A stretch of DNA of 64,000 bases from an uncultured Rhodocyclaceae bacterium. Its GTDB lineage: Bacteria > Pseudomonadota > Gammaproteobacteria > Burkholderiales > Rhodocyclaceae. Where the stretch lies: assembly GCA_907163075.1 (NCBI GenBank), contig CAJQTY010000001.1, positions 372,001 to 436,000 of the forward strand, in the 5' to 3' direction. Below the pieces are notes generated by a model. It worked only from the letters and a program-made list of their open reading frames with translations, had not been told where the DNA came from and did no database searches. Shown piece by piece: positions 1 through 64,000 of the stretch; within the stretch, counting starts at the first letter, position 1; every line of letters starts with the position of its first letter. The translations under genes and the position numbers were made by a program.

Positions 1-1262
1 GGCGGCAGCGCCACGGTGTTGACGCCGGCCGCCGCCAGAGCGCCGTCGATCTGCGTTTTCGCCCATTCGGCGATATTCGGCACCAACGCCAGAACGATCG
101 CCGGCGCATGACGCTTGGGCGAGGCCTGGAAAGCCTGCGCACCGATGACGAGGCCGATGAAGAGCAGGATCGGAACGATCGAAACGAGCGGAATCACGGA
201 CAGCAGGAAAGCGGTCAGCCCGAGGAAGCACATCAGCGCCACGCTGACGCCGGTGGCCAGCGAGTAGCCGATGCGGCCACCCATCGCCTTCCAGCCCGGA
301 TGGCCGATATAGACGGCGGGCGGGAACGGCGAGCCAAGCAGGGCGCCGACGATGGCGCCGATCCCGTCGGCGGCCAGCACCGCGCGCAGGTTGTACTCGT
401 CACCGCCGGCGGCGGCCGATTCGACGTTGTTGATCGCCTCGGTGAAGTTGTAGATACCGAGCGGGATCGCCGTTACCAGAAGCGGCCAGACCTTGTCCAT
501 GGGGACCGAGAAGACATCGCCGCTAAGATAGGGCAGATGCAGTGAAAACTGCTTGAGCGCCTCGCCGACGGCGGAAGCGTGCATCATGTCGCTCATGCCG
601 AGTGCGACGGCGCTCCAGGCGAGGACCGAACCGACGATGACGACGGCCAGGCCGCCGGGGACGCCAAACGGCAGACGCACCTGGCCGACCCAGTTGAGCA
701 GGATGATCATGAAGCAGATCAGGCCGATCCAAGCGCCGTCGAACATCTGGTAGGCGGGACGCATCGAGATGAAGGCGATGGAAATTCCGGCCAGTGTTCC
801 CAGCATGGCGGCGCGCGGCGTGTATTTGCGGATGGCCGGGCCGACGAACGCCCCCGCCAGAACGATCAGGCCGACGATGAAGGCCCACACCAGGCCGAGC
901 TTCCAGGCCAGGATGGGGTCCTTGGTGATGAGCAGCGTCGGCAGCATGACCACGAACACCACGATGAACATGTGCGGCACGCTGGGACCGTACGGTAGCG
1001 CCGTCACCGTGCCGCGCCCGGCACCCTGTCTGGCGAGTTTCCAGGCCAGGTAGGCGTAGAACAGGTTGCCCAGCGGCAAGGCGACGCCCAGGGCCGGCAG
1101 GATGCGGCCGTAGACGGTATCGCCCGGTAACTGCACGACGAACAGGGTGAGGCCCGACAATACCAGCACGTTGAGCAGCACATTGGTGAAGAGACCGAAA
1201 AAGGCGTTCAGGTCGCCCGCTACCCAGAGTCTGGGATGATCGGCAGAGTGGGTTGCGTTCAC
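1..1262 (-). CDS. NCS2/AzgA-like permease (3' end outside window)
   Basis: Reading the minus strand from a GTG at 1262 gives 420 codons without a stop before the window edge. The product is an almost wholly hydrophobic polytopic inner-membrane protein with a GLFTNVLLNVLVLSGL first helix, a TALPYGPSVPH motif and a conserved NNVESAAAGGDEYN motif around residue 280. These fit the xanthine/uracil/adenine (NCS2, AzgA-like) permease fold, so uptake of a purine-like or other small anionic substrate is inferred; the substrate cannot be read from sequence. The GTG start is supported by an AGGAGA Shine-Dalgarno and by a 4-base GTGA overlap with the stop of the upstream gntR gene, meaning translational coupling. 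It may be controlled by that regulator. The C-terminus is missing only because the window ends. Confidence 0.75.
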   Translation of the reverse strand, partial: MNATHSADHPRLWVAGDLNAFFGLFTNVLLNVLVLSGLTLFVVQLPGDTVYGRILPALGVALPLGNLFYAYLAWKLARQGAGRGTVTALPYGPSVPHMFIVVFVVMLPTLLITKDPILAWKLGLVWAFIVGLIVLAGAFVGPAIRKYTPRAAMLGTLAGISIAFISMRPAYQMFDGAWIGLICFMIILLNWVGQVRLPFGVPGGLAVVIVGSVLAWSAVALGMSDMMHASAVGEALKQFSLHLPYLSGDVFSVPMDKVWPLLVTAIPLGIYNFTEAINNVESAAAGGDEYNLRAVLAADGIGAIVGALLGSPFPPAVYIGHPGWKAMGGRIGYSLATGVSVALMCFLGLTAFLLSVIPLVSIVPILLFIGLVIGAQAFQASPKRHAPAIVLALVPNIAEWAKTQIDGALAAAGVNTVALP

Positions 1263-1960
1263 GGCGTATCTCCTGTCAGGGCTGGGTTAAGATAGGAACG
1301 GGCTACGAGCTGGACGACGACTTCTTCAACATTGCTCAGTGCGCTGTTGATGTTTCGTTGAAGAAATTTGCCAGCCAGCGCCGCGTCGCGCGCAACGATC
1401 GCGTGCACGATGCTGTTGTGTTCGTCGCAGGTGGTATCGAGACGCGAGCGCTGCTGGAAGTCGATTTCGCGAAAGGCGAGCAGACGTTCGTTGATCGCCG
1501 CCAGGTGCTTCATGATTAGGCGGTTGCCGTGCGCCTGCGCCAGGCTGCCATGGAATTCCTCGTCGAGCATGGCGAGTTCGGCGATGGACTTGGCCGCCAG
1601 CGACGACGGATCGTGCCACATCGCCTCCAGCGGAACGAGATCCTTCTCCGCCATGCCCTTGTCGGCCAGCGCCTGGACGACCTGCAGTTCCAGCGCCAGG
1701 CGGTACTCATACAGCTCCTTGACGTCGCGCAAGTGCAGCTGGCGTACGCGGAAACCCCGGCGCGGCAAGCGGTCGAGCAGGCCTTCGGCGGCCAGATGGG
1801 TCATCGCCTGGCGGATCGGGCTGCGGCTGACGCCGAATTCCTGCACCAGATTCTCTTCGACAAGCTGGAATTGCGGCGGATACTCCCAGGCGACGATACG
1901 GCTACGCAAGGTGCGCACCAGTCGGCGAACGCAATCCATATCATTTTCGGTGTCGGCCAT
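1259..1960 (-). CDS. GntR family (FCD subfamily) transcriptional regulator
   Basis: The 233-residue protein has an N-terminal winged helix-turn-helix (residues about 10-80, with the typical LVEENLVQEFGVSRSPIRQA recognition region) and an all-helical FCD ligand domain (about 90-215, including the DEEFHGSLAQAHGN segment that carries ligand or metal residues in this family). FCD regulators usually bind an organic acid and repress the adjacent catabolic or transport operon. Here the downstream partner is the permease whose start codon overlaps this stop codon, so the regulator probably governs uptake of the permease substrate. A perfect palindrome of the FCD operator type lies about 110 bases upstream. 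The effector is unknown. Confidence 0.88.
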   Translation of the reverse strand: MADTENDMDCVRRLVRTLRSRIVAWEYPPQFQLVEENLVQEFGVSRSPIRQAMTHLAAEGLLDRLPRRGFRVRQLHLRDVKELYEYRLALELQVVQALADKGMAEKDLVPLEAMWHDPSSLAAKSIAELAMLDEEFHGSLAQAHGNRLIMKHLAAINERLLAFREIDFQQRSRLDTTCDEHNSIVHAIVARDAALAGKFLQRNINSALSNVEEVVVQLVARSYLNPALTGDTP

Positions 1961-2067
1961 GGCACGAGACTCTGCGTGTTAGCTGAACGAAAAGTTCAAG
2001 AAGCTGAAAAACCGTCGAAGAACGCTTCTCTCACCTGGATGGGAGAATCATAGCGAGCATCACGCAT

Positions 2068-2079
2068 ATTGTATACAAT
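2068..2079. promoter_or_regulatory. Candidate GntR/FCD operator, perfect 12-bp palindrome
   Basis: The sequence ATTGTATACAAT is perfectly self-complementary and lies in the AT-rich leader upstream of gntR, followed by a second GTACA-containing half. FCD-type GntR proteins commonly bind TTGTATACAA-like palindromes, so autoregulation of gntR and the permease is a reasonable inference. Confidence 0.6.
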
Positions 2080-2114
2080 TATGTACACACTATTGTATTT
2101 AATACAGCACTGGC

Positions 2115-2205
2115 GTAGGTCGGAAAAGCGCAGCGCCTTCCGACACTGGCGAGACAGCGCGGCAGCCACCTGCGTCGGAAGGCGCCTTCGGCTTTTCCGA
2201 CCTAC
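2115..2205. repeat. Long inverted repeat (REP-like) between gntR and the DOMON gene
   Basis: Two arms starting GTAGGTCGGAAAAGC are inverted about a 30-base spacer. The first 15 bases of each arm are identical and the inner parts (GCGCCTTCCGAC) also match. The arm sequence is shared with the dispersed repeat near 7453 and 46133 (GGAAAAGCGCAGCGCCTTCC). It sits between two divergent genes, and could form a stable hairpin in either transcript. The next bases, TGAGCCTGTCGAAG, are a further widespread short bacterial repeat motif. Confidence 0.75.
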
Positions 2206-2285
2206 TGAGCCTGTCGAAGTCCGTTAATCCTTCCACACGCTTCCTGCCCTTCTGTCGCCAAGGCAGAACGGCTAGAATTCAGAGC

Positions 2286-2861
2286 ATGCCAAACGACGAT
2301 TACCCGCTGACACTGCTCTGCCACCCCGCGACGCCGGCACCCGTGGTGCGTACACTCGAAGCGCGCGTCGCCTTCCGGCCTGACGGCGGAATCACTTTCG
2401 CCTACCGGCTGCGCGGCGACATGGTGCGCCTGCTCGTGCCGCCCGAACAGTCCCCGCAACGCACTGACCTGCTCTGGGAGCACACCTGTTTCGAGGCCTT
2501 CATCGCCGTGCCCGGCGACACGGGCTACCGCGAATTCAATTTCTCGCCCTCCGGGCAATGGGCGGCTTATGCTTTCTCGAACTATCGACAGCGCGACGAA
2601 AGCTTCGAACTGATCGACGCCCCGCGGATCACGGCCCGCCTGTTCGCCGGTCGCCTCGAACTCGATGCGCATATTTCACCCGCTGATCTGCCTCCCGGAG
2701 CCTCCAGGTTTTTGATCGGTCTTTCGGCAGTCATCGAGGCCGCCGATACCGTCGATGGAAGCCACAGCTACTGGGCGCTGCGTCATCCCGCCGCCCGCCC
2801 CGACTTTCATCACCGCGACGCCTTCGCGCTGGAACATGCCGTAGCGGACGGCAAGGAATGA
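2286..2861 (+). CDS. DOMON-like domain protein
   Basis: The protein has 191 residues, no signal peptide and no membrane segment. The central region (about 60-100, with a WEHTCFEAFIAVPGDTGYRE then FNFSPSGQWAAYAF pattern) and the C-terminal ALRHPAARPDFHHRDAF stretch match the DOMON-like/CBM9-like beta-sandwich proteins that sit next to DUF1343 genes in many betaproteobacteria. The next gene is such a DUF1343/NamZ protein, 392 bases downstream. By family a sugar- or haem-binding fold is expected, but the role is not established. The ATG at 2286 is the only early start. Confidence 0.7.
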   Translation: MPNDDYPLTLLCHPATPAPVVRTLEARVAFRPDGGITFAYRLRGDMVRLLVPPEQSPQRTDLLWEHTCFEAFIAVPGDTGYREFNFSPSGQWAAYAFSNYRQRDESFELIDAPRITARLFAGRLELDAHISPADLPPGASRFLIGLSAVIEAADTVDGSHSYWALRHPAARPDFHHRDAFALEHAVADGKE

Positions 2862-3253
2862 TCCACGGGCCCGCGCTCCGAAGGCCGGATGGATACTGGA
2901 TATTCGGGCATCGATTTGGAAACCGGCGTATTTGTTGGCTTGCCGCTTGGGCTTTTTTATAACGCGCGCACCGGCCTGGCCACTCAGGATCGTGGATTCC
3001 GAACGTTTTTTGGCGTGCCGGGGTCCCGGACCAGAAGCGGAAGCGAAACGCAATGCGCAGTTTCCACTCTTGTTCTCAAGTGCGCGGAGGGATCAGCGTG
3101 TGCCGGCGTGGCCATCATCCTCCGGCATCCGCATTTGCCGGCGCCAAGGCGACGCGCTGCGGCCCCGGTCGCCTTGGATTGTCGGGCGCCCGTTGTCCCG
3201 TCAAGTCGATGGAACCGATAGAATTCGCTATCGATCCGTTTGAAAGACGCCTT
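2862..3253. other. Spacer between the DOMON gene and namZ
   Basis: No convincing gene, RNA or repeat is visible here. A reading frame runs into namZ from 3053, but its first 67 codons have no family similarity and are treated as leader. Confidence 0.5.
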
Positions 3254-4462
3254 ATGCCCATCCTGTTCGGTCTCGACCGCCTGCTTGCCGACCCCGCGCT
3301 GCGAAGACCGCTGTGCGGCCGCCGCGTCGCTCTGCTCGCTCACCCGGCCTCGGTCACCGCCGACCTGACGCACGCGCTCGACGCCCTGACAGCGCTCCCC
3401 GAGCTCCGGCTCGCCGCCGCCTTCGGCCCGCAGCACGGCCTGCGCGGCGACAAGCAGGACAACATGGTCGAGTCGCCGGACTTTCTTGATCCGCAGCATG
3501 GCATTCCGGTCTTCAGCCTGTACGGCGAATTGCGGCGGCCAGGCGCGGCGATGATGGATTCCTTCGATGTGCTGCTGATCGACCTGCAGGATCTTGGCTG
3601 CCGCATCTACACTTTCATCACCACGCTGCGCTATATGCTCGAAGCGGCGGCCGCACACGGCAAGACGGTGTGGATTCTCGACCGCCCCAATCCCGCCGGG
3701 CGGCCCGTGGAAGGACTGACGTTGCGCGCCGAATGGGAAAGCTTTGTCGGCGCCGGACCGCTGCCCATGCGCCACGGCCTGACGATGGGCGAACTGGCGC
3801 GCTGGTTCGTTGCCACCCTGAATCTCGATGTGGACTGCGAAGTCGTCAGCATGCGCGGCTGGTCGCCTGAAGCCGCCCCCGGCTACGGCTGGCCGCTCGG
3901 CGAGCGGACGTGGATCAACCCCAGCCCGAACGCGCCCAATCTGTCGATGGCCCGCTGCTATGCCGGGACGGTGATGCTCGAAGGAACAACGCTTTCAGAA
4001 GGACGCGGAACGACACGGCCGCTGGAACTCTTTGGCGCGCCCGATATCGATGCGCATGCCCTGGTCAGAGAAATGAACACCCTCGCCCCCGAGTGGCTGG
4101 CGGGTTGTCGCCTGCGCGAGATCTGGTTCGAGCCGACCTTCCACAAGCACGCCGGCCGGCTGTGCAACGGCGTACAGATTCACGTTGAAGACGCCGGCTA
4201 CGAGCACCGGGCCTTCCAGCCGTGGCGTGTGCAAAGCCTGGCCTTCAAGGCCCTGCGCCGGCTACAGCCGGACTACGTGCTGTGGCGGGATTTTGCTTAC
4301 GAGTACGAGCATGAGCGGCTGGCCATCGACCTGATCAACGGCAGCCCGCTGCTCCGCGAATGGGTAGATGATCCGCTGGCGACACCCGGCGATCTGGATG
4401 CGCTGACGCGGGCGGACGAAGCCGCGTGGGAAGAACGGCGCAGGGATTTTCTGCTCTACTGA
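3254..4462 (+). CDS. namZ: Exo-beta-N-acetylmuramidase NamZ-type protein (DUF1343)
   Basis: The 402-residue protein matches the DUF1343/NamZ family over its full length. An N-terminal Rossmann-like part includes LLAHPASVTADLTHAL, GPQHGLRGDKQD and a LLIDLQDLGCRIYTFI segment, and the C-terminal part includes WINPSPNAPNL and EGRGTTRPLELFG. NamZ enzymes release terminal MurNAc from peptidoglycan fragments during cell-wall recycling. The start chosen is ATG 3254 (MPILFGLDRLL), because the upstream 67 in-frame codons do not resemble the family. No signal peptide is visible, so a cytoplasmic site is likely here. It is the partner of the DOMON-like gene upstream and ends at a shared terminator facing the thiolase gene. 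Confidence 0.82.
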   Translation: MPILFGLDRLLADPALRRPLCGRRVALLAHPASVTADLTHALDALTALPELRLAAAFGPQHGLRGDKQDNMVESPDFLDPQHGIPVFSLYGELRRPGAAMMDSFDVLLIDLQDLGCRIYTFITTLRYMLEAAAAHGKTVWILDRPNPAGRPVEGLTLRAEWESFVGAGPLPMRHGLTMGELARWFVATLNLDVDCEVVSMRGWSPEAAPGYGWPLGERTWINPSPNAPNLSMARCYAGTVMLEGTTLSEGRGTTRPLELFGAPDIDAHALVREMNTLAPEWLAGCRLREIWFEPTFHKHAGRLCNGVQIHVEDAGYEHRAFQPWRVQSLAFKALRRLQPDYVLWRDFAYEYEHERLAIDLINGSPLLREWVDDPLATPGDLDALTRADEAAWEERRRDFLLY

Positions 4463-4509
4463 CCGCATTCAAGCTCATTCGATCGGTCGCCGGCAATTCA
4501 TTCAGAGAT

Positions 4510-4542
4510 AAAAAAACCGACGGACAAGCCGTCGGTTTTTTT
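4510..4542. terminator. Bidirectional intrinsic terminator
   Basis: An ACCGACGG / CCGTCGGT stem is flanked by A7 on one side and T7 on the other. It can terminate both namZ (plus) and the convergent thiolase gene (minus). Confidence 0.9.
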
Positions 4543-4560
4543 GCTGCGTGTGAAACGGAA

Positions 4561-5742
4561 TCAGAGACGTTCGAAAATCACCGCGATGCCCTGCCCGCCA
4601 CCGATACACATGGTGACCAGCGCGTATTTGCCGCCCACGCGTTGCAGTTCGTACACGGCCTTGGTGGCGATGAAGGCACCGGAACAACCGATCGGGTGAC
4701 CCAGGGCGATGGCACCGCCATTGACGTTGGTCTTGACCGGATCAAGTTCCAGCCCCCGGCTTACGGCAATTGCCTGCGCGGCAAAGGCTTCGTTGGCTTC
4801 GATCACGTCCATCTGGTCCATGGTCAGACCGGCCTTCTTCAGCGCCAGCTTCGACGCCGGGATCGGGCCTTCACCCATGATCTCATTCGGCACGCCAGCG
4901 ATGGCATACGAAACGAGGCGGGCGATCGGCTTGTGCCCGGCCCGTGCTGCAACATCGGCTGCCGCCAGTACGAAGAAAGCCGCGCCGTCATTGATGCCTG
5001 ACGCATTGCCTGCGGTAACCGTGCCGTCCTTCTTGAAGGCCGGCTTCATCTTGGCCAGCGTTTCGAGCGTGGTGCCGCCCTTGACGTGCTCATCAACCTC
5101 GAACACGACATCGCCCTTGCGTGTCTTCTGGACAATCGGAACGATCTGCGACTTGAAGCGGCCTTCGGCGATGGCCGCTGCGGCGCGGCGCTGGGATTCG
5201 ACGGCGCACGCATCCTGCTCTTCGCGCGTAATGCCCCACTTGGCGGCCACGTTTTCTGCCGTGATGCCCATGTGTCCAACACCAAACGGATCGTTGAGCG
5301 TAGCTACCATCGAATCGACCGCCGAGGTATCACCCATCCGGGCGCCGGTACGCATCGCCGCCAGCATATAGGTCGCCCGCGACATGACTTCGACACCACC
5401 ACCGATTCCGTAGTCACTGTCGCTCAGCATGATGTTCTGCGCTGAAGTGACGATGGCCTGCAAACCGGACGAACACAGGCGGCTCACCTGCATGGCGACG
5501 GAGTCCATGGGCAAGCCGGCCTGAATGGACGCCACGCGCGAGACGTAGCCAAAGCGGCCATCGGTCGGGATAACGGTACCGACCGTTACATAATTGATAT
5601 CCTTTGGATCAACACCGGAACGGGCAATCGACTCCTTCATGACGATGCCTGCCAGTTCGCAGGGCTCGATACCAGCAAGTGAGCCCCCAAAGGTGCCGAT
5701 TGCTGAACGCACTGCGCTTAGTACAACTACGTCTCTGCTCAT
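4561..5742 (-). CDS. Acetyl-CoA C-acetyltransferase (thiolase, BktB/PhaA-like)
   Basis: The 393-residue protein is a full-length thiolase. It condenses or cleaves acyl-CoA (acetoacetyl-CoA or beta-ketoacyl-CoA) in the cytoplasm, serving fatty-acid or polyhydroxyalkanoate metabolism. Visible catalytic motifs are SRLCSSGLQ with nucleophile Cys90, the substrate-loop NEAFAAQA, GHPIGCSG with the catalytic His, and CIGGGQG near the C-terminus with the second Cys. The closest resemblance is to BktB-type beta-ketothiolases. The ATG at 5742 has a strong GGAGGA Shine-Dalgarno. It is monocistronic here, with no phaB or phaC adjacent, so its pathway assignment (PHB synthesis or acyl-CoA degradation) is open. 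Confidence 0.92.
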   Translation of the reverse strand: MSRDVVVLSAVRSAIGTFGGSLAGIEPCELAGIVMKESIARSGVDPKDINYVTVGTVIPTDGRFGYVSRVASIQAGLPMDSVAMQVSRLCSSGLQAIVTSAQNIMLSDSDYGIGGGVEVMSRATYMLAAMRTGARMGDTSAVDSMVATLNDPFGVGHMGITAENVAAKWGITREEQDACAVESQRRAAAAIAEGRFKSQIVPIVQKTRKGDVVFEVDEHVKGGTTLETLAKMKPAFKKDGTVTAGNASGINDGAAFFVLAAADVAARAGHKPIARLVSYAIAGVPNEIMGEGPIPASKLALKKAGLTMDQMDVIEANEAFAAQAIAVSRGLELDPVKTNVNGGAIALGHPIGCSGAFIATKAVYELQRVGGKYALVTMCIGGGQGIAVIFERL

Positions 5743-5796
5743 GTAAAAAATCCTCCAGAATATTAATTTACGAATTTACCCATTTATTCTTATTGA

Positions 5797-6639
5797 TTAC
5801 GCTCCCAACAACCTGGCAAAACCCAACAACAGCAACAGCAACAACCAGAGCAACAAGGCGCGCCAGGCCAAGCCTACCGCACTTTGCATGAAATCGACAT
5901 CTGCTTCATCGCCGATGCCTATCTCGGCACGCTCGGCAAGCACCCCGACCGCGGCCTTCGGCGCACCCAGCGCACCGGCACCGCTGACGAGGAGAATGCC
6001 AATTCCATTTCCCGGCTGACCCGCCGGACCATTCGGCCATTTGTCGGCCTGCTTGCGCCAGCAATAAATCGCGTCTTCGAAATTGCCAACAATGGCGAAT
6101 CCGGCCGCAGTAAGCCGCAAGGGTAGCTAGTCTATAACAGCAAAAGCCTGTTGTGAAAAATTACCGAAATATCCGGCCTCGGCGTCGGTGCGCTTTCCCC
6201 GAACATCGGCAAAAGAAGCCGCCGCGCGGCGACGGACGGCACCACACGTCCCCCGCAGGATGGCGATTTCGGACGACGATAAACCGTCGGTTGGACGTCC
6301 ACGCCATTCGCGCGCGTGCGGCAGATCGTCAATGCGCGGAGCGAATCCGATGTCTTTGTAATATTGGCTGAAGTGCCGGAATCCCAGGGTCAGATAACGC
6401 ATCGTGACGTTCCACAACCAGGCCAATAGCGGGCTGAGCGCGTGCAGCATGCCAGCGGCAAGAAAGAGTCCGCCAACCGCAATCACCCCGACGATCATGC
6501 CGTGGCTGCGCGAACTCGCGTGCAAGAAGCCTTCAAGAGTTCCGGCGAGCCATGAAGACGGCTCGAGAACAGCCTCGCAGTAAGGCGAGGGCCGAATCTT
6601 TTCAATCAACAAAACGGCGAACAGGGGAAAAAGTGCCAT
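5797..6639 (-). pseudogene. CobD/CbiB-family membrane protein, broken by an amber codon and internal loss
   Basis: Two fragments of one gene lie in the same frame. The first runs from ATG 6639 (MALFPLFAVLL, then MRYLTLGFRHFSQYYKDI) to a TAG at 6129-6127. The second continues directly after that TAG with LPLRLTAAGFAIVGNFEDAI and ends with a DEADVDFMQSAVGL motif and a leucine-rich final helix. Intact betaproteobacterial relatives carry a tryptophan before LPLRLTA, so TGG to TAG is the likely lesion. The middle (after LSSSEIA, about 6290) no longer matches the family and is about 30 residues short, suggesting an additional deletion with compensating frameshifts. CbiB-like proteins act in adenosylcobinamide formation, while this AmpE/CobD-like branch is of uncertain function. 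It borders a mobile-element patch. Confidence 0.72.
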
Positions 6640-6681
6640 GGCGAAAATCAGTTGGCACGGCGCATCAGCTCGCTCGCCCGC

Positions 6682-7081
6682 CTAGTGTCCGAAAAATTCA
6701 AGATACCATATTTTATGCAAACTCGCTGAACGGCCCAGCGTTGCCCAGGGCAATCGCATGAATGTCGCCAGAATGGCCGGTGGCCGGTTGACCCAAGGCT
6801 GGTCATTCCGGCGTATGCCGGAATCCAGGTTTGCGGAGCACGAACTGGGTCCCGGCTTGCGCCGGAACGACAAGCTTGAGGATGAAACGAAGCTTGCGGA
6901 ACCTCCCTAAAATGATTATGGCATTCATGCGATTGCCCTGCAGCGTTGCCAGCCAGTGAGCATCCCCGACGTCGGTTTTCCTGCCGGAGACCTTCTTGAC
7001 CTGCCGTGCATTGACCACCTTGGCACGAACGCCAACGGCTTCCAGCGCCGCGTGCGGACTTTTCCAGTCAATGTCTTGCCA
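6682..7081 (-). pseudogene. IS110-family transposase fragment split by a short repeat element
   Basis: Minus-strand residues VVNARQVKKVSGRKTDVGDA followed by HWLATL match the conserved N-terminal DEDD transposase region of IS110-type elements. The frame is interrupted at 6940 by the 195-bp element and resumes on its far side with about 17 residues (GRSASLHKI...). Upstream, similarity fades near 7081. No C-terminal serine domain is present, so the remnant is non-functional. Its split allows the insertion of the 195-bp repeat to be recognised. Confidence 0.7.
6746..6940. mobile_element. 195-bp short repeat element, family B copy 1 (MITE-like)
   Basis: The element begins CAGGGCAATCGCATGAATG and ends with the exact inverse, CATTCATGCGATTGCCCTG. 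It is flanked on both sides by the perfect 10-bp direct repeat CAGCGTTGCC (6736-6745 and 6941-6950). The interior carries a CATTCCGGCG...CCGGAATCC palindrome. A second copy of the same length lies at 40809-41003. It is too short to encode a transposase, so it must be mobilised in trans. Confidence 0.85.
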
Positions 7082-7440
7082 TGAACCTTGTCCAGCGCGA
7101 GCGGGGCAGCCCATTCTGCCCATTCCCTGCGACCCCGCTTGACGCTCCAAGCTGCTGTTGGTCTATGCGTGTCCTGCCATCGTGCTCTTCGATCAAGGCG
7201 CCGGCGGCGATCTGCCCCAATGCGATTCCCGGCCTGGCGGCAACGGCAACGTCCTCTGGAACGCCGGCCGTCTCGGTGACCGTCGGCCGCATCACTCCTC
7301 GACAGTCGTCTTTCAGTCCCGTGCTTCATTCTGCCCGATACGGTACTTCGCACAGTTGACCAGCATAGTGCCCAAATTCCGCCCGATTCTCCGTCACGCC
7401 CTCGTGCCGACATGCATAGGCGGCTTGACAGCAGGAACTC

Positions 7441-7591
7441 ATACCAACGGCCGGTAGGGTGGAAAAGCGCAGCGCCTTCCGCCGTCTGAGCGCCATTCGG
7501 CGGATAACGCTACGCTCATCCGCCCTACGTAGGTCAAAGCCGAACCGGCGTAGCTTTCAAATAAGCGCCATCAAGATCGCATCACTACACT
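7441..7591. repeat. Dispersed repeat, family A copy 1
   Basis: These 151 bases align along their length with 46121-46271. Both share GGAAAAGCGCAGCGCCTTCC, a matching inverted arm (GGCGGAT-A-ACGCTACGCT...ATCCGCCCTA), AAAGCCGAACC and the right terminus GCATCACTACACT. The left terminus is not recognisable in this copy. Its right end abuts the TA target of the IS630 element. Confidence 0.8.
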
Positions 7592-7600
7592 AGTAGTCGG

Positions 7601-8290
7601 TCACGTTGAAACACGAGGATACAAGCGGGCGAGTTTGGCTCGGGCATTCTGGGTGGTGAATCGCCATTTGACGGGAGTAGCCTTGGCATTGCGTTCGCGG
7701 ACATTGGCATCAACCTCTCGGCGCAGGGACGCTTCATCGGCAATGCGCTGCGACAGGTACATGTTGGACAGGACTGCCAATTCAATTTCGGCGATGTTGA
7801 GCCAACTGCCATGCTTGGGCGTGTAATGGAACTCCAGCTTGCGCGCGATGGCACGGGCTTCTTCGGGCGGGAAGGCCTCATAAAGCGAGGCCAGTTTGTG
7901 CGTGTTCAGATTGTCGAGGACGACACGAATGACTTCGGCCGCCGGATAGCACTGGACGATATGCCGCATGCAGTGGGCAAACTCAACCTTGGTTCGGCGT
8001 TCCATGACCAGCACCTCCCGCCAGCCTCGTTTGGGTTCGCAGATCATCATCAAGTCCCGGACGCCATTACGCTGGTACTCGGTATCCTGTCGGGCCGGCG
8101 TACCGGGTTGCGGCGGGATGGCTTCGCGAACTTCGCCAATCAGTTGCTTCGGGCTCTCGTCGAAGCAGACCATCGGGCGCGCCGGATCGTAGAGCGCTTC
8201 ATACAGGTCAAGAACGTCTTCCATCGGCGCGACATAGTCCGCGCCGACCTCGGGGATACACCATTCCCGCACTTGCCAGGGTTTCAAGGT
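7601..8290 (-). CDS. IS630 transposase, C-terminal (DDE catalytic) part
   Basis: This frame encodes the DDE/RNase-H-like domain: MVCFDESPKQLIGE (first Asp), RVVLDNLNTH (second Asp) and the FHYTPKHGSWLNIAEIEL region with the final Glu. It is a typical IS630 catalytic half of about 228 residues. It overlaps the N-terminal frame and lies +1 relative to it. The frames meet at an A7 run (plus-strand T7 near 8291-8297), so the full protein would need slippage or the copy is frameshifted. An isolated TTG at 8287 is the only early start and is unconvincing. Confidence 0.8.
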   Translation of the reverse strand, partial: TLKPWQVREWCIPEVGADYVAPMEDVLDLYEALYDPARPMVCFDESPKQLIGEVREAIPPQPGTPARQDTEYQRNGVRDLMMICEPKRGWREVLVMERRTKVEFAHCMRHIVQCYPAAEVIRVVLDNLNTHKLASLYEAFPPEEARAIARKLEFHYTPKHGSWLNIAEIELAVLSNMYLSQRIADEASLRREVDANVRERNAKATPVKWRFTTQNARAKLARLYPRVST

Positions 8291-8726
8291 GTTTTTTTAA
8301 GAGCCGGCGAACCGTTTCATGGCTGAACGATTCAACATAGCCCAACTGCACCACCTTGTCGGCCAGGAGCCGCAATGTCCAATGATCGTGCCCTTCCGGC
8401 GCCGGCGTACAAGCCACGGCGATCACATGGGCGCACTGTTTGTCGGTCAGCTTCGCCGCCGCGCCCGGCCGGGGACGGTCATGCAAGGCCGCTTCAACCC
8501 CTTCCTCGACGCAGCGTTGCCGGGTATTGCCGACCATGGTGGCAGAAATTGCCAGGGCGTCCATGATCTCCGCATCCTTGCAGCCGGCCGCCGCCTTCAA
8601 CAGAATCCGCGCTCGCGTCTGCTTGCGCGCCGCGCTCTTCCCATTGTGCAGCAAGGCTTCCAGCAGTTCCACTTCATCTTCCGTCAGCGTGACTCGATAC
8701 TTGATGGCCGGCATGTCGCTCTCCAA
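8208..8726 (-). CDS. IS630 transposase, N-terminal (helix-turn-helix) part
   Basis: The 172-residue frame encodes paired helix-turn-helix motifs (LLHNGKSAARKQTRARILLK and GCKDAEIMDALAISATMVGN) followed by the linker region DRPRPGAAAKLTDKQ typical of IS630 transposases. The family signal ends at LLKKHLE over an A7 run, after which the frame reads unrelated residues to its stop at 8208. The homology continues in the overlapping +1 frame. A better start may be ATG 8711 (MPAIKYRVTL). Confidence 0.8.
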   Translation of the reverse strand: MESDMPAIKYRVTLTEDEVELLEALLHNGKSAARKQTRARILLKAAAGCKDAEIMDALAISATMVGNTRQRCVEEGVEAALHDRPRPGAAAKLTDKQCAHVIAVACTPAPEGHDHWTLRLLADKVVQLGYVESFSHETVRRLLKKHLETLASAGMVYPRGRRGLCRADGRRS

Positions 8727-8793
8727 AGGGGATTACAGCCCTCTCCACGCATTTCTCATACCATCTATCATTTCAATTCTCAGTGACTGACTA

Positions 8794-9777
8794 CTAGGTC
8801 ACGGCCAGCCCAAACCCTTCAACGGCAACAATGGCCTTGGCCTGATTGAAGTCGTCGGCATAGCCACTAGCATAAAGGCAGCAGGCCAACTGATTGGCGA
8901 TCGGCGGCGGCAGGGCGGATTCTCCCGCCAGGACGCGCCGCATCCAGTCCGCCGTGGTTTTTGCGTCAAAGGCTTCGGGCAGGTTCGGCAGCGTTTTCAG
9001 GCTGTCATGCTCCGCCTCGAAAAGTATGTCGCAGGCGCCGACATGCAGGTGTTCGATACGCGGCCGCCGCTTGGGGTTGGCAAAAGGCTCGCCCTCCGTA
9101 CCGCGCAACAGCAGCGCGTGGGTACCGAGGGCACCGAGCACCTCACGCATCGTATCAAGGTAGTCAGGATGCGTTGCTGCGGCGAGCAGCAGGCCTTCGC
9201 CAGTAAAAGGATCGAGCATCTTGACCAGGCTATGCGCGCTGTTACGCAAGCCGAGGCGGTTGCGCAGGGCGAGTTGATTGTTCAGGCCGGGACAAATAAC
9301 GGAGAGCGGAACGTAGATCAGACCATTTTCATTCAGCATCTGCTGGGCCTGCAGTTGGCTGGTGCTGGGCAGCAGGCCGAACTCGCGCAGGATCTGTGCG
9401 CTGGTCACCCGGCCATAGCCTTCGATCAGGCCATGCAGCACAACCGGGATGGCGAAACGCCTCAACAAAAGAGCCAGCAATGGCACGAGATTTGCGCCCT
9501 TGCGCGCACCGTTGTAGGTCGGGATAACCACCGGACGGAGGCGTCCTGGCGGGCGGCGCAGGGCGTACATGCGTTCATTGGCGGCGGCCAGGAAACCGAT
9601 CATCTCGTCGGCGGTTTCGCCCTTGAGGCGCAAGGCAATGGCGATGGCGCCCAGTTCCAGTTCCGGCACGCCGCCGTCGAGCATGGCACCGTAAAGTTGC
9701 TGCGCTTCTTGAAGAGACATGTCGCGAGCGCCTTCACTGCCGCGGCCAAGCTCCCGGATGAAATGGGCGAAATTCAT
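8794..9777 (-). CDS. ybiB: YbiB, DNA-binding TrpD2-family protein
   Basis: The 327-residue protein aligns with E. coli YbiB (320 residues), an anthranilate-phosphoribosyltransferase-fold protein without TrpD activity that binds nucleic acids. Visible features are FIRELGRGSEGARDMS at the start, VVIPTYNGARKGANLVPLLA, the GLRNSAHSLVKMLDPF segment and HALLLRGTEGEPFANP. ATG 9777 is chosen over an in-frame codon at 9807, as it has a CGGAG ribosome site and matches the family start; it lies 19 bases after nasA, so the two form an operon. The stop codon TAG is made from the last base of the inserted IS630 plus its TA duplication, so the native stop was displaced at or very near the normal C-terminus. 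Confidence 0.85.
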   Translation of the reverse strand: MNFAHFIRELGRGSEGARDMSLQEAQQLYGAMLDGGVPELELGAIAIALRLKGETADEMIGFLAAANERMYALRRPPGRLRPVVIPTYNGARKGANLVPLLALLLRRFAIPVVLHGLIEGYGRVTSAQILREFGLLPSTSQLQAQQMLNENGLIYVPLSVICPGLNNQLALRNRLGLRNSAHSLVKMLDPFTGEGLLLAAATHPDYLDTMREVLGALGTHALLLRGTEGEPFANPKRRPRIEHLHVGACDILFEAEHDSLKTLPNLPEAFDAKTTADWMRRVLAGESALPPPIANQLACCLYASGYADDFNQAKAIVAVEGFGLAVT

Positions 9778-9796
9778 GTCGTCTCCGGTCAAGTTG

Positions 9797-12511
9797 TCAC
9801 GCAGCAAGCACGGCCGCCGCCATTTGTTTTAACTCGGGCACGCAAGAACCGCAGAAAGTTCCACATTTCAGCTTTTCCTGAATGGCTGCAAGACTCGCCC
9901 CCTGATTGAGCTCAAGCTGAAGCTGCGCCTCGGCGATATCGGCACATTTGCACACAATGCGGCTTTGTGCGATCAGCCGGCTGGGTGGGTTGCCAATCGG
10001 TGCTACGGCCCAGCGAATCAGTGTCGCATCAAGCGCATTCTCCGCCATGACATCCTTGAGCCATGACTGGGCGAGTGTTTCGCCGGCCAGACGCACTCCG
10101 ATCAATCGTCCCTCGGGCGCCAGAGCCCGTTTGCTGATCTGACGCCGGTGATCGGCATAAACTATCGCCGATTCCTCGTCATCGAGACCGAACAGTACAT
10201 CGATCCCGCGCAGACGATCCTCGGTGATGGCTTGGCGCATGGCCGCCCGAAAAATCACCAGGCCATCAGTCCGCCCATAGAGGCCAACGCTTGCGTAATC
10301 GAATCCGTGCAGCAGAGAACGCGCCGCTTCAAGAAGGGCCAGCGAACCGAATCGGCCCTCGCCCGCCTTGCGCAGAATGACCAGTTGCCACGGCAGATCG
10401 GCTTTGTTGATAGCCACCGCGGCGTGCTTGAGTTCGGGTTGCTGCGAAAATGGATCGGTGGCTGAAATGGTCAGCGCGTTGACCCCGGCGCTGCTCATGA
10501 ACTGGCTCCCCCAGTGCATCGGCATCCAGGCCCGACCACGCAGCAGGCCCGCGTCCTCCTTGACGCGAACGATGATGCTGCCGCGCGGATTGCTGACGCG
10601 CACCAGGTCCTCCGTTTCAAGTCCACGTCGGCGCATATCGCCAGGATGCATCGAAATCTCCGGCGCTTCGTCGAGGTTGAACAACCGGGCAACGGTTCCG
10701 GTGCGGCTCATGCCGTGCCACTGGTCGCGCAGACGCCCCGAGATAAGGCTGAACGGGTAGGCGTCGCTGGCTTCCTCGGCTGTCGGTTTATGCTCGACAT
10801 TGACGAAGCGGGCACGGCCGCTGGCCGTCGGATAGATACCATCGGCGTACAGGCGCTGCAACCCGCTCGCCGCACCCTCGGGAAACGGCCATTGCTGCGG
10901 GCCATCGGCATCGAGCCTGGCGTAGCTCAGGCCGGTAATATCAAGATCGCGTCCTCGCGTTGTCTCGCGATGCTCATTGAAAATATCTTCTGTACATGTG
11001 TAGGCAAAGAGCTTCGCCGTCAGCTCATTTTCCAGTTTATGACCCAGGCGGCGGGCGAAGTCCACGACGATTTCCCAATCGTGACGCGCTTCGCCTGGCC
11101 CGCTGACGGCTGGCGTGATATGCGTGATGCGTCGCTCGGAATTGGTAACGGTGCCCTCCTTTTCCCCCCACGAGGTCGCCGGCAGCATGAGGTCGGCGTA
11201 CGCCGCCGTATCGGTATTGGCATAGGCCTCCTGCAAGACGACGAACTCCGCGGCCTGCAATGCGGCGCGCACCTCTCCCTGATCCGGCATCGACTGTGCC
11301 GGATTGGTGCAGGCAATCCAGACCGCCTTGATTTCGCCACGCTTCAAGGCGGAAAAAAGATCGACCGCGGCCCGGCCCGGCTTGTCCGGTACGAAAGGCA
11401 CGCCCCACAATCGTGCCACTTCATCGCGATCCTCGGCCTTGGCCATGTCCCTGTGCGCCGAGAGCAGGTTCGCCAAACCGCCGACTTCACGCCCACCCAT
11501 GGCATTTGGCTGCCCGGTCAGCGAGAACGGACCGGCGCCCGGCTTGCCGATCTGGCCGGTGGCCAGATGCAGATGAATCAGGGCGGCATTGTTGTGCGTG
11601 CCATGCGACGACTGATTCAAGCCCTGACAATAAAGCGAAAGGGCTGCCCCGGAAGCGCCAAACCAGCGCGCAGCCTGCTCGATATCGCCCTCGGCAAGAC
11701 CGCAGATTCGGGCAACGACGGCTGGAGAGTAGTCCGCAACGGTCCTCGCCAGCACATCAAAGCCCTCGGTATGGGCGGCAATATAGCCGCGATCAACGTA
11801 ATTTTCCGCCAGCAGTACGTGCAGCAGTCCGTTAAAGAGCGCGATATCGCTACCCGGCTTGAGCAGCAGGTGCAGATCGGCCATCTCGGCCGTCTCGCTG
11901 CGCCGCGGATCGACGACGATAATCTTGAGCTTGGGGTTGGCGGCTCTGGCGTCTTCAATGCGGCGAAAAACAATCGGATGCGCAACGGCGGGGTTGGCGC
12001 CGGCGATCAGCAGGCAATCCGCCAGACCGATATCCTCGTAACTGCAGGGCGGGGCGTCCATTCCCAGCGTTTGCTTGTAACCGGCGACGGCGGACGACAT
12101 GCACAGCCGCGAGTTGGTATCGACGTTATTGGTGCCGATCAAGCCTTTGGCCAACTTGTTGAAGACATAGTAGTCCTCGGTCAAGAGTTGTCCTGAGATG
12201 TAAAAGGCGACACTGTCCGGCCCGTACCTCCGAATGATGTCAGCGAAACGGCAGGCCGCGTGATCAAGCGCCTGATCCCAGGGCACGGGCTGGCGCAGCG
12301 CAGTGCGCTCAAGGCGGAGTTCAGGGTGATGAAGACGGTAGTCTGGCCGCGCCGTCAGGTGCAGCGTCGCGCCCTTGATACATAGGCGGCCGAAATTTGC
12401 CGGATGCTCCGGGTCGCCGCGAACGCCGACGATTTTGTTGTTTTCGGTCTCGATCAGCAGCCCGCAGCCGACGCCGCAATAACAACAGGTGGATTTGATT
12501 TGCGTCGTCAT
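9797..12511 (-). CDS. nasA: Assimilatory nitrate reductase catalytic subunit (Mo-bis-MGD, with BFD-like domain)
   Basis: The 904-residue cytoplasmic protein reduces nitrate to nitrite for nitrogen assimilation. The N-terminal [4Fe-4S] motif is Cys9-x2-Cys12-x3-Cys16 with Cys44 (GRLCIKG). Molybdopterin-binding domains follow, with SRLCMSSAVAGYKQTLG, GANPAVAHPI and a C-terminal LISGRLRDQWHGMSRTGTV segment. A C-terminal bacterioferritin-associated-ferredoxin-like domain carries CKC at 854-856 and Cys887-x2-Cys890 (CGSCVPEL) for an extra [2Fe-2S] cluster, as in NasA/NarB. ATG 12511 is chosen over a start at 12568, because an AGGAGTG site precedes it and the extra residues would overlap the promoter. 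No nirBD or nitrate transporter is adjacent. Confidence 0.93.
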   Translation of the reverse strand: MTTQIKSTCCYCGVGCGLLIETENNKIVGVRGDPEHPANFGRLCIKGATLHLTARPDYRLHHPELRLERTALRQPVPWDQALDHAACRFADIIRRYGPDSVAFYISGQLLTEDYYVFNKLAKGLIGTNNVDTNSRLCMSSAVAGYKQTLGMDAPPCSYEDIGLADCLLIAGANPAVAHPIVFRRIEDARAANPKLKIIVVDPRRSETAEMADLHLLLKPGSDIALFNGLLHVLLAENYVDRGYIAAHTEGFDVLARTVADYSPAVVARICGLAEGDIEQAARWFGASGAALSLYCQGLNQSSHGTHNNAALIHLHLATGQIGKPGAGPFSLTGQPNAMGGREVGGLANLLSAHRDMAKAEDRDEVARLWGVPFVPDKPGRAAVDLFSALKRGEIKAVWIACTNPAQSMPDQGEVRAALQAAEFVVLQEAYANTDTAAYADLMLPATSWGEKEGTVTNSERRITHITPAVSGPGEARHDWEIVVDFARRLGHKLENELTAKLFAYTCTEDIFNEHRETTRGRDLDITGLSYARLDADGPQQWPFPEGAASGLQRLYADGIYPTASGRARFVNVEHKPTAEEASDAYPFSLISGRLRDQWHGMSRTGTVARLFNLDEAPEISMHPGDMRRRGLETEDLVRVSNPRGSIIVRVKEDAGLLRGRAWMPMHWGSQFMSSAGVNALTISATDPFSQQPELKHAAVAINKADLPWQLVILRKAGEGRFGSLALLEAARSLLHGFDYASVGLYGRTDGLVIFRAAMRQAITEDRLRGIDVLFGLDDEESAIVYADHRRQISKRALAPEGRLIGVRLAGETLAQSWLKDVMAENALDATLIRWAVAPIGNPPSRLIAQSRIVCKCADIAEAQLQLELNQGASLAAIQEKLKCGTFCGSCVPELKQMAAAVLAA

Positions 12512-12534
12512 GGCTTTCACTCCTGAGCTGTAAT

Positions 12535-12551
12535 AAGCAACCGCTGTGCCA
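12535..12551 (-). promoter_or_regulatory. Sigma-54 (RpoN) promoter of nasA
   Basis: Minus-strand TGGCACAGCGGTTGCTT matches the -24/-12 consensus TGGCACG-N4-TTGCW at all positions but one, with exact GG-to-GC spacing. The implied start site lies just before the AGGAG ribosome site of nasA, giving a leader of about 16-20 bases. It implies NtrC-type nitrogen control. Confidence 0.82.
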
Positions 12552-12654
12552 TGCATGCCAATCAACAAGTTATCTTATATCCGCCATCAACAGAGCGAAT
12601 CGGCGCTTCATGATGGTGCCACGCCGGCCGTTAGTGCCTCAAGACCGGGCAGGT

Positions 12655-13092
12655 CTATTTGATGCGCTGCAACTTGGGGCGTCCGGCTGGCGGCGCGGGA
12701 GGTGGTTCCGGCTCGCTGCCCGACTCGGTGGGGGTCTTCAGGTCCTCGGTCATGCCATCGCGGCTTTCGCCATCCGGTTCAAACGCCATGCCGGCGCCGT
12801 TCTCCTTGGCATAGATGGCCGCTACATTGCCGATGGGCACGGAAATATCGCGCGCCACGCCGCTGAAACGCGCCTGGAAGGTAATTCCGTCATTGGCGAT
12901 GTTCAGATGGCCCGTGGCCTCATAGCCAACGTTCAGGACGATCTGCCCGTCCCGTACGAACTCTCGCGGCACATGCACGCGCTTATCGACAATAACGGCA
13001 ATGTAAGGGGTGAACCCGTTGTCGCAGCACCATTCGTGGATGGCGCGAATCAGATAGGGTTTGGTTGAAGGCAGTTCCAACGGCGCTCCCAA
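12655..13092 (-). CDS. sspB: ClpXP protease specificity-enhancing factor SspB
   Basis: The 145-residue protein has the SspB adaptor fold (about 1-110: STKPYLIRAIHEWCCDNGFT, VHVPREFVRDGQIVLNV, and an ARFSGVARDISVPIGNVAAI Sm-like core). A flexible Pro/Glu-rich linker leads to the basic C-terminal tail GRPKLQRIK, the family's ClpX-docking module. It tethers ssrA-tagged proteins to ClpXP. It lies 60 bases downstream of sspA in the usual sspA-sspB order, so co-transcription is likely. Confidence 0.93.
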   Translation of the reverse strand: MGAPLELPSTKPYLIRAIHEWCCDNGFTPYIAVIVDKRVHVPREFVRDGQIVLNVGYEATGHLNIANDGITFQARFSGVARDISVPIGNVAAIYAKENGAGMAFEPDGESRDGMTEDLKTPTESGSEPEPPPAPPAGRPKLQRIK

Positions 13093-13152
13093 ACGATCAA
13101 TATCTTAAAAGACATCCAGCTGAGCGCAGGACGTTTCAGCCGGAGCCGATTA

Positions 13153-13749
13153 CTACTTGCGCATGGCCTTTTCAGACGGCGTCAGCGCATCGATGAATCC
13201 CTGACGACTGAAAATACGCTCGGCGTACTTCATTAACGGCGCCGCCGACTTCGGAAGTTCGATCGCGTAGTGATCAAGACGCCAGAGGAGAGGCGCAATA
13301 GCCACGTCAAGCATGGAAAAGTCGTCGCCCAGCATATGCTTTTGCTTGACGAACACCGGCGACATCTCGGTCAGGCGATCACGGATTGTCTGGCGTGCCT
13401 TGTCGGCGGTCTTGAGATTTTTTTCTAGCGCCTCGATGTAGGAAAAGACTTCGCGTTCCATGGTAATCAAGAGTTGCCGCGCACGCGCACGCATGATCGG
13501 GTCAGCCGGCATCAGCTGTGGATGCGGAAAACGCTCGTCAATGTACTCGTTGATAATGTTTGGTTCATACAGGATGAGATCGCGCTCGACAAGCACCGGC
13601 ACGCGACCATAGGGGTTGATCATGGCAATATCTTCCGCCTTGGCGAAGAGATCGACATCGATTACCTGGAAATCCATGCCCTTCTCATACAAGACGATCC
13701 GGCAACGCTGGCTGAACGGGCATGTCGTGCCCGAATATAGATTCATCAT
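13153..13749 (-). CDS. sspA: Stringent starvation protein A (GST fold)
   Basis: The 198-residue protein has an N-terminal thioredoxin/GST domain (MNLYSGTTCPFSQRCRIVLY, with INPYGRVPVLVERDLILYE) and a helical C-terminal domain ending SEKAMRK. SspA binds RNA polymerase and remodels transcription under starvation. The start is taken at the ATGATG at 13749 (the second ATG, 13746, is equally possible), since the 10 preceding in-frame codons have no family match. It follows the bc1 genes by 107 bases, an arrangement conserved in betaproteobacteria. Confidence 0.92.
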   Translation of the reverse strand: MMNLYSGTTCPFSQRCRIVLYEKGMDFQVIDVDLFAKAEDIAMINPYGRVPVLVERDLILYEPNIINEYIDERFPHPQLMPADPIMRARARQLLITMEREVFSYIEALEKNLKTADKARQTIRDRLTEMSPVFVKQKHMLGDDFSMLDVAIAPLLWRLDHYAIELPKSAAPLMKYAERIFSRQGFIDALTPSEKAMRK

Positions 13750-13856
13750 GATCAATACCCCAGTAAAACAAACCGGCATCGTGACGACGATGAGCGTTGT
13801 TGGTCGCTTTCGCCGGCGATGCCGTGGCCTGAAAACAGGCGGTTGCTATAACGTAT

Positions 13857-14591
13857 TCAATTCTTCGGAACGTCTTTCCAGTATTCTTTTTTCAGCGCAT
13901 AAGACACACCGAAAAGTACAATCAGAAAAAGCAGGACCCCATAGCCGACCTGCTTGCGGAAACCTGCGCCCGGCTCGGCGGCCCAAACCAGAAAACCGAC
14001 CAGGTCGCCGATCTGCTTGTCGTACTCCGCCGGCGAGATCTGCCCGGGAACGGCAAGTTCCAGCTTGTGCGATTCGTGATTCAGCACCTGCTGTCCCTGC
14101 AGTTCCCACAGGATGTGCGGCATGCCTACATTGGCAAACAAGGTGTTGTTCCAGCCTGTCGGACGCTGCTCATCGCGATAGAACGAGCGCAGATAGGTAT
14201 AAAGCCAGTCGGCGCCGCTACCGGCTTCCGATGCCCGCGCCCGCGCGACCAGCGTCAGATCCGGCGGCATCACGCCGAACCACTGCTTCTGCTCGGCCGG
14301 ACGCGCTGCGACACGCATCGGTTCACCGATCTTCTCGGCGGTGAACATCAGGTTGTCACGGATCTGCTGTTCGGTCAGACCAAGTTGGGTCAAACGGTTG
14401 TACCGCACAAAACTTAGGCCATGACAGTTCAGGCAGTAGTTAACAAACACCTTGGCGCCATTTTGCAGCGCCGCTTGATCGCCCTGGACGTCAGGCGCCT
14501 TGTCGAGGTGTAGCGCAGCACCAGCAGCGAATACCGTGACCGGTACAACGAGGAGCGCCAACAGGAATTTCTTCATGATGTTCGCTTTCAT
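13857..14591 (-). CDS. petC: Ubiquinol-cytochrome c reductase, cytochrome c1
   Basis: The 244-residue cytochrome c1 has an N-terminal signal sequence, a haem c motif Cys53-LN-Cys56-His57 (NYCLNCHGLSFVRYNR), a GMPHILWELQG segment of the haem-ligand region, and a single C-terminal membrane anchor (GVLLFLIVLFGVSYALKKEYW). It accepts electrons from the Rieske protein on the periplasmic face and passes them to soluble cytochrome c. The start at 14591 overlaps the cytochrome b stop by four bases (ATGA), indicating coupling. A start at 14624 would extend into the upstream gene with unrelated residues. Confidence 0.94.
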   Translation of the reverse strand: MKANIMKKFLLALLVVPVTVFAAGAALHLDKAPDVQGDQAALQNGAKVFVNYCLNCHGLSFVRYNRLTQLGLTEQQIRDNLMFTAEKIGEPMRVAARPAEQKQWFGVMPPDLTLVARARASEAGSGADWLYTYLRSFYRDEQRPTGWNNTLFANVGMPHILWELQGQQVLNHESHKLELAVPGQISPAEYDKQIGDLVGFLVWAAEPGAGFRKQVGYGVLLFLIVLFGVSYALKKEYWKDVPKN

Positions 14592-15892
14592 TTGAAGATT
14601 ACCCTTTCCGGTTCGGGTTTGCATTTATCAATCTTCGAGTACCAGGGCATCAGGAGGAAGAAGCCGAAGTAAATGACACTACAAATCTGCGAAATGACTT
14701 CACCCATCGGAGACGGCGGTTGCGTTCCAAGATAACCGAGCGTCAGGAAGGCAATGACGAATACCGTCAGAAAACTCTTGTAGATCGGGCCGCGATACCG
14801 GATCGACTTGGCCGGGCTCCTGTCAAGCCACGGGAGGAAGGCAATAATCACCACCGAGGCTCCCATTGCAACCACCCCCCAGAATTTCGCATCGAGACCG
14901 AACAACGGCCAGACCATCGAACGCAGGATCGAGTAGGACGGCGTGAAATACCACACCGGCGCGATGTGCGGCGGAGTTTTCAGCGGATCGGCGGGGAAGA
15001 AATTGTTGTACTCGAGGAAGTAACCACCGCCTTCGGGAGCAAAAAAGACGATGATCGAGAATACCATCAGAAAAACAACCACGCCGACGATGTCCTTTAC
15101 CGTGTAATACGGATGGAACGGGATTCCGTCGAGCGGGATACCCTTTGCGTCCACTTTTTTCTTGATCTCGATTCCGTCCGGATTGTTCGACCCGACTTCG
15201 TGCAAGGCCAGGATGTGGGCGGCAACCAGTCCGAGCAGGACAAGCGGCACAGCGATGACGTGGAACGAGAAGAAGCGGTTCAGGGTCGCGTCGCCAATCA
15301 CGAAGTCACCGCGAATCCAGATCGAGAGCGGCTCACCGATCAGCGGGATGGCCGAGAACAGGTTCACGATCACCTGTGCTCCCCAGTACGACATCTGCCC
15401 CCACGGCAAGAGGTAGCCCATGAACGCTTCGGCCATCAGGCACAGGAAGATCATGGCGCCGAACACCCAGATCAGTTCGCGCGGCTTGCGGTAGGAACCA
15501 TAGAGCATGCCGCGGAACATGTGCAGATAGACGACGACGAAGAAGGCCGAAGCACCAGTCGAGTGCATGTAGCGAATCAGCCATCCCCACTGCACGTCGC
15601 GCATGATGTATTCGACACTGGCAAAGGCGACCGGGACACCGCTGGCATTTAGCGACGCATCGGGCTTGTAGAACATCACCAGGAAGATGCCGGTAACGAT
15701 CTGAATCACCAGTACCACCATCGCCAGAGAACCGAAGAAATACCAGAAGTTGAAGTTCTTTGGGGCGTAATACTCCGACAGGTGGCCGCGCCACATGGAT
15801 GTAGCCGGGAACCGTGCGTCAAACCATTCGAGCAGGTTGCCCTGCAACGAACCGTCGGACTTGTGTTTTTCGTAGTTGGTATTAGAAGCCAT
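14588..15892 (-). CDS. petB: Ubiquinol-cytochrome c reductase, cytochrome b
   Basis: The 434-residue polytopic protein binds two b-type haems and forms the quinone sites of complex III. Visible signatures are GHLSEYYAPKNFNFWYFFGS at the start, VQWGWLIRYMHSTGASAFF and LHMFRGMLYGSYRKPREL (haem ligands), GYLLPWGQMSYWGAQVI, FSFHVIAVPLVLLGLVAAH, and the Qo-site loop PVWYFTPSYSILR. The classical PEWY glutamate is replaced by valine, as seen in some proteobacteria. Both the b6-like N-terminal and the subunit-IV-like C-terminal halves are present in one chain. It lies 3 bases after petA and overlaps petC. Confidence 0.95.
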   Translation of the reverse strand: MASNTNYEKHKSDGSLQGNLLEWFDARFPATSMWRGHLSEYYAPKNFNFWYFFGSLAMVVLVIQIVTGIFLVMFYKPDASLNASGVPVAFASVEYIMRDVQWGWLIRYMHSTGASAFFVVVYLHMFRGMLYGSYRKPRELIWVFGAMIFLCLMAEAFMGYLLPWGQMSYWGAQVIVNLFSAIPLIGEPLSIWIRGDFVIGDATLNRFFSFHVIAVPLVLLGLVAAHILALHEVGSNNPDGIEIKKKVDAKGIPLDGIPFHPYYTVKDIVGVVVFLMVFSIIVFFAPEGGGYFLEYNNFFPADPLKTPPHIAPVWYFTPSYSILRSMVWPLFGLDAKFWGVVAMGASVVIIAFLPWLDRSPAKSIRYRGPIYKSFLTVFVIAFLTLGYLGTQPPSPMGEVISQICSVIYFGFFLLMPWYSKIDKCKPEPERVIFK

Positions 15893-15895
15893 CGC

Positions 15896-16492
15896 TTATG
15901 CCCCCTTCTTGTCTTCGCCGATAAGAATGCGCGTATCGGTGAGATACGTATGCGGCGGCACTTCAAGGTTTGTCGGGGCCGGCTTGCTCTTGTAAACACG
16001 GCCTGCAAAGTCAAAGGTCGAACCATGACATGGGCACAAGAAGCCTCCGACCCAGTCGCCTGCCATGCCGTCTTCCGAACCCTTCTTGAATTTGGACGAA
16101 GGCGAACAGCCAAGATGCGTGCAGATACCGACGGCGACCAGCATATTCGGCTTGATCGATCGCGTCTGGTTCTTGCAATACGAAGGTTGTTGATTTACTT
16201 CGGAATTCGGATCGGCCACGGCGCTGTCGAGCTTGGGCAAGGTGTCCAGCATTTCCTGGCTCCGGTTGAAGATCCAGACCGGCTTGCCGCGCCATTCGAC
16301 GGTAATCATCTGCCCCGGCCCGATACTGCCGACATCGACCTCAACCGGTGCGCCTGCCGCCTTGGCTCTTTCGGAAGGAAGCATGCTGGAGAGAAAGGGA
16401 ACCAGTGCTGTTACAACACCTGCTCCACCTACGGCCGCAGTAGCGATTATCAAGCGCCGCCTACCGCAACTCATTTTGCCTTCTGTGCTCAT
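15896..16492 (-). CDS. petA: Ubiquinol-cytochrome c reductase, Rieske iron-sulfur subunit
   Basis: The 198-residue Rieske protein carries the [2Fe-2S] ligands in Cys124-T-His126-L-G-Cys129 and Cys153-P-Cys155-His156-G-S. An N-terminal twin-arginine-type signal anchor (CGRRRLIIATAAVGGAG) points to folded export by Tat, with the anchor retained in the membrane. It transfers electrons from ubiquinol at the Qo site to cytochrome c1. It is the first gene of the petABC operon, in the usual order. Confidence 0.95.
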   Translation of the reverse strand: MSTEGKMSCGRRRLIIATAAVGGAGVVTALVPFLSSMLPSERAKAAGAPVEVDVGSIGPGQMITVEWRGKPVWIFNRSQEMLDTLPKLDSAVADPNSEVNQQPSYCKNQTRSIKPNMLVAVGICTHLGCSPSSKFKKGSEDGMAGDWVGGFLCPCHGSTFDFAGRVYKSKPAPTNLEVPPHTYLTDTRILIGEDKKGA

Positions 16493-16604
16493 CGTGCTGA
16501 TCCTCAGAACGAAATAACCGATGTTAGAAACATAAGCCAGAGATTATACGCTACATTTGTACCGGATTGAAAACGACGAAGATGCCAAACACCTATTCCG
16601 AAAC

Positions 16605-17207
16605 CTATTCGGCAAGCGGTCTTCGCTCGCGGAAGGCCTGAGCCAGCGTTCCGGGATCGACATATTCGAGTTCGCCACCGACGGGAACTCCGCGCGCGAT
16701 GCGCGAGACGCGAATTGATCGGTTTTTCAGCATTTCCGTCAAGTAATGCGCGGTAACCTCGCCCTCGTTGGTGAAATTGGTGGCCAGAATAACCTCCTGC
16801 ACCGAACCGTCACTGGCACGTTCCAGCAACCGGTCGAGCTTCAACTCGCTCGGACCGATACCATCCAGCGGCGAGACGCGCCCCATCAGAACGTAATACA
16901 GTCCCGAATAGGCGTGCGTCTGTTCCATCATGTTCATATCGACCGGCGTTTCAACGACACACAGCAAGCTGGCGTCGCGCTTGCCCGACAGGCAACGTTC
17001 GCAGATATCGGTTTCGGTAAACGTGTTGCAGCGCTGGCAGTGCCGGAGCGCGCCAAGCGCCAGTTGCAAGGCCTCGGCCAACTGCCTGGCGCCCGCCCGG
17101 TCGCGTTGCATGAGGTAATAGGCCAAGCGCTGAGCCGACTTTGGGCCGATCCCCGGCAAGCAGCGCAACGCCTCGATCAGGGATTCGAGGCTCGACGGTG
17201 TCGACAT
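16605..17207 (-). CDS. recR: Recombination protein RecR
   Basis: The 200-residue protein contains an HhH motif ([19 protein letters not shown]), a C4 zinc finger (Cys57, Cys60, Cys69, Cys72), a Toprim domain ([17 protein letters not shown]...[16 protein letters not shown]) and a C-terminal Walker-B-like region ([16 protein letters not shown]). RecR acts with RecF and RecO to load RecA at gaps. It overlaps ybaB by one base at the end of the dnaX-ybaB-recR operon. Confidence 0.95.
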
Positions 17208-17530
17208 CAGAATGGTAGTTTCATCCCCGCCGGCAGATTGAGACCAGCGGTGAAACCGGCCATGCGTTCCTGGGAAACCTGCTCGGCACGGCGCATGGCG
17301 TCATTAATGGCCGCTGCCACCAGATCCTCGAGCATCTCCTTGTCATCCATCACGGACGCATCGATCGTCACCCGGCGCACGTCGTGCGCACAGGTCATCG
17401 ACACCTTGACCATGCCGGCACCCGACTGTCCTTCGACTTCAACTTGCGCCAGCTGCTCCTGCGCCTTTTTCATGTTTTCCTGCATTTGCTGAGCCTGTTT
17501 CATCAGGCCGGCGATTCCGCCTTTCATCAT
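17207..17530 (-). CDS. ybaB: YbaB/EbfC nucleoid-associated protein
   Basis: The 107-residue protein shows the EbfC family pattern: [20 protein letters not shown] coiled coil, [25 protein letters not shown] beta sheet, and ending [15 protein letters not shown]. It binds DNA as a dimer and is co-transcribed between dnaX (20 bases upstream) and recR, the conserved bacterial arrangement. Confidence 0.94.
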
Positions 17531-17550
17531 GGTGCTTGCCTCAACGGTAG

Positions 17551-19203
17551 TTAAACGGGTTTGATGGATGATTCAATCAGTGTTGCGTCGAATAGATCGA
17601 TGACTCCGCGCACAAAATCGTCCTGCTCGACGGCCGCCACGGCACGGTCCTGCTGCTCACTGCGGCGACGCTGGGCGGTGGCGGCCGGCGTATCACCGAC
17701 CACCTCGTCGAGTTCGATGCTCAACTGCAAGGGACGTGCGAAGTACTCGGAGAGCGCCTCCTGAAGCTTGTCCTGCGCCGGCTTCATCTGTAAATGGCGA
17801 TGCGTCGGCGACAGACAAAGGATCACGCGTGTTTCCTCGATACGACGCAGTTGGCAGTGCTGACCAAGTTCGCGCGCCATGCCGCCGAGTTTGAGCTTGT
17901 CAAGAATAGCATGCCAGTCATCGCCTGCAGGCCCCGCTTCGAGTCCTGAAACGGGCTCGGCGAAGGCGGCTTCCGGCGCAACGTTTGCCGTCGGCGGTTC
18001 GGGTTCGGCGACCTTGGCCAACGGTACATTTTTTGGACTTGGCTGACGGGCCGGAGCTTGCGCTGTGTTCGCCCGTGTCGCCGAGACAGGCGGACGCTTC
18101 CGGCCATCGTCGCCGGGCATGGCTGGGCGGAAAGTGTGCAAACGCAGCAGCGTCATGACGAATCCGGCCTGATCGTCGGGCGCCAGCGATAGCTCCTTGC
18201 GGCCGTGCACGGCAATCTGATAGGCCAGTTGGACGAATTCCGGATCGAGCCGCGAAGCCATCTCCAGAACGCGTGCCCGCTCGGGCAAACCGTCGGCAAC
18301 CGCCTGCGGCGCCAGTTGGGCTATCTGCAAACGGGTCAGCAGGCCGGCCAGCTCCTGCAGCGCGGCATCGAAGGACAGGCTGCGCGCCGCCATGTCTTCG
18401 CCCACTTGCAGCATTCCTGCAGCATCACCGGCCAGTAAGGCATCGAGGATCGAAAACAAGTAGTCCAGATCGACCGTGCCGAGCATGTCGCGCACCTGCG
18501 CCTCCTCGACCTTGCCGGCGCCGTGGGCAATCGCCTGGTCAAGCAGCGAAAGCGCATCGCGCATGCTGCCGGCCGCCGAGCGAGCAAGCAGGTTCAAGGC
18601 ACCCGGCTCGGCGCTGATCGCCTCGACACTGAGAATATGCCTGAGATGGCCGGCGATCAGTTGCGGCGTCATCTGTTTGAGATTGAACTGCAGGCAGCGC
18701 GACAGGACCGTCACCGGGATCTTCTGCGGATCGGTCGTCGCCAGGATGAACTTGACGTGCTCCGGCGGTTCTTCGAGCGTCTTCAGCATCGCGTTGAAGG
18801 CCGAATTCGATAGCATGTGAACTTCGTCGATGACATACACCTTGAAGCGGCCGCGCGTTGGCGCGTAGACCGCGTTCTCGAGGAGCTGGCGCATTTCATC
18901 GACCTTGGTGTTGGTCGCCGCGTCGACTTCGAGCAGATCGACGAAGCGGCCCGAATCGATCTCGGTGCACGCCGAACAGACACCGCACGGCGTCGCCGTG
19001 ATACCGGTTTCGCAATTGAACGATTTGGCCAGGATTCGCGCCAGGGTCGTCTTGCCGACGCCCCGTGTGCCGGTAAACAGATAGGCGTGATGCAGGCGCT
19101 GATCGGTCAGGGCATGGGTCAATGCCCGAACGACATGCTCCTGCCCGATCAGGTTTTCAAACGTTTTCGGTCGCCACTTCCGCGCCAGCACTTGATAACT
19201 CAT
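17551..19203 (-). CDS. dnaX: DNA polymerase III subunit gamma/tau
   Basis: The 550-residue clamp-loader ATPase has a Walker A motif (GTRGVGKTT, 45-53), a zinc module (Cys64, Cys73, Cys76, Cys79), Walker B (VIDEVHML, 124-131), a sensor region ([20 protein letters not shown]) and a Pro/Ala-rich linker from about 360 leading to a tau-like C-terminal domain (about 420-550). It loads the beta clamp and ties the replicase to the helicase. No E. coli-type A6G frameshift cassette was found, so a short gamma form is not evident. It is the first gene of the dnaX-ybaB-recR operon. Confidence 0.95.
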
Positions 19204-19240
19204 GACGCGATTTTACCCCCAATCACGAAACGGGTCCGAC

Positions 19241-21085
19241 TTACCCCTCGCTACGCATCGCGCGCCGACGCTCGTGTTCGATGAGGTGGCGTTTGCGCAT
19301 ACGAATGCTCTTCGGCGTGATTTCAACCAGCTCGTCATCGTCGATGAACTCGACGGCGCTCTCCAGCGTCACATCCACTGCCGGAACCAGACGCACGGCC
19401 TCATCGGTACCCGAGGAGCGCACGTTGGTCAGTTGCTTGCCCTTGATCGGGTTAACCACGAGATCGTTATCGCGCGAGTGAATGCCGATGATCATGCCTT
19501 CATACAGGCGATCACCCGGAACCGCGAACATGCGGCCGCGATCCTGCAGTTTCCACAACGCATAGGCCACGGCTTCACCGTGTTCGGCAGAAATCAACAC
19601 ACCGTTGCGGCGGCCCGGCATGTCGCCCTTGACCGGCGCGTAATCGTCAAACACGTGGCTCATCAGCCCGGTTCCACGCGTCAAGTTCATGCATTCGCCC
19701 TGGAAACCGATGAGGCCACGGGCCGGCACACGGTATTCGAGGCGGACCCGACCGCGGCCATCGGAAACCATGTCCTGCAAGTCGCCCTTACGGTAGCCGA
19801 GCGCCTCCATGATGCCACCCTGATGCGCCTCTTCGACGTCCAGCGTGAGCATTTCGTAAGGTTCGCACTCGACGCCGTCGATCATTTTGTAGATCACTTT
19901 CGGACGACCAACCGCCAACTCGAAGCCTTCGCGGCGCATGGTTTCCAGCAGAATCGTCAGATGCAGTTCGCCGCGACCGGAAACAAGGAACGAATCCGTT
20001 TCGCTGGTCTCTTCGACGCGCAGTGCCATATTGGTCAGCAGTTCCTTATTCAGGCGCTCGCGGATCTGGCGACTGGTGACGAACTTGCCTTCGGTGCCGG
20101 CATAGGGTGAGTTGTTGACCATGAAGGTCATGTTCAGCGTCGGCTCGTCGATCTTCAGCATCGGCAAGCCTTCGGACTTGTCGTTTTCGACAATCGTGCA
20201 GCCGATCGAGAGCTCGTCGATACCCGTGACCAGCACGATGTCACCGGCGACGGCCTCATCCAGCGAGACCCGTTCGATACCGCGAAAACCGAAGACCTGA
20301 TTGACCTTGGCCGACTTCGGCGAACCGTGCTCGAACTTACCGTCTGCATCAGGCAGACCGTACATTACAGTGATCTGCTGCGCCGGTTTCAGTCGACCGC
20401 GCTGAATGCGGCCAATGCCGATGCGGCCGACGTAGGATGAATAGTCGAGCGCCGAAATCTGCAATTGCAGCGGGCCGTCGATATTGTCGGCGTGGGGTGG
20501 CGGAACGTGCTCGAGAATCGCGTCGAACATCGGGCGCATGTCAGTCGACGGCTTGGCGAGATCGAGCGTAGCATAGCCATTGATCGCCGACGCATAGATC
20601 ACCGGAAAATCGAGCTGTTCGTCGGTCGCGCCGAGCTTGTCGAAAAGATCGAAGGTGTGATCGACCACCCAGTCCGGACGCGCGCCGTCGCGGTCGATCT
20701 TGTTGACCACGACAATCGGCTTCAAACCGAGCGCCAGCGCCTTCTTGGTCACGAAGCGCGTTTGCGGCATCGGGCCTTCAACGGCGTCGACCAGCAACAG
20801 CACGCCATCGACCATCGACAGCACGCGCTCGACTTCACCGCCGAAGTCGGCGTGTCCAGGGGTGTCGACGATATTGATGTGCACGCCCTGATAATCGACG
20901 GCCAGATTCTTGGCCAGAATGGTGATGCCCCGTTCCTTCTCCAGGTCGTTCGAGTCCATGACGCGTTCGGCGATGTGCTGGTGGGCAGAGAAGGAGCCTG
21001 CCTGATGCAGCAGCTTATCGACGAGCGTAGTCTTGCCGTGGTCGACGTGGGCAATGATGGCGATGTTTCGAACGGAACGGGACAT
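19241..21085 (-). CDS. typA: Ribosome-associated GTPase TypA/BipA
   Basis: The 614-residue translational GTPase has G1 AHVDHGKTT (12-20), the switch region [11 protein letters not shown]3 [14 protein letters not shown] and G4 NKIDR. EF-G-like domains III and V follow ([40 protein letters not shown]), and a BipA-specific C-terminal domain ends in a basic tail. BipA assists 50S assembly and stress adaptation. It lies 37 bases before dnaX on the same strand and 115 bases after the YgiQ gene. Confidence 0.96.
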
Positions 21086-21200
21086 ATTGGGGTAACTCTT
21101 TGATAAAAGGCCGCAATTCTAGCACAGCCGAGGGTCGGGATGTTGCGCCGCAAAACAATTTTGGATTAATGAGAACCTGGCTCGCACACGGCGAGGGCGA

Positions 21201-23399
<2,199 letters not shown>

Positions 23400-23546
23400 A
23401 GGGGCTTACTTCTAAAGTCATTTCAAGGAACGAAGCTAAGGCACGGCATGGTGCGCATTGGTTCAATCCGAGGTCAACGCGCTACCCGTTCCGGCTTACA
23501 AACTTGAATCCCGCGCGGACTTGTGGTGGCCTGCAGCGGATTCTTC
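23400..23546. other. Intergenic spacer upstream of the YgiQ gene
   Basis: No gene, RNA or repeat could be recognised. It presumably holds the YgiQ-gene promoter. Confidence 0.4.
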
Positions 23547-23592
23547 TGGGGGCAATCTACCGCGATCGAACCGGTGACATGTCGAATCGCCG
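23543..23592 (-). pseudogene. Decayed tRNA-His 3' end (candidate attachment-site remnant)
   Basis: The plus-strand stretch TTCTGGGGGCAATCTACCG followed by ATCGAACCGGTGACA resembles the 3' end of the nearby tRNA-His (TTCTGGGGCGATGTACCG, ATCGAACCGGTGACA) in the same orientation. The T-arm is identical and the acceptor end is altered. The 5' half of the tRNA is absent. This is the pattern left by integration into a tRNA 3' end. Confidence 0.55.
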
Positions 23593-23699
23593 CAATCGCC
23601 ACTTGCACCCAGTAAGCCATTGAACCTTGGCGGGCCATAAGAAACCGTCAAGTGCAAATTTTCAGAATGTGTCACGCCTCAGCGACACGAGGACGACAA

Positions 23700-23725
23700 G
23701 AAAAAGCCCGGACTAGCCGGGCTTC
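23700..23725 (-). terminator. Intrinsic terminator of the PEP-CTERM gene
   Basis: On the minus strand AGCCCGG and CCGGGCT pair around a five-base loop and are followed by TTTTT, about 60 bases after the stop codon. Confidence 0.85.
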
Positions 23726-23785
23726 TGGGGCAGAAAATCCATCATTTACACAATGCTGTCTTTGGCACCGTCGTCGACGTATTTT

Positions 23786-24613
23786 TTAGCAGACCGGCAG
23801 TTTTTTCATCCGTCGTGACCCAAGCAAACCCAGCAGGCCAAGGCCCAACAGACCGAGGACGCCTGGTTCCGGTACGTTGATCGGCGCGCTGGTGATGAGA
23901 ATGCCGAAATCTACCGACGTTTTTGCGCCTTCTGCCGTCAAGAAACCGAGGCAACCCGCAGCGACACCCGCCTCTGCGCAAGCACTGGCACTCAATGGAT
24001 CGAGAGGTCCGGTCGTCTTTACAATGCTTGAATAGTACGTGGAACCATCGTAATCGAAGGTATTATTTAACGATCCAAACGAGATGACAAAAACATCGTC
24101 GCAGTTTGAAGTGGCACCTACCACGCAGCTCCCGTCGTTTGACGTTTCCATAAAGTTAATATTGAAAGTCAGAGTCTTTGTCGGAAGCGCTGCGCCAGCA
24201 GGGAGAAAAGGGGTGAGGTTCAGCGTGGTGGTGATACCGGCTGTCAGTAAAGTTGCGTAGCTAGCGTCAAGTGGATTGTTGACATGGGAAAAAGTATTGG
24301 TTGCCTGCGGAACAACGCCGTTGGTATCGATCTGACCTGATTGTGGCGCGTTTTCGATCAGAACACCGCTACGCTCCACGCCCACCGCTAAAGTCCCATT
24401 GCCAGCGGCGCCCCCATTGAGGTCGGCACCCCAACTAATTTCGGTTGCAGTTGTCGTTGCGTTTAGCGTGCCAGCGGAAAACGTCGGCGCACCTGCGCCT
24501 AAATTCCAAACAGAGTCGACCGTATAGCTCCATGTAACAACTGGAACGGCTTGTGCGGCCGGCACTGCAAAGACGCCGATTGCCAATGAGGCATAGATAA
24601 GTGATTTGCGCAT
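23786..24613 (-). CDS. THxN family PEP-CTERM sorting domain protein
   Basis: The 275-residue exported protein has a signal peptide (MRKSLIYASLAIGVFAVPAAQA), a beta-rich low-charge body, an SHVNNPLD segment fitting the THxN motif, and a C-terminal sorting signal: the VPEP motif, a leucine/glycine helix and a basic SRRMKK tail. Such proteins are processed by exosortase and delivered to the cell surface or extracellular polymer, often in floc or biofilm formers. The start is ATG 24613, since the 17 codons before it lie outside the signal peptide. Four Cys occur (SCVVGATSNCDD and later), possibly two disulfides. A sigma-54-like promoter lies upstream, and no exosortase is encoded in this window. 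Confidence 0.88.
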   Translation of the reverse strand: MRKSLIYASLAIGVFAVPAAQAVPVVTWSYTVDSVWNLGAGAPTFSAGTLNATTTATEISWGADLNGGAAGNGTLAVGVERSGVLIENAPQSGQIDTNGVVPQATNTFSHVNNPLDASYATLLTAGITTTLNLTPFLPAGAALPTKTLTFNINFMETSNDGSCVVGATSNCDDVFVISFGSLNNTFDYDGSTYYSSIVKTTGPLDPLSASACAEAGVAAGCLGFLTAEGAKTSVDFGILITSAPINVPEPGVLGLLGLGLLGLLGSRRMKKLPVC

Positions 24614-24678
24614 GATATGACCCCAAAAAAATCCGTTTTTAACGAGAAAGTACAAATAAGGCAACTACGCTCTTAAAT

Positions 24679-24695
24679 AAGCACGAACCGTACCA
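24679..24695 (-). promoter_or_regulatory. Sigma-54-like promoter of the PEP-CTERM gene
   Basis: Minus-strand TGGTACGGTTCGTGCTT keeps the invariant GG and GC with correct spacing and matches 10 of 12 fixed positions of TGGCACG-N4-TTGCW. It lies about 65 bases before the start codon. PEP-CTERM genes are often controlled by RpoN with the PrsK/PrsR pair. A dyad-like TGT-N11-ACA site at 24758-24774 upstream could bind the activator. Confidence 0.7.
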
Positions 24696-24918
24696 CTTAC
24701 GTAAGCATATAATTAAAAAAGGTTTTTAAAAAATAGTCACTTTTTATTGCAAACAATTGTAAAAATATCTGACACTTCGCCGCTTTGGCCAGAGCAGATA
24801 AAGGCAGGCGCAATGTAAAACGTCAGGGCGCATTGTTCGCTCAACATGACGGGACTCAGCGCGGCTATTACGTTACGGCAGAGAGCGCAGGATGCTTTCA
24901 AACCCAATGAACAAAATG

Positions 24919-24954
24919 AAAACCCCCGCAAGCCGAAAGCTTGCAGGGGTTTTT
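24919..24954 (-). terminator. Intrinsic terminator of the tRNA operon
   Basis: Minus-strand CCCCTGCAAGC and GCTTGCGGGG form an 11-bp stem with a TTTCG-type loop followed by a T tract. It begins directly after the tRNA-His CCA end. Confidence 0.92.
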
Positions 24955-24955
24955 C

Positions 24956-25032
24956 TGGGGCGATGTACCGGGATCGAACCGGTGACACTTGGAATCACAA
25001 TCCAATGCTCTACCAACTGAGCTAACACCGCC
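24956..25032 (-). tRNA. tRNA-His (GTG)
   Basis: The 77-nt tRNA has an 8-bp acceptor stem because of the extra G(-1):C73 pair that identifies histidine tRNA, D-arm GCTCAGTTGGTAGAGC, an anticodon loop TTGTGAT with anticodon GTG, T-loop GGTTCGATCCC and an encoded CCA. It is the last gene of the tRNA operon. Confidence 0.97.
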
Positions 25033-25039
25033 ATTGTTC

Positions 25040-25116
25040 TGGCGCGCCCGGCGAGACTCGAACTCACAACCCCCGGCTTAGAAGGCCGGTGCTCTATCCG
25101 GTTGAGCTACGGGCGC
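25040..25116 (-). tRNA. tRNA-Arg (TCT)
   Basis: A complete cloverleaf is visible: acceptor GCGCCCG/CGGGCGC, D-arm GCTCAACCGGATAGAGC, anticodon loop CTTCTAA with anticodon TCT, T-arm TGAGTTCGAGTCTCG and encoded CCA. It lies seven bases from tRNA-His. Confidence 0.97.
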
Positions 25117-25176
25117 GAGTCGCGAAACTTTTGGGCAGAGCTTCCCGCCGGTACCGCTTTCTGTTACTGCCAATTC

Positions 25177-25253
25177 TGGTCGGGGCGGTGGGATTCGAAC
25201 TCACGACCCTCTGCTCCCAAAGCAGATGCGCTACCAGGCTGCGCTACGCCCCG
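25177..25253 (-). tRNA. tRNA-Pro (TGG)
   Basis: A complete cloverleaf is visible: acceptor CGGGGCG/CGCCCCG, D-arm GCGCAGCCTGGTAGCGC, anticodon loop TTTGGGA with anticodon TGG, T-arm TGAGTTCGAATCCCA and encoded CCA. It is first in the Pro-Arg-His operon. Confidence 0.97.
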
Positions 25254-25264
25254 AAGAAGGGCGC

Positions 25265-25293
25265 ATTCTACCGATTGCCCCTGGCAAGGTCAA
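25265..25293 (-). promoter_or_regulatory. Sigma-70 promoter of the tRNA operon
   Basis: Minus-strand TTGACC and TAGAAT are separated by 17 bases and followed by a GC-rich GCGCCC discriminator, typical of stringently controlled stable-RNA promoters, just upstream of tRNA-Pro. Confidence 0.85.
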
Positions 25294-25499
25294 TCGCACG
25301 ATGAATTATTTCGAGAGTATTTTACTCATGCTCGCCAAAACAAAAACCTGACAATAATTTGGCTCGAAGTCGCGGTTACAATACAATCCTCCGATGCTTG
25401 ATAGTCACGCAAACCGAAGTCTTATTGATTGCTTGCAGTGTTCCTCTATTTCTGATATTTAATCGCCTCCTTGCAAACACGAATGGATGGTTCCTGAAC

Positions 25500-25925
25500 A
25501 TGCCTGAAGAATTACTCCACAAACGTTTCGCCTCCTACGTGGCAAAAAAAGGCGAGGAATACATGAGCAGCCGACAGCTGGCTCATTTCCGCACGATCCT
25601 TGAAACGCTTAAGGCGGAACTGATGAACGATATCGAGCGCACGGTTCACACCATGCAGGATGAAGCGACAGTCTTCGCCGACCCCAACGACCGTGCCAGT
25701 CAGGAAACCGATATCGCCATCGAACTGCGCAACCGCGACCGCGAGCGCAAGCTGATCAAAAAGATCGAAGAAACGATCGCCCACATCGAAAGCGGCGACT
25801 ACGGTTACTGTAATGGCTGCGGGGTCGAGATCGGCATCAAGCGTCTTGAAGCGCGCCCGACAGCAACCCTTTGTATCGACTGCAAGACGCTCGAGGAAGT
25901 CCGCGAAAGGCAGGTCGCCAAGTAG
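25500..25925 (+). CDS. dksA: RNA polymerase-binding transcription factor DksA
   Basis: The 141-residue protein has a long coiled-coil region with the acidic tip DPNDRASQETD (Asp61, Asp64, Ala66), which reaches into the polymerase secondary channel, and a C4 zinc finger (Cys104, Cys107, Cys125, Cys128). With ppGpp it represses stable-RNA promoters and activates amino-acid genes. The start is ATG 25500 (MPEELLHKRF); the 47 in-frame codons upstream encode a hydrophobic stretch unlike the family and overlap the likely promoter. It is divergent from the tRNA operon, itself a probable target. Confidence 0.92.
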   Translation: MPEELLHKRFASYVAKKGEEYMSSRQLAHFRTILETLKAELMNDIERTVHTMQDEATVFADPNDRASQETDIAIELRNRDRERKLIKKIEETIAHIESGDYGYCNGCGVEIGIKRLEARPTATLCIDCKTLEEVRERQVAK

Positions 25926-25978
25926 TAGTCGGCCAGACACGCGCACGCGCGGACGAAATCAACGCTTGTTCTGGTTGT

Positions 25979-26008
25979 AAAAAAAGGACGCCGAGGCGTC
26001 CTTTTTTT
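25979..26008. terminator. Bidirectional terminator between dksA and pnp
   Basis: A GGACGCC/GGCGTCC stem is flanked by an A7 and a T7-8 tract, serving the convergent dksA and pnp transcripts. Confidence 0.92.
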
Positions 26009-26036
26009 CGACTGCTCTTCGTAAAGCCGCCTATTG

Positions 26037-28157
26037 TTACGGTGCGATGGGCGCCGGGGTTGCACCGCCCTCTTCCGCAGTCAGCGCCTTCATCGACAGG
26101 CGCACGCGACCTTTTTCGTCAGCTTCGAGCACCTTGACGCGAACCTTCTGGCCTTCCTTGAGATAGTCCGCCACCGCACTGACACGCTCGTTGGCGATCT
26201 GGGAAATATGCAGCAAGCCGTCACGCCCCGGAAGGATGCTGACAATCGCGCCGAAATCAAGCAGCTTGAGAACGGTACCTTCGTAGGCCTTGCCCACTTC
26301 GACGTCGGCGGTAATCGCTTCAATGCGCGACTTGGCCGCATTGGCCGCATCGCCGCTAACCGAAGCGATGGTGATCGTACCGTCTTCCTTGATGTCGATC
26401 GTTGTACCGGTCTCTTCGGTAATGGCGCGAATGACTGCCCCGCCCTTGCCAATCACGTCGCGGATTTTCTCCGGATTGATCTTCATCGTGTAGAGCCGCG
26501 GTGCGTAGGTCGACACTTCTTCGCGCGGACCGGCCGCCGAGCTTTGCATTTGGCCGAGAATATGCAGACGGGCTTCCTTGGCCTGAGCCAGCGCAACCTG
26601 CATGATTTCCTTGGTGATGCCCTGAATCTTGATGTCCATCTGCAGCGCAGTGACACCGGTATCGGTCCCCGCCACCTTGAAGTCCATGTCGCCAAGATGA
26701 TCTTCGTCACCGAGGATGTCGGTCAACACGGCAAAACGGTTGCCATCCTTGATCAGCCCCATGGCGATACCCGCAACGTGGGCCTTGAGCGGTACGCCCG
26801 CATCCATCAGCGCCAGAGAAGAGCCGCAGACGGAAGCCATCGAGCTCGAACCGTTCGATTCGGTAATCTCGGAAACCACGCGCATCGTGTAGGAAAAATC
26901 TTCCGGCTTCGGCAGCACGGCGATCATCGCCCGCTTGGCCAGGCGGCCGTGTCCGATTTCACGGCGCTTCGGCGTACCGACGCGACCACATTCGCCGGTA
27001 GCATAGGGCGGGAAGTTGTAGTGGAGCATGAAACGCTCACGGTATTCGCCAGCGAGCGAGTCAATGATCTGTTCGTCACGGCCGGTACCCAGCGTGGCCA
27101 CCACCAGCGCCTGCGTTTCGCCGCGGGTGAATAGCGCAGACCCGTGAGTGCGCGGCAGCACGCTCGAACGGATGGCAATCGGACGGACGGTACGCGTATC
27201 GCGACCATCGATACGCGGTTCGCCGGCCAGGATGCGGCCACGCACAATCTTGGCCTCGACGTCGAAGAAGAGGTTCTTGACGGTGTTGGCGTCGGGAGCA
27301 TTATCGCCCGCCGTCAGCACTTGAACCGCCTTGTCCGAAATTTCATTGATACGCTGCGTGCGTTGCTGCTTGCTGGAGATCCGGAAAGCCTCCTGCAGAT
27401 CAGCCTCAACGAGCGCATTGAGCTTGCCGACCAATTCCTCGTTCTTGGCGGCAGGCGCCCAATCCCACTCCGGCTTGCCGGCTGCTTGAACCAGCTCGTT
27501 GATGGCGTTGATCACCACCTGCATCTGGTCATGGCCGTAAACCACGGCGCCGAGCATGACTTCCTCGGACAATATGTCGGCCTCCGATTCAACCATCAGC
27601 ACGGCCGATTGCGTACCGGCAACGACGAGATTGAGCTGGCTGCTCTTGAGCTGGGACACTGTCGGATTGAGTACGTACTGGCCGTCGATATAGCCCACGC
27701 GGGCCGCGCCAAGCGGGCCGTCGAACGGAATGCCGGAAACTGCCATGGCGGCTGACGCACCGATAATCGCCGGAATATCCGGGTCGATCTCGGGGTTGAG
27801 CGACACGACCATCGCCACGACTTGCACTTCGTTGTAAAAACCTTCAGGGAACAGTGGCCGCAGCGGGCGGTCAATCAGTCGCGAAGTCAGCGTTTCCTTT
27901 TCCGACGGGCGGCCTTCACGCTTGAAGAAACCACCGGGAATCCTGCCAGCCGCGTAGGTCTTTTCAATGTAATCTACCGTCAGCGGGAAAAAATCCTGCC
28001 CGGGCTTGACCGATTTGTTGCCGACCACGGAAACCAGAACGACCGTATCATCAACCGTCACCATGATGACGGCGCCGGCCTGACGGCCGATCTCACCGGT
28101 TTCCAGCGTAACCTGGTGCGCACCGTAGGTGAACGTTTTCTTGGCGATATTAAACAT
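26037..28157 (-). CDS. pnp: Polyribonucleotide nucleotidyltransferase (PNPase)
   Basis: The 706-residue 3'-to-5' phosphorolytic exoribonuclease has two RNase PH-like domains (the second with [20 protein letters not shown] and [12 protein letters not shown]-like catalytic region), a KH domain ([20 protein letters not shown]) and a C-terminal S1 domain ([20 protein letters not shown]). It degrades mRNA and forms the degradosome. ATG 28157 ([12 protein letters not shown]) has a GAGAGGGA ribosome site; the 17 codons before it are leader. It is the last gene of the rimP...pnp block, just after rpsO. Confidence 0.96.
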
Positions 28158-28245
28158 TATTCCCTCTCTCAATAGTTCAACGCGCGTACCCACGACACCG
28201 GCACGCAATCAACTCGCCGACATGGCGAAAGCTGTGAGAACAAGA

Positions 28246-28279
28246 ACAGCGGCGCAACCCACAAGGGGCTGGCCGCTGT
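28246..28279 (-). promoter_or_regulatory. Hairpin in the rpsO-pnp intergenic region
   Basis: ACAGCGGC and GCCGCTGT pair around an inner CAGCCC/GGGTTG stem. There is no clear T tract. In other bacteria the pnp leader carries an RNase III-cleaved stem used for autoregulation, so this is a candidate equivalent. Confidence 0.5.
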
Positions 28280-28332
28280 CATTGATTCGACTCGTCCGCA
28301 CTCCCAACCGCACCGCGGCTCGGCAGACAGGC

Positions 28333-28602
28333 TTATTTACGCAGGCCGAGACGTTGGATCAGCGCACGATAGGAATCGATATTCGTGCGTTTCAGGTAGT
28401 CCAGCAGCTTGCGACGACGGCTCACCATGCGCAACAGTCCGCGGCGCGAATGGTGATCCTTTACGTGTTCCTTGAAGTGACCGGTCAGGTCATTGATACG
28501 GGCAGTAAGCAGAGCCACCTGAACTTCTGAAGAACCGGTGTCGCCGGTGGCACGCTGGTAATCGGTCATGATCTGTGCTTTTTGCACAACGGTGATCGCC
28601 AT
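28333..28602 (-). CDS. rpsO: 30S ribosomal protein S15
   Basis: The 89-residue protein has the S15 pattern [40 protein letters not shown] and [12 protein letters not shown]. It binds the 16S central domain early in 30S assembly. ATG 28602 ([10 protein letters not shown]) matches the family; the 17 upstream codons are leader. A sigma-70 promoter lies about 100 bases upstream. Confidence 0.96.
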
Positions 28603-28699
28603 GTCAAACTCTCTTTCGTAAAAGACGACGCCGCCCCAGTTTGATAGAGCCAACGCCTGATTGATGAATGTGTTTATCGCTTGGCGAAGCGAGGCGCGG

Positions 28700-28729
28700 A
28701 TTATAGCGTGCCCACGGGCTTGACGACAA
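28700..28729 (-). promoter_or_regulatory. Sigma-70 promoter of rpsO
   Basis: Minus-strand TTGTCG and a perfect TATAAT are 18 bases apart in the truB-rpsO gap, so rpsO-pnp can be transcribed independently of the upstream operon. Confidence 0.7.
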
Positions 28730-28752
28730 GTGCGGGAAAGCGCAACGACTGA

Positions 28753-29655
28753 TCACACACAGACCAGACGACGCGGTTTTACCTGCCCGGAACCGTCGGC
28801 CTCGCCGATGCCGAGCAATCGACTGGCACCATAGACCCGGCATTTTCCGGGCGCTGCGCCAGCGTTAACCGGGTTGCCATGCGAGAATCTGACGCTGTCC
28901 CGATCGTCAAGATGCACTGCCGGCAGCGTCTGCAACAAGGCGTCCGGCGACAGCAAGCGGCTGGCTCTCTGCTCCTCGGAAAAGGCATTCAACTGATCCA
29001 GGGTCAGCGCATCGGAAACCTTCAAAGGACCGACGGCAAGCCGGCGCAAAGCCGTCAGATGGGCGCCGCACGCCAGAACAGCACCGATATCCTCGGCCAG
29101 CGTACGAATATAGGTTCCCTTGCTGCAGGAGACGCGCAAACGACAGCGATCGCCGGAGAAATCCTGTAGCTCCAATTCGTGAATCCATACCGCGCGAGCT
29201 TGCCGCTCGACTTCGATGCCTTGCCTGGCCAATTGATAGAGCGGTTTTCCGTCGCGCTTGAGCGCTGAATACATGGGCGGAATCTGGCTGATCTGCCCTT
29301 GAAAGCGCAACAACGCGGCCTCCAGATCCGATCGCCCAAACGCCACCGCACGGCGCTGTAAAACATCGCCTTGGGCATCGCCGGTATCGGTCGTAACGCC
29401 GAACAAAAGTTCGGCTTCGTAGGTTTTGTCGGCATCGAGCAGGTCGGCCGAGAACTTGGTCGCCTCGCCAAAACACAGGGGTAGCAATCCCGTCGCCAGC
29501 GGATCGAGCGTTCCGGTATGACCCGCCTTGGCCGCCGAAAACAGACGACGTGCGCTCTGCAGTGCAGAATTGGATGTCATGCCGCCCGGTTTGTCGAGCA
29601 AGAGCACGCCATCGACGCGCCGCCAACGGCGTTTGCCTCCCTGAGCATCCACCAC
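28753..29655 (-). CDS. truB: tRNA pseudouridine(55) synthase TruB
   Basis: The 300-residue enzyme forms pseudouridine 55 in the T-loop of tRNAs. It has the motif I region VDGVLLLDKPGGMTSNSALQ, the catalytic Asp51 in GHTGTLDPLATGLLPL, the YEAELLFG strand, IPPMYSALKRDGKPLY, and a C-terminal PUA-like region. Only two bases separate it from rbfA, so the genes are co-transcribed. Confidence 0.95.
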   Translation of the reverse strand: MVDAQGGKRRWRRVDGVLLLDKPGGMTSNSALQSARRLFSAAKAGHTGTLDPLATGLLPLCFGEATKFSADLLDADKTYEAELLFGVTTDTGDAQGDVLQRRAVAFGRSDLEAALLRFQGQISQIPPMYSALKRDGKPLYQLARQGIEVERQARAVWIHELELQDFSGDRCRLRVSCSKGTYIRTLAEDIGAVLACGAHLTALRRLAVGPLKVSDALTLDQLNAFSEEQRASRLLSPDALLQTLPAVHLDDRDSVRFSHGNPVNAGAAPGKCRVYGASRLLGIGEADGSGQVKPRRLVCV

Positions 29656-29657
29656 GA

Positions 29658-30044
29658 TCAGTCTTCGGACGCGGGTTCGGTCTTTTCCGAAATTGCCACG
29701 GCTTCCTGAATCAGTTTCGAGAGGTCGGCTCCGCGTTCAAGCGATTGATCAAACACGAAATGCAATTGCGGCGTCATGTGAATGCTGATTCGTTTGCCCA
29801 GTTCGCGGCGCAGAAAACCCGACGCCTTCTGCAAGCCAGTCATGACCTCCGGCAGATTTTCACTGCCCGCCAAAGTACTGAAAAACACCTTGGCGTGGGC
29901 GTAATCGGCTGTCACCTCAACATCGGTGATGCTGATCATGCCTACGCGCGGATCCTTGAGCTCCTTGCGAATCAGTTCCGCCAACTCCCGGCGAATCTGT
30001 TCGGAGACCCGATCCTTACGCGAAAAACTCCTGTTGATCGTCAC
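29658..30044 (-). CDS. rbfA: 30S ribosome-binding factor RbfA
   Basis: The 128-residue protein has the single KH-like RbfA domain: RVSEQIRRELAELIRKELKD, VGMISITDVEVTADYAHAKV, GKRISIHMTPQLHFVFD. It assists maturation of the 16S 5' end. Its start codon directly follows the infB stop. Confidence 0.95.
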   Translation of the reverse strand: MTINRSFSRKDRVSEQIRRELAELIRKELKDPRVGMISITDVEVTADYAHAKVFFSTLAGSENLPEVMTGLQKASGFLRRELGKRISIHMTPQLHFVFDQSLERGADLSKLIQEAVAISEKTEPASED

Positions 30045-32891
30045 TTACAGCGTCCGTGCGATTTCCGTTACGTCGTACACTTCGAGTTGATCGCCTTCCT
30101 GGTAAGCGTTGTAGTTCTTCAACGACAGACCGCATTCGAACCCCGAACGCACCTCCTTTACGTCATCCTTGAAGCGCTTGAGCGACTCGAACTCGCCATC
30201 CCAGATAACGACGTTGTCGCGCAGTAGACGGGCCCGCGACGAGCGCTTCACCACACCTTCCAGCACGTAGCAACCGGCGATGGTGCCGATCTTGGTGGCA
30301 TTGAATACTTGGCGAATCTCGACCAGGCCGGTAATTTCTTCCCGCTTCTCCGGCGATAGCATGCCGGACAGCGCGGCCTTGACCTCGTCCACCGCATCGT
30401 AAATGATGTTGTAGTAACGAATGTCGACGCCGACGCTCTCGGCCGCCTTGCGCGCGCCGGCATCCGCCCGCGTATTGAAGCCGATGATGACGGCCTTCGA
30501 CGCCTGCGCCAGATGCACGTCGGATTCGCTGATCGCACCAACGGCGCCGTGAATGATATTGACCTTGACCTCGGCCGTTGAAAGCTTTTGCAGCGCTTGA
30601 ACGAGTGCTTCCTGCGAACCCTGCACATCGGCCTTGATGATCAGCGGCAGCATCTTGACTTCGGCTTCGGTCATCTGATCGAGGATGGTCTCGAGATTGG
30701 CTGCCTGCTTCTTCGCCAGCTTTACATCGCGGAACTTACCCTGACGGAAGAGCGCGATTTCACGCGCCTTGCGCTCATCGGCCAAGACCACGGCTTCTTG
30801 CCCGGCGGCTGGAACATCCGATAGACCGAGAATTTCGACCGGAATCGACGGCCCGGCTTCCTTGATGGATTTGCCGTTTTCGTCGAGCATGGCGCGGACG
30901 CGGCCAAATACCTGCCCGGCGAGAAGCACATCCCCCTGCCTCAGGGTGCCGGCCTGAACCAGCATGGTTGCCACCGGACCGCGGCCTTTATCGAGGCGCG
31001 CCTCGATGATCAGGCCCTTTGCCGGAGCGTCCGTGGCCGCCGTCAATTCAAGAACCTCGGCCTGCAGCAGGACATTTTCAAGCAGTTCATCAATACCCAC
31101 CCCGGTCTTGGCGGAAACCGAGATGAACGGCGCTTCGCCGCCGTATTCCTCGGGAATCACCTGCTCAGCGACCAGTTCCTGCTTTACGCGCTCGGGATTG
31201 GCGTCCGGCTTGTCAATCTTGTTGACCGCGACAATGATCGGCACACCCGCCGCCTTGGCATGGTGAATCGCCTCTCTCGTCTGCGGCATGACGCCGTCGT
31301 CGGCAGCAACCACCAGGATGACCAGATCGGTCGCCTTGGCGCCACGTGCGCGCATTGCCGTAAACGCTTCGTGGCCCGGCGTATCAAGGAAAGTGACCAT
31401 GCCCCGCGCTGTTTCGACGTGGTAGGCACCGATGTGCTGCGTAATGCCGCCGGCTTCACCGGAGGCGACCCGTGTCCGGCGAATGTAGTCAAGCAGCGAT
31501 GTCTTGCCGTGATCGACGTGCCCCATGACGGTAACCACCGGCGCGCGCGACTCCTGCGGCGCGTCCTTGTGCGCCGTTTCGTCGATGAAGGCATCGGGAT
31601 CGTCAAGCTTGGCGGCAAATGCCTTGTGTCCCATTTCCTCGACGATAATCATCGCCGTTTCCTGATCCAGCACCTGGTTGATGGTGACCATCGAACCCAT
31701 TTTCATCAGCGTCTTGATGACTTCCGTCGCCTTCACCGCCATCTTGTGCGCCAGATCGGAAACCGAAATGGTCTCCGGCACGTGCACCTCGTGCACCACG
31801 GCTTCAGTCGGCGCCTGGAAGGAATGCGCCTCTTCCGCGTCGCTGGCGGCGCGATTGCTGCGCTTGCTGTGCTTGTTGTCACGCCAGCCGGTGCCGCCGG
31901 TTGCGCCGCGCGTCTTCAATCCCTGACGCTTGTTGGCGCCCTCGTTCTTCCACTGCCCCTTCTTCTCGGCCGCCTTTTTCTCGACCGCGCCGGGCTTGGC
32001 GGCGGGCTTATGCAGTGTCTTGTCCTCAGCCGGCTTGTCACTCGCCGTCTGTGCTGCGACCTTTTTCGCCGCTTCGGCGGCGCGCGCGGCGACGGCCTTC
32101 TCTTCAGCTTCGACTTTCAGGCGTGACAGATCGCTAACACGCTGCTGCTTCTGCAAATATTCGGCTTCCTGGTGCGCGCGCAGCACCGCATTGCGTCGCT
32201 CTTCCTCGGCGCGGAGCTTCTGCTGCTCTTCTCCAATGATCGAAGCGCGGGTCACCACTTTCTTGATCCCGGCCTTGGCTTCGGCAGCCTGTCTGATCTT
32301 GGCCTCGGCGCCAGCGTCACCGGTGGCTTTGGGCTCCGACTTAGGCTCACTCGCGGCGATCGGCGCCGCTTCGACGACCGGCTCCGCGATCGCTTCAACG
32401 ACTGGTTCCGGTTCCACGATCCTGGCGGTGACCGGTTCCTCGACCGCCACCACAACGACCGGTGCGGCAGGCAGTTCAACGACCGACTCGGGCATCACGG
32501 CAACGACCGACTCGACGATCGGCGCTACGACCGGTGCGGCAGGCGCCGGTTGCACTGGCGGAGCAAGAGGCACTTCGGCACGAACTTCCGACGCATCGCG
32601 CCGGACCAGCACACGTTTCTTGCGCACTTCAACCTGTACCGTGCGCGACTTTCCGTGCGAATCCTGCGATTTGATTTCGCTGGTCTCCTTGCGCATCAAG
32701 GTTATCTTGGTCTTGGCCTCGGCCTCGCCATGCGAGCGACGCAAATATTCCAGCAGTCTCGACTTGTCCTGCTCGGAAAGAAAGTCATCCGCATTGGCCT
32801 TGGAAACGCCGGCTTTTTGCAACTGCTCGAGCAGTGCGCCCGACGGCATTTTCAGGTCGGTGGCAAATTGGGCAACACTTGTTTGCGCCAT
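30045..32891 (-). CDS. infB: Translation initiation factor IF-2
   Basis: The 948-residue GTPase has an N-terminal IF2 subdomain ([20 protein letters not shown]), a long low-complexity Ala/Val/Glu/Pro and Lys-rich linker (about 80-340), a second IF2N motif, a G domain from about 455 ([37 protein letters not shown]), and C-terminal domains that bind formyl-Met-tRNA. It places the initiator tRNA on the 30S subunit. Located 19 bases after nusA in the conserved operon. Confidence 0.96.
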
Positions 32892-32910
32892 AAGAAGTCC
32901 TCTTTTTTAC

Positions 32911-34383
32911 TTACTCGAACCAGTGCGCGCGCGCCGTGGTAATCAGTTGTTTGGCGCGGTCGACATCGATACCGGTCATTTCAGTGAGCTCGTCAACCGC
33001 CAGGTCCGCAAGGTCATCACGCGTCTTGATGCCGCCGCTCGACAACTTGCCTGCCAGCGACTTGTCCATCCCCTCAAGGTTCAGCATGTCGTCGGCAACC
33101 TCGCCGATCTGCTCTTCGGTGACGATGGCTTCGGTCAGCAAGACGTTGCGGGCACGATCGCGCAGTTCCTGGACGGTGGTTTCATCGAACGCTTCGATTT
33201 CGAGCATTTCATGCAGCGGCACGTAAGCCACTTCCTCGAGCGCCGAGAATCCCTCGCTGATCAGGATATTGGCGACCTCCTCGTCAACATCCAGCTTTTC
33301 CATGAACAGTACCCGAATGGCCGCAGATTCGGCATCGACGCGAGTCTGCGACTCTTCCTCGGTCATCAGGTTGATTGTCCACCCGGTCATTTCCGACGCC
33401 AGTCGCACGTTCTGGCCACCGCGGCCGATAGCGATCGCGAGGTTGTCTTCATCGACCACGACGTCCATGCAGTGCCTGTCTTCGTCAACAACGACCGACA
33501 GCACCTCCGCCGGGGCCAGCGCGCCAACGACAAACTGCGCCGGGTCAGCCGACCACAACACGATGTCGACGCGTTCGCCGGCCAGTTCGTTGGTGACCGC
33601 GGTAACCCGCATGCCGCGCATGCCGACGCAGGTGCCGATCGGATCGACACGCTGATCGTTGGACTTGACCGCGATCTTTGCCCGCATGCCCGCATCGCGC
33701 GCCGCCGCCTTGATTTCCAGCAGGCCGTCATCGACTTCCGGCACTTCCATCTCGAAAAGCTTGATGATGAACTCGGGCGCCGTGCGCGAGAGAATCAGCT
33801 GCGGGCCACGCGCTGCGCGGTCGATACGCAGCAGAAAAGCCTTGACGCGATCACCGACGCGCAGGTTTTCGCGCGGGATCATCTGGTCGCGCGGCAGCAC
33901 CGCCTCGATCTTTCCGGCCTCGACAATGGCGTTGCCGCGTTCCATGCGCTTGATGGTGCCGGTAACGAGATGTTCCTTGCGCTCAAGGAAGTCGTTGAGA
34001 ATCTGATCGCGCTCGGCATCGCGGATTTTCTGGAGAATCACCTGCTTCGCCGCCTGCGCGCCAATGCGACCGAAATCGATCGGCTCCAGCGACTCTTCAA
34101 GGAAATCGCCGATCTCCACTTCGGGATCCTGTTTCTGCGCTTCGGACAGCGGGATATGCTGAGCTTCGTGAATGAAATCGGCGTCGGCGACGATTTCCCA
34201 GCGGCGGAAGGTTTCGAAATCACCCGTTTCGCGGTCGACGACAACGCGCACGTCCGCCTCGTCGTGAATGCGCTTCTTTGTCGCTGATGCAAGCGCCTGT
34301 TCCAATGCACCGAAGACGATGTCCTTGGTGACATTTTTCTCGCGTGCCAGCACATCGACCAGCAGCAATATTTCGCGGCTCAT
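32911..34383 (-). CDS. nusA: Transcription termination/antitermination factor NusA
   Basis: The 490-residue protein has the N-terminal polymerase-binding domain ([20 protein letters not shown]), S1 domain ([20 protein letters not shown]), KH domains ([20 protein letters not shown], and [16 protein letters not shown]), and two C-terminal acidic helix-hairpin-helix repeats (about 360-490). ATG 34383 is the family start; the 26 codons upstream overlap the rimP end region and are unrelated. NusA modulates pausing and termination, which may include the hairpins that precede this operon. Confidence 0.95.
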
Positions 34384-34417
34384 ATCCTCACTACCCCCTA
34401 AACCATCCTGATCATCT

Positions 34418-34858
34418 CTAGTCGAACTTTGGAACCAGGCGGGCCTTGTCGATATTGCCAAGATCCAGTTCCAGTTCGCCCGAGTCGATCTTCAGACTTA
34501 CTTTGCCATTCTGCAGACCTTGCAGAACGCCGTTAAAATTCCGTCGACCGCTCACCGCGAGGCGCAATCTCAGGCTGATTTCCGAACCGGCAAAACGCTC
34601 GAAATCGGCGACCTTCTTCAACACGCGATCCATGCCGGGAGACGAAACCTCGAGACGGTCGTAATCGACATTCTCGACAGCCAGCACACGCGACAGCTGA
34701 TTGCTGACCAGCGCACAATCCTCGACATCGATGCCACCCGGTTTTTCCGGCTTGTCGATGAATAGACGCAGCACGCGCCCACGCGGACTCTGTTCGACAT
34801 CGACCAGTTCATAGCCGAGGCCGGTCACCGTTTTATCGACAAGTTCGTGTAAATCCAT
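34418..34858 (-). CDS. rimP: Ribosome maturation factor RimP
   Basis: The 146-residue protein shows the RimP pattern: [60 protein letters not shown]. It assists 30S assembly. ATG 34858 is preferred over a GTG two codons earlier. No Shine-Dalgarno is obvious; the start lies only about nine bases after the T tract of a terminator-like hairpin. It is first of the rimP-nusA-infB-rbfA-truB operon. Confidence 0.93.
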
Positions 34859-34867
34859 AGCCACAAA

Positions 34868-34889
34868 TAAAAAATGGGCGAAAGCCCAT
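34868..34889 (-). terminator. Terminator-like hairpin abutting rimP start
   Basis: Minus-strand ATGGGC-TTTC-GCCCAT is followed by TTTTTTATTT and then, within about ten bases, the rimP ATG. It may end the upstream transcript or act as an attenuator for rimP-nusA. Confidence 0.75.
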
Positions 34890-34894
34890 CCCCG

Positions 34895-34916
34895 AAAAAA
34901 TTGCCCCCGGAGGGGC
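34895..34916 (-). terminator. Second terminator-like hairpin upstream of rimP
   Basis: Minus-strand GCCCC-TCCG-GGGGC is followed by AATTTTTT. It lies directly upstream of the hairpin at 34868-34889, forming a tandem pair between rluB and rimP. Confidence 0.65.
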
Positions 34917-34989
34917 GAGCGGAAAACCGTTGGATTATAACGACAATTCGAGCCGGCGTAAATCCGCAGCGCGCATTCTCCGGACTGTT

Positions 34990-35979
34990 TCAGCGTTCCC
35001 GGGGCTTGCGCAAGGGGCGGCCGGGGGCCGGATCGGCCATGCCGAAATCGGCCAGCAGCTTCTGAATATTGGCTTCGCCCAGTTCCAGAACCTGCCCGCG
35101 CTTGAGGTTCGGCGGCAGGATGAAGGGGCCGTAGCGCACGCGCATCAGGCGGCTGACGACGACACCGACGGCCTCGAACATTCGCCTCACCTCGCGGTTT
35201 CGCCCCTCGAACAGCGAAACGCGATACCAGTGATTAGCGCCATCACCGCCCGCCTCCTGGAAAGTGGCGAACTGCGCCAGGCCGTCGTCGAGTTCAATAC
35301 CCGCGAGCAGGCGTTCACGCGCATCGTCAGGCATTTCGCCGAGCACGCGCACGGCGTACTCGCGCACCAGGTTGTAGCGCGGATGCATCAGGCGATTGGC
35401 GAGATCGCCGGACGTGGTAAATAGCAGCAGTCCGCTGGTATTGAAATCGAGTCGCCCGACGGCGACCCAGCGCCCGCCGGACATCCGGGGCAGCGAGGTA
35501 AAGACGGTCGGACGATGTTCGGGATCGTCACGCGAGACGATCTCGCCTTCCGGCTTGTGATAAATGATCACGCGCGGCAGCCGGTTCGAGAATTTGAGGT
35601 GCACCAGCCGGCCGTTGACCTTGACGCGATCACCTGGGCTGGCCGACTGGCCGGTCTGCGCGGTTTCGCCATTGACGCTGACGCGTCCGGCGGCGATCAA
35701 TTCTTCCATCTCGCGACGCGAACCGACACCGCTCTGCGCCAGCAACTTGTGCAGGCGCTCGGGCTTCCCAGGCAGTTCCTTGTGCCGCCCCCGTTTCGAA
35801 TGGTCCGGTGGAGCGCCGCGCGGCGCCCCACGCGCTTTCGGGCCGTCAAGGTTTTCCGCCGGCTCGGGCAGCGGCTTGCCGGCGGCGACACCGGCACGCG
35901 GCCGGCGAGTGGCAAGGGGGGCACGAGACGCACCGGCAGGTGCTCGGAAAGGAGTTTTACGGGGTTTGTTGTTGGGCAT
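34990..35979 (-). CDS. rluB: 23S rRNA pseudouridine(2605) synthase RluB-type
   Basis: The 329-residue protein has a basic, disordered N-terminal extension (1-70), an S4 RNA-binding domain ([20 protein letters not shown], about 74-130) and the RsuA/RluB catalytic domain with the [13 protein letters not shown] motif (catalytic Asp178). It modifies 23S rRNA helix 89-93 in the family. It overlaps scpB by about 23 bases and ends the PHP-yciO-M50-trpS-scpA-scpB-rluB operon, a conserved betaproteobacterial order. Confidence 0.92.
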
Positions 35980-36556
35980 CGGCCAGTTCCAGCGATTGAT
36001 TCATCATCTCGAGCGGCGGCAACTCGGTCACACTGCGTAAACCGAGGTCGTCGAGGAATTTCTTTGTCGTTGCCAGCAGCGCCGGGCGCCCGGGTGTATC
36101 GCGGTGGCCGACGACATCGACCCAGCCGCGCTCTTCAAGCACTTTGATGATCTGGGTAGCGACCGTGACGCCCCGGATATCCTCGATATCGCCGCGCGTC
36201 ACCGGCTGCCGGTAGGCGATGATGGCCAGCGTTTCGAGCACCGCGCGCGAATACTTTGGCGGTCTCTCCGGGTTGAGCCGCTCCAGGTAGGGCAGGTATT
36301 CGACGCGCGTACGGAAGCGCCAGCCACTGGCCAGTTGCAGAAGTTCAACCGGCCGTCCATTCCATTCTTCACGCAATTGATCGAGCAGCACGCGCAGCAC
36401 GTCGCTGCCGATTTCCTCGACGAAAACCTTTTTGAGATCGAGCAGCGACAGCGGCTGCTGCGCACTGAGCAGGACCGCTTCAAGAACCCGCTTCAACTCG
36501 CTTGGATTATGCGGCGGATTCTGCATGCGATTCGGATCGATTGCCAACTCGTCCAT
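35957..36556 (-). CDS. scpB: Segregation and condensation protein B
   Basis: The 199-residue protein has two winged-helix domains: [20 protein letters not shown] and the [20 protein letters not shown] with [19 protein letters not shown]. With ScpA and SMC it forms the condensin complex. It overlaps scpA by 50 bases if ATG 36556 is used, or 20 if ATG 36526 ([10 protein letters not shown]) is used; the latter is closer to family starts. Confidence 0.93.
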
Positions 36557-37355
36557 CAGCCAACCTCACGTAAATCGGTGCGAACGCTTCCGACTGCGTC
36601 ATTTCGAGCAAGTGTTCGCGCGCCAGTTCGAGCATGGCCAGGAAATGCACCACCAGCACCGGCGCGCCAAGCGCGGTATCGAACATGCTGGCGAACTCGA
36701 CAAAGCCGCCGGCGGCGCGAAGCAAGCGCAGGATCTGGCCCATGTGCTCGCGCACCGACAGCTCTTCGCGCTGGATCATGTGATGCGTATGCAGCCTGGC
36801 CTGGCGCAGGATGGCGCCCCAGGCATTTTTCAAGTCGTCGGCACTGACCTCGGGCAAGCGCTGCAGCATGGATTTCTCGACCCACACCTCGACCCATTCG
36901 AAATCACGCTCGGCCTGCGGCAAAGCGTTCAGATTGTACGCCGCCAGCTTCATGCGTTCATATTCGATCAGGCGCCGAACCAGTTCGGCGCGCGGATCGT
37001 CCACTTCCTCACCCTCGACGACCCGTGCCCTGGGCAGCAGCATGCGTGACTTGATCTCGATCAGCATCGCCGCCATGACCAGATAGTCGGCCGCCAGCTC
37101 GAGATTCTGCGAACGCATGGCCTCGACGTAGGTTAAATACTGGACGGTCAGCGGCGCCATCGGGATGTCGAGGACATTGACGTTGGCCTTGCGGATCAGG
37201 TACAGCAGAAGATCCAGCGGCCCTTCGAAGGCGTCGAGCATGACCGCCATCGCATCCGGCGGGATGTACAGATCGAGCGGCAATTGCACCATCGGCTCGC
37301 CATAGATGCGGGCGAGCGGCGCGGCTGCTGGCGCGATGGTGGCGCTATCGCTCAT
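36507..37355 (-). CDS. scpA: Segregation and condensation protein A
   Basis: The 282-residue kleisin starts with an extra ~40 residues, then the family core [40 protein letters not shown], and a C-terminal winged helix [20 protein letters not shown]. It bridges SMC heads and binds ScpB. Located 26 bases after trpS. Confidence 0.93.
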
Positions 37356-37381
37356 GGCTTTCCGTCATGCCCATCCGCGAT

Positions 37382-38584
37382 TCAACTGTAATTCAGCCCC
37401 ATCGCCCCGCGCACGTCGCGCATCGTTTCCTGCGCCAGCTTGCGCGCCCTGGCATTGCCGTCGGCGATGATGTTGCGCACCAGCGCCGGATCGTCGAGAT
37501 AGACCTGGGCGCGCTCGCGCATTGGCGCCTGTTCACTCAGAATGCCGTCGATCACCGGCTGCTTGCACTCCAGGCAGCCAATGCCGGCACTGCGACAGCC
37601 CTTCTGCACCCAGTCCCGGCACGGCTCGTCCGAATACACCTGATGCAACTGCCACACCGGGCACTTGTCCGGATCGCCCGCGTCAGTGCGGCGGACGCGC
37701 GCCGGATCGGTCGGCATGCGCCGGATCTTGTGTGTCACAGAGGCTTCGTCTTCGCGCAGGGTGATGGTGTTGTTGTAGGACTTCGACATCTTGTGGCCGT
37801 CGAGTCCGGGCATCTTCGACGCCTCGGTCAACAGCGCGCCCGGCTCGACCAGGATCATCTTGCCGGTGCCTTCGAGATAGCCGAACAGGCGCTCGCGGTC
37901 GGCCAGCGAAAGATTCTGCGCGTCGTTGAGCAGGGCGTGGGCGCGCTCGATGGCGCTCGCCTCGCCTTCCTGCTGGAAGCGCGTGCGCAACTGCTCGAAC
38001 GAGCGCGCATTACGGCTACCCAGCTTCTTCACCGCCTCCCTGGCCTTCTCCTCGAAGCCGGGTTCACGGCCATAGAGATGGTTGAAGCGGCGCGCGATCT
38101 CGCGCGAAAACTCGATGTGCGGCACCTGGTCCTCGCCGACCGGCACCTTGTCGGCGCGGTAGATCAGAATATCGGCTGATTGCAGCAGCGGGTAGCCGAG
38201 AAAGCCGTAGGTCGACAAATCCTTGCTCTCGAGCTTCTCCTGCTGATCCTTGTAGGTCGGCACGCGTTCCAGCCAGCCGAGCGGCGTCATCATCGACAGC
38301 AGGAGGTGCAGTTCGGCGTGCTCAGGCACCTGCGACTGGATGAACAGGGTCGCCTGCGCCGGATCGACGCCGGCCGCCAGCCAGTCGATGACCATGTCCC
38401 AGGTCGCCTTCTCGATGCCCTGCGGATCGTCGTACTGGGTCGTCAGGGCGTGCCAGTCGGCGACGAAAAACAGGCAGGGATACTCGTGCTGGAGCTTGAT
38501 CCAGTTTTTGAGCACGCCGTGGTAGTGGCCAAGGTGCAGGCTGCCCGTGGGGCGCATGCCGGAGAGGACTCGTTCTGCGTACAT
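37382..38584 (-). CDS. trpS: Tryptophanyl-tRNA synthetase
   Basis: The 400-residue class I synthetase has the HIGH-type motif HLGH (17-20) and KMSKS in GHKMSKSYNN (about 260). It is longer than the ~330-residue classical TrpS because of an insertion with several cysteines (CPVWQLHQVY, GCRSAGIGCLECK), which resembles a metal-binding insert seen in a subset of proteobacterial TrpS. It charges tRNA-Trp. It lies four bases after the M50 gene. Confidence 0.93.
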   Translation of the reverse strand: MYAERVLSGMRPTGSLHLGHYHGVLKNWIKLQHEYPCLFFVADWHALTTQYDDPQGIEKATWDMVIDWLAAGVDPAQATLFIQSQVPEHAELHLLLSMMTPLGWLERVPTYKDQQEKLESKDLSTYGFLGYPLLQSADILIYRADKVPVGEDQVPHIEFSREIARRFNHLYGREPGFEEKAREAVKKLGSRNARSFEQLRTRFQQEGEASAIERAHALLNDAQNLSLADRERLFGYLEGTGKMILVEPGALLTEASKMPGLDGHKMSKSYNNTITLREDEASVTHKIRRMPTDPARVRRTDAGDPDKCPVWQLHQVYSDEPCRDWVQKGCRSAGIGCLECKQPVIDGILSEQAPMRERAQVYLDDPALVRNIIADGNARARKLAQETMRDVRGAMGLNYS

Positions 38585-38588
38585 AGAT

Positions 38589-39257
38589 TTAGTTCAACTG
38601 AAAGAGAAAGACGATCAGAGTTCTGAAGAAGGCCACGAACGGCCACATGAGGTCACCGAGAATACCGGTAAACATGAGCAGCAGCAGGATGGGAAAGCCC
38701 CAGCGTTCAAGTTGCGCGAACTTCCAGGCTAGCCGGTGCGGCAGCAGGCTGACGGCAATCCGCCCGCCGTCGAGCGGCGGCAGCGGCAGCAGGTTGAGCA
38801 CCATCAGCACGAGATTGACGTTGATCCCGGTCAGGCTCATTTCGGCCAAAGGCTGGCTATAAACGTTGAGCGGCATGAGCATGGCCAGCTTGAGCATCGC
38901 CGCCCAGCCCAGGGCCATCAGCAGATTGACCGCCGGACCGGCGGCCGCGACCCACAGCATGTCGCTCTTGGGATGACGCAGGCGCCCGAAATTGACCGGG
39001 ACCGGTTTGGCCCAGCCGAACAGCATGGCGCTGCCGGCCGCCATGTAGCTGGTCACCAGAATCAGCGCTGGGACCAGCAAGGTACCCACCGGATCGATGT
39101 GACGCAGCGGGTTGAGGCTGATCCGCCCGGCTTGCCACGCCGTCGGATCGCCGAAGTGGCGCGCCGCATAGCCGTGTGCCGCCTCGTGCAGCGTGATGGC
39201 GAAGATCACCGGCAGGGCGGAAATGGCGATGGTCTGGATGAGGGCGGCAATGTTCAT
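38589..39257 (-). CDS. Site-2 protease family (M50) membrane peptidase
   Basis: The 222-residue polytopic protein has the zinc motif His24-E25-AA-His28 within a first membrane helix (FAITLHEAAHGYAARHFGD) and a distal LNLLPLPPLDGGRI motif supplying the third (Asp) ligand. It belongs to the small rhomboid-sized M50 group without PDZ domain; substrate unknown. It is embedded in the trpS operon with gaps of four to six bases. Confidence 0.9.
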   Translation of the reverse strand: MNIAALIQTIAISALPVIFAITLHEAAHGYAARHFGDPTAWQAGRISLNPLRHIDPVGTLLVPALILVTSYMAAGSAMLFGWAKPVPVNFGRLRHPKSDMLWVAAAGPAVNLLMALGWAAMLKLAMLMPLNVYSQPLAEMSLTGINVNLVLMVLNLLPLPPLDGGRIAVSLLPHRLAWKFAQLERWGFPILLLLMFTGILGDLMWPFVAFFRTLIVFLFQLN

Positions 39258-39263
39258 CGACGC

Positions 39264-39890
<627 letters not shown>

Positions 39891-39892
39891 AA

Positions 39893-40723
39893 TCAGAAGC
39901 TTTCCCAGACCGGCGCCAGCCCCTGCGGGAAAGGCGCCAGCTTGCCGAGATCGACATAACTCTCGCCGGGGCCGTGGAAATCCGAACCGCAGGAGGCCAT
40001 AAAGCCGTACTCGCGGGCAAAGCGGGAGAACACCACCACGTTGTCGGCCGAGTGGCTGCCCGACACCACTTCGATAGCCTGCCCGCCGACACCCTTGAAC
40101 TCGTCGAAGAAACGGCGCAGTTCCGACCGCGAGAACTTGTAACGCCCCGGGTGAGCGACCGAGGCCACGCCGCCGGCGCCGCGGATCCAGCGCACCGCTT
40201 CTTCCAGCGTTGCCCAGCGGTGATCGACGTATCCGGGTCGTCCGGGCACGAGATAGGATTCGAACACGCTACGCATGTCCTTGCACACGCCGATTTCGAC
40301 AAGATAACGCGCGAAATGCGAGCGACTGATCAGGTTCGGGTTTTCGGCGTGGCCCATGGCGCCGTCGAAACACCCCGGAATGCCGATTTTCTCCAGCGCC
40401 GCCGCCATGCGCCGGGCGCGATCGACGCGCCCGGAACGGATCGCCGCCAGGCCGGCATTGAGCGCCTCGTCGTCGGCATCGAAGGCGAAGCCGAGGATAT
40501 GAACCTGCAGACCCAGCCACTCGATCGAGACTTCAACGCCATTGACGAAGCGCATGCCGAGCTCGTCGGCGACGGATCGCGCCGCTGTCAGACCGCTCAG
40601 TTCGTCGTGATCGGTCAAGGCCAGCATGTCGACGCCATTTTCCGCAGCACGGCGGACGACTTCGGCGGCCGGCAGCAAACCGTCGGACGCGGTGGAATGG
40701 CAGTGCAGATCAACGTTGTGCAT
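39893..40723 (-). CDS. PHP domain phosphoesterase (RnaM/YciV-type)
   Basis: The 276-residue protein has the PHP metal motifs: VDLHCHSTASDG, ALTDHDELSGL, GVEVSIEWLGLQVHILGF and VASVAHPGRY, CGSDFHGPGE. YciV homologues hydrolyse 3',5'-nucleoside bisphosphates and act as 5'-3' exonucleases on 5S rRNA in E. coli. ATG 40723 (MHNVDLHCHS) is chosen over a TTG three codons upstream. It is the first gene of its operon, divergent from the gcv operon. Confidence 0.88.
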   Translation of the reverse strand: MHNVDLHCHSTASDGLLPAAEVVRRAAENGVDMLALTDHDELSGLTAARSVADELGMRFVNGVEVSIEWLGLQVHILGFAFDADDEALNAGLAAIRSGRVDRARRMAAALEKIGIPGCFDGAMGHAENPNLISRSHFARYLVEIGVCKDMRSVFESYLVPGRPGYVDHRWATLEEAVRWIRGAGGVASVAHPGRYKFSRSELRRFFDEFKGVGGQAIEVVSGSHSADNVVVFSRFAREYGFMASCGSDFHGPGESYVDLGKLAPFPQGLAPVWESF

Positions 40724-40808
40724 GGGGAACAAACCAAAATAGCTGAAAAATCAGGCTGTCGATGATAGCACAGTGAACTCGCCGGCTCGCCGAACAGGAA
40801 CCCGCGCG

Positions 40809-41003
40809 CAGGGCAATCGCATGAATGTGACTGGAATGACCATTGGCCGGCTGATTCAAGCCTCGTCATTCCGGCGCGGGCCGGAATCCAGGTTTGCGGA
40901 GCACGCTCTGCGTCCCGGCGTGCGCCGGGGCGACAACTTTGGGGGTCGAATGAAGCTTGCGGAGCTTCAGCCAAATGACTCCGGGATTCATGCGATTGCC
41001 CTG
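40809..41003. mobile_element. 195-bp short repeat element, family B copy 2
   Basis: It has the same length, terminal CAGGGCAATCGCATGAATG (with the right end CATGCGATTGCCCTG) and interior TCATTCCGGCG...CCGGAATCC, GTTTGCGGAGCACG and GAAGCTTGCGGA as the copy at 6746. It is flanked by imperfect 16-bp direct repeats beginning AACAGGAAC (40793-40808 and 41004-41019, 13 of 16 identical). It lies about ten bases before the -35 box of the gcv promoter. Confidence 0.85.
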
Positions 41004-41012
41004 AACAGGAAC

Positions 41013-41042
41013 TTGCGGGCGCCGCCCTCCTCGCGCTATAGT
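41013..41042 (+). promoter_or_regulatory. Candidate promoter of the glycine riboswitch-gcv operon
   Basis: TTGCGG and TATAGT are separated by 18 bases, and transcription would start just before the first aptamer. The -35 box lies in the right flank of the family B repeat. Confidence 0.6.
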
Positions 41043-41045
41043 TCA

Positions 41046-41252
41046 GGCGCGAATGGGAGAGCGTGGGAGGCGTGCAAGAGCGAAGACCCACCGCCGAAGG
41101 CGCAATCCACCCGGAAACGCTCAGGCAAAAGGACCGTTTGTGCAATGAACTCTGGAGAGCGGCGCTGTGCATGTGGCGCCCACCGATGGGGCAACGTGGC
41201 CGGAAGCGACAGATCGGCCGCGACAATCTCTCAGGTATCAAGGACAGGGGGG
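41046..41252 (+). promoter_or_regulatory. Tandem glycine riboswitch (two aptamers)
   Basis: Aptamer 1 has GGGAGAGCGTGGGAGG, CACCGCCGAAGGCGCAA and CTCAGGCAAAAGGACC. Aptamer 2 has CTCTGGAGAGCGGCG, CACCGATGGGGCAA and TCTCAGGTATCAAGGACAG. These are the hallmark conserved boxes of the gcvT element. A terminator-like hairpin follows, so glycine binding probably permits read-through into the glycine cleavage genes. Confidence 0.96.
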
Positions 41253-41282
41253 TGAACTCGTTACGAGTTCGCCCTTTTTTTG
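41250..41282 (+). terminator. Expression-platform terminator of the glycine riboswitch
   Basis: GGGTGAACTCG and CGAGTTCGCCC form an 11-bp stem with a short TTA loop and are followed by T7. It directly abuts the second aptamer. Confidence 0.9.
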
Positions 41283-41323
41283 TTTCTGAACAATGTTTCA
41301 GCACCTTCTTTCAAGGGATTGAT

Positions 41324-42403
41324 ATGACACAGAAAACTGTCCTCAATGAGGCGCATCGCCGAGCCGGCGCCAAGATGGTCGATTTCGGCGGCTGGGACAT
41401 GCCGCTGCACTACGGCTCGCAGATCGAGGAACATCACGCGGTGCGCCGCGACAGCGGCATGTTCGACGTTTCGCACATGTGCGCCGTCGATGTCGCCGGA
41501 TCCGACGCCAGAGCCTTTCTGCTGCGCCTGATCGCCAACAACGTCGACAAGCTCCGGCTGCCGGGCAAGGCGCTCTACAGCGCCATGCTCAACGAGTCGG
41601 GCGGCGTCGTGGACGACCTCATCGTCTACTACATCGACGAGGCGCAATATCGCATTGTGGTCAATGCCGGCACGGCCGAGAAGGACCTGGCCTGGATGGC
41701 CGCCCGCCTCGCCGAATGGAAGCTCGAGGTGGCCGTCATCCCGCGCCGCGACCTGGCGATGATCGCCGTCCAGGGCCCCAACGCCAAGGCCAGGGTGTGG
41801 CAGGTGCTGCCAGCGACCCGGGCGGCCAGCGAAGCGCTCAAGCCTTTCTTCTCCGTCGCGGTCGGCGACTACTTCGTGGCCAGCACCGGCTATACCGGCG
41901 AGGACGGTTTTGAACTGACACTGCCGGCGAGCAAGGCGGAAGCGCTGTGGCAGGCTCTGGCCGACGCCGGCGTCAAGCCGATCGGCCTCGGCGCCCGCGA
42001 CACCCTGCGCCTGGAAGCCGGGATGAACCTGTACGGCCAGGACATGGACGAAACGGTATCGCCGCTCGACGCCGGCCTGGCGTGGACGGTCGATCTCGCA
42101 GCTCCGCGCGACTTCGTCGGCAAGGCCGCGCTGCTCGCCCGGCCGGCGCAGAAGCAGTTTCTCGGCCTGCTGCTGCTCGACCGCGGCGTGCTGCGCGCGC
42201 ACCAGAAAGTCGCCACGGCGCAGGGCGAAGGCGAAATCACCAGCGGCACCTTCTCGCCCACGCTGCAGCAGTCGGTCGCCCTCGCCCGCCTGCCGCTCGG
42301 CGTCGCCGTCGGCGATACGGTCAAGGTTGAAATTCGCGACAAGCAGTTGGCCGCGAGGGTGGTCAAACCCTGCTTCGTGCGCAATGGCAAGGCCTTGATC
42401 TGA
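41324..42403 (+). CDS. gcvT: Glycine cleavage system T protein (aminomethyltransferase)
   Basis: The 359-residue protein transfers the methylene group from lipoyl-bound glycine to tetrahydrofolate. It has [77 protein letters not shown] and [19 protein letters not shown] motifs across its length. ATG 41324 ([15 protein letters not shown]) has AAGGGA before it; the frame is open back through the riboswitch, but that part is leader. First gene of gcvTHP. Confidence 0.96.
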
Positions 42404-42471
42404 AATCTGAATCCGGGCTGTTTCATGGCCCCAATAAACGCCGTTACAAACCTACTTTTCAGGAGCACACC

Positions 42472-42852
42472 ATGAACGTCCCGGCCAACCTCAAATATAC
42501 CAAGACCCACGAATGGGTTCGCGTTGAAGCTGACGGCACGATCACCGTCGGCATCACCGAGCATGCGCAGGACCTGCTGGGTGACCTCGTCTTCATCGAC
42601 CTGCCGGACGTCGGCAAGGAGGTGGCGGCGGAGCAGGAGATCGTCGTCGTCGAGTCGGTAAAAGCCGCCGCCGATGTCTACGCGCCGGTCGCCGGCACCG
42701 TCACCGAGGTCAACGGCCCGGTGGCCGACGCGCCCGAATCGGTCAACCAGGACGCCTACGCCGCCTGGTTGTTCAAGATGAAACCGGCCAATGTCGCCGA
42801 CGTGGACGCGCTGCTTGACGCCGCCGGCTACCTCGCCAGCGCGGCCGAATAG
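42472..42852 (+). CDS. gcvH: Glycine cleavage system H protein
   Basis: The 126-residue lipoyl carrier has the lipoylation site Lys64 in [16 protein letters not shown], with [20 protein letters not shown] before and [16 protein letters not shown] after. It shuttles the aminomethyl intermediate between GcvP, GcvT and Lpd. A well-placed AGGAG precedes the ATG. Confidence 0.97.
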
Positions 42853-42987
42853 AGCGCTGACCGGGACGCGCATCGATGCCGCTGTCCAGGCCATACCGCG
42901 AAAGAACAAGTGCGGACGGCGCGTACCGGGCAGCCGCCCGGCCGACTTGCCGTCCGACCTGCCCGACCAATCCTGCCGGATCACGCC

Positions 42988-45864
42988 ATGCCACAGACTT
43001 TGCCCCTTAGCGCACTCGAACAGCGCGACGAGTTCATTTCCCGCCACATCGGTCCCTCGCCGGCCAACATCGGCGACATGCTGGCCGCCATTGGCGCACC
43101 CAGCCTCGACGCCCTGATCGAGCAGACGGTACCGGCGGCGATTCGCCTGCCGGCCCCGCTGCCGCTCGCCGATGCGCGGCCGGAAGCGGAAGCCCTGGCT
43201 GCACTGAAGTCCATCGCCGGCCGCAACAAGGTCAACAAATCGTTGATCGGCATGGGCTATTCCGACACGCTGACGCCCAAGGTCATCCTGCGCAACGTGC
43301 TCGAGAACCCCGGCTGGTACACCGCCTACACGCCGTACCAGGCGGAGATCGCGCAGGGCCGGCTCGAAGCGCTGCTCAACTACCAGCAGATGGTGATCGA
43401 TCTGACCGGGCTCGAACTGGCCAACGCGTCGCTGCTCGACGAGGCCACCGCCGCTGCCGAGGCCATGACCATGGCGCGCCGCGTCAGCAAGTCGAAGTCC
43501 AACCTCTTCTTCGTCGATGCCGCCTGCTTCCCGCAGACCATCGACGTCCTCAAGACGCGAGCCGGCTTTTTCGGCTTCGAGCTGGTTTTCGGCGCGCCGG
43601 AGGAAGCCGCGTTGCAGGAAGTCTTCGGCGCGCTCTTCCAGTATCCGAACGACGAAGGCGAAGTCATCGACCTCAGCGACCCGATCGCCGCCGTCAAGTT
43701 GCGCGGCGGCGTGGTGGCGGTGGCCTCCGACCTGATGGCGCTGGTGCTGCTCAAGTCGCCGGGCGCGATGGGCGCCGACATGGCGCTCGGCTCGTCGCAG
43801 CGCTTCGGCATTCCGATGGGCTTCGGCGGCCCGCATGCCGCCTTCTTCGCCACGCGCGACGAGCACAAGCGCTCGGTGGCCGGCCGCATCATCGGCGTGT
43901 CGGTCGATGCGCGCGGCAACAAGGCGCTGCGCATGGCGCTGCAAACCCGCGAACAGCACATCCGCCGCGAAAAGGCCAATTCCAATATCTGCACGTCGCA
44001 GGTGCTGCTCGCCAACATGGCCGGCATGTACGCCGTCTATCACGGGCCGCAAGGGCTGCGCGCCATCGCCGAGCGCATTCACCGGCTGACTACCATCCTC
44101 GCCCAGGGGCTCCGGCGCGCCGGGATCACGGTCCGCAACAAGCACTATTTCGACACCCTGCGCCTCGACCTCGGCGCCCGCGCCCTGACCGTCTATCAGG
44201 CGGCGCTTGGCGCCGGCTACAACATGCGTCAGGTCGGCGCCGGCATCCTCGGCATCGCGCTCAACGAGAAATCGACGCGCGACGATGTGGCCGCGCTGAT
44301 CCGCCTGATCGCCGGCGTGGCGCTCGACATCGAGACCTTCGACGCCCAGGTTCAGCAATCCGAACCGGCGCTGCCCAGGGCGCTGCGCCGTAGCGACGCG
44401 ATCCTCACGCACCCGGTGTTCAACAGCTACCACACCGAGCACGAGATGCTGCGCTACCTCAAGCGCCTGCAGAACAAGGATCTGGCGCTCGACCACTCGA
44501 TGATCTCGCTCGGCTCGTGCACCATGAAGCTCAATGCCACCAGCGAGATGATCCCGGTCACCTGGCCGGAATTCGGCGACCTCCACCCCTTCGCGCCGAT
44601 CGATCAGGCGCAGGGCTACATGGAAATGATCGCCGGGCTGGAAAGCTGGTTCAAGGTGGTGACCGGCTTCGACGCCATCTGCATGCAGCCCAACTCCGGC
44701 GCCCAGGGCGAGTACGCCGGCATCGTCGCCATCACGCGCTATCACGCCAGCCGCGGCGAGGGCCAGCGCAACATCTGCCTGATCCCGAAGTCGGCGCATG
44801 GCACCAACCCGGCCACCGCGCAGATGTGCGGCCTCACCATCGTCGTCGTCGATTGCGACGAAAACGGCAACGTCGATGCCGCCGACCTCAGGGCCAAGGC
44901 CGAGCAGCACGCCGCGCGCCTGGCCTGCCTGATGATCACCTACCCGTCGACGCATGGCGTCTTCGAAGAGGCCGTCCGCGACATCTGCGCCATCATCCAC
45001 GCCAACGGCGGCCAGGTGTACATGGACGGCGCCAACCTCAACGCGCAGGTCGGCCTCACCTCACCCGGTTTCATCGGCGCCGACGTCAGCCACATGAACC
45101 TGCACAAGACCTTCGCCATCCCGCACGGCGGCGGCGGGCCCGGGATGGGGCCGATCGGGCTGAAAGCCCACCTGGCGCCGTTCATGGCCAATCACGTGGT
45201 GCAGCCGGTCAGCGGCCCGCACACCGGGCAAGGCGCGGTTTCCGCCGCGCCCTGGGGCTCGGCCTCGATCCTGCCGATTTCGTGGATGTACATCGCGCTG
45301 CTCGGCGGTAAGGGACTCCGGCGCGCCACCGAAGTCGCCATCCTCAACGCCAACTATGTCGCCGCGCAACTTGGCCCGCACTACCCGGTGCTATACACCG
45401 GCAAGAACGGCCGCGTCGCCCACGAGTGCATTCTCGACATCCGCCCGATCAAGGCGGCCACCGGCATCGCCGAGATCGACATCGCCAAGCGCCTGATGGA
45501 TTACGGCTTCCACGCGCCTACGGTGAGCTTCCCGGTGGCCGGCACGATCATGGTCGAGCCAACCGAGTCGGAATCGAAGGCCGAACTCGACCGCTTCATC
45601 GCCGCCATGACGGCCATCCGCGAGGAAATCCGCAAGATCGAACAGGGCGTCTGGCCGGCCGACAACAACCCGCTAAAGAACGCGCCGCATACGCAGGCCG
45701 ACATCGTCGACGCCGACTGGCAGCGCCCGTACAGCCGCGCCGAAGCGGTCTTCCCGATGCCCTGGGTGGCGGCCAACAAGTTCTGGCCGAGCGTCAACCG
45801 CATCGACGACGTGTATGGCGACCGCAACCTGTTCTGCGCCTGCCCGCCGATGGATGATTATTGA
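42988..45864 (+). CDS. gcvP: Glycine dehydrogenase (decarboxylating), P protein
   Basis: The 958-residue PLP enzyme decarboxylates glycine and loads the H-protein. Both halves are fused in one chain: the N-terminal half has [18 protein letters not shown] and [19 protein letters not shown], and the C-terminal half has [20 protein letters not shown] and the PLP-lysine motif [18 protein letters not shown] (Lys707). ATG 42988 matches the family start; the 26 in-frame codons before it do not. It is third in gcvTHP; lpd is not in this window. Confidence 0.96.
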
Positions 45865-45878
45865 CGGAAACCGCCCCC

Positions 45879-46094
45879 ATGCCGCGCCGCGTGCGACTGT
45901 ACGTGAACGGCGCCCTTATCCTGCTCGCCGGTCTGCTGGGCGCCACCGCGGTCTATCTGACAGCGGCCGATGGGGATAGCGATGCCGTCGCCGATGAAAT
46001 CGTCGATGGCGTGGCCTACCCGGTCGCGGTCCACGATGCCAAGGCCTACCGCCACGATCTGGAGCGTTTCGGCGGCCAGGCGAAACCTCCCTAA
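45879..46094 (+). CDS. Small single-pass membrane protein
   Basis: The 71-residue product has one N-terminal membrane helix (LYVNGALILLAGLLGATAVYL) and a short acidic exported tail. No family is recognised. It starts 14 bases after gcvP, suggesting read-through expression; an alternative TTG start overlaps the gcvP stop. Its stop lies at the left end of the family A repeat. Function unknown. Confidence 0.5.
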   Translation: MPRRVRLYVNGALILLAGLLGATAVYLTAADGDSDAVADEIVDGVAYPVAVHDAKAYRHDLERFGGQAKPP

Positions 46095-46271
46095 TGTGGT
46101 GTTGCATGAAGTCTGGAACTTATGCAATCAGCCGGTAGGGCGGAAAAGCGCAGCGCCTTCCGGCATTTAAGCCCATTCGGCGGATGACGCTACGCTTATC
46201 CGCCCTAAACAGCTTAAAGCCGAACCTGCGCACCTTTGAAATAAGCGTCATTTAGGTCGCATCACTACACT
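46093..46271. mobile_element. Family A repeat copy 2 with imperfect terminal inverted repeats
   Basis: The left end AATGTGGTGTTGCA and the right end TGCATCACTACACT (inverse AGTGTAGTGATGCGA) pair imperfectly, as in a short non-autonomous element. The interior carries a hairpin-forming TAGGGCGGA...TCCGCCCTA palindrome. It aligns with 7441-7591. Confidence 0.72.
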
Positions 46272-46429
46272 GGCGCCGGTCGCCGACGGTCATCAGCGAG
46301 GCGCTCAGGATAATGGCTTCGGCCGCTAACTCCGTACACGCTTTGCGGTAACATGAAACCCCTGACCAGCAACGGCGCACGAACTTAACCAACCGGCCGC
46401 GCGACCGGTCAAACGAGAGGAACGCAAAG
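46272..46429. other. Spacer upstream of the glutathione peroxidase gene
   Basis: No gene, RNA or repeat could be recognised. It should hold the promoter of the peroxidase gene. Confidence 0.4.
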
Positions 46430-46921
46430 ATGAGCGGAATACGCTACGAACTGTCCGAATTCAGCGCAGAACGCCTGCAAGGAGGCAATCAGTCATTTGC
46501 CGACTACGCCGGCAAGGTCCTGCTTATCGTCAACACGGCCAGCCACTGCGGGTTCACACCGCAATACGCCGGCCTGGAAGCGCTCTACCAGCGCTACCGG
46601 GAGCGCGGACTGGAGATTCTCGGCTTCCCGTGCAACCAGTTTGGCGCCCAGGAACCCGGCGACGCTGCTGAAATTGGCAGCTTCTGCGAGAAGAATTACG
46701 GCGTCAGCTTTCCGATGTTCGCCAAGATCGACGTCAATGGCGACGACACGCATCCGCTCTACCAGCACCTGAAGAGTTCGGCGCGCGGCCTGCTCGGCAG
46801 CGAAGGCATCAAGTGGAATTTCACGAAGTTCCTGGTCAACCGCGAAGGCGAAGTCGTCAAGCGCTACGCCCCCGCCCTGGCGCCAGAAGCAATTGCCAAG
46901 GACATCGAGGCGCTGCTCTGA
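46430..46921 (+). CDS. Glutathione peroxidase family protein (BtuE-like)
   Basis: The 163-residue thioredoxin-fold peroxidase has Cys40 in ASHCGFTPQY as the peroxidatic residue (cysteine, not selenocysteine), Gln70 in FPCNQFGAQEP and Trp129-Asn130 in IKWNFTKFLV, completing the catalytic tetrad. A further Cys (SFCEKNYG) may be the resolving thiol, as in thioredoxin-dependent homologues. It reduces organic hydroperoxides, probably in the cytoplasm. GAGAGGAA ribosome site precedes the ATG. Confidence 0.92.
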   Translation: MSGIRYELSEFSAERLQGGNQSFADYAGKVLLIVNTASHCGFTPQYAGLEALYQRYRERGLEILGFPCNQFGAQEPGDAAEIGSFCEKNYGVSFPMFAKIDVNGDDTHPLYQHLKSSARGLLGSEGIKWNFTKFLVNREGEVVKRYAPALAPEAIAKDIEALL

Positions 46922-47121
46922 GCCGGCCCCCGTAACGGCGGTCTACGGGGACGGCCCGGCACGGCGCCGGGCCGAAAGCCGGCACTGGCGAGCGGCGCCG
47001 CAAAGCCCGGCGATCCTGCGGCGCAAGAACGACCCGAGACCGGAGGTGATCCGGTTTAACATTCGAAACGATTCCCCAAGCTCACCAACACTGACCAAAG
47101 CACACTCAAGAGAAAATTTTC

Positions 47122-48246
47122 ATGATCAACTTGTCCCACCGCCAAACGCTGGGTGCGGTCGTCGGCGCTGGCGTCGTCATTGCGGCGCTGGCCTGGCTGT
47201 CGGCCTCGACCGCCGCCGAAACCGCCGCGCCGAAAGCCGCCAAAGCCGCGCTGACCGTCTCCGTGACGCGCGCCGAGCACAGTGAATGGCCGCTGACGCT
47301 GCTCGCCAACGGCAACATCGCGGCATGGCAGGAAGCCATCATCGGCGCCGAGGCCGGCGGTCTACGCCTGAGCGAAGTGCTGGTCAACGTCGGCGACCGC
47401 GTGCGCAAGGGGCACCTGCTGGCGCGCCTGCAGAACGCGACGGTCGCCGCCGAGGTCGAACAGACCCGCGCCAGCCTGCAGGAAGCCGTTGCGACGCAGG
47501 CCGAGGCCACCGCCAACGCCGACCGCGCGCGCCAGTTTCAGTCTACGGGAATGATGAGCAAGCAGCAGATCAACCAGTGGCTGACCGCCGAGCAGACGAC
47601 GCGCGCGCGCGTCGCCGTGCTCAAGGCAAAACTCAGGTCCGACGAAATACGCCTGGCGCAGACCTACGTGAAAGCGCCGGACGACGGCTCGATTTCGGCG
47701 CGCCTGGCCACCGTCGGCGCGGTTGTCCAGTCTGGCCAGGAACTGTTCCGCCTGATTCGGCGCGACCGCCTGGAATGGCGGGCCGAGGTGCCGGCCAGCG
47801 ACCTTGCGCGCCTGAAGCCCGGCATGAAGGCAACGATCTTCACCGCCAGCGGCGCGTCGGTGCCGGGCACCATCCGCATGCTGGCGCCGACGATCGATGC
47901 GCAGACGCGCAACGGGCTGGTGTACGTCGACATCACCGAGGTTCAGGACGCCAGGGCTGGAATGTTCGCGCGCGGAGAGATCCAGCTTGGCCGCTCGGGC
48001 GCCCTGACGCTGCCGCAATCGGCGGTACAGATGCGCGATGGATTCCACTACGTGTTCCTGGCCGGCGCCGACGACAAGGTCATCCAGACCAAGGTGGCCG
48101 TCGGTCGCCGCGCGGGCGAGCGCATCGAGATCGCCAGCGGCATTGACGCCAAGCAGCGCGTGGTGGCGAGCGGCGTCGGCTTCCTCGCCGACGGCGACAC
48201 GGTGCGCGTGGTCGAAGCCGGCGCGGCGGCCGGCAAGGCTTTGTGA
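47122..48246 (+). CDS. RND efflux transporter periplasmic adaptor subunit
   Basis: The 374-residue membrane fusion protein has an N-terminal signal/anchor, a barrel-sandwich hybrid domain (VSVTRAEHSEWPLTLLANGN, LSEVLVNVGDRVRKGHLLAR), an alpha-helical hairpin (QTRASLQEAVATQAEATANA), the second half of the lipoyl domain (TYVKAPDDGSISARLATVGA) and beta-barrel segments. It links the inner-membrane pump to an outer-membrane channel. It is followed at 10 bases by the pump gene. Confidence 0.92.
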   Translation: MINLSHRQTLGAVVGAGVVIAALAWLSASTAAETAAPKAAKAALTVSVTRAEHSEWPLTLLANGNIAAWQEAIIGAEAGGLRLSEVLVNVGDRVRKGHLLARLQNATVAAEVEQTRASLQEAVATQAEATANADRARQFQSTGMMSKQQINQWLTAEQTTRARVAVLKAKLRSDEIRLAQTYVKAPDDGSISARLATVGAVVQSGQELFRLIRRDRLEWRAEVPASDLARLKPGMKATIFTASGASVPGTIRMLAPTIDAQTRNGLVYVDITEVQDARAGMFARGEIQLGRSGALTLPQSAVQMRDGFHYVFLAGADDKVIQTKVAVGRRAGERIEIASGIDAKQRVVASGVGFLADGDTVRVVEAGAAAGKAL

Positions 48247-48256
48247 GGACCCGCCG

Positions 48257-51200
48257 ATGAACGTTTCATCGTGGTCGATCCGCAATCCGATTCCGGCGGT
48301 CCTGCTCTTCCTGCTGCTCACGCTAGTCGGACTGGTCAGTTTCAGCGCGATGAAGATCCAGAATTTCCCCGACATCGATCTGCCAATGGTGATCGTCACC
48401 GCCTCGCTACCCGGCGCCTCGCCAGCGCAACTGGAAACCGAGGTGGCGCGCAAGATCGAAAACTCGGTCGCCACGCTGCAGGGGGTCAAGCACATCTACA
48501 CCAAGGTGCAGGACGGCACGGTCACCATCACCATCGAATTCGTACTCGAGAAAGTCACACAGGAAGCCACCGAGGAAGTGCGCGACGCGATCGCCCGGGT
48601 GCGTTCCGACCTGCCCGGCGAAATGCGCGACCCGATCGTTTCCAAGTCCAACCTGGCCGGCACGCCGGTGCTCACGTACACCGTCGCGTCGACCAAGATG
48701 GACGACGTGGCGCTGTCGTGGTTTGTCGACAATGACGTGGCCAAGGCCATGCTCAGCGTCAAGGGCGTCGGCGCGGTGGCGCGCGTCGGCGGCGTCGATC
48801 GTCAGGTGCGCGTCGAGCTCGACCCCGACAAGCTGCTGGCGCTGAAAGCCACGGCCGCGGACATTTCGCGCCAGCTGCGCCTGGTGCAGCAGGAAGCGTC
48901 GGGCGGACGCACCGACGTTGGCGGCGCCGAGCAGTCGGTGCGCACCATCGCCACCGTGCAGACGGCCGACGAACTGGCGGCAATGGAAATCTCCCTCTCC
49001 GATGGCCGCCACATTCGCCTCGGCCAGGTCGCGTCGGTGCAGGACACCGTCGCCGAGCGGCGCAGCATCGCCCTGCTCAACGGGCAGCCGGTGGTCGGCT
49101 TCGAGCTGGTGCGCAGCCTCGGCGCCAGCGAAGTGAGCGTGATGAACGGCGCCCGCGCCGAACTGCAGCGGATGCAGGAGCGCCATCCCGACATCGTCGT
49201 CACCGAGGCCTTCAACTTCGTCAACCCGGTCGTCGAAAACTACGAAGGCTCGATGTGGTTGATGTACGAAGGCGCCCTGCTCGCCGTGCTGGTCGTCTGG
49301 TACTTCCTGCGCGACTGGCGGGCCACACTGGTTTCGGCGACAGCCCTGCCGCTCTCGATCATCCCGACCTTCGGCGTCATGTACATTTTTGGCTTCACGA
49401 TCAACGTCGTCACGCTGCTCTCGCTTTCACTGGTGATCGGCATCCTGGTCGACGACGCGATCGTCGAGATCGAAAACATCATCCGCCATCTGCAGATGGG
49501 CAAATCGCCCTACCAGGCGGCCATGGAGGCGGCCGACGAGATCGGCCTGGCGGTGATCGCCACCACCTTCACGCTGATCGCCGTGTTTTTGCCGACCGCC
49601 TTCATGACCGGCATCGTCGGCAAATTTTTCGTGCAATTCGGCTGGACGGCGGCGATTTCGGTCTTCTTCTCGCTGGTCGTGGCGCGCATGCTGACGCCGA
49701 TGATGGCCGCCTACATCCTGCGGGCGAAGACCAAGGGCCACCCGCAAGCCGCCTGGGAGCGCCTGTACATGCGGGCTGCGGCATGGTGCCTGAAGCACCG
49801 TGGCAGCACCACGCTATTCACGGTACTGTTCTTCGTTGGCGTGCTGGTCGGCCTGACACCGCTCCTGCCGACCGGCTTCATGCCGCCCGACGACCTGTCG
49901 CAAACGCAGGTCACCCTGCGCCTGCCGCCCGGCAGCACCTTCGCGCAAACCTATGCCGTGACGCAGCGCGCCGAGGCGCTGATCAAGCAGCATCCGCAGG
50001 TCCGCGTGATCTACACCACCATCGGCGGCGGCGCCTCGGGCAGCGATCCCTTCGACCCCAGCGTGGCGGCCGATGTCACCAAATCGACGCTGACCATCAA
50101 TCTGACCAATCGCAAGGAACGTCCGGGGATCAGCAAGCAATCCGTCGAAGCCGACTTCCGGCGCCTGCTCGAGGACCTACCCGGCGCTCGCGTCAAGGTT
50201 GGACTCGGCGGCTCGAACGAGAAATACATCCTGGCCCTGGTCGGCGACGACGGCCGCGTGTTGACCGAGCACGCGCGCGCGGTGGAGCGCGAACTGCGCA
50301 CGCTGCCCGGCATCGGCGCCGTTACCTCCAGCTCCAGCCTGGTGCGGCCGGAAGTGATCGTTCGCACGGACTTCGCCCGGGCCGCCGACCTCGGCGTTTC
50401 GTCGGCGACCATCGCCGACACGCTGCGCATCGCCACGGCCGGCGACTACGACCAGGGTCTGGCCAAGCTGAATCTCGCGCAGCGCCAGATTCCGGTAGTC
50501 GTCAAACTGCGCGACGAGGCGCGCCAGGACTTCGATCTGCTGGCGCGCCTCGCCGTGCCCGGCACGCACGGCCCGGTACTGCTCGGCAACGTGGCGACCA
50601 TCGAACTGGGCAGCGGCCCGGCGCAGATCGACCGCTACGACCGCGTGCGCAACGTGAATATAGAAGTCGAGCTGAACGGGCAGCCGCTCGGCGAAATCGA
50701 GGCCCGCGCCATGGAGTTGCCCGCTCTGAAGCAGTTGCCTCCCGGTGTCAGCGTCAAGGCCGTCGGCGATGCGGAGGCCATGGGCGAGCTGTTCGAGGGC
50801 TTCAGCCTGGCCATGTTGACCGGCGTGCTCTGCATCTACATCGTGCTGGTCCTGCTGTTCAAGGATTTCGTGCAGCCGGTAACGATTCTGGCGGCGCTGG
50901 TGCTGTCCGTCCCCGGCGCCATCCTGGCCCTGTTCATCACGCGCACCGCGCTGTCGATGCCGGCCATGATCGGGCTGATCATGCTCATGGGCGTAGCCAC
51001 CAAGAATTCGATCCTGCTCGTCGAATACGCCATCATGGCCCGCCGCCACCACGGCCTGAACCGCCTGGAGGCCCTGCTCGACGCCTGCCGCAAGCGCGCG
51101 CGGCCGATCGTGATGACGACCGTGGCGATGGGGGCCGGCATGTTCCCGATCGCCATCGGCCTCGGCAACGACCCGAGCTTCCGCGCGCCAATGGCGGTCG

Positions 51201-51358
51201 TCATCATTGGCGGCCTGATCACCTCGACCTTCCTCAGCCTGCTGGTCATTCCCGTGATTTTCACCCTCGTCGACGACCTGCGCGAATTCGCCATGCGCCG
51301 GCTGTTCCGTTCGAAAGCGCCGGCCACGCCGCCCGGGGCCGCGCGGGAAGAGGACTGA
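48257..51358 (+). CDS. RND efflux transporter permease (HAE1-type)
   Basis: The 1033-residue inner-membrane proton antiporter has about 12 helices and two large periplasmic loops. Visible motifs include SIRNPIPAVLLFLLLTLVGL, the proton-relay helix VIGILVDDAIVEIENIIRHL with adjacent acidic residues, FLPTAFMTGIVGKFFVQFGW, and in the second half LIMLMGVATKNSILLVEYAI. It exports hydrophobic compounds or drugs; specificity cannot be read. ATG 48257 follows the adaptor stop. No outer-membrane factor gene follows, so a TolC-like channel elsewhere is implied. Confidence 0.92.
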   Translation: MNVSSWSIRNPIPAVLLFLLLTLVGLVSFSAMKIQNFPDIDLPMVIVTASLPGASPAQLETEVARKIENSVATLQGVKHIYTKVQDGTVTITIEFVLEKVTQEATEEVRDAIARVRSDLPGEMRDPIVSKSNLAGTPVLTYTVASTKMDDVALSWFVDNDVAKAMLSVKGVGAVARVGGVDRQVRVELDPDKLLALKATAADISRQLRLVQQEASGGRTDVGGAEQSVRTIATVQTADELAAMEISLSDGRHIRLGQVASVQDTVAERRSIALLNGQPVVGFELVRSLGASEVSVMNGARAELQRMQERHPDIVVTEAFNFVNPVVENYEGSMWLMYEGALLAVLVVWYFLRDWRATLVSATALPLSIIPTFGVMYIFGFTINVVTLLSLSLVIGILVDDAIVEIENIIRHLQMGKSPYQAAMEAADEIGLAVIATTFTLIAVFLPTAFMTGIVGKFFVQFGWTAAISVFFSLVVARMLTPMMAAYILRAKTKGHPQAAWERLYMRAAAWCLKHRGSTTLFTVLFFVGVLVGLTPLLPTGFMPPDDLSQTQVTLRLPPGSTFAQTYAVTQRAEALIKQHPQVRVIYTTIGGGASGSDPFDPSVAADVTKSTLTINLTNRKERPGISKQSVEADFRRLLEDLPGARVKVGLGGSNEKYILALVGDDGRVLTEHARAVERELRTLPGIGAVTSSSSLVRPEVIVRTDFARAADLGVSSATIADTLRIATAGDYDQGLAKLNLAQRQIPVVVKLRDEARQDFDLLARLAVPGTHGPVLLGNVATIELGSGPAQIDRYDRVRNVNIEVELNGQPLGEIEARAMELPALKQLPPGVSVKAVGDAEAMGELFEGFSLAMLTGVLCIYIVLVLLFKDFVQPVTILAALVLSVPGAILALFITRTALSMPAMIGLIMLMGVATKNSILLVEYAIMARRHHGLNRLEALLDACRKRARPIVMTTVAMGAGMFPIAIGLGNDPSFRAPMAVVIIGGLITSTFLSLLVIPVIFTLVDDLREFAMRRLFRSKAPATPPGAAREED

Positions 51359-51525
51359 GCCGTCATAGAGAGCAGCCAGGCGCGATGTAAAACCGGGCCG
51401 GCTACGCTTGCGCCATGGCAGGGCAAAGCGCGGACGATTCAGGATGCGCTTGAGGTGAACGAACAACATTTCGACTTTCTTGCGCTCCTAACTTCGCGCC
51501 AGCGTCACGGGTACACGAACGCCCA

Positions 51526-51822
51526 TCAAAGTAGCTCTTCAGGCTCATCGGTCGGAGAACACCATTCAGCATCAAAAAGCTGCTTGATGCGCAAAAGCGC
51601 TTCCTGCTCCGATGTATCACCGCCGCGACCATATGCCTTGGCTACATGGCGCGCAGTATCGGCAAGCACAAGCCCCCAAACGCCAGGGTCATCCCATGTG
51701 GTGTTCAGTGCATATTGCTGAGGAAGATTTTCTCCGCTCCAGACACGGAGAATTTCAAAAGAACCCGCTTCTCGGGAAATCGGCGGCTTTTGAAGCTCAT
51801 TTTGCTTGCGGCCAAAGATCAC
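51526..51822 (-). CDS. DUF5076 domain protein
   Basis: The 98-residue protein fits the DUF5076 pattern: FGRKQNELQKPP start, FEILRVWSGENLPQQYALNT, TWDDPGVWGLVLADTARHVA and a LLRIKQLFDAEWCSPTDEPE end. Function unknown. The GTG at 51822 is chosen, because AAGGAGG lies four bases before it and the protein then starts VIFGRKQNEL like its relatives; an in-frame ATG at 51864 would add 14 unrelated residues. It is the most downstream gene of a minus-strand accessory run. Confidence 0.7.
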   Translation of the reverse strand: MIFGRKQNELQKPPISREAGSFEILRVWSGENLPQQYALNTTWDDPGVWGLVLADTARHVAKAYGRGGDTSEQEALLRIKQLFDAEWCSPTDEPEELL

Positions 51823-51891
51823 TGTGCCTCCTTCGGTATGACTTGCACGAGATGTGTTGCTCAATGAATAGCGCCTGCTCGATGGCGCTAT

Positions 51892-52452
51892 TCATAAATT
51901 CGCCGCCTCTGCCCACAGGTGTTCTTTAACTACCTGCTTATACCAAGCGACAAATTGGGCCCGATATTGCTGCAATGGCTCAGGCAGCGTTGAGCGGGGG
52001 TCTTCGCTGAGAAAATAGGCCATGCCTTCGATGAACCAGTCTGGTGTAACAAGCCAGCCCTTGATGTTCCCCAGCCGTTCTTTCTGGAGATGGTGAATCA
52101 TTTCGTGCCGAAGGTAGTACGGTTTCCAGGCACGAGGGCTAATTACGATGCCGAATGTTCCGATAGTGTTGGCAGCGGCCTTAAAACCGAATAACTCATT
52201 GCAACTTTCGGTGGTGCAAAAAACGACACGGGGCGGTTTCTCGATTTGACCTATGGAAGAGTCAACAAACTCCAAAGCGCCTTCATACAAGGCTGAAGCC
52301 TCCGCCAAGCGAGATGGATCATCGATACAAATGACCTCGCTGAAGCACGTTACGCCAGCCAATTCAGGTACCAAAATTCGAACAGGTTTGAAGAAGGCCC
52401 AAACCGCCAAAGGTAACGACAAAAGCGTGACAATCAGAATTCGTTTCAGCAT
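51892..52452 (-). CDS. Putative exported zinc metallopeptidase-like protein (HExxH)
   Basis: The 186-residue protein starts with a hydrophobic signal/anchor (MLKRILIVTLLSLPLAVWAF). Residues 116-120 are HEMIH, followed 22 residues later by Glu142 in DWFIEGMAYFLSED, the gluzincin arrangement. Four cysteines (Cys36, Cys42, Cys79, Cys84) suggest disulfides in the periplasm. The family is not recognised and proteolysis is inferred only from the motif. ATG 52452 is preferred to one 19 codons upstream, because the signal sequence then lies at the N-terminus. Confidence 0.6.
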   Translation of the reverse strand: MLKRILIVTLLSLPLAVWAFFKPVRILVPELAGVTCFSEVICIDDPSRLAEASALYEGALEFVDSSIGQIEKPPRVVFCTTESCNELFGFKAAANTIGTFGIVISPRAWKPYYLRHEMIHHLQKERLGNIKGWLVTPDWFIEGMAYFLSEDPRSTLPEPLQQYRAQFVAWYKQVVKEHLWAEAANL

Positions 52453-52535
52453 GTGGACCTCAAGACGCCGAGCATAAAAATGCCCCGGCAGTGAAAAGCT
52501 CAGCTTCATGAGCCTTCGGTGGATTGCAATATTGC

Positions 52536-52934
52536 TTACCCATTTGAGTCATTGGTTTGAACATGTTGATTTGCAGCGCCCTTTTTGGCCTCAATCGCCT
52601 TCAACAGTTCTTCAGAAGAGTTGACGTCCTGACGCTTAAAGCCCATCGGGCCAATCGGCACCCCGGCCTGCTTAAGAAGCCGAGCGGCTTTGTTGTTGAG
52701 AAGGAGCAAGCCCAGCGTATTCGCTATGGGAATTAGCATCAGTATTGAAATTGCGGCCAAGGCAATGCTGGGTAACTGAATCGCGCGCCCAATCCGAAAT
52801 GCGCAATAGAGGTGAAAAGGTATTGCGGCCAAGGCAAGATAAATATGGGTACAGGCGCCAACAAACCCACCGACAACGACCCAGATTGAAAGTTTATGAG
52901 CCGTTGTCAGTTCCGTGATTTCAGCTTGAGTCAT
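52536..52934 (-). CDS. Hypothetical membrane protein
   Basis: The 132-residue protein has about three membrane helices (LSIWVVVGGFVGACTHIYLA, then LALAAIPFHLYCAF, and IALAAISILMLIPIANTLGL) and a polar C-terminal tail with ARLLKQAGVPIGPMGFK. No family is recognised. ATG 52934 is chosen over a TTG four codons upstream. It precedes the HExxH gene on the same strand and is separated by 83 bases. Confidence 0.55.
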   Translation of the reverse strand: MTQAEITELTTAHKLSIWVVVGGFVGACTHIYLALAAIPFHLYCAFRIGRAIQLPSIALAAISILMLIPIANTLGLLLLNNKAARLLKQAGVPIGPMGFKRQDVNSSEELLKAIEAKKGAANQHVQTNDSNG

Positions 52935-53033
52935 ACGAATATCCAAATGGTCAAGCGCTATCCTTGCCTGCGGCAGCTTTGAAACGATGGCTAGCCAACA
53001 ATAAATATATTGAAATTAAGGCTGGCATCTAAA

Positions 53034-53858
53034 TCAGCGTTCGTGCCTTCCCAGGATTGCCAAACGTGCCTGCGCTTTCTTGTCTCCGGCATTTGCAGCC
53101 TGCGAGAGCAGTTTTGCAGCGGCTTTCAAGTCACCTTTTGATTTCCGTTCCAGCCGAATGAGCGCAGCGATGAGGTTGGAGTTCCGAGCCGCCGCTTCAA
53201 ATGCTTGCAAGGCACGGTCAGGACAAAGAAAGAAAATGTCCCAACCGGCACCAGCGTCTTTAACTCCGTCTGCGTCCTTGTTTTTCAGAAAAACATCCTC
53301 AAGGGTTGCAGGCCAGCCAGCGATCATCGACACCATTACCTCGTGACCAGGCCGAATTTTGTATGGCACTCCCCCCTGGAACACTGTGGCCGCTTGGTGG
53401 GTCGTCCTGGTCGAGCCATCCTCTGCAAGCCAAAGAAACCCATCAAATCCATCGACCGGCAAACCGCCAAGGGTTTCGGAGAGCTTTGTTGCCAAGGATT
53501 TTTCCCCGCGACCTGGTGATATCCCAGTCCAAGAGGCTTTAAGAACAATCCGTTTCACGCCTTTGGCAATAAATGGTTTCGCCATTTCGGCAAGCTCATC
53601 GATGGTCAGAATTCGGTTCTCGATGTCGTATAACCGCCATGGGCTCGCATGCAAACTGATATTCAGGACCGAGGGGTCGTCATGTGCTTTGCTTTTATTA
53701 TTTGAGTATTGAAAAGCAGCTTCAGCAGCAGACACACAGGAATCGCCCCCCGTGCACTGATCCAAGGTTGCCACTCCATCGAGTGCCATGGGGGGCTTGC
53801 ATTCGGCCAACACTTGGCAACTGGCAGCGAGCATTAACGAAATTAACAAAGGCTTCAC
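53034..53858 (-). CDS. Exported protein with a Sel1-like C-terminal repeat
   Basis: The 274-residue protein has a signal peptide (MKPLLISLMLAASCQVLA), an N-terminal Cys-containing region (CKPPMALDGVATLDQCTGGD), a middle region of unknown fold (WRLYDIENRILTIDELAEMA, KGVKRIVLKASWTGISPG), and a C-terminal helical repeat resembling Sel1/TPR (LKAAAKLLSQAANAGDKKAQ). Function unknown; a periplasmic location is inferred. It lies about 100 bases upstream of the small membrane protein. Confidence 0.6.
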   Translation of the reverse strand: MKPLLISLMLAASCQVLAECKPPMALDGVATLDQCTGGDSCVSAAEAAFQYSNNKSKAHDDPSVLNISLHASPWRLYDIENRILTIDELAEMAKPFIAKGVKRIVLKASWTGISPGRGEKSLATKLSETLGGLPVDGFDGFLWLAEDGSTRTTHQAATVFQGGVPYKIRPGHEVMVSMIAGWPATLEDVFLKNKDADGVKDAGAGWDIFFLCPDRALQAFEAAARNSNLIAALIRLERKSKGDLKAAAKLLSQAANAGDKKAQARLAILGRHER

Positions 53859-53937
53859 AACTTACTCCGATAAAAATGGACCCTGCCCCACTCTGAAAAA
53901 TCACGAGTAGAGCGAAACCCTAATGGCGTTAAATGAC

Positions 53938-54408
53938 TCATTCATCAATACCGACAATGCCAAAAATACGCTTGGGCTCGCTACTCAGACAAACTACGAG
54001 AGCCGAGCGATTGACGACTGATGTTTTGCCTAAAGACTCGTGATTCACTATCACGTCACCGTTTGCGAGATAGACGCTGAATTTGCCGGTGCCACCGTGC
54101 CCAAATGGTGCGCGAATCAGGTAGGGCTGATGGTTCGGCGAACAGCGAAACTGCTTCCCGACGTACTCAGCAAGGGATTCTGCGTTGAGGCGAATCAACG
54201 CATTACGAGCCAGCACACCACGAATGACCGCATCTCCCTTGGATAGAGGCAACTCCAGGAAAAGATCTTCATCGAGTAGACGCGCGGTATTTTTCCACGG
54301 CGCGGGAGGCTGCTTGATTACCCACGCATCGGCCAAACCGTCAGTCTGAGCGGGGGAATTGATGGTGTAACCAGCGAGGAGAATGAGTGTGCAGAAAAAT
54401 CGGTTCAT
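53938..54408 (-). CDS. Hypothetical exported protein
   Basis: The 156-residue protein has a signal peptide (MNRFFCTLILLAGYTINSPA) and a body with AESLAEYVGKQFRCSPNHQP, GTGKFSVYLANGDVIVNHES and C-terminal ALVVCLSSEPKRIFGIVGID. No family is recognised. ATG 54408 has a GGGG upstream and gives a proper signal peptide; an earlier in-frame start at 54501 would overlap the upstream DUF6928 gene. Two Cys in the mature part may form a disulfide. Confidence 0.55.
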   Translation of the reverse strand: MNRFFCTLILLAGYTINSPAQTDGLADAWVIKQPPAPWKNTARLLDEDLFLELPLSKGDAVIRGVLARNALIRLNAESLAEYVGKQFRCSPNHQPYLIRAPFGHGGTGKFSVYLANGDVIVNHESLGKTSVVNRSALVVCLSSEPKRIFGIVGIDE

Positions 54409-54482
54409 TGCGCCCCAAAAGACAAAGGGAGAAGTGATACCTCCCATCTGTTGACGCTGTGCTGATTGCCCATAACGCCTCA

Positions 54483-55130
54483 TCACCAAATCTTCCACCA
54501 CGGCGAGCGGATACGCTTGTATCGAACTAACGGAATCGCCCCAGGATCAAGCATTGAGGAATCGATATAGCCTTCAAGCTGATAGCCGAAGCGGTCTTTC
54601 AGGGCCGCTTCGCCGAGATCCAGAGGGTGGAAGGGCCATGGGTAAGCATCTTCAATTTCGTCACCATCAACGTCTTGATGTTCACCCGACCAATATGGTT
54701 CTTCGAAGGGTAGCCGTTTGCCTATGTCCTCCATGATGCCGCTATCGGGAGACAGGCTCAGAGAGCGCACGAGCTTTCCGTTTACCCATATCGCATACGC
54801 AAACCAGTCAACCACGCTGTGCATTGCATGGAGCGTGACGGTTCCGCTGCCGGCAGCATCAATGAATCGCTGGTGCAGCTTTGACGGGTAGTCAATGCCG
54901 AATTCCTTGGCTGCAATGACCGATACACCCGGAAAGCAAGCAATATGTAGTTCGTCATCCGGCGGGCAGGTAAATGAAAGATCACCATCCGCAATTTGTT
55001 CCAGCTTTTCGCCAGGGAAGAGCGTGTTGGCGAGTTTCTGAGTTGCCTCCAGGCTCAATTGGGGTTTGTCAGCAAGAGCCTCTCGCGGGTCAGAGTCCGC
55101 AAGTACGATCATCCAGGTCTTCGCGCCCAT
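54483..55130 (-). CDS. DUF6928 family protein
   Basis: The 215-residue cytoplasmic protein begins MGAKTWMIVLADSDPREAL and contains LHIACFPGVSVIAAKEFGID, LHAMHSVVDWFAYAIWVNGK and LVRSLSLSPDSGIMEDIG, matching the pattern of the DUF6928 group. Function is unknown; no catalytic motif is visible. It belongs to the minus-strand accessory run. Confidence 0.6.
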   Translation of the reverse strand: MGAKTWMIVLADSDPREALADKPQLSLEATQKLANTLFPGEKLEQIADGDLSFTCPPDDELHIACFPGVSVIAAKEFGIDYPSKLHQRFIDAAGSGTVTLHAMHSVVDWFAYAIWVNGKLVRSLSLSPDSGIMEDIGKRLPFEEPYWSGEHQDVDGDEIEDAYPWPFHPLDLGEAALKDRFGYQLEGYIDSSMLDPGAIPLVRYKRIRSPWWKIW

Positions 55131-55155
55131 TGTTCTGCTCCTGCGTAATTAGTGG

Positions 55156-56124
55156 CTATGAATTGCCAGCATGGTCGGCAAGCGTTGACGCAAAAACCTG
55201 GCGATCAACATTGCCACCGGAAATCACGGCTGCAACTTTCAGCCCCTTGATGATGCTTGCCTCCTTGGCAATTGCGGCGACGGGTGCAGCACCGGCCCCC
55301 TCGGCGCAATTGTGCGTACATTCGAAGATGCTGCGCATGGCCTCGCCAACCTCCTGGTCGCTGACTTCAACGATGTGGTCGACATTGCGCAAGATTTCTT
55401 CAAGCGCCTCGGGCTGAGTCGCCCGGCAGGCCATCCCGTCGGCGAGGCGTGTCGTAACCTCAGCCTCGACGGCATGTTTTGCCGAGAACGATAGCGAGTA
55501 AGCAGGTGCATGAGCAGAAACCACGCCGACAATCCTGGTCTTTGGGCTCAAGGCATTCCGGACTGCGGAGACGCCGCAAATCCCCGAGCCGAGACCAATC
55601 GGAACGTAGACGTATGCCAGGTCGCTTACGTTGCGAAAAAGTTCGAGAGCGTAGGTTGCGACGCCCTGAACCAGACGCGGGTGAAATGCGGGAACCAGAT
55701 GCGCGCCGGATTCGTTGGCGAGTTGAATGGCGTACTCCCTTGCCTCCTGAAAATCACTGCCATGTTCCACCAGCGTTCCGCCCAGGGCACGCATTGCTGC
55801 GTTCTTTTCTACGCTGTTCCCATGCGGAACAACGATTGTGGCCGCCAAGCCGCAACGGCGGGCGCTCAAGGCCACGGACTGGCCATGGTTACCGCGCGTG
55901 GCGCTCACCACTTCCTTGATACCCGGATTCTTGGCAAGGTCGGAGAAATACACCAGGCCACCCCGCAACTTGAAGGCGCCAACCGGCGTGTGGTTTTCGT
56001 GCTTCAACCACAGCTCGGCGCCAACCCGCTTGCAAAGAAGAGGCCAGCAATACTGCGGTGTGGGCGGCATCACCGAATAGACGAGGCCGGCAGCCGATTC
56101 GATTTCGTCAAGTGTGGGAAGCAT
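55156..56124 (-). CDS. Threonine/serine dehydratase (PLP fold II)
   Basis: The 322-residue protein is a threonine/serine ammonia-lyase-like enzyme that deaminates Thr or Ser to the 2-oxo acid. The PLP lysine is Lys52 in PVGAFKLRGG; SATRGNHGQSVALSARRCGL, VPIGLGSGICGV and ISGGNVD (phosphate and substrate loops) are present. The C-terminal regulatory domain of IlvA is absent, so this is a short catabolic-type enzyme; a racemase or related activity cannot be excluded. It lies 25 bases upstream of DUF6928. Confidence 0.82.
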   Translation of the reverse strand: MLPTLDEIESAAGLVYSVMPPTPQYCWPLLCKRVGAELWLKHENHTPVGAFKLRGGLVYFSDLAKNPGIKEVVSATRGNHGQSVALSARRCGLAATIVVPHGNSVEKNAAMRALGGTLVEHGSDFQEAREYAIQLANESGAHLVPAFHPRLVQGVATYALELFRNVSDLAYVYVPIGLGSGICGVSAVRNALSPKTRIVGVVSAHAPAYSLSFSAKHAVEAEVTTRLADGMACRATQPEALEEILRNVDHIVEVSDQEVGEAMRSIFECTHNCAEGAGAAPVAAIAKEASIIKGLKVAAVISGGNVDRQVFASTLADHAGNS

Positions 56125-56235
56125 GGATCGGACAATGCGTAGCAGAGTGGAGTAGAACCGGCGGCATTCAGGCCAGCCGAACCGAGTACAGTGTTATGTC
56201 GCAGATTTCCCGGTAATGGGTGGGTGAAATCGACG

Positions 56236-56649
56236 TCACTCGCAGGTCTGGCTAACCCGATAGGAAAACTTCTTCTTGGGCAGGCCAGCAATCGTGTATT
56301 CCAATGCCTGGGAATACACGATTGCAGGAATGGGGGCATTCGGAGGATATTTGACCTCCTTCATTTTGTAGCAGAGCGTCACTTGCTCTCCTTGCACCAC
56401 GACTTTTCCGCTCGCGGTGTCAATCGCTGCAGTACCAGTTGCGCTCGCCAGAACATGAAGAATCAGTGTGCCGTCCGAGAGCGAGCCTTCGAAGACTTTG
56501 CCATACTCACTCTGGGGCACCGAATAGAGCCATGGACTACCCCATACGCGAAACGTCGTCGTTAGCGAATGCGCAGGTGAGCACGCAAGAGCAAGAAGTG
56601 CCAGGCAGGCAAGGCTTTTATAGGCATTCGTTCTCGAAGTGTTCAGCAT
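56236..56649 (-). CDS. Small exported protein of unknown function
   Basis: The 137-residue protein has a signal peptide ending about AHS (LACLALLALACSPAHS), then a beta-rich body: FRVWGSPWLYSVPQSEYGKV, LILHVLASATGTAAIDTASG and KFSYRVSQTCE. No family is recognised. A Cys in the signal region does not fit a lipobox well, so a lipoprotein is uncertain. Confidence 0.5.
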   Translation of the reverse strand: MLNTSRTNAYKSLACLALLALACSPAHSLTTTFRVWGSPWLYSVPQSEYGKVFEGSLSDGTLILHVLASATGTAAIDTASGKVVVQGEQVTLCYKMKEVKYPPNAPIPAIVYSQALEYTIAGLPKKKFSYRVSQTCE

Positions 56650-56691
56650 GCGTATTCCTTCCAGATAATTCCTGCAACAGGTTGCAACGGG

Positions 56692-57141
56692 TTAATCATC
56701 GAAGCCCCACCCGTCAGGGCGACCATTCTCAAGAGAGACCCTCAATATCCAATCTGGCTCATCGGCCCATTCAAACGTCACGTCCATGTGTGGCTCTTTC
56801 CCGGCGTAGGCGCATAAGTCGATAAGCCCGAGTTCATCTCCGTCAACGGGCCTTTTTGCTTTGGCGCTCAATTCGTTGACCAGGTAGTTGCGCGAGGCCT
56901 CGACGATCATTGGAAGCTCATCAACGTGGGGAAGAATTAAAGCAAGCGCTTTATCGCTTGGTCCATGCTTTGCATCGCCCCAAAGGCAGACCGGAATTGG
57001 CACGCCAGCGGACTGCTTGTTTTGCTCGGTGCGCCAGAACCCGATATCGCCATCCCATTCAAGGGTGCCCAAGACCGGATGCTCAATGTCCGCGACATGT
57101 AGAGGCGGACAGCGTGCAAATAGGCGATTGAGAAAATTCAT
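56692..57141 (-). CDS. Hypothetical cytoplasmic protein
   Basis: The 149-residue acidic protein has no membrane segment. It contains HPVLGTLEWDGDIGFWRTEQ near the N-terminus and KRPVDGDELGLIDLCAYAGK and MDVTFEWADEPDWILRVSLE later, reminiscent of small DUFs found beside immunity genes. Function unknown. It lies between the exported 137-residue protein and a broken ORF. Confidence 0.55.
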   Translation of the reverse strand: MNFLNRLFARCPPLHVADIEHPVLGTLEWDGDIGFWRTEQNKQSAGVPIPVCLWGDAKHGPSDKALALILPHVDELPMIVEASRNYLVNELSAKAKRPVDGDELGLIDLCAYAGKEPHMDVTFEWADEPDWILRVSLENGRPDGWGFDD

Positions 57142-57433
57142 GGCGTCGCAGAGGCAGGTTAAGGAATGGCGTTCAGCGGATGGCTTTTAGTCACGAAGGG
57201 TCTATTGCGTTCAGCGGTTATACAAAACAGATTGTTACGCGACGACAACAATCATACCGCATTTATGACTTATGAATTTTCTGCCTTGGCGACAGCCCCC
57301 ATTCAAAGAATGAAAGCGGCCAAAGCCGCAGCGCTCGGCCCATGCGGTAATCCACCCTGACCAAAATCGCCCCGCCCATGGAGCGAGCGAGGGATTATCG
57401 CCAGATGCAGACGAAGTTGAATTGAATGGGAAG
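57142..57433. other. Spacer in the accessory region
   Basis: No gene or repeat recognised. It is comparatively AT-rich for this window. Confidence 0.4.
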
Positions 57434-57553
57434 TCATTTCGCCGGATATATCACGTAAGACACGAGGGTCCTCCGCGCACGACCGAGCTTCTCATTGAAG
57501 GCTCGCTCTATAGCCTCGTCCCAGGTCGTGTTGCGAAACCAATCCGTGCTCAT
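57434..57553 (-). pseudogene. N-terminal fragment of a DWFRNTTW-type protein
   Basis: An ATG at 57553 opens a 39-codon frame reading MSTDWFRNTTWDEAIERAFN, then EKLGRARR, after which it reads unrelated residues to a stop at 57434. The start resembles small proteins that continue with a KxQYLRIQA helical region, which is absent here. This is therefore a truncated gene. The function of the full family is not established. Confidence 0.5.
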
Positions 57554-57579
57554 TTTCCTACCATCGCTTAGGCGTCGCT

Positions 57580-58158
57580 CTAGTAGATCGAGATTAGCGT
57601 CGCGTTGCCCGAGATTGCCGTAGATTCAAAGAAGGCTCGAAGTTCCCTGACGACGCCCCACAGTTCTTCCACTTGTCGTTGCCTTTCCGTGGGTTCTGAC
57701 GCCGCTTGCCAATAGATTTCGGCCGCTTCAATTTTTTCAGTCACATAAGCAGCGTCCAGCGTCTGGAGCGACTGAGTATCAAGAAACGTAGCGGCAGCCT
57801 GTGAAAGCGTTGGGGAAAAAAGACGGGTTGGCCCATAACCCAGGTCTGGCCCCACCTCGTCGCCACCGGACATGAGAAACCCGGCAGGCCAATCGCCTTC
57901 TTCGTCGCAGCCTGAAAAGAGGAAATGCAGGATGTGCCAGGCTTGATTCAGTTCGAAGGTATCGCTTTCGCCGATAGGCTCGAACTTCCGCTCTGATTGA
58001 AATGGCTCTTTCGGCGATTTTCCAAAGAATTTGGACAGGAGGCTGACTTTCGGAGGAGGCGTGGTTTCGCCAAATAGCTCGCCGACAGCGTCAGGGAAGG
58101 CTTTCAGCCTTGTGGCCTGCTCTGGGGTGATTCGATACAGGTTGCATAACATGCTCAT
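57580..58158 (-). CDS. DUF1877 (YfbM-like) family protein
   Basis: The 192-residue cytoplasmic protein matches YfbM-type DUF1877: MSMLCNLYRITPEQATRL start, LNQAWHILHFLFSGCDEEGD, GPDLGYGPTRLFSPTLSQAA and a C-terminal helical part. Function is unknown; such genes often occur in variable clusters with other small DUFs. ATG 58158 gives the typical MxML start. Confidence 0.8.
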   Translation of the reverse strand: MSMLCNLYRITPEQATRLKAFPDAVGELFGETTPPPKVSLLSKFFGKSPKEPFQSERKFEPIGESDTFELNQAWHILHFLFSGCDEEGDWPAGFLMSGGDEVGPDLGYGPTRLFSPTLSQAAATFLDTQSLQTLDAAYVTEKIEAAEIYWQAASEPTERQRQVEELWGVVRELRAFFESTAISGNATLISIY

Positions 58159-58483
58159 GATGTTTGTCGCCGGAGGTTATTTTTGACACCTGATGAACTG
58201 GATCGTCATCCCGGTGGAGCTTGGTTGAATCGAATTTTTCAATTCACTCTGAGCGCAATTGATCGAAATTCCATTGAGATGACTAACGCTCGGCACTAAA
58301 TACCTCTCCTGCGAAAATCTTGGATCTGGCGACAAGCGCATTATTTGTTATGTGGTAATAGTGAGCCTCTTGCAAAACTCGAGTTTCGTGGAGGATTTTT
58401 CTGCCGAATCTGGGGGGTCGAAGGGGCAGGCGGCCATTTCTGGCATGATGTGGTTACCAAGCCGAACATCATAACGCCCGCCC
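58159..58483. other. Spacer with no recognised gene
   Basis: Nothing supportable was seen on either strand between the DUF1877 gene and the ParB-like remnant. Confidence 0.4.
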
Positions 58484-58672
58484 ATGAATGCTACCATCCC
58501 GGCGCTGGTGGTATTCGTCAGCGACGAGGACGCCTTCATCATGAGCCTGGCATAAAACATCGCCCGTCGCCAATGCCGACCGCTGGAAATCCTCGCCGGC
58601 ATCAAGCAGCTGCGCGACAAGGGATACGTACCGTATGGAGAATGCGACGGCTGTCGGTGGCGAGTGAACTGA
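58484..58672 (+). pseudogene. ParB-like partition protein fragment
   Basis: In one frame the plus strand reads MNATIPALVVFVSDEDAFIM, SLA, then a TAA, and continues in frame with NIARRQCRPLEILAGIKQLR, DKGY. The ENIARRxxRPLE signature of ParB-domain proteins is expected where TAA now replaces GAA. The rest is lost at a junction with an ISAs1 remnant. This is an inferred, decayed plasmid or mobile-island partition gene. Confidence 0.6.
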
Positions 58673-58860
58673 TCACGTAGCGTTTCTCCGTCTCGATCTT
58701 GCCGCCGCGCTCGCGCGTCGATCCGATGCAGGCGACTGACGCGAGCTTCGACCAGCGAGTCTTCAAACAGAGCAGCTTGAGCCAATCGAGTTCGCCAACA
58801 GCGGTACAACGTCTGGCCTCGGTCCGGCCGTGCCCCTTGTCCAAGTTTTCATGCACTGAC
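58630..58860 (-). pseudogene. ISAs1-family transposase fragment
   Basis: Minus-strand residues HENLDKGHGRTEARRCTAVG, DLDW-like ELDWLKLL, then GSTRERGGKIETEKRYVISS and LATDSRRILH match the C-terminal half of ISAs1 transposases. Both flanking parts are missing. Confidence 0.7.
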
Positions 58861-58944
58861 AGTCTGTGAATAATTCCCTAGAAGTCCCCGCCTCAGAATA
58901 TTCCACTAATATAAACAGCCGATAAGAATGGTGGAGCCGAGACG

Positions 58945-59091
58945 ATGGGCAAGACCGGAGCGCGGGTGCTGTCGCCCAATCGGAAGCAGATGGAGTTTCG
59001 GGTGAGCGACCTGGAGTCGCTGCCGGCGGAATACCGTGGCGGCAAGCAGCGAACCGCCGATTCAGGCACAGCGCCCGCGCTTGCCGGCTAG
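58945..59091 (+). pseudogene. Transposase N-terminal fragment
   Basis: A 48-codon frame starts MGKTGARVLSPNRKQMEFRV and continues SDLESLPAEYRGG before losing similarity. The pattern resembles the N-terminus of IS1182-like transposases (family assignment tentative). Everything beyond is lost; cysS ends just downstream. Confidence 0.5.
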
Positions 59092-59107
59092 CGGTCGAAA
59101 TCGAGCA

Positions 59108-60484
59108 TCAGGCACGACGCCAGGTCGTCCCTTGCGCGCCATCTTCGAGAACGATACCCGCCGCCAGCAGTTCGCTGCGAATGCGGTCGGCTTCGGCAAA
59201 GTTCCTGGCTTTTTTGGCGGCCGTTCGACCGGCGATCAAGGATTCGATCTTGTCGGCGGAGGATTCACTTTCACCAGCGCCCGGTGTCGATTGCAGGAAG
59301 ATCTGCGGATCGCGCCTGAGCAAGCCCATCAGTCCAGCCAGTGCGCGCAGTTGCCCGGCGAGCGCCAACGACTTGCGGCGATTGACTTCTGATGCCAGGT
59401 CAAAGAGTACGGCACAGGCTTCGGGCGTGTTGAAATCGTCGTCCATCGCCTGGCGGAAACGCAGGGCATGCGCCTCGCTCCAATCGACCGGACGCTCCTC
59501 GGAATGCACGGCCTTGAGCGCCGTATAGAGCCTGGCCAGCGCCTGGCGGGCGTCGTCCAGATGCGCGTCCGAGTAGTTAAGCGGGCTGCGGTAGTGGGCG
59601 CGCAGGATGAAGAAACGCACGACTTCCGCGTCGTATTTCTTGAGCACTTCACGAATGCTGAAGAAATTGCCGAGCGACTTGGACATTTTTTCGTCGTCGA
59701 CGCGGACAAAGCCGTTGTGCATCCAGTAATTCACGAACTGGCAGTTGTGCGCGCCCTCGGATTGGGCGATTTCGTTTTCGTGGTGCGGGAACTGCAAGTC
59801 CTGCCCGCCGCCGTGGATATCGAACTGTTTTCCGAGCAGGTCTGAACTCATGGCCGAGCATTCGATGTGCCAGCCCGGTCGTCCATTGCCCCAGGGCGAT
59901 TCCCAGAACGGCTCGCCATCCTTGCCGTGCTTCCACAACACAAAGTCGAGCGGGTCGTGCTTGGCCTGATCGACGTCAACACGTTCGCCAGCGCGCAGGT
60001 CGTCGAGCGATTTGCCGGAGAGCTTGCCGTAGCCGGGGAACTTGCGTACCGAGAAGTTCACGTCGCCGTCGGCCGCCTTGTACGCCAATCCATTGTTTTC
60101 GAGCTGGCCAATCAGCTTGAGCATCTGCGGCACGTACTCGGTGGCGCGCGGTTCGTGGTCGGGCTTCTCGACGCCTAGCGCAGCAGCATCTTCGTTCATG
60201 TAAGCAATGAAACGAGTGGTCAACTCACCGATCGTCTCCTTGTTTTCCAGCGCGCGTTTGATGATTTTGTCATCAATATCGGTTATGTTGCGTACGTAGG
60301 TCACGTCCAGCCCGCTCGCCCGCAACCAGCGCTGAACCATATCGAATATGACCAGGACGCGGGCGTGCCCGAGATGGCAGTAGTCATAGACCGTCATCCC
60401 GCACACGTACATGCGAACCTTTCCAGGTTCAATCGGAATGAAATCCTGCTTTTCCCGGACCAGGGTATTGTAGATTCTCAGCAT
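59108..60484 (-). CDS. cysS: Cysteinyl-tRNA synthetase
   Basis: The 458-residue class I synthetase has HLGH (37-40) in [12 protein letters not shown], zinc ligands Cys28 ([10 protein letters not shown]) and the [14 protein letters not shown] and [11 protein letters not shown] elements, and [14 protein letters not shown]. It charges tRNA-Cys. ATG 60484 ([10 protein letters not shown]) matches the family; the GTG four codons upstream is less likely. Monocistronic and divergent from the TPR gene. Confidence 0.95.
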
Positions 60485-60605
60485 TTTTTGGCTCACCAGA
60501 GCGTCCCGCGAATAATCGGGAGAATAAGGAATACTTTGGATTCGACGCGCTTCTTGTTAGAATTCGCCGGTTAAGTCACCAACTCTAGCGAAGTATACCA
60601 TAACG

Positions 60606-61667
60606 ATGCGTCCACTCCCCCAAACGCCTTCACTGGCGCGCCTTTCAGCCATTGTTCTTGGCCTTGTCTTAAGCGTTTCCGTCTCCCTTGCCAACGCCCA
60701 GACGTTGCCCGACGTCCAACGCCTGATGAAGCAAAACCAAATGCCGCAGGCGCTGGAAAAAGTCGATGCCTACATTTCGACCAAGCCCAAGGATGCTCAA
60801 GGTCGTTTCATGAAAGGCCTGATTCTCACGGAAATGGGACGCCCGGCCGACGCCATCGCTGTCTTCACCAAGCTGACTGAGGATTTCCCCGAGTTGCCCG
60901 AACCCTACAACAATCTGGCCGTGCTTTACGCCCAGCAGAAGCAGTACGACAAGGCGCGCACGGCCCTCGAAATGGCCATTCGCACGCATCCAAGCTATTC
61001 CATCGCGCACGAAAACCTCGGCGACGTTTACGCCAAGCTGGCCAGCCAGGCTTACGACAAGGCGCTCCAGCTCGACTCATCAAACGCCGCCACGCAAACA
61101 AAATTGTCGATGATCAAGGAGTTGATCAGCACGTCGTCCAAACCGGGAGCGAAACCTGCTGCCGCAGCCCCCCAGGCACCTGCCGAACCGGTAAAGACCG
61201 CTGCCGTCGAGGCGCCTGCAGCCGTCACCCCGGCAAGCAAACCGGTTGAAAAAGCGCCGGAGCCGGCGTTCCCTGCCAAGACAATCGAACCCAACGCGCC
61301 TGCGGACAAGGCCAAGCCAGTTGCTGCCGGCAGCGAATCCGATATCACCAAGGCCCTGCAGGGCTGGGCCAGCGCTTGGTCACGCAAGGACGTGAAAACC
61401 TACCTCAACTATTACGCCAGCGATTTCCGCACGCCGAACGGCATGGCGCGCAAGGCCTGGGAGGCCGAACGAACGCAGCGCATCGACAAGCCGGGCAAGT
61501 TGCAGGTCAGTGTGGATGACATCAACATTTCGGTTGCTGGCGACAAGGCGACCGTCAGGTTTCGCCAGCAGTACACGTCAGCAACACTCAAGTCATCCGC
61601 CAGCAAGACTGTGGTTTTCGTGAAATCCGGAGGCAAATGGCTCATACAACAGGAACGCGTCGGTTGA
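60606..61667 (+). CDS. TPR protein with a C-terminal NTF2/SnoaL-like domain
   Basis: The 353-residue exported protein has a signal peptide, TPR repeats (about 30-180: KDAQGRFMKGLILTEMGRPA, EPYNNLAVLYAQQKQYDKAR), a Pro/Ala-rich linker (about 185-240) and a C-terminal Cif/NTF2-like domain (ITKALQGWASAWSRKDVKTY to [10 protein letters not shown]). The last domain has a close counterpart at the C-terminus of the next gene product. Overlap with that gene is 31 bases. A role in cell-wall assembly is inferred from context. Confidence 0.85.
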   Translation: MRPLPQTPSLARLSAIVLGLVLSVSVSLANAQTLPDVQRLMKQNQMPQALEKVDAYISTKPKDAQGRFMKGLILTEMGRPADAIAVFTKLTEDFPELPEPYNNLAVLYAQQKQYDKARTALEMAIRTHPSYSIAHENLGDVYAKLASQAYDKALQLDSSNAATQTKLSMIKELISTSSKPGAKPAAAAPQAPAEPVKTAAVEAPAAVTPASKPVEKAPEPAFPAKTIEPNAPADKAKPVAAGSESDITKALQGWASAWSRKDVKTYLNYYASDFRTPNGMARKAWEAERTQRIDKPGKLQVSVDDINISVAGDKATVRFRQQYTSATLKSSASKTVVFVKSGGKWLIQQERVG

Positions 61668-62878
61668 TACGACGAGCGGCGCTCGCCATTACCCTGATTT
61701 CCGTTTGCGCAGCAGCAGGTTCGGTCGCGGTTACTGCGACCAACGCAAGCAGCCGTCCACCTGCTACCTTTTCGGACTCGGGCCCGGAAGCGCAACTTTC
61801 CAGAATACTCACCGAGATCGAGAAGAACCGCCTTGATACGGCGTTTGAACAAACCGAAGTGCTCCTGAAGCAATACCCGAACTTCCGTTTGGCCCACCTG
61901 ATCAAGGGCGATCTATTGCTCGCCCGGAGCATGCCCATTTCGACGTTCGGCAACGCCCGCAACGCTCCGCAAGAGCGGCTGGCCGATCTGCGGGAAGAAG
62001 TCATTGCCCGTCTCAAGGCTTACCGCAACCGCGCCGCCACCGCCGACTATGTACCGCGCTATCTGCTGCAGATGAAGTCCGATCAAAAGCACGCGATCGT
62101 CGTCGACACCCAGAAATCCCGTCTCTATCTTTACCAGAACGACAATGGCCGGCCACGCTTTGTTGCCGACTACTACATCTCGCACGGCAAGCTCGGCGCG
62201 GACAAGAGACGCGAAGGCGACAAAAAGACGCCAACCGGCGTTTATCACGTCACCTCCAGCCTGTCTCCGCAAAAGGTTGGCGACTTCTACGGCACCGGAG
62301 CCTTCCCCATCAATTATCCAAATGAGTGGGACAAGCGCCAGGGGCGCAACGGCCACGGCATCTGGCTGCATGGCACGCCTTCGGACACCTTCTCGCGCCC
62401 GCCCAAGGCCTCGGACGGCTGCGTCGTGCTCTCCAACGTCGACCTCGATTCGCTCGCCAAGAACCTGCAAATCGGCTTGACGCCCGTCATCATCAGCAAC
62501 TCGATCGAGTGGCTCTCGCTTGACGACTGGCAGAACGAGCGCAACGCGTTGAACATGAAGATCGACGAATGGCGTAGTGACTGGGAAAGCCGGGACATCA
62601 ATCGCTACCTGAAGCACTATTCGAAGAAATTTCGGACCAACGATCAAAACCTCGAACAGTATGCAAATCAGAAGCGCCAGGTCAATGCCGGCAAGGAATG
62701 GATCAAGGTCAAACTGTCCAACATGTCGATGTTCCGCGACCCCGGCAAGGATGAACTGGTGATCGTCACGTTTGAGCAGCATTACCAGAGCAACAATCTC
62801 AACAACCAGATGAAAAAAAGCCAGTACTGGATCCGCGAGGACGGCGCCTGGAAGATCGTCTTCGAAGGGGCCGCCTGA
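61637..62878 (+). CDS. L,D-transpeptidase (YkuD) with NTF2-like C-terminal domain
   Basis: The 413-residue exported enzyme has an N-terminal signal/anchor, a short TPR-like region (about 45-95), the YkuD domain (about 145-290) with [14 protein letters not shown] and the catalytic Cys262 in [11 protein letters not shown], and a C-terminal NTF2-like domain ([18 protein letters not shown] to KIVFEGAA). It would cross-link peptidoglycan or attach proteins to it in the periplasm. Its start overlaps the upstream TPR gene by 31 bases and its stop overlaps ppiA by one. Confidence 0.9.
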
Positions 62879-63441
62879 TGTTCCACAGACTCGCGATGCT
62901 CGGCGCCGGACTACTGCTCTCGACAAGCGCCCTGGCCTCGCCTGCCGTCGAAATGCAGACCAGCTTGGGCACTATTGTCATTGAGCTCAATTCGGAAAAA
63001 TCCCCCGTCACCGTCAAGAACTTCCTGCAATACGCCAAAGACGGTTTCTACAACGGCACGATTTTTCACCGCGTCATCGACGGTTTCATGATCCAGGGCG
63101 GCGGCCTCATGAAAGACATGAGTGAAAAACCAACCGCCAGCCAGATTCTCAATGAGTCGAAAAACGGCCTCAAGAACGAGCGCGGAACGATTTCCATGGC
63201 GCGCCGTGCGGAACCGAACTCGGCAACGGCGCAGTTCTTCATCAACCACATCGACAATTCCAGCCAGCTCGACTATCCGCTCAATGGCGGCGGTTACGCC
63301 GTATTCGGCAAGGTCACGCAAGGCATGGACGTCGTCGACAAGATCGCCAAGGTGCCGACCGGCAACCGTGCCATGCACAAGGATGTTCCGCTCGAACCCG
63401 TGCTGATCCAGTCCGTAAAAATCATCTCCGATAAAAAGTAA
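62878..63441 (+). CDS. ppiA: Peptidyl-prolyl cis-trans isomerase A (periplasmic cyclophilin)
   Basis: The 187-residue protein has a signal peptide ([20 protein letters not shown]) and the cyclophilin fold: [58 protein letters not shown]. It folds exported proteins by proline isomerisation. A TGATG junction couples it to the YkuD gene. Confidence 0.93.
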
Positions 63442-63450
63442 GGAATCCTC

Positions 63451-63942
63451 ATGATCAAGCTGCACACCAATTTTGGCGTCATCACCCTCGAACTCGATGC
63501 CGAAAAGGCGCCTGAATCGGCCAAGAACTTTCTCGCCTACGCCGAAGCCGGGCACTACGACAATACCGTTTTCCACCGTGTCATCCCCGGCTTCATGATT
63601 CAGGGCGGCGGATTCGAACCGGGCATGAAGCAGAAGCCGTGCAGGGATCCGATCAAGAACGAAGCGGACAATGGCCTTAAGAACAACGCCTACACCGTCG
63701 CCATGGCGCGAACCTCGGAACCGCACTCGGCCACCGCGCAGTTTTTCATCAACGTCGCCGACAACGACTTCCTGAACTTCAAGGCGCCGAATGCCAACGG
63801 CTGGGGCTACTGCGTTTTCGGCAAGGTTGTTGAAGGCAGTGACGTGGTAGACAAGATCAAGGGCGTCAAGACGGGCACCGCGGGCTTCCACCAGGACGTG
63901 CCAAAAGAGGACGTCATCATCGAGCGCGCTGAAGTCTGCTAA
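63451..63942 (+). CDS. ppiB: Peptidyl-prolyl cis-trans isomerase B (cytoplasmic cyclophilin)
   Basis: The 163-residue protein is the cytoplasmic counterpart of the preceding gene: it has no signal peptide, and shows [40 protein letters not shown] and [20 protein letters not shown]. It starts nine bases after ppiA with a GGAATCC-type ribosome site, consistent with co-transcription. Nothing further is recognised in the last 58 bases of the window. Confidence 0.95.
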
Positions 63943-64000
63943 AAGACGTGCTTCGGTCAGGTCTGAATTCATCGTGATCCTGTTCATTTCAGACCTCCAC

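What the first reader, a model, noticed from the sequence alone, without database searches (positions are those of the whole stretch)
6736..6950. 195-bp non-autonomous element with 19-bp inverted ends and a perfect 10-bp target duplication
The termini CAGGGCAATCGCATGAATG are exact inverses, and CAGCGTTGCC is repeated directly on both sides, inside an IS110 remnant whose frame resumes across it. A second copy of identical length sits at 40809-41003. Together this shows a moving, trans-mobilised element. The transposase family is unknown; 10-bp duplications are not typical of IS110 or IS630.
Basis: seen in the sequence. Interest (0 to 1): 0.72.

Follow-up and report, generated by a model that had tools for sequence, protein, structure and literature searches.

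The report
MITE mobilised by ISAs1-family transposase
The 195-base element is one of a family of small gene-less jumping sequences whose ends match a known kind of bacterial insertion sequence (ISAs1 family), so it is real and well explained but an ordinary kind of element.

Summary
The element is real. Window 6746-6940 has perfect 19-bp inverted ends and a perfect 10-bp target duplication; 20 shuffled windows held nothing like it. A second 195-bp copy lies at 40809-41003 on other flanks. The 5.2-Mb genome gives at least 46 matches (40 of 114 candidates scored), including 13 near-full-length copies with both ends. Across 16 paired elements of this genome, flank identity peaks at exactly 10 bp (0.71, against 0.19-0.34 at 21 other lengths), and again in 38 elements from other genomes (0.62).

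The open question, the transposase family, is answered: ISAs1. The same ends bound a damaged 1065-bp ISAs1 copy in this genome, a 1271-bp Sulfuritalea element with a full-length transposase, and three plasmid ISs, one ISPa60-like; the last four have 10/10 duplications. Published ISAs1 traits fit (passage).

One detail fails: IS110 homology lies on one side only, so its frame does not "resume".

Verdict: a new MITE family of a known kind. Its less ordinary feature is a palindromic core that also occurs without the MITE ends.

The parts
6746..6940 (+). MITE copy 1 (195 bp; longest ORF wholly inside it 50 aa)
6746..6764 (+). left 19-bp terminal inverted repeat
   Evidence: exact
6922..6940 (-). 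right 19-bp terminal inverted repeat
   Evidence: exact
6736..6745 (.). 10-bp target-site duplication, left copy CAGCGTTGCC
6941..6950 (.). 10-bp target-site duplication, right copy CAGCGTTGCC
6802..6871 (+). 70-bp core: inverted pair of short palindromes, also found in the genus without the MITE ends
6941..7218 (-). IS110 transposase remnant; DNA homology to relatives begins at the duplication
40809..41003 (+). MITE copy 2 (195 bp, 81% identical to copy 1), upstream of a tandem glycine riboswitch
40793..40801 (.). AACAGGAAC, offset direct repeat left of copy 2 (7 bases from the end of the element)
41004..41012 (.). AACAGGAAC, direct repeat abutting the right end of copy 2

Best explanation
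A miniature inverted-repeat transposable element (MITE) that has the ends of an ISAs1-family insertion sequence of an ISPa60-like group. An ISAs1 transposase (DDE type), supplied in trans by a full-length IS, recognises the 19-bp ends, moves the 195-bp unit and joins it to a staggered target cut, whose repair leaves a 10-bp duplication. Shown here: shared ends, a 10-bp duplication across many copies, dispersed copies, full-length ISs with the same ends and duplication. Inferred: that this transposase did the moving, and that in this genome the family is now stranded or nearly so, because the only close ISAs1 copy found is damaged and no two of 13 compared MITE copies are more than 94% identical.
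For: Ends: shared with the 1065-bp ISAs1 element of the same genome (G000:C3:746387-747451; 2 and 1 mismatches), duplication 9/10; with the 1271-bp Sulfuritalea element L137 (0 and 2 mismatches, duplication 10/10); with plasmid ISs of 1274, 1244 and 1228 bp (0-3 mismatches, all 10/10), the last annotated ISPa60-like. Family: NF033564 ISAs1, E 2e-92 for the own copy, 9e-118 for L137. Duplication: identity at length 10 is 0.713 in 16 own-genome elements and 0.616 in 38 others; at the 21 other lengths 0.19-0.38; 8/10 or better in 10 of 16 and 20 of 38, against 0 of 240 and 3 of 1406 cross-copy controls. Site without insert: the site of the IS is uninterrupted in relative G021. A paper gives ISAs1 14-22-bp ends starting CAGGG and a 10-bp direct repeat (PMC11946415, passage).
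Against: In this genome 4 of 16 elements score 5/10 or less for the abutting 10-bp duplication, and in other genomes 18 of 38 score 6/10 or less (erosion, rearrangement or false pairing of ends). Two own copies (40809 copy and L004) have offset repeats instead. The only close ISAs1 copy found in the genome lacks an internal stretch and a matching C-terminal part, so no working source was found there. No clean empty site was obtained for window copy 1; at the gcvT, L004 and L014 sites relatives lack the insert but are too diverged to show the exact target. Transposition was not observed.
Confidence: 0.94

Rival explanations
1. The copies are segmental duplicates or recombination products rather than transposition products.
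For: The left flank of copy 1 and the right flank of another copy (L007) are neighbours in G018, G012, G007 and G013, so some rearrangement happened near these copies.
Against: Flanks differ between copies; L001 (10/10) and L007 (8/10, read from the flanks) each keep matching duplications, which exchange between copies would destroy; cross-copy controls reach 8/10 in 0 of 240.
Confidence: 0.02
2. The mover is an IS110 or IS630 element, both of which lie close by.
For: An IS110 remnant adjoins copy 1 and an IS630-family transposase gene lies about 660 bp to its right.
Against: The elements found here with these ends and a transposase gene that was identified are ISAs1. That IS630 duplicates TA and IS110 usually makes no duplication is recalled, not tested.
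Confidence: 0.01
3. The unit is kept by a cellular function of its palindromic core (RNA hairpin, terminator or protein site) and the ISAs1 ends are incidental.
For: Strong predicted fold (z -7.7); the core also occurs without the ends.
Against: Five other multi-member clusters of small elements with the same ends lack this core, so the ends alone account for mobility; a hairpin follows from inverted ends.
Confidence: 0.03

Closest known systems
ISAs1-family insertion sequences, ISPa60-like group
   Same: Near-identical 19-bp ends beginning CAGGGCAATCGCATGAA, 10-bp duplication
   Different: The MITE has no transposase gene, and its interior falls in a separate cluster from the ISs
Other bacterial MITEs, e.g. 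MITEPye1 of Paracoccus yeei (IS1182-related; PMC11578231, passages)
   Same: Small, gene-less, inverted ends of an IS, direct repeats, strong secondary structure
   Different: Ends of a different IS family, different host
Neisserial dRS3/NIME repeats (PMC3898611, passages)
   Same: The core is a pair of short palindromes of similar layout around a spacer
   Different: Published dRS3 pattern is ATTCCC(N8)GGGAAT; the first palindrome here reads ATTCCG(N8)CGGAAT; no link shown

Membership tests
MITE (non-autonomous, IS-derived) | Short, no transposase gene, inverted ends | tested here: met
   195 bp, 19/19 ends; longest ORF wholly inside is 50 aa, 6758-6910
MITE (non-autonomous, IS-derived) | Many dispersed copies with target duplications | tested here: met
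   at least 46 matches, 13 near-full-length with both ends, 10-bp signal
MITE (non-autonomous, IS-derived) | Ends shared with an autonomous IS | tested here: met
MITE (non-autonomous, IS-derived) | Transposition in trans | not testable with these tools
   needs a bench assay
ISAs1 family (the partner elements) | ISAs1 transposase above the curated cut-off | tested here: met
   NF033564: own damaged copy 309.5 bits; L137 393, L329 396.3, L331 407.3; cut-off 70. L330 was not scanned; it is annotated ISAs1
ISAs1 family (the partner elements) | 14-22-bp ends starting CAGGG and 10-bp direct repeat (as stated in PMC11946415) | tested here: met
   L137 and three plasmid ISs 10/10, own damaged copy 9/10
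dRS3 / NIME (core only) | ATTCCC(N8)GGGAAT | tested here: not met
   first palindrome of the window core reads ATTCCG(N8)CGGAAT (pattern from the passage)
IS110 interruption | IS110 homology on both sides of the insert | tested here: not met

The most novel reading that the evidence does not exclude
The MITE is a chimera: ISAs1 ends that captured a dispersed palindromic repeat which spreads by a second, separate process, so one 195-bp unit would join two mobile repeat systems and the ISAs1 transposase would spread the palindrome as cargo. Support: all 19 members of this cluster carry the core motif (at most 3 of 16 positions off), the other 46 paired elements do not (4 or more off); of 29 core places examined in this genome 14 have both ends, 5 one, 10 neither; many same-genus matches share the boundaries 57-126 of the MITE. 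Not excluded otherwise: core-only copies may be eroded MITEs.
Probability: 0.35. Interest if true: 0.45.

Novelty: new member of a known kind. Interest (0 to 1): 0.28.

Why it matters
It assigns a transposase family to an otherwise anonymous repeat and shows that the same ISAs1 ends bound at least six dissimilar clusters of small elements. That gives a natural set for asking what an ISAs1 transposase needs in order to move DNA in trans. For annotation it explains dozens of repeats in this genome. As a kind of element it is ordinary.

Tried and rejected
IS110 interruption: rejected, homology on one side only. Segmental duplication or exchange between copies L001 and L007: not supported, because both keep matching duplications; why their flanks are neighbours in four relatives stays unexplained. 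Plasmid collection searched with the MITE DNA: no match. Promoter scan around copy 2 found no site above its threshold. Papers: an ISAs1-derived MITE was not seen in the listings nor in the passages read; ISfinder could not be searched, so no absence from print is claimed. Searches listed no paper; one search listed one paper naming ISPa60, not opened; some searches gave listings of which only some papers were opened.

Rows dropped and limits: from the own-genome pairs, L023 (151 bp, ends 4 and 5 mismatches) and the 4181-bp pairing in L062 were left out, two long pairings in L142 and one in L152 were left out, and L081 was counted as own. Pairs were found after the count and were not added: of 11 new pairs with a readable left flank (L206 counted once, both its pairings score low; L204 has no left flank; L231 repeats L081), 7 score 10/10, 1 scores 8/10 and 3 score 4/10 or less. 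One search classified 29 of the 42 matches (those with fetched loci; one of the rest is the reverse-strand repeat of a counted place); its rule was ends with at most 6 of 19 mismatches, the first percentile of random windows being 7. The first classification, ignored strand and was replaced. Searches scored only part of their first-look candidates (40 of 114; at most 20 per genome; 40 of 97), so their counts are lower bounds.

Full report
Observation. The window shows at 6746-6940 a 195-bp unit with exact 19-bp inverted ends and the direct repeat CAGCGTTGCC on both sides. Allowing three mismatches, the end sequence occurs four times in the window, at the ends of the two copies, against 0.03 expected. 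A scan for perfect inverted repeats of 8 bp or more, at most 400 bp apart and flanked by perfect 10-bp direct repeats, finds this element only, and nothing in 20 shuffles. The copy at 40809-41003 has the same length and 81% identity to the first.

Copies. The genome (5,200,415 bases, four contigs) gives 46 matches at E up to 0.001, with 40 of 114 candidates scored, so this is a lower bound. Thirteen near-full-length copies (190-195 bp) have both ends with at most 5 mismatches; they are 69-94% identical to each other, so no compared pair looks very recent. Copy 1 and L002 (94%) both have perfect duplications. A 345-bp copy (L011) appears to carry an internal insertion, and a 135-bp pair (L062) has a 10/10 duplication.

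Target duplication. For duplication lengths 1 to 22, the identity of abutting flanks in 16 elements of this genome (15 MITE-like and one IS) is 0.19-0.34 except at 10, where it is 0.713. In 38 elements of other genomes it is 0.21-0.38 except at 10, where it is 0.616. Scores of at least 8/10 occur in 10 of 16 and 20 of 38, against 0 of 240 and 3 of 1406 left-right pairings of different copies. This is the signature of transposition with a 10-bp stagger. Against it: 4 of 16 own elements score 5/10 or less and 18 of 38 others 6/10 or less. Two of the four own ones (40809 copy and L004) show 8-9-bp repeats set off from the left end by a few bases, unexplained, and a third (L011) has an abutting 8-bp repeat.

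Partner. A pair of ends 1065 bp apart in the same genome encloses a transposase frame of the ISAs1 family (332 aa as listed, running through one end; NF033564, E 2e-92). Compared with the 379-aa protein of L137 it lacks about 40 residues inside and its C-terminal part aligns poorly; the element is 206 bp shorter. It is the only close ISAs1 copy found in the genome; the other matches are partial and weaker. Full-length partners exist elsewhere: L137 (Sulfuritalea sp. MAG, 1271 bp) and plasmid ISs of Hydrogenophilus (1274 bp), Azotobacter (1244 bp) and Pseudomonas (1228 bp, annotated ISPa60-like), all four with 10/10 duplications. L137 and two of the three plasmid transposases were scanned and score far above the ISAs1 cut-off; the third is annotated ISAs1. 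A paper states that ISAs1 has 14-22-bp ends starting CAGGG and a 10-bp direct repeat (PMC11946415, passage).

Range. Grouping 65 paired elements by their interiors gives the window's cluster (19: 15 in this genome, 4 in two same-genus genomes), an IS cluster (10, including shortened derivatives), five further clusters of 2-11 members and eight single elements. Different interiors under the same ends are what trans-mobilisation predicts.

Sites without insert. Eight joined sites were searched in 28 same-genus genomes. The ISAs1 site beside a tRNA gene is continuous in G021, with the target present once in diverged form (7 of 10 bases). At the gcvT, L004 (leuA by my reading) and L014 sites, five, three and five relatives give a match that spans the junction without an insert of this size, but the junctions themselves are too diverged to show the exact target, and in closer alignment several break into pieces. 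For window copy 1, G018 keeps the left flank up to the target region without an insert, but its right side is a different gene. The other three sites (L007, L008, L012) gave no spanning match among the rows listed.

IS110 claim. The IS110 match is a 44-residue stretch below the Pfam and NCBIfam cut-offs. Joining the flanks does not extend it: alignments to two IS110 relatives start at window 6735 and run to the right only, while the left flank matches the region downstream of the gene at 6127-6639 in relatives. The insertion lies at the boundary of the remnant.

Core. Positions 57-126 of the MITE are an inverted pair of short palindromes. In this genome 14 of 29 examined core places have both MITE ends, 5 one end, 10 neither; in relatives many matches cover only 57-126. 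The core resembles, but does not meet, the published dRS3 pattern (passage). Either it is a separate repeat captured as cargo or core-only copies are eroded MITEs. The predicted RNA fold is strong (z -7.73), as expected for inverted ends plus palindromes.

Mechanism. Most likely a trans-acting ISAs1 transposase moves the unit through its 19-bp ends with a 10-bp target stagger. Ends, stagger and partner are shown; the act of transposition is inferred. Organism: unnamed; its GcvP protein is 87% identical (over residues 196-959) to that of a Propionivibrio MAG and 82% to Accumulibacter necessarius, so most likely of the Rhodocyclales. Gene names such as gcvT, leuA and GcvP are my reading of translations and, for gcvT, of the riboswitch ahead of it.

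Noticed in passing
window 41044-41249: Tandem glycine riboswitch ahead of a gcvT-like gene; MITE copy 2 ends 40 bp upstream of it.
   Followed up: partly
window 7601-8726, - strand: IS630-family transposase in two overlapping frames (HTH part and DDE part), about 660 bp right of copy 1.
   Followed up: no
window 58623-58856, - strand: Fragment resembling a more distant ISAs1 transposase (41% identity to part of the L137 protein).
   Followed up: no
L001 left flank and L007 right flank; L282, L283, L299, L300: The left flank of MITE copy 1 and the right flank of copy L007, about 268 kb apart here, are neighbours in four same-genus genomes; both copies keep matching duplications, so simple exchange between them does not explain it.
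   Followed up: partly
L086 / L281 (G021 C171): A related 195-bp element follows the same left flank as own copy L007, possibly the same old insertion.
   Followed up: partly
L010 and L004 left junctions: Two copies have 8-9-bp direct repeats separated from the left end by a few G+C-rich bases instead of an abutting 10-bp duplication.
   Followed up: partly
L329 (plasmid pTH1): The Hydrogenophilus ISAs1 copy lies beside a gene annotated as a Piwi-domain protein.
   Followed up: no
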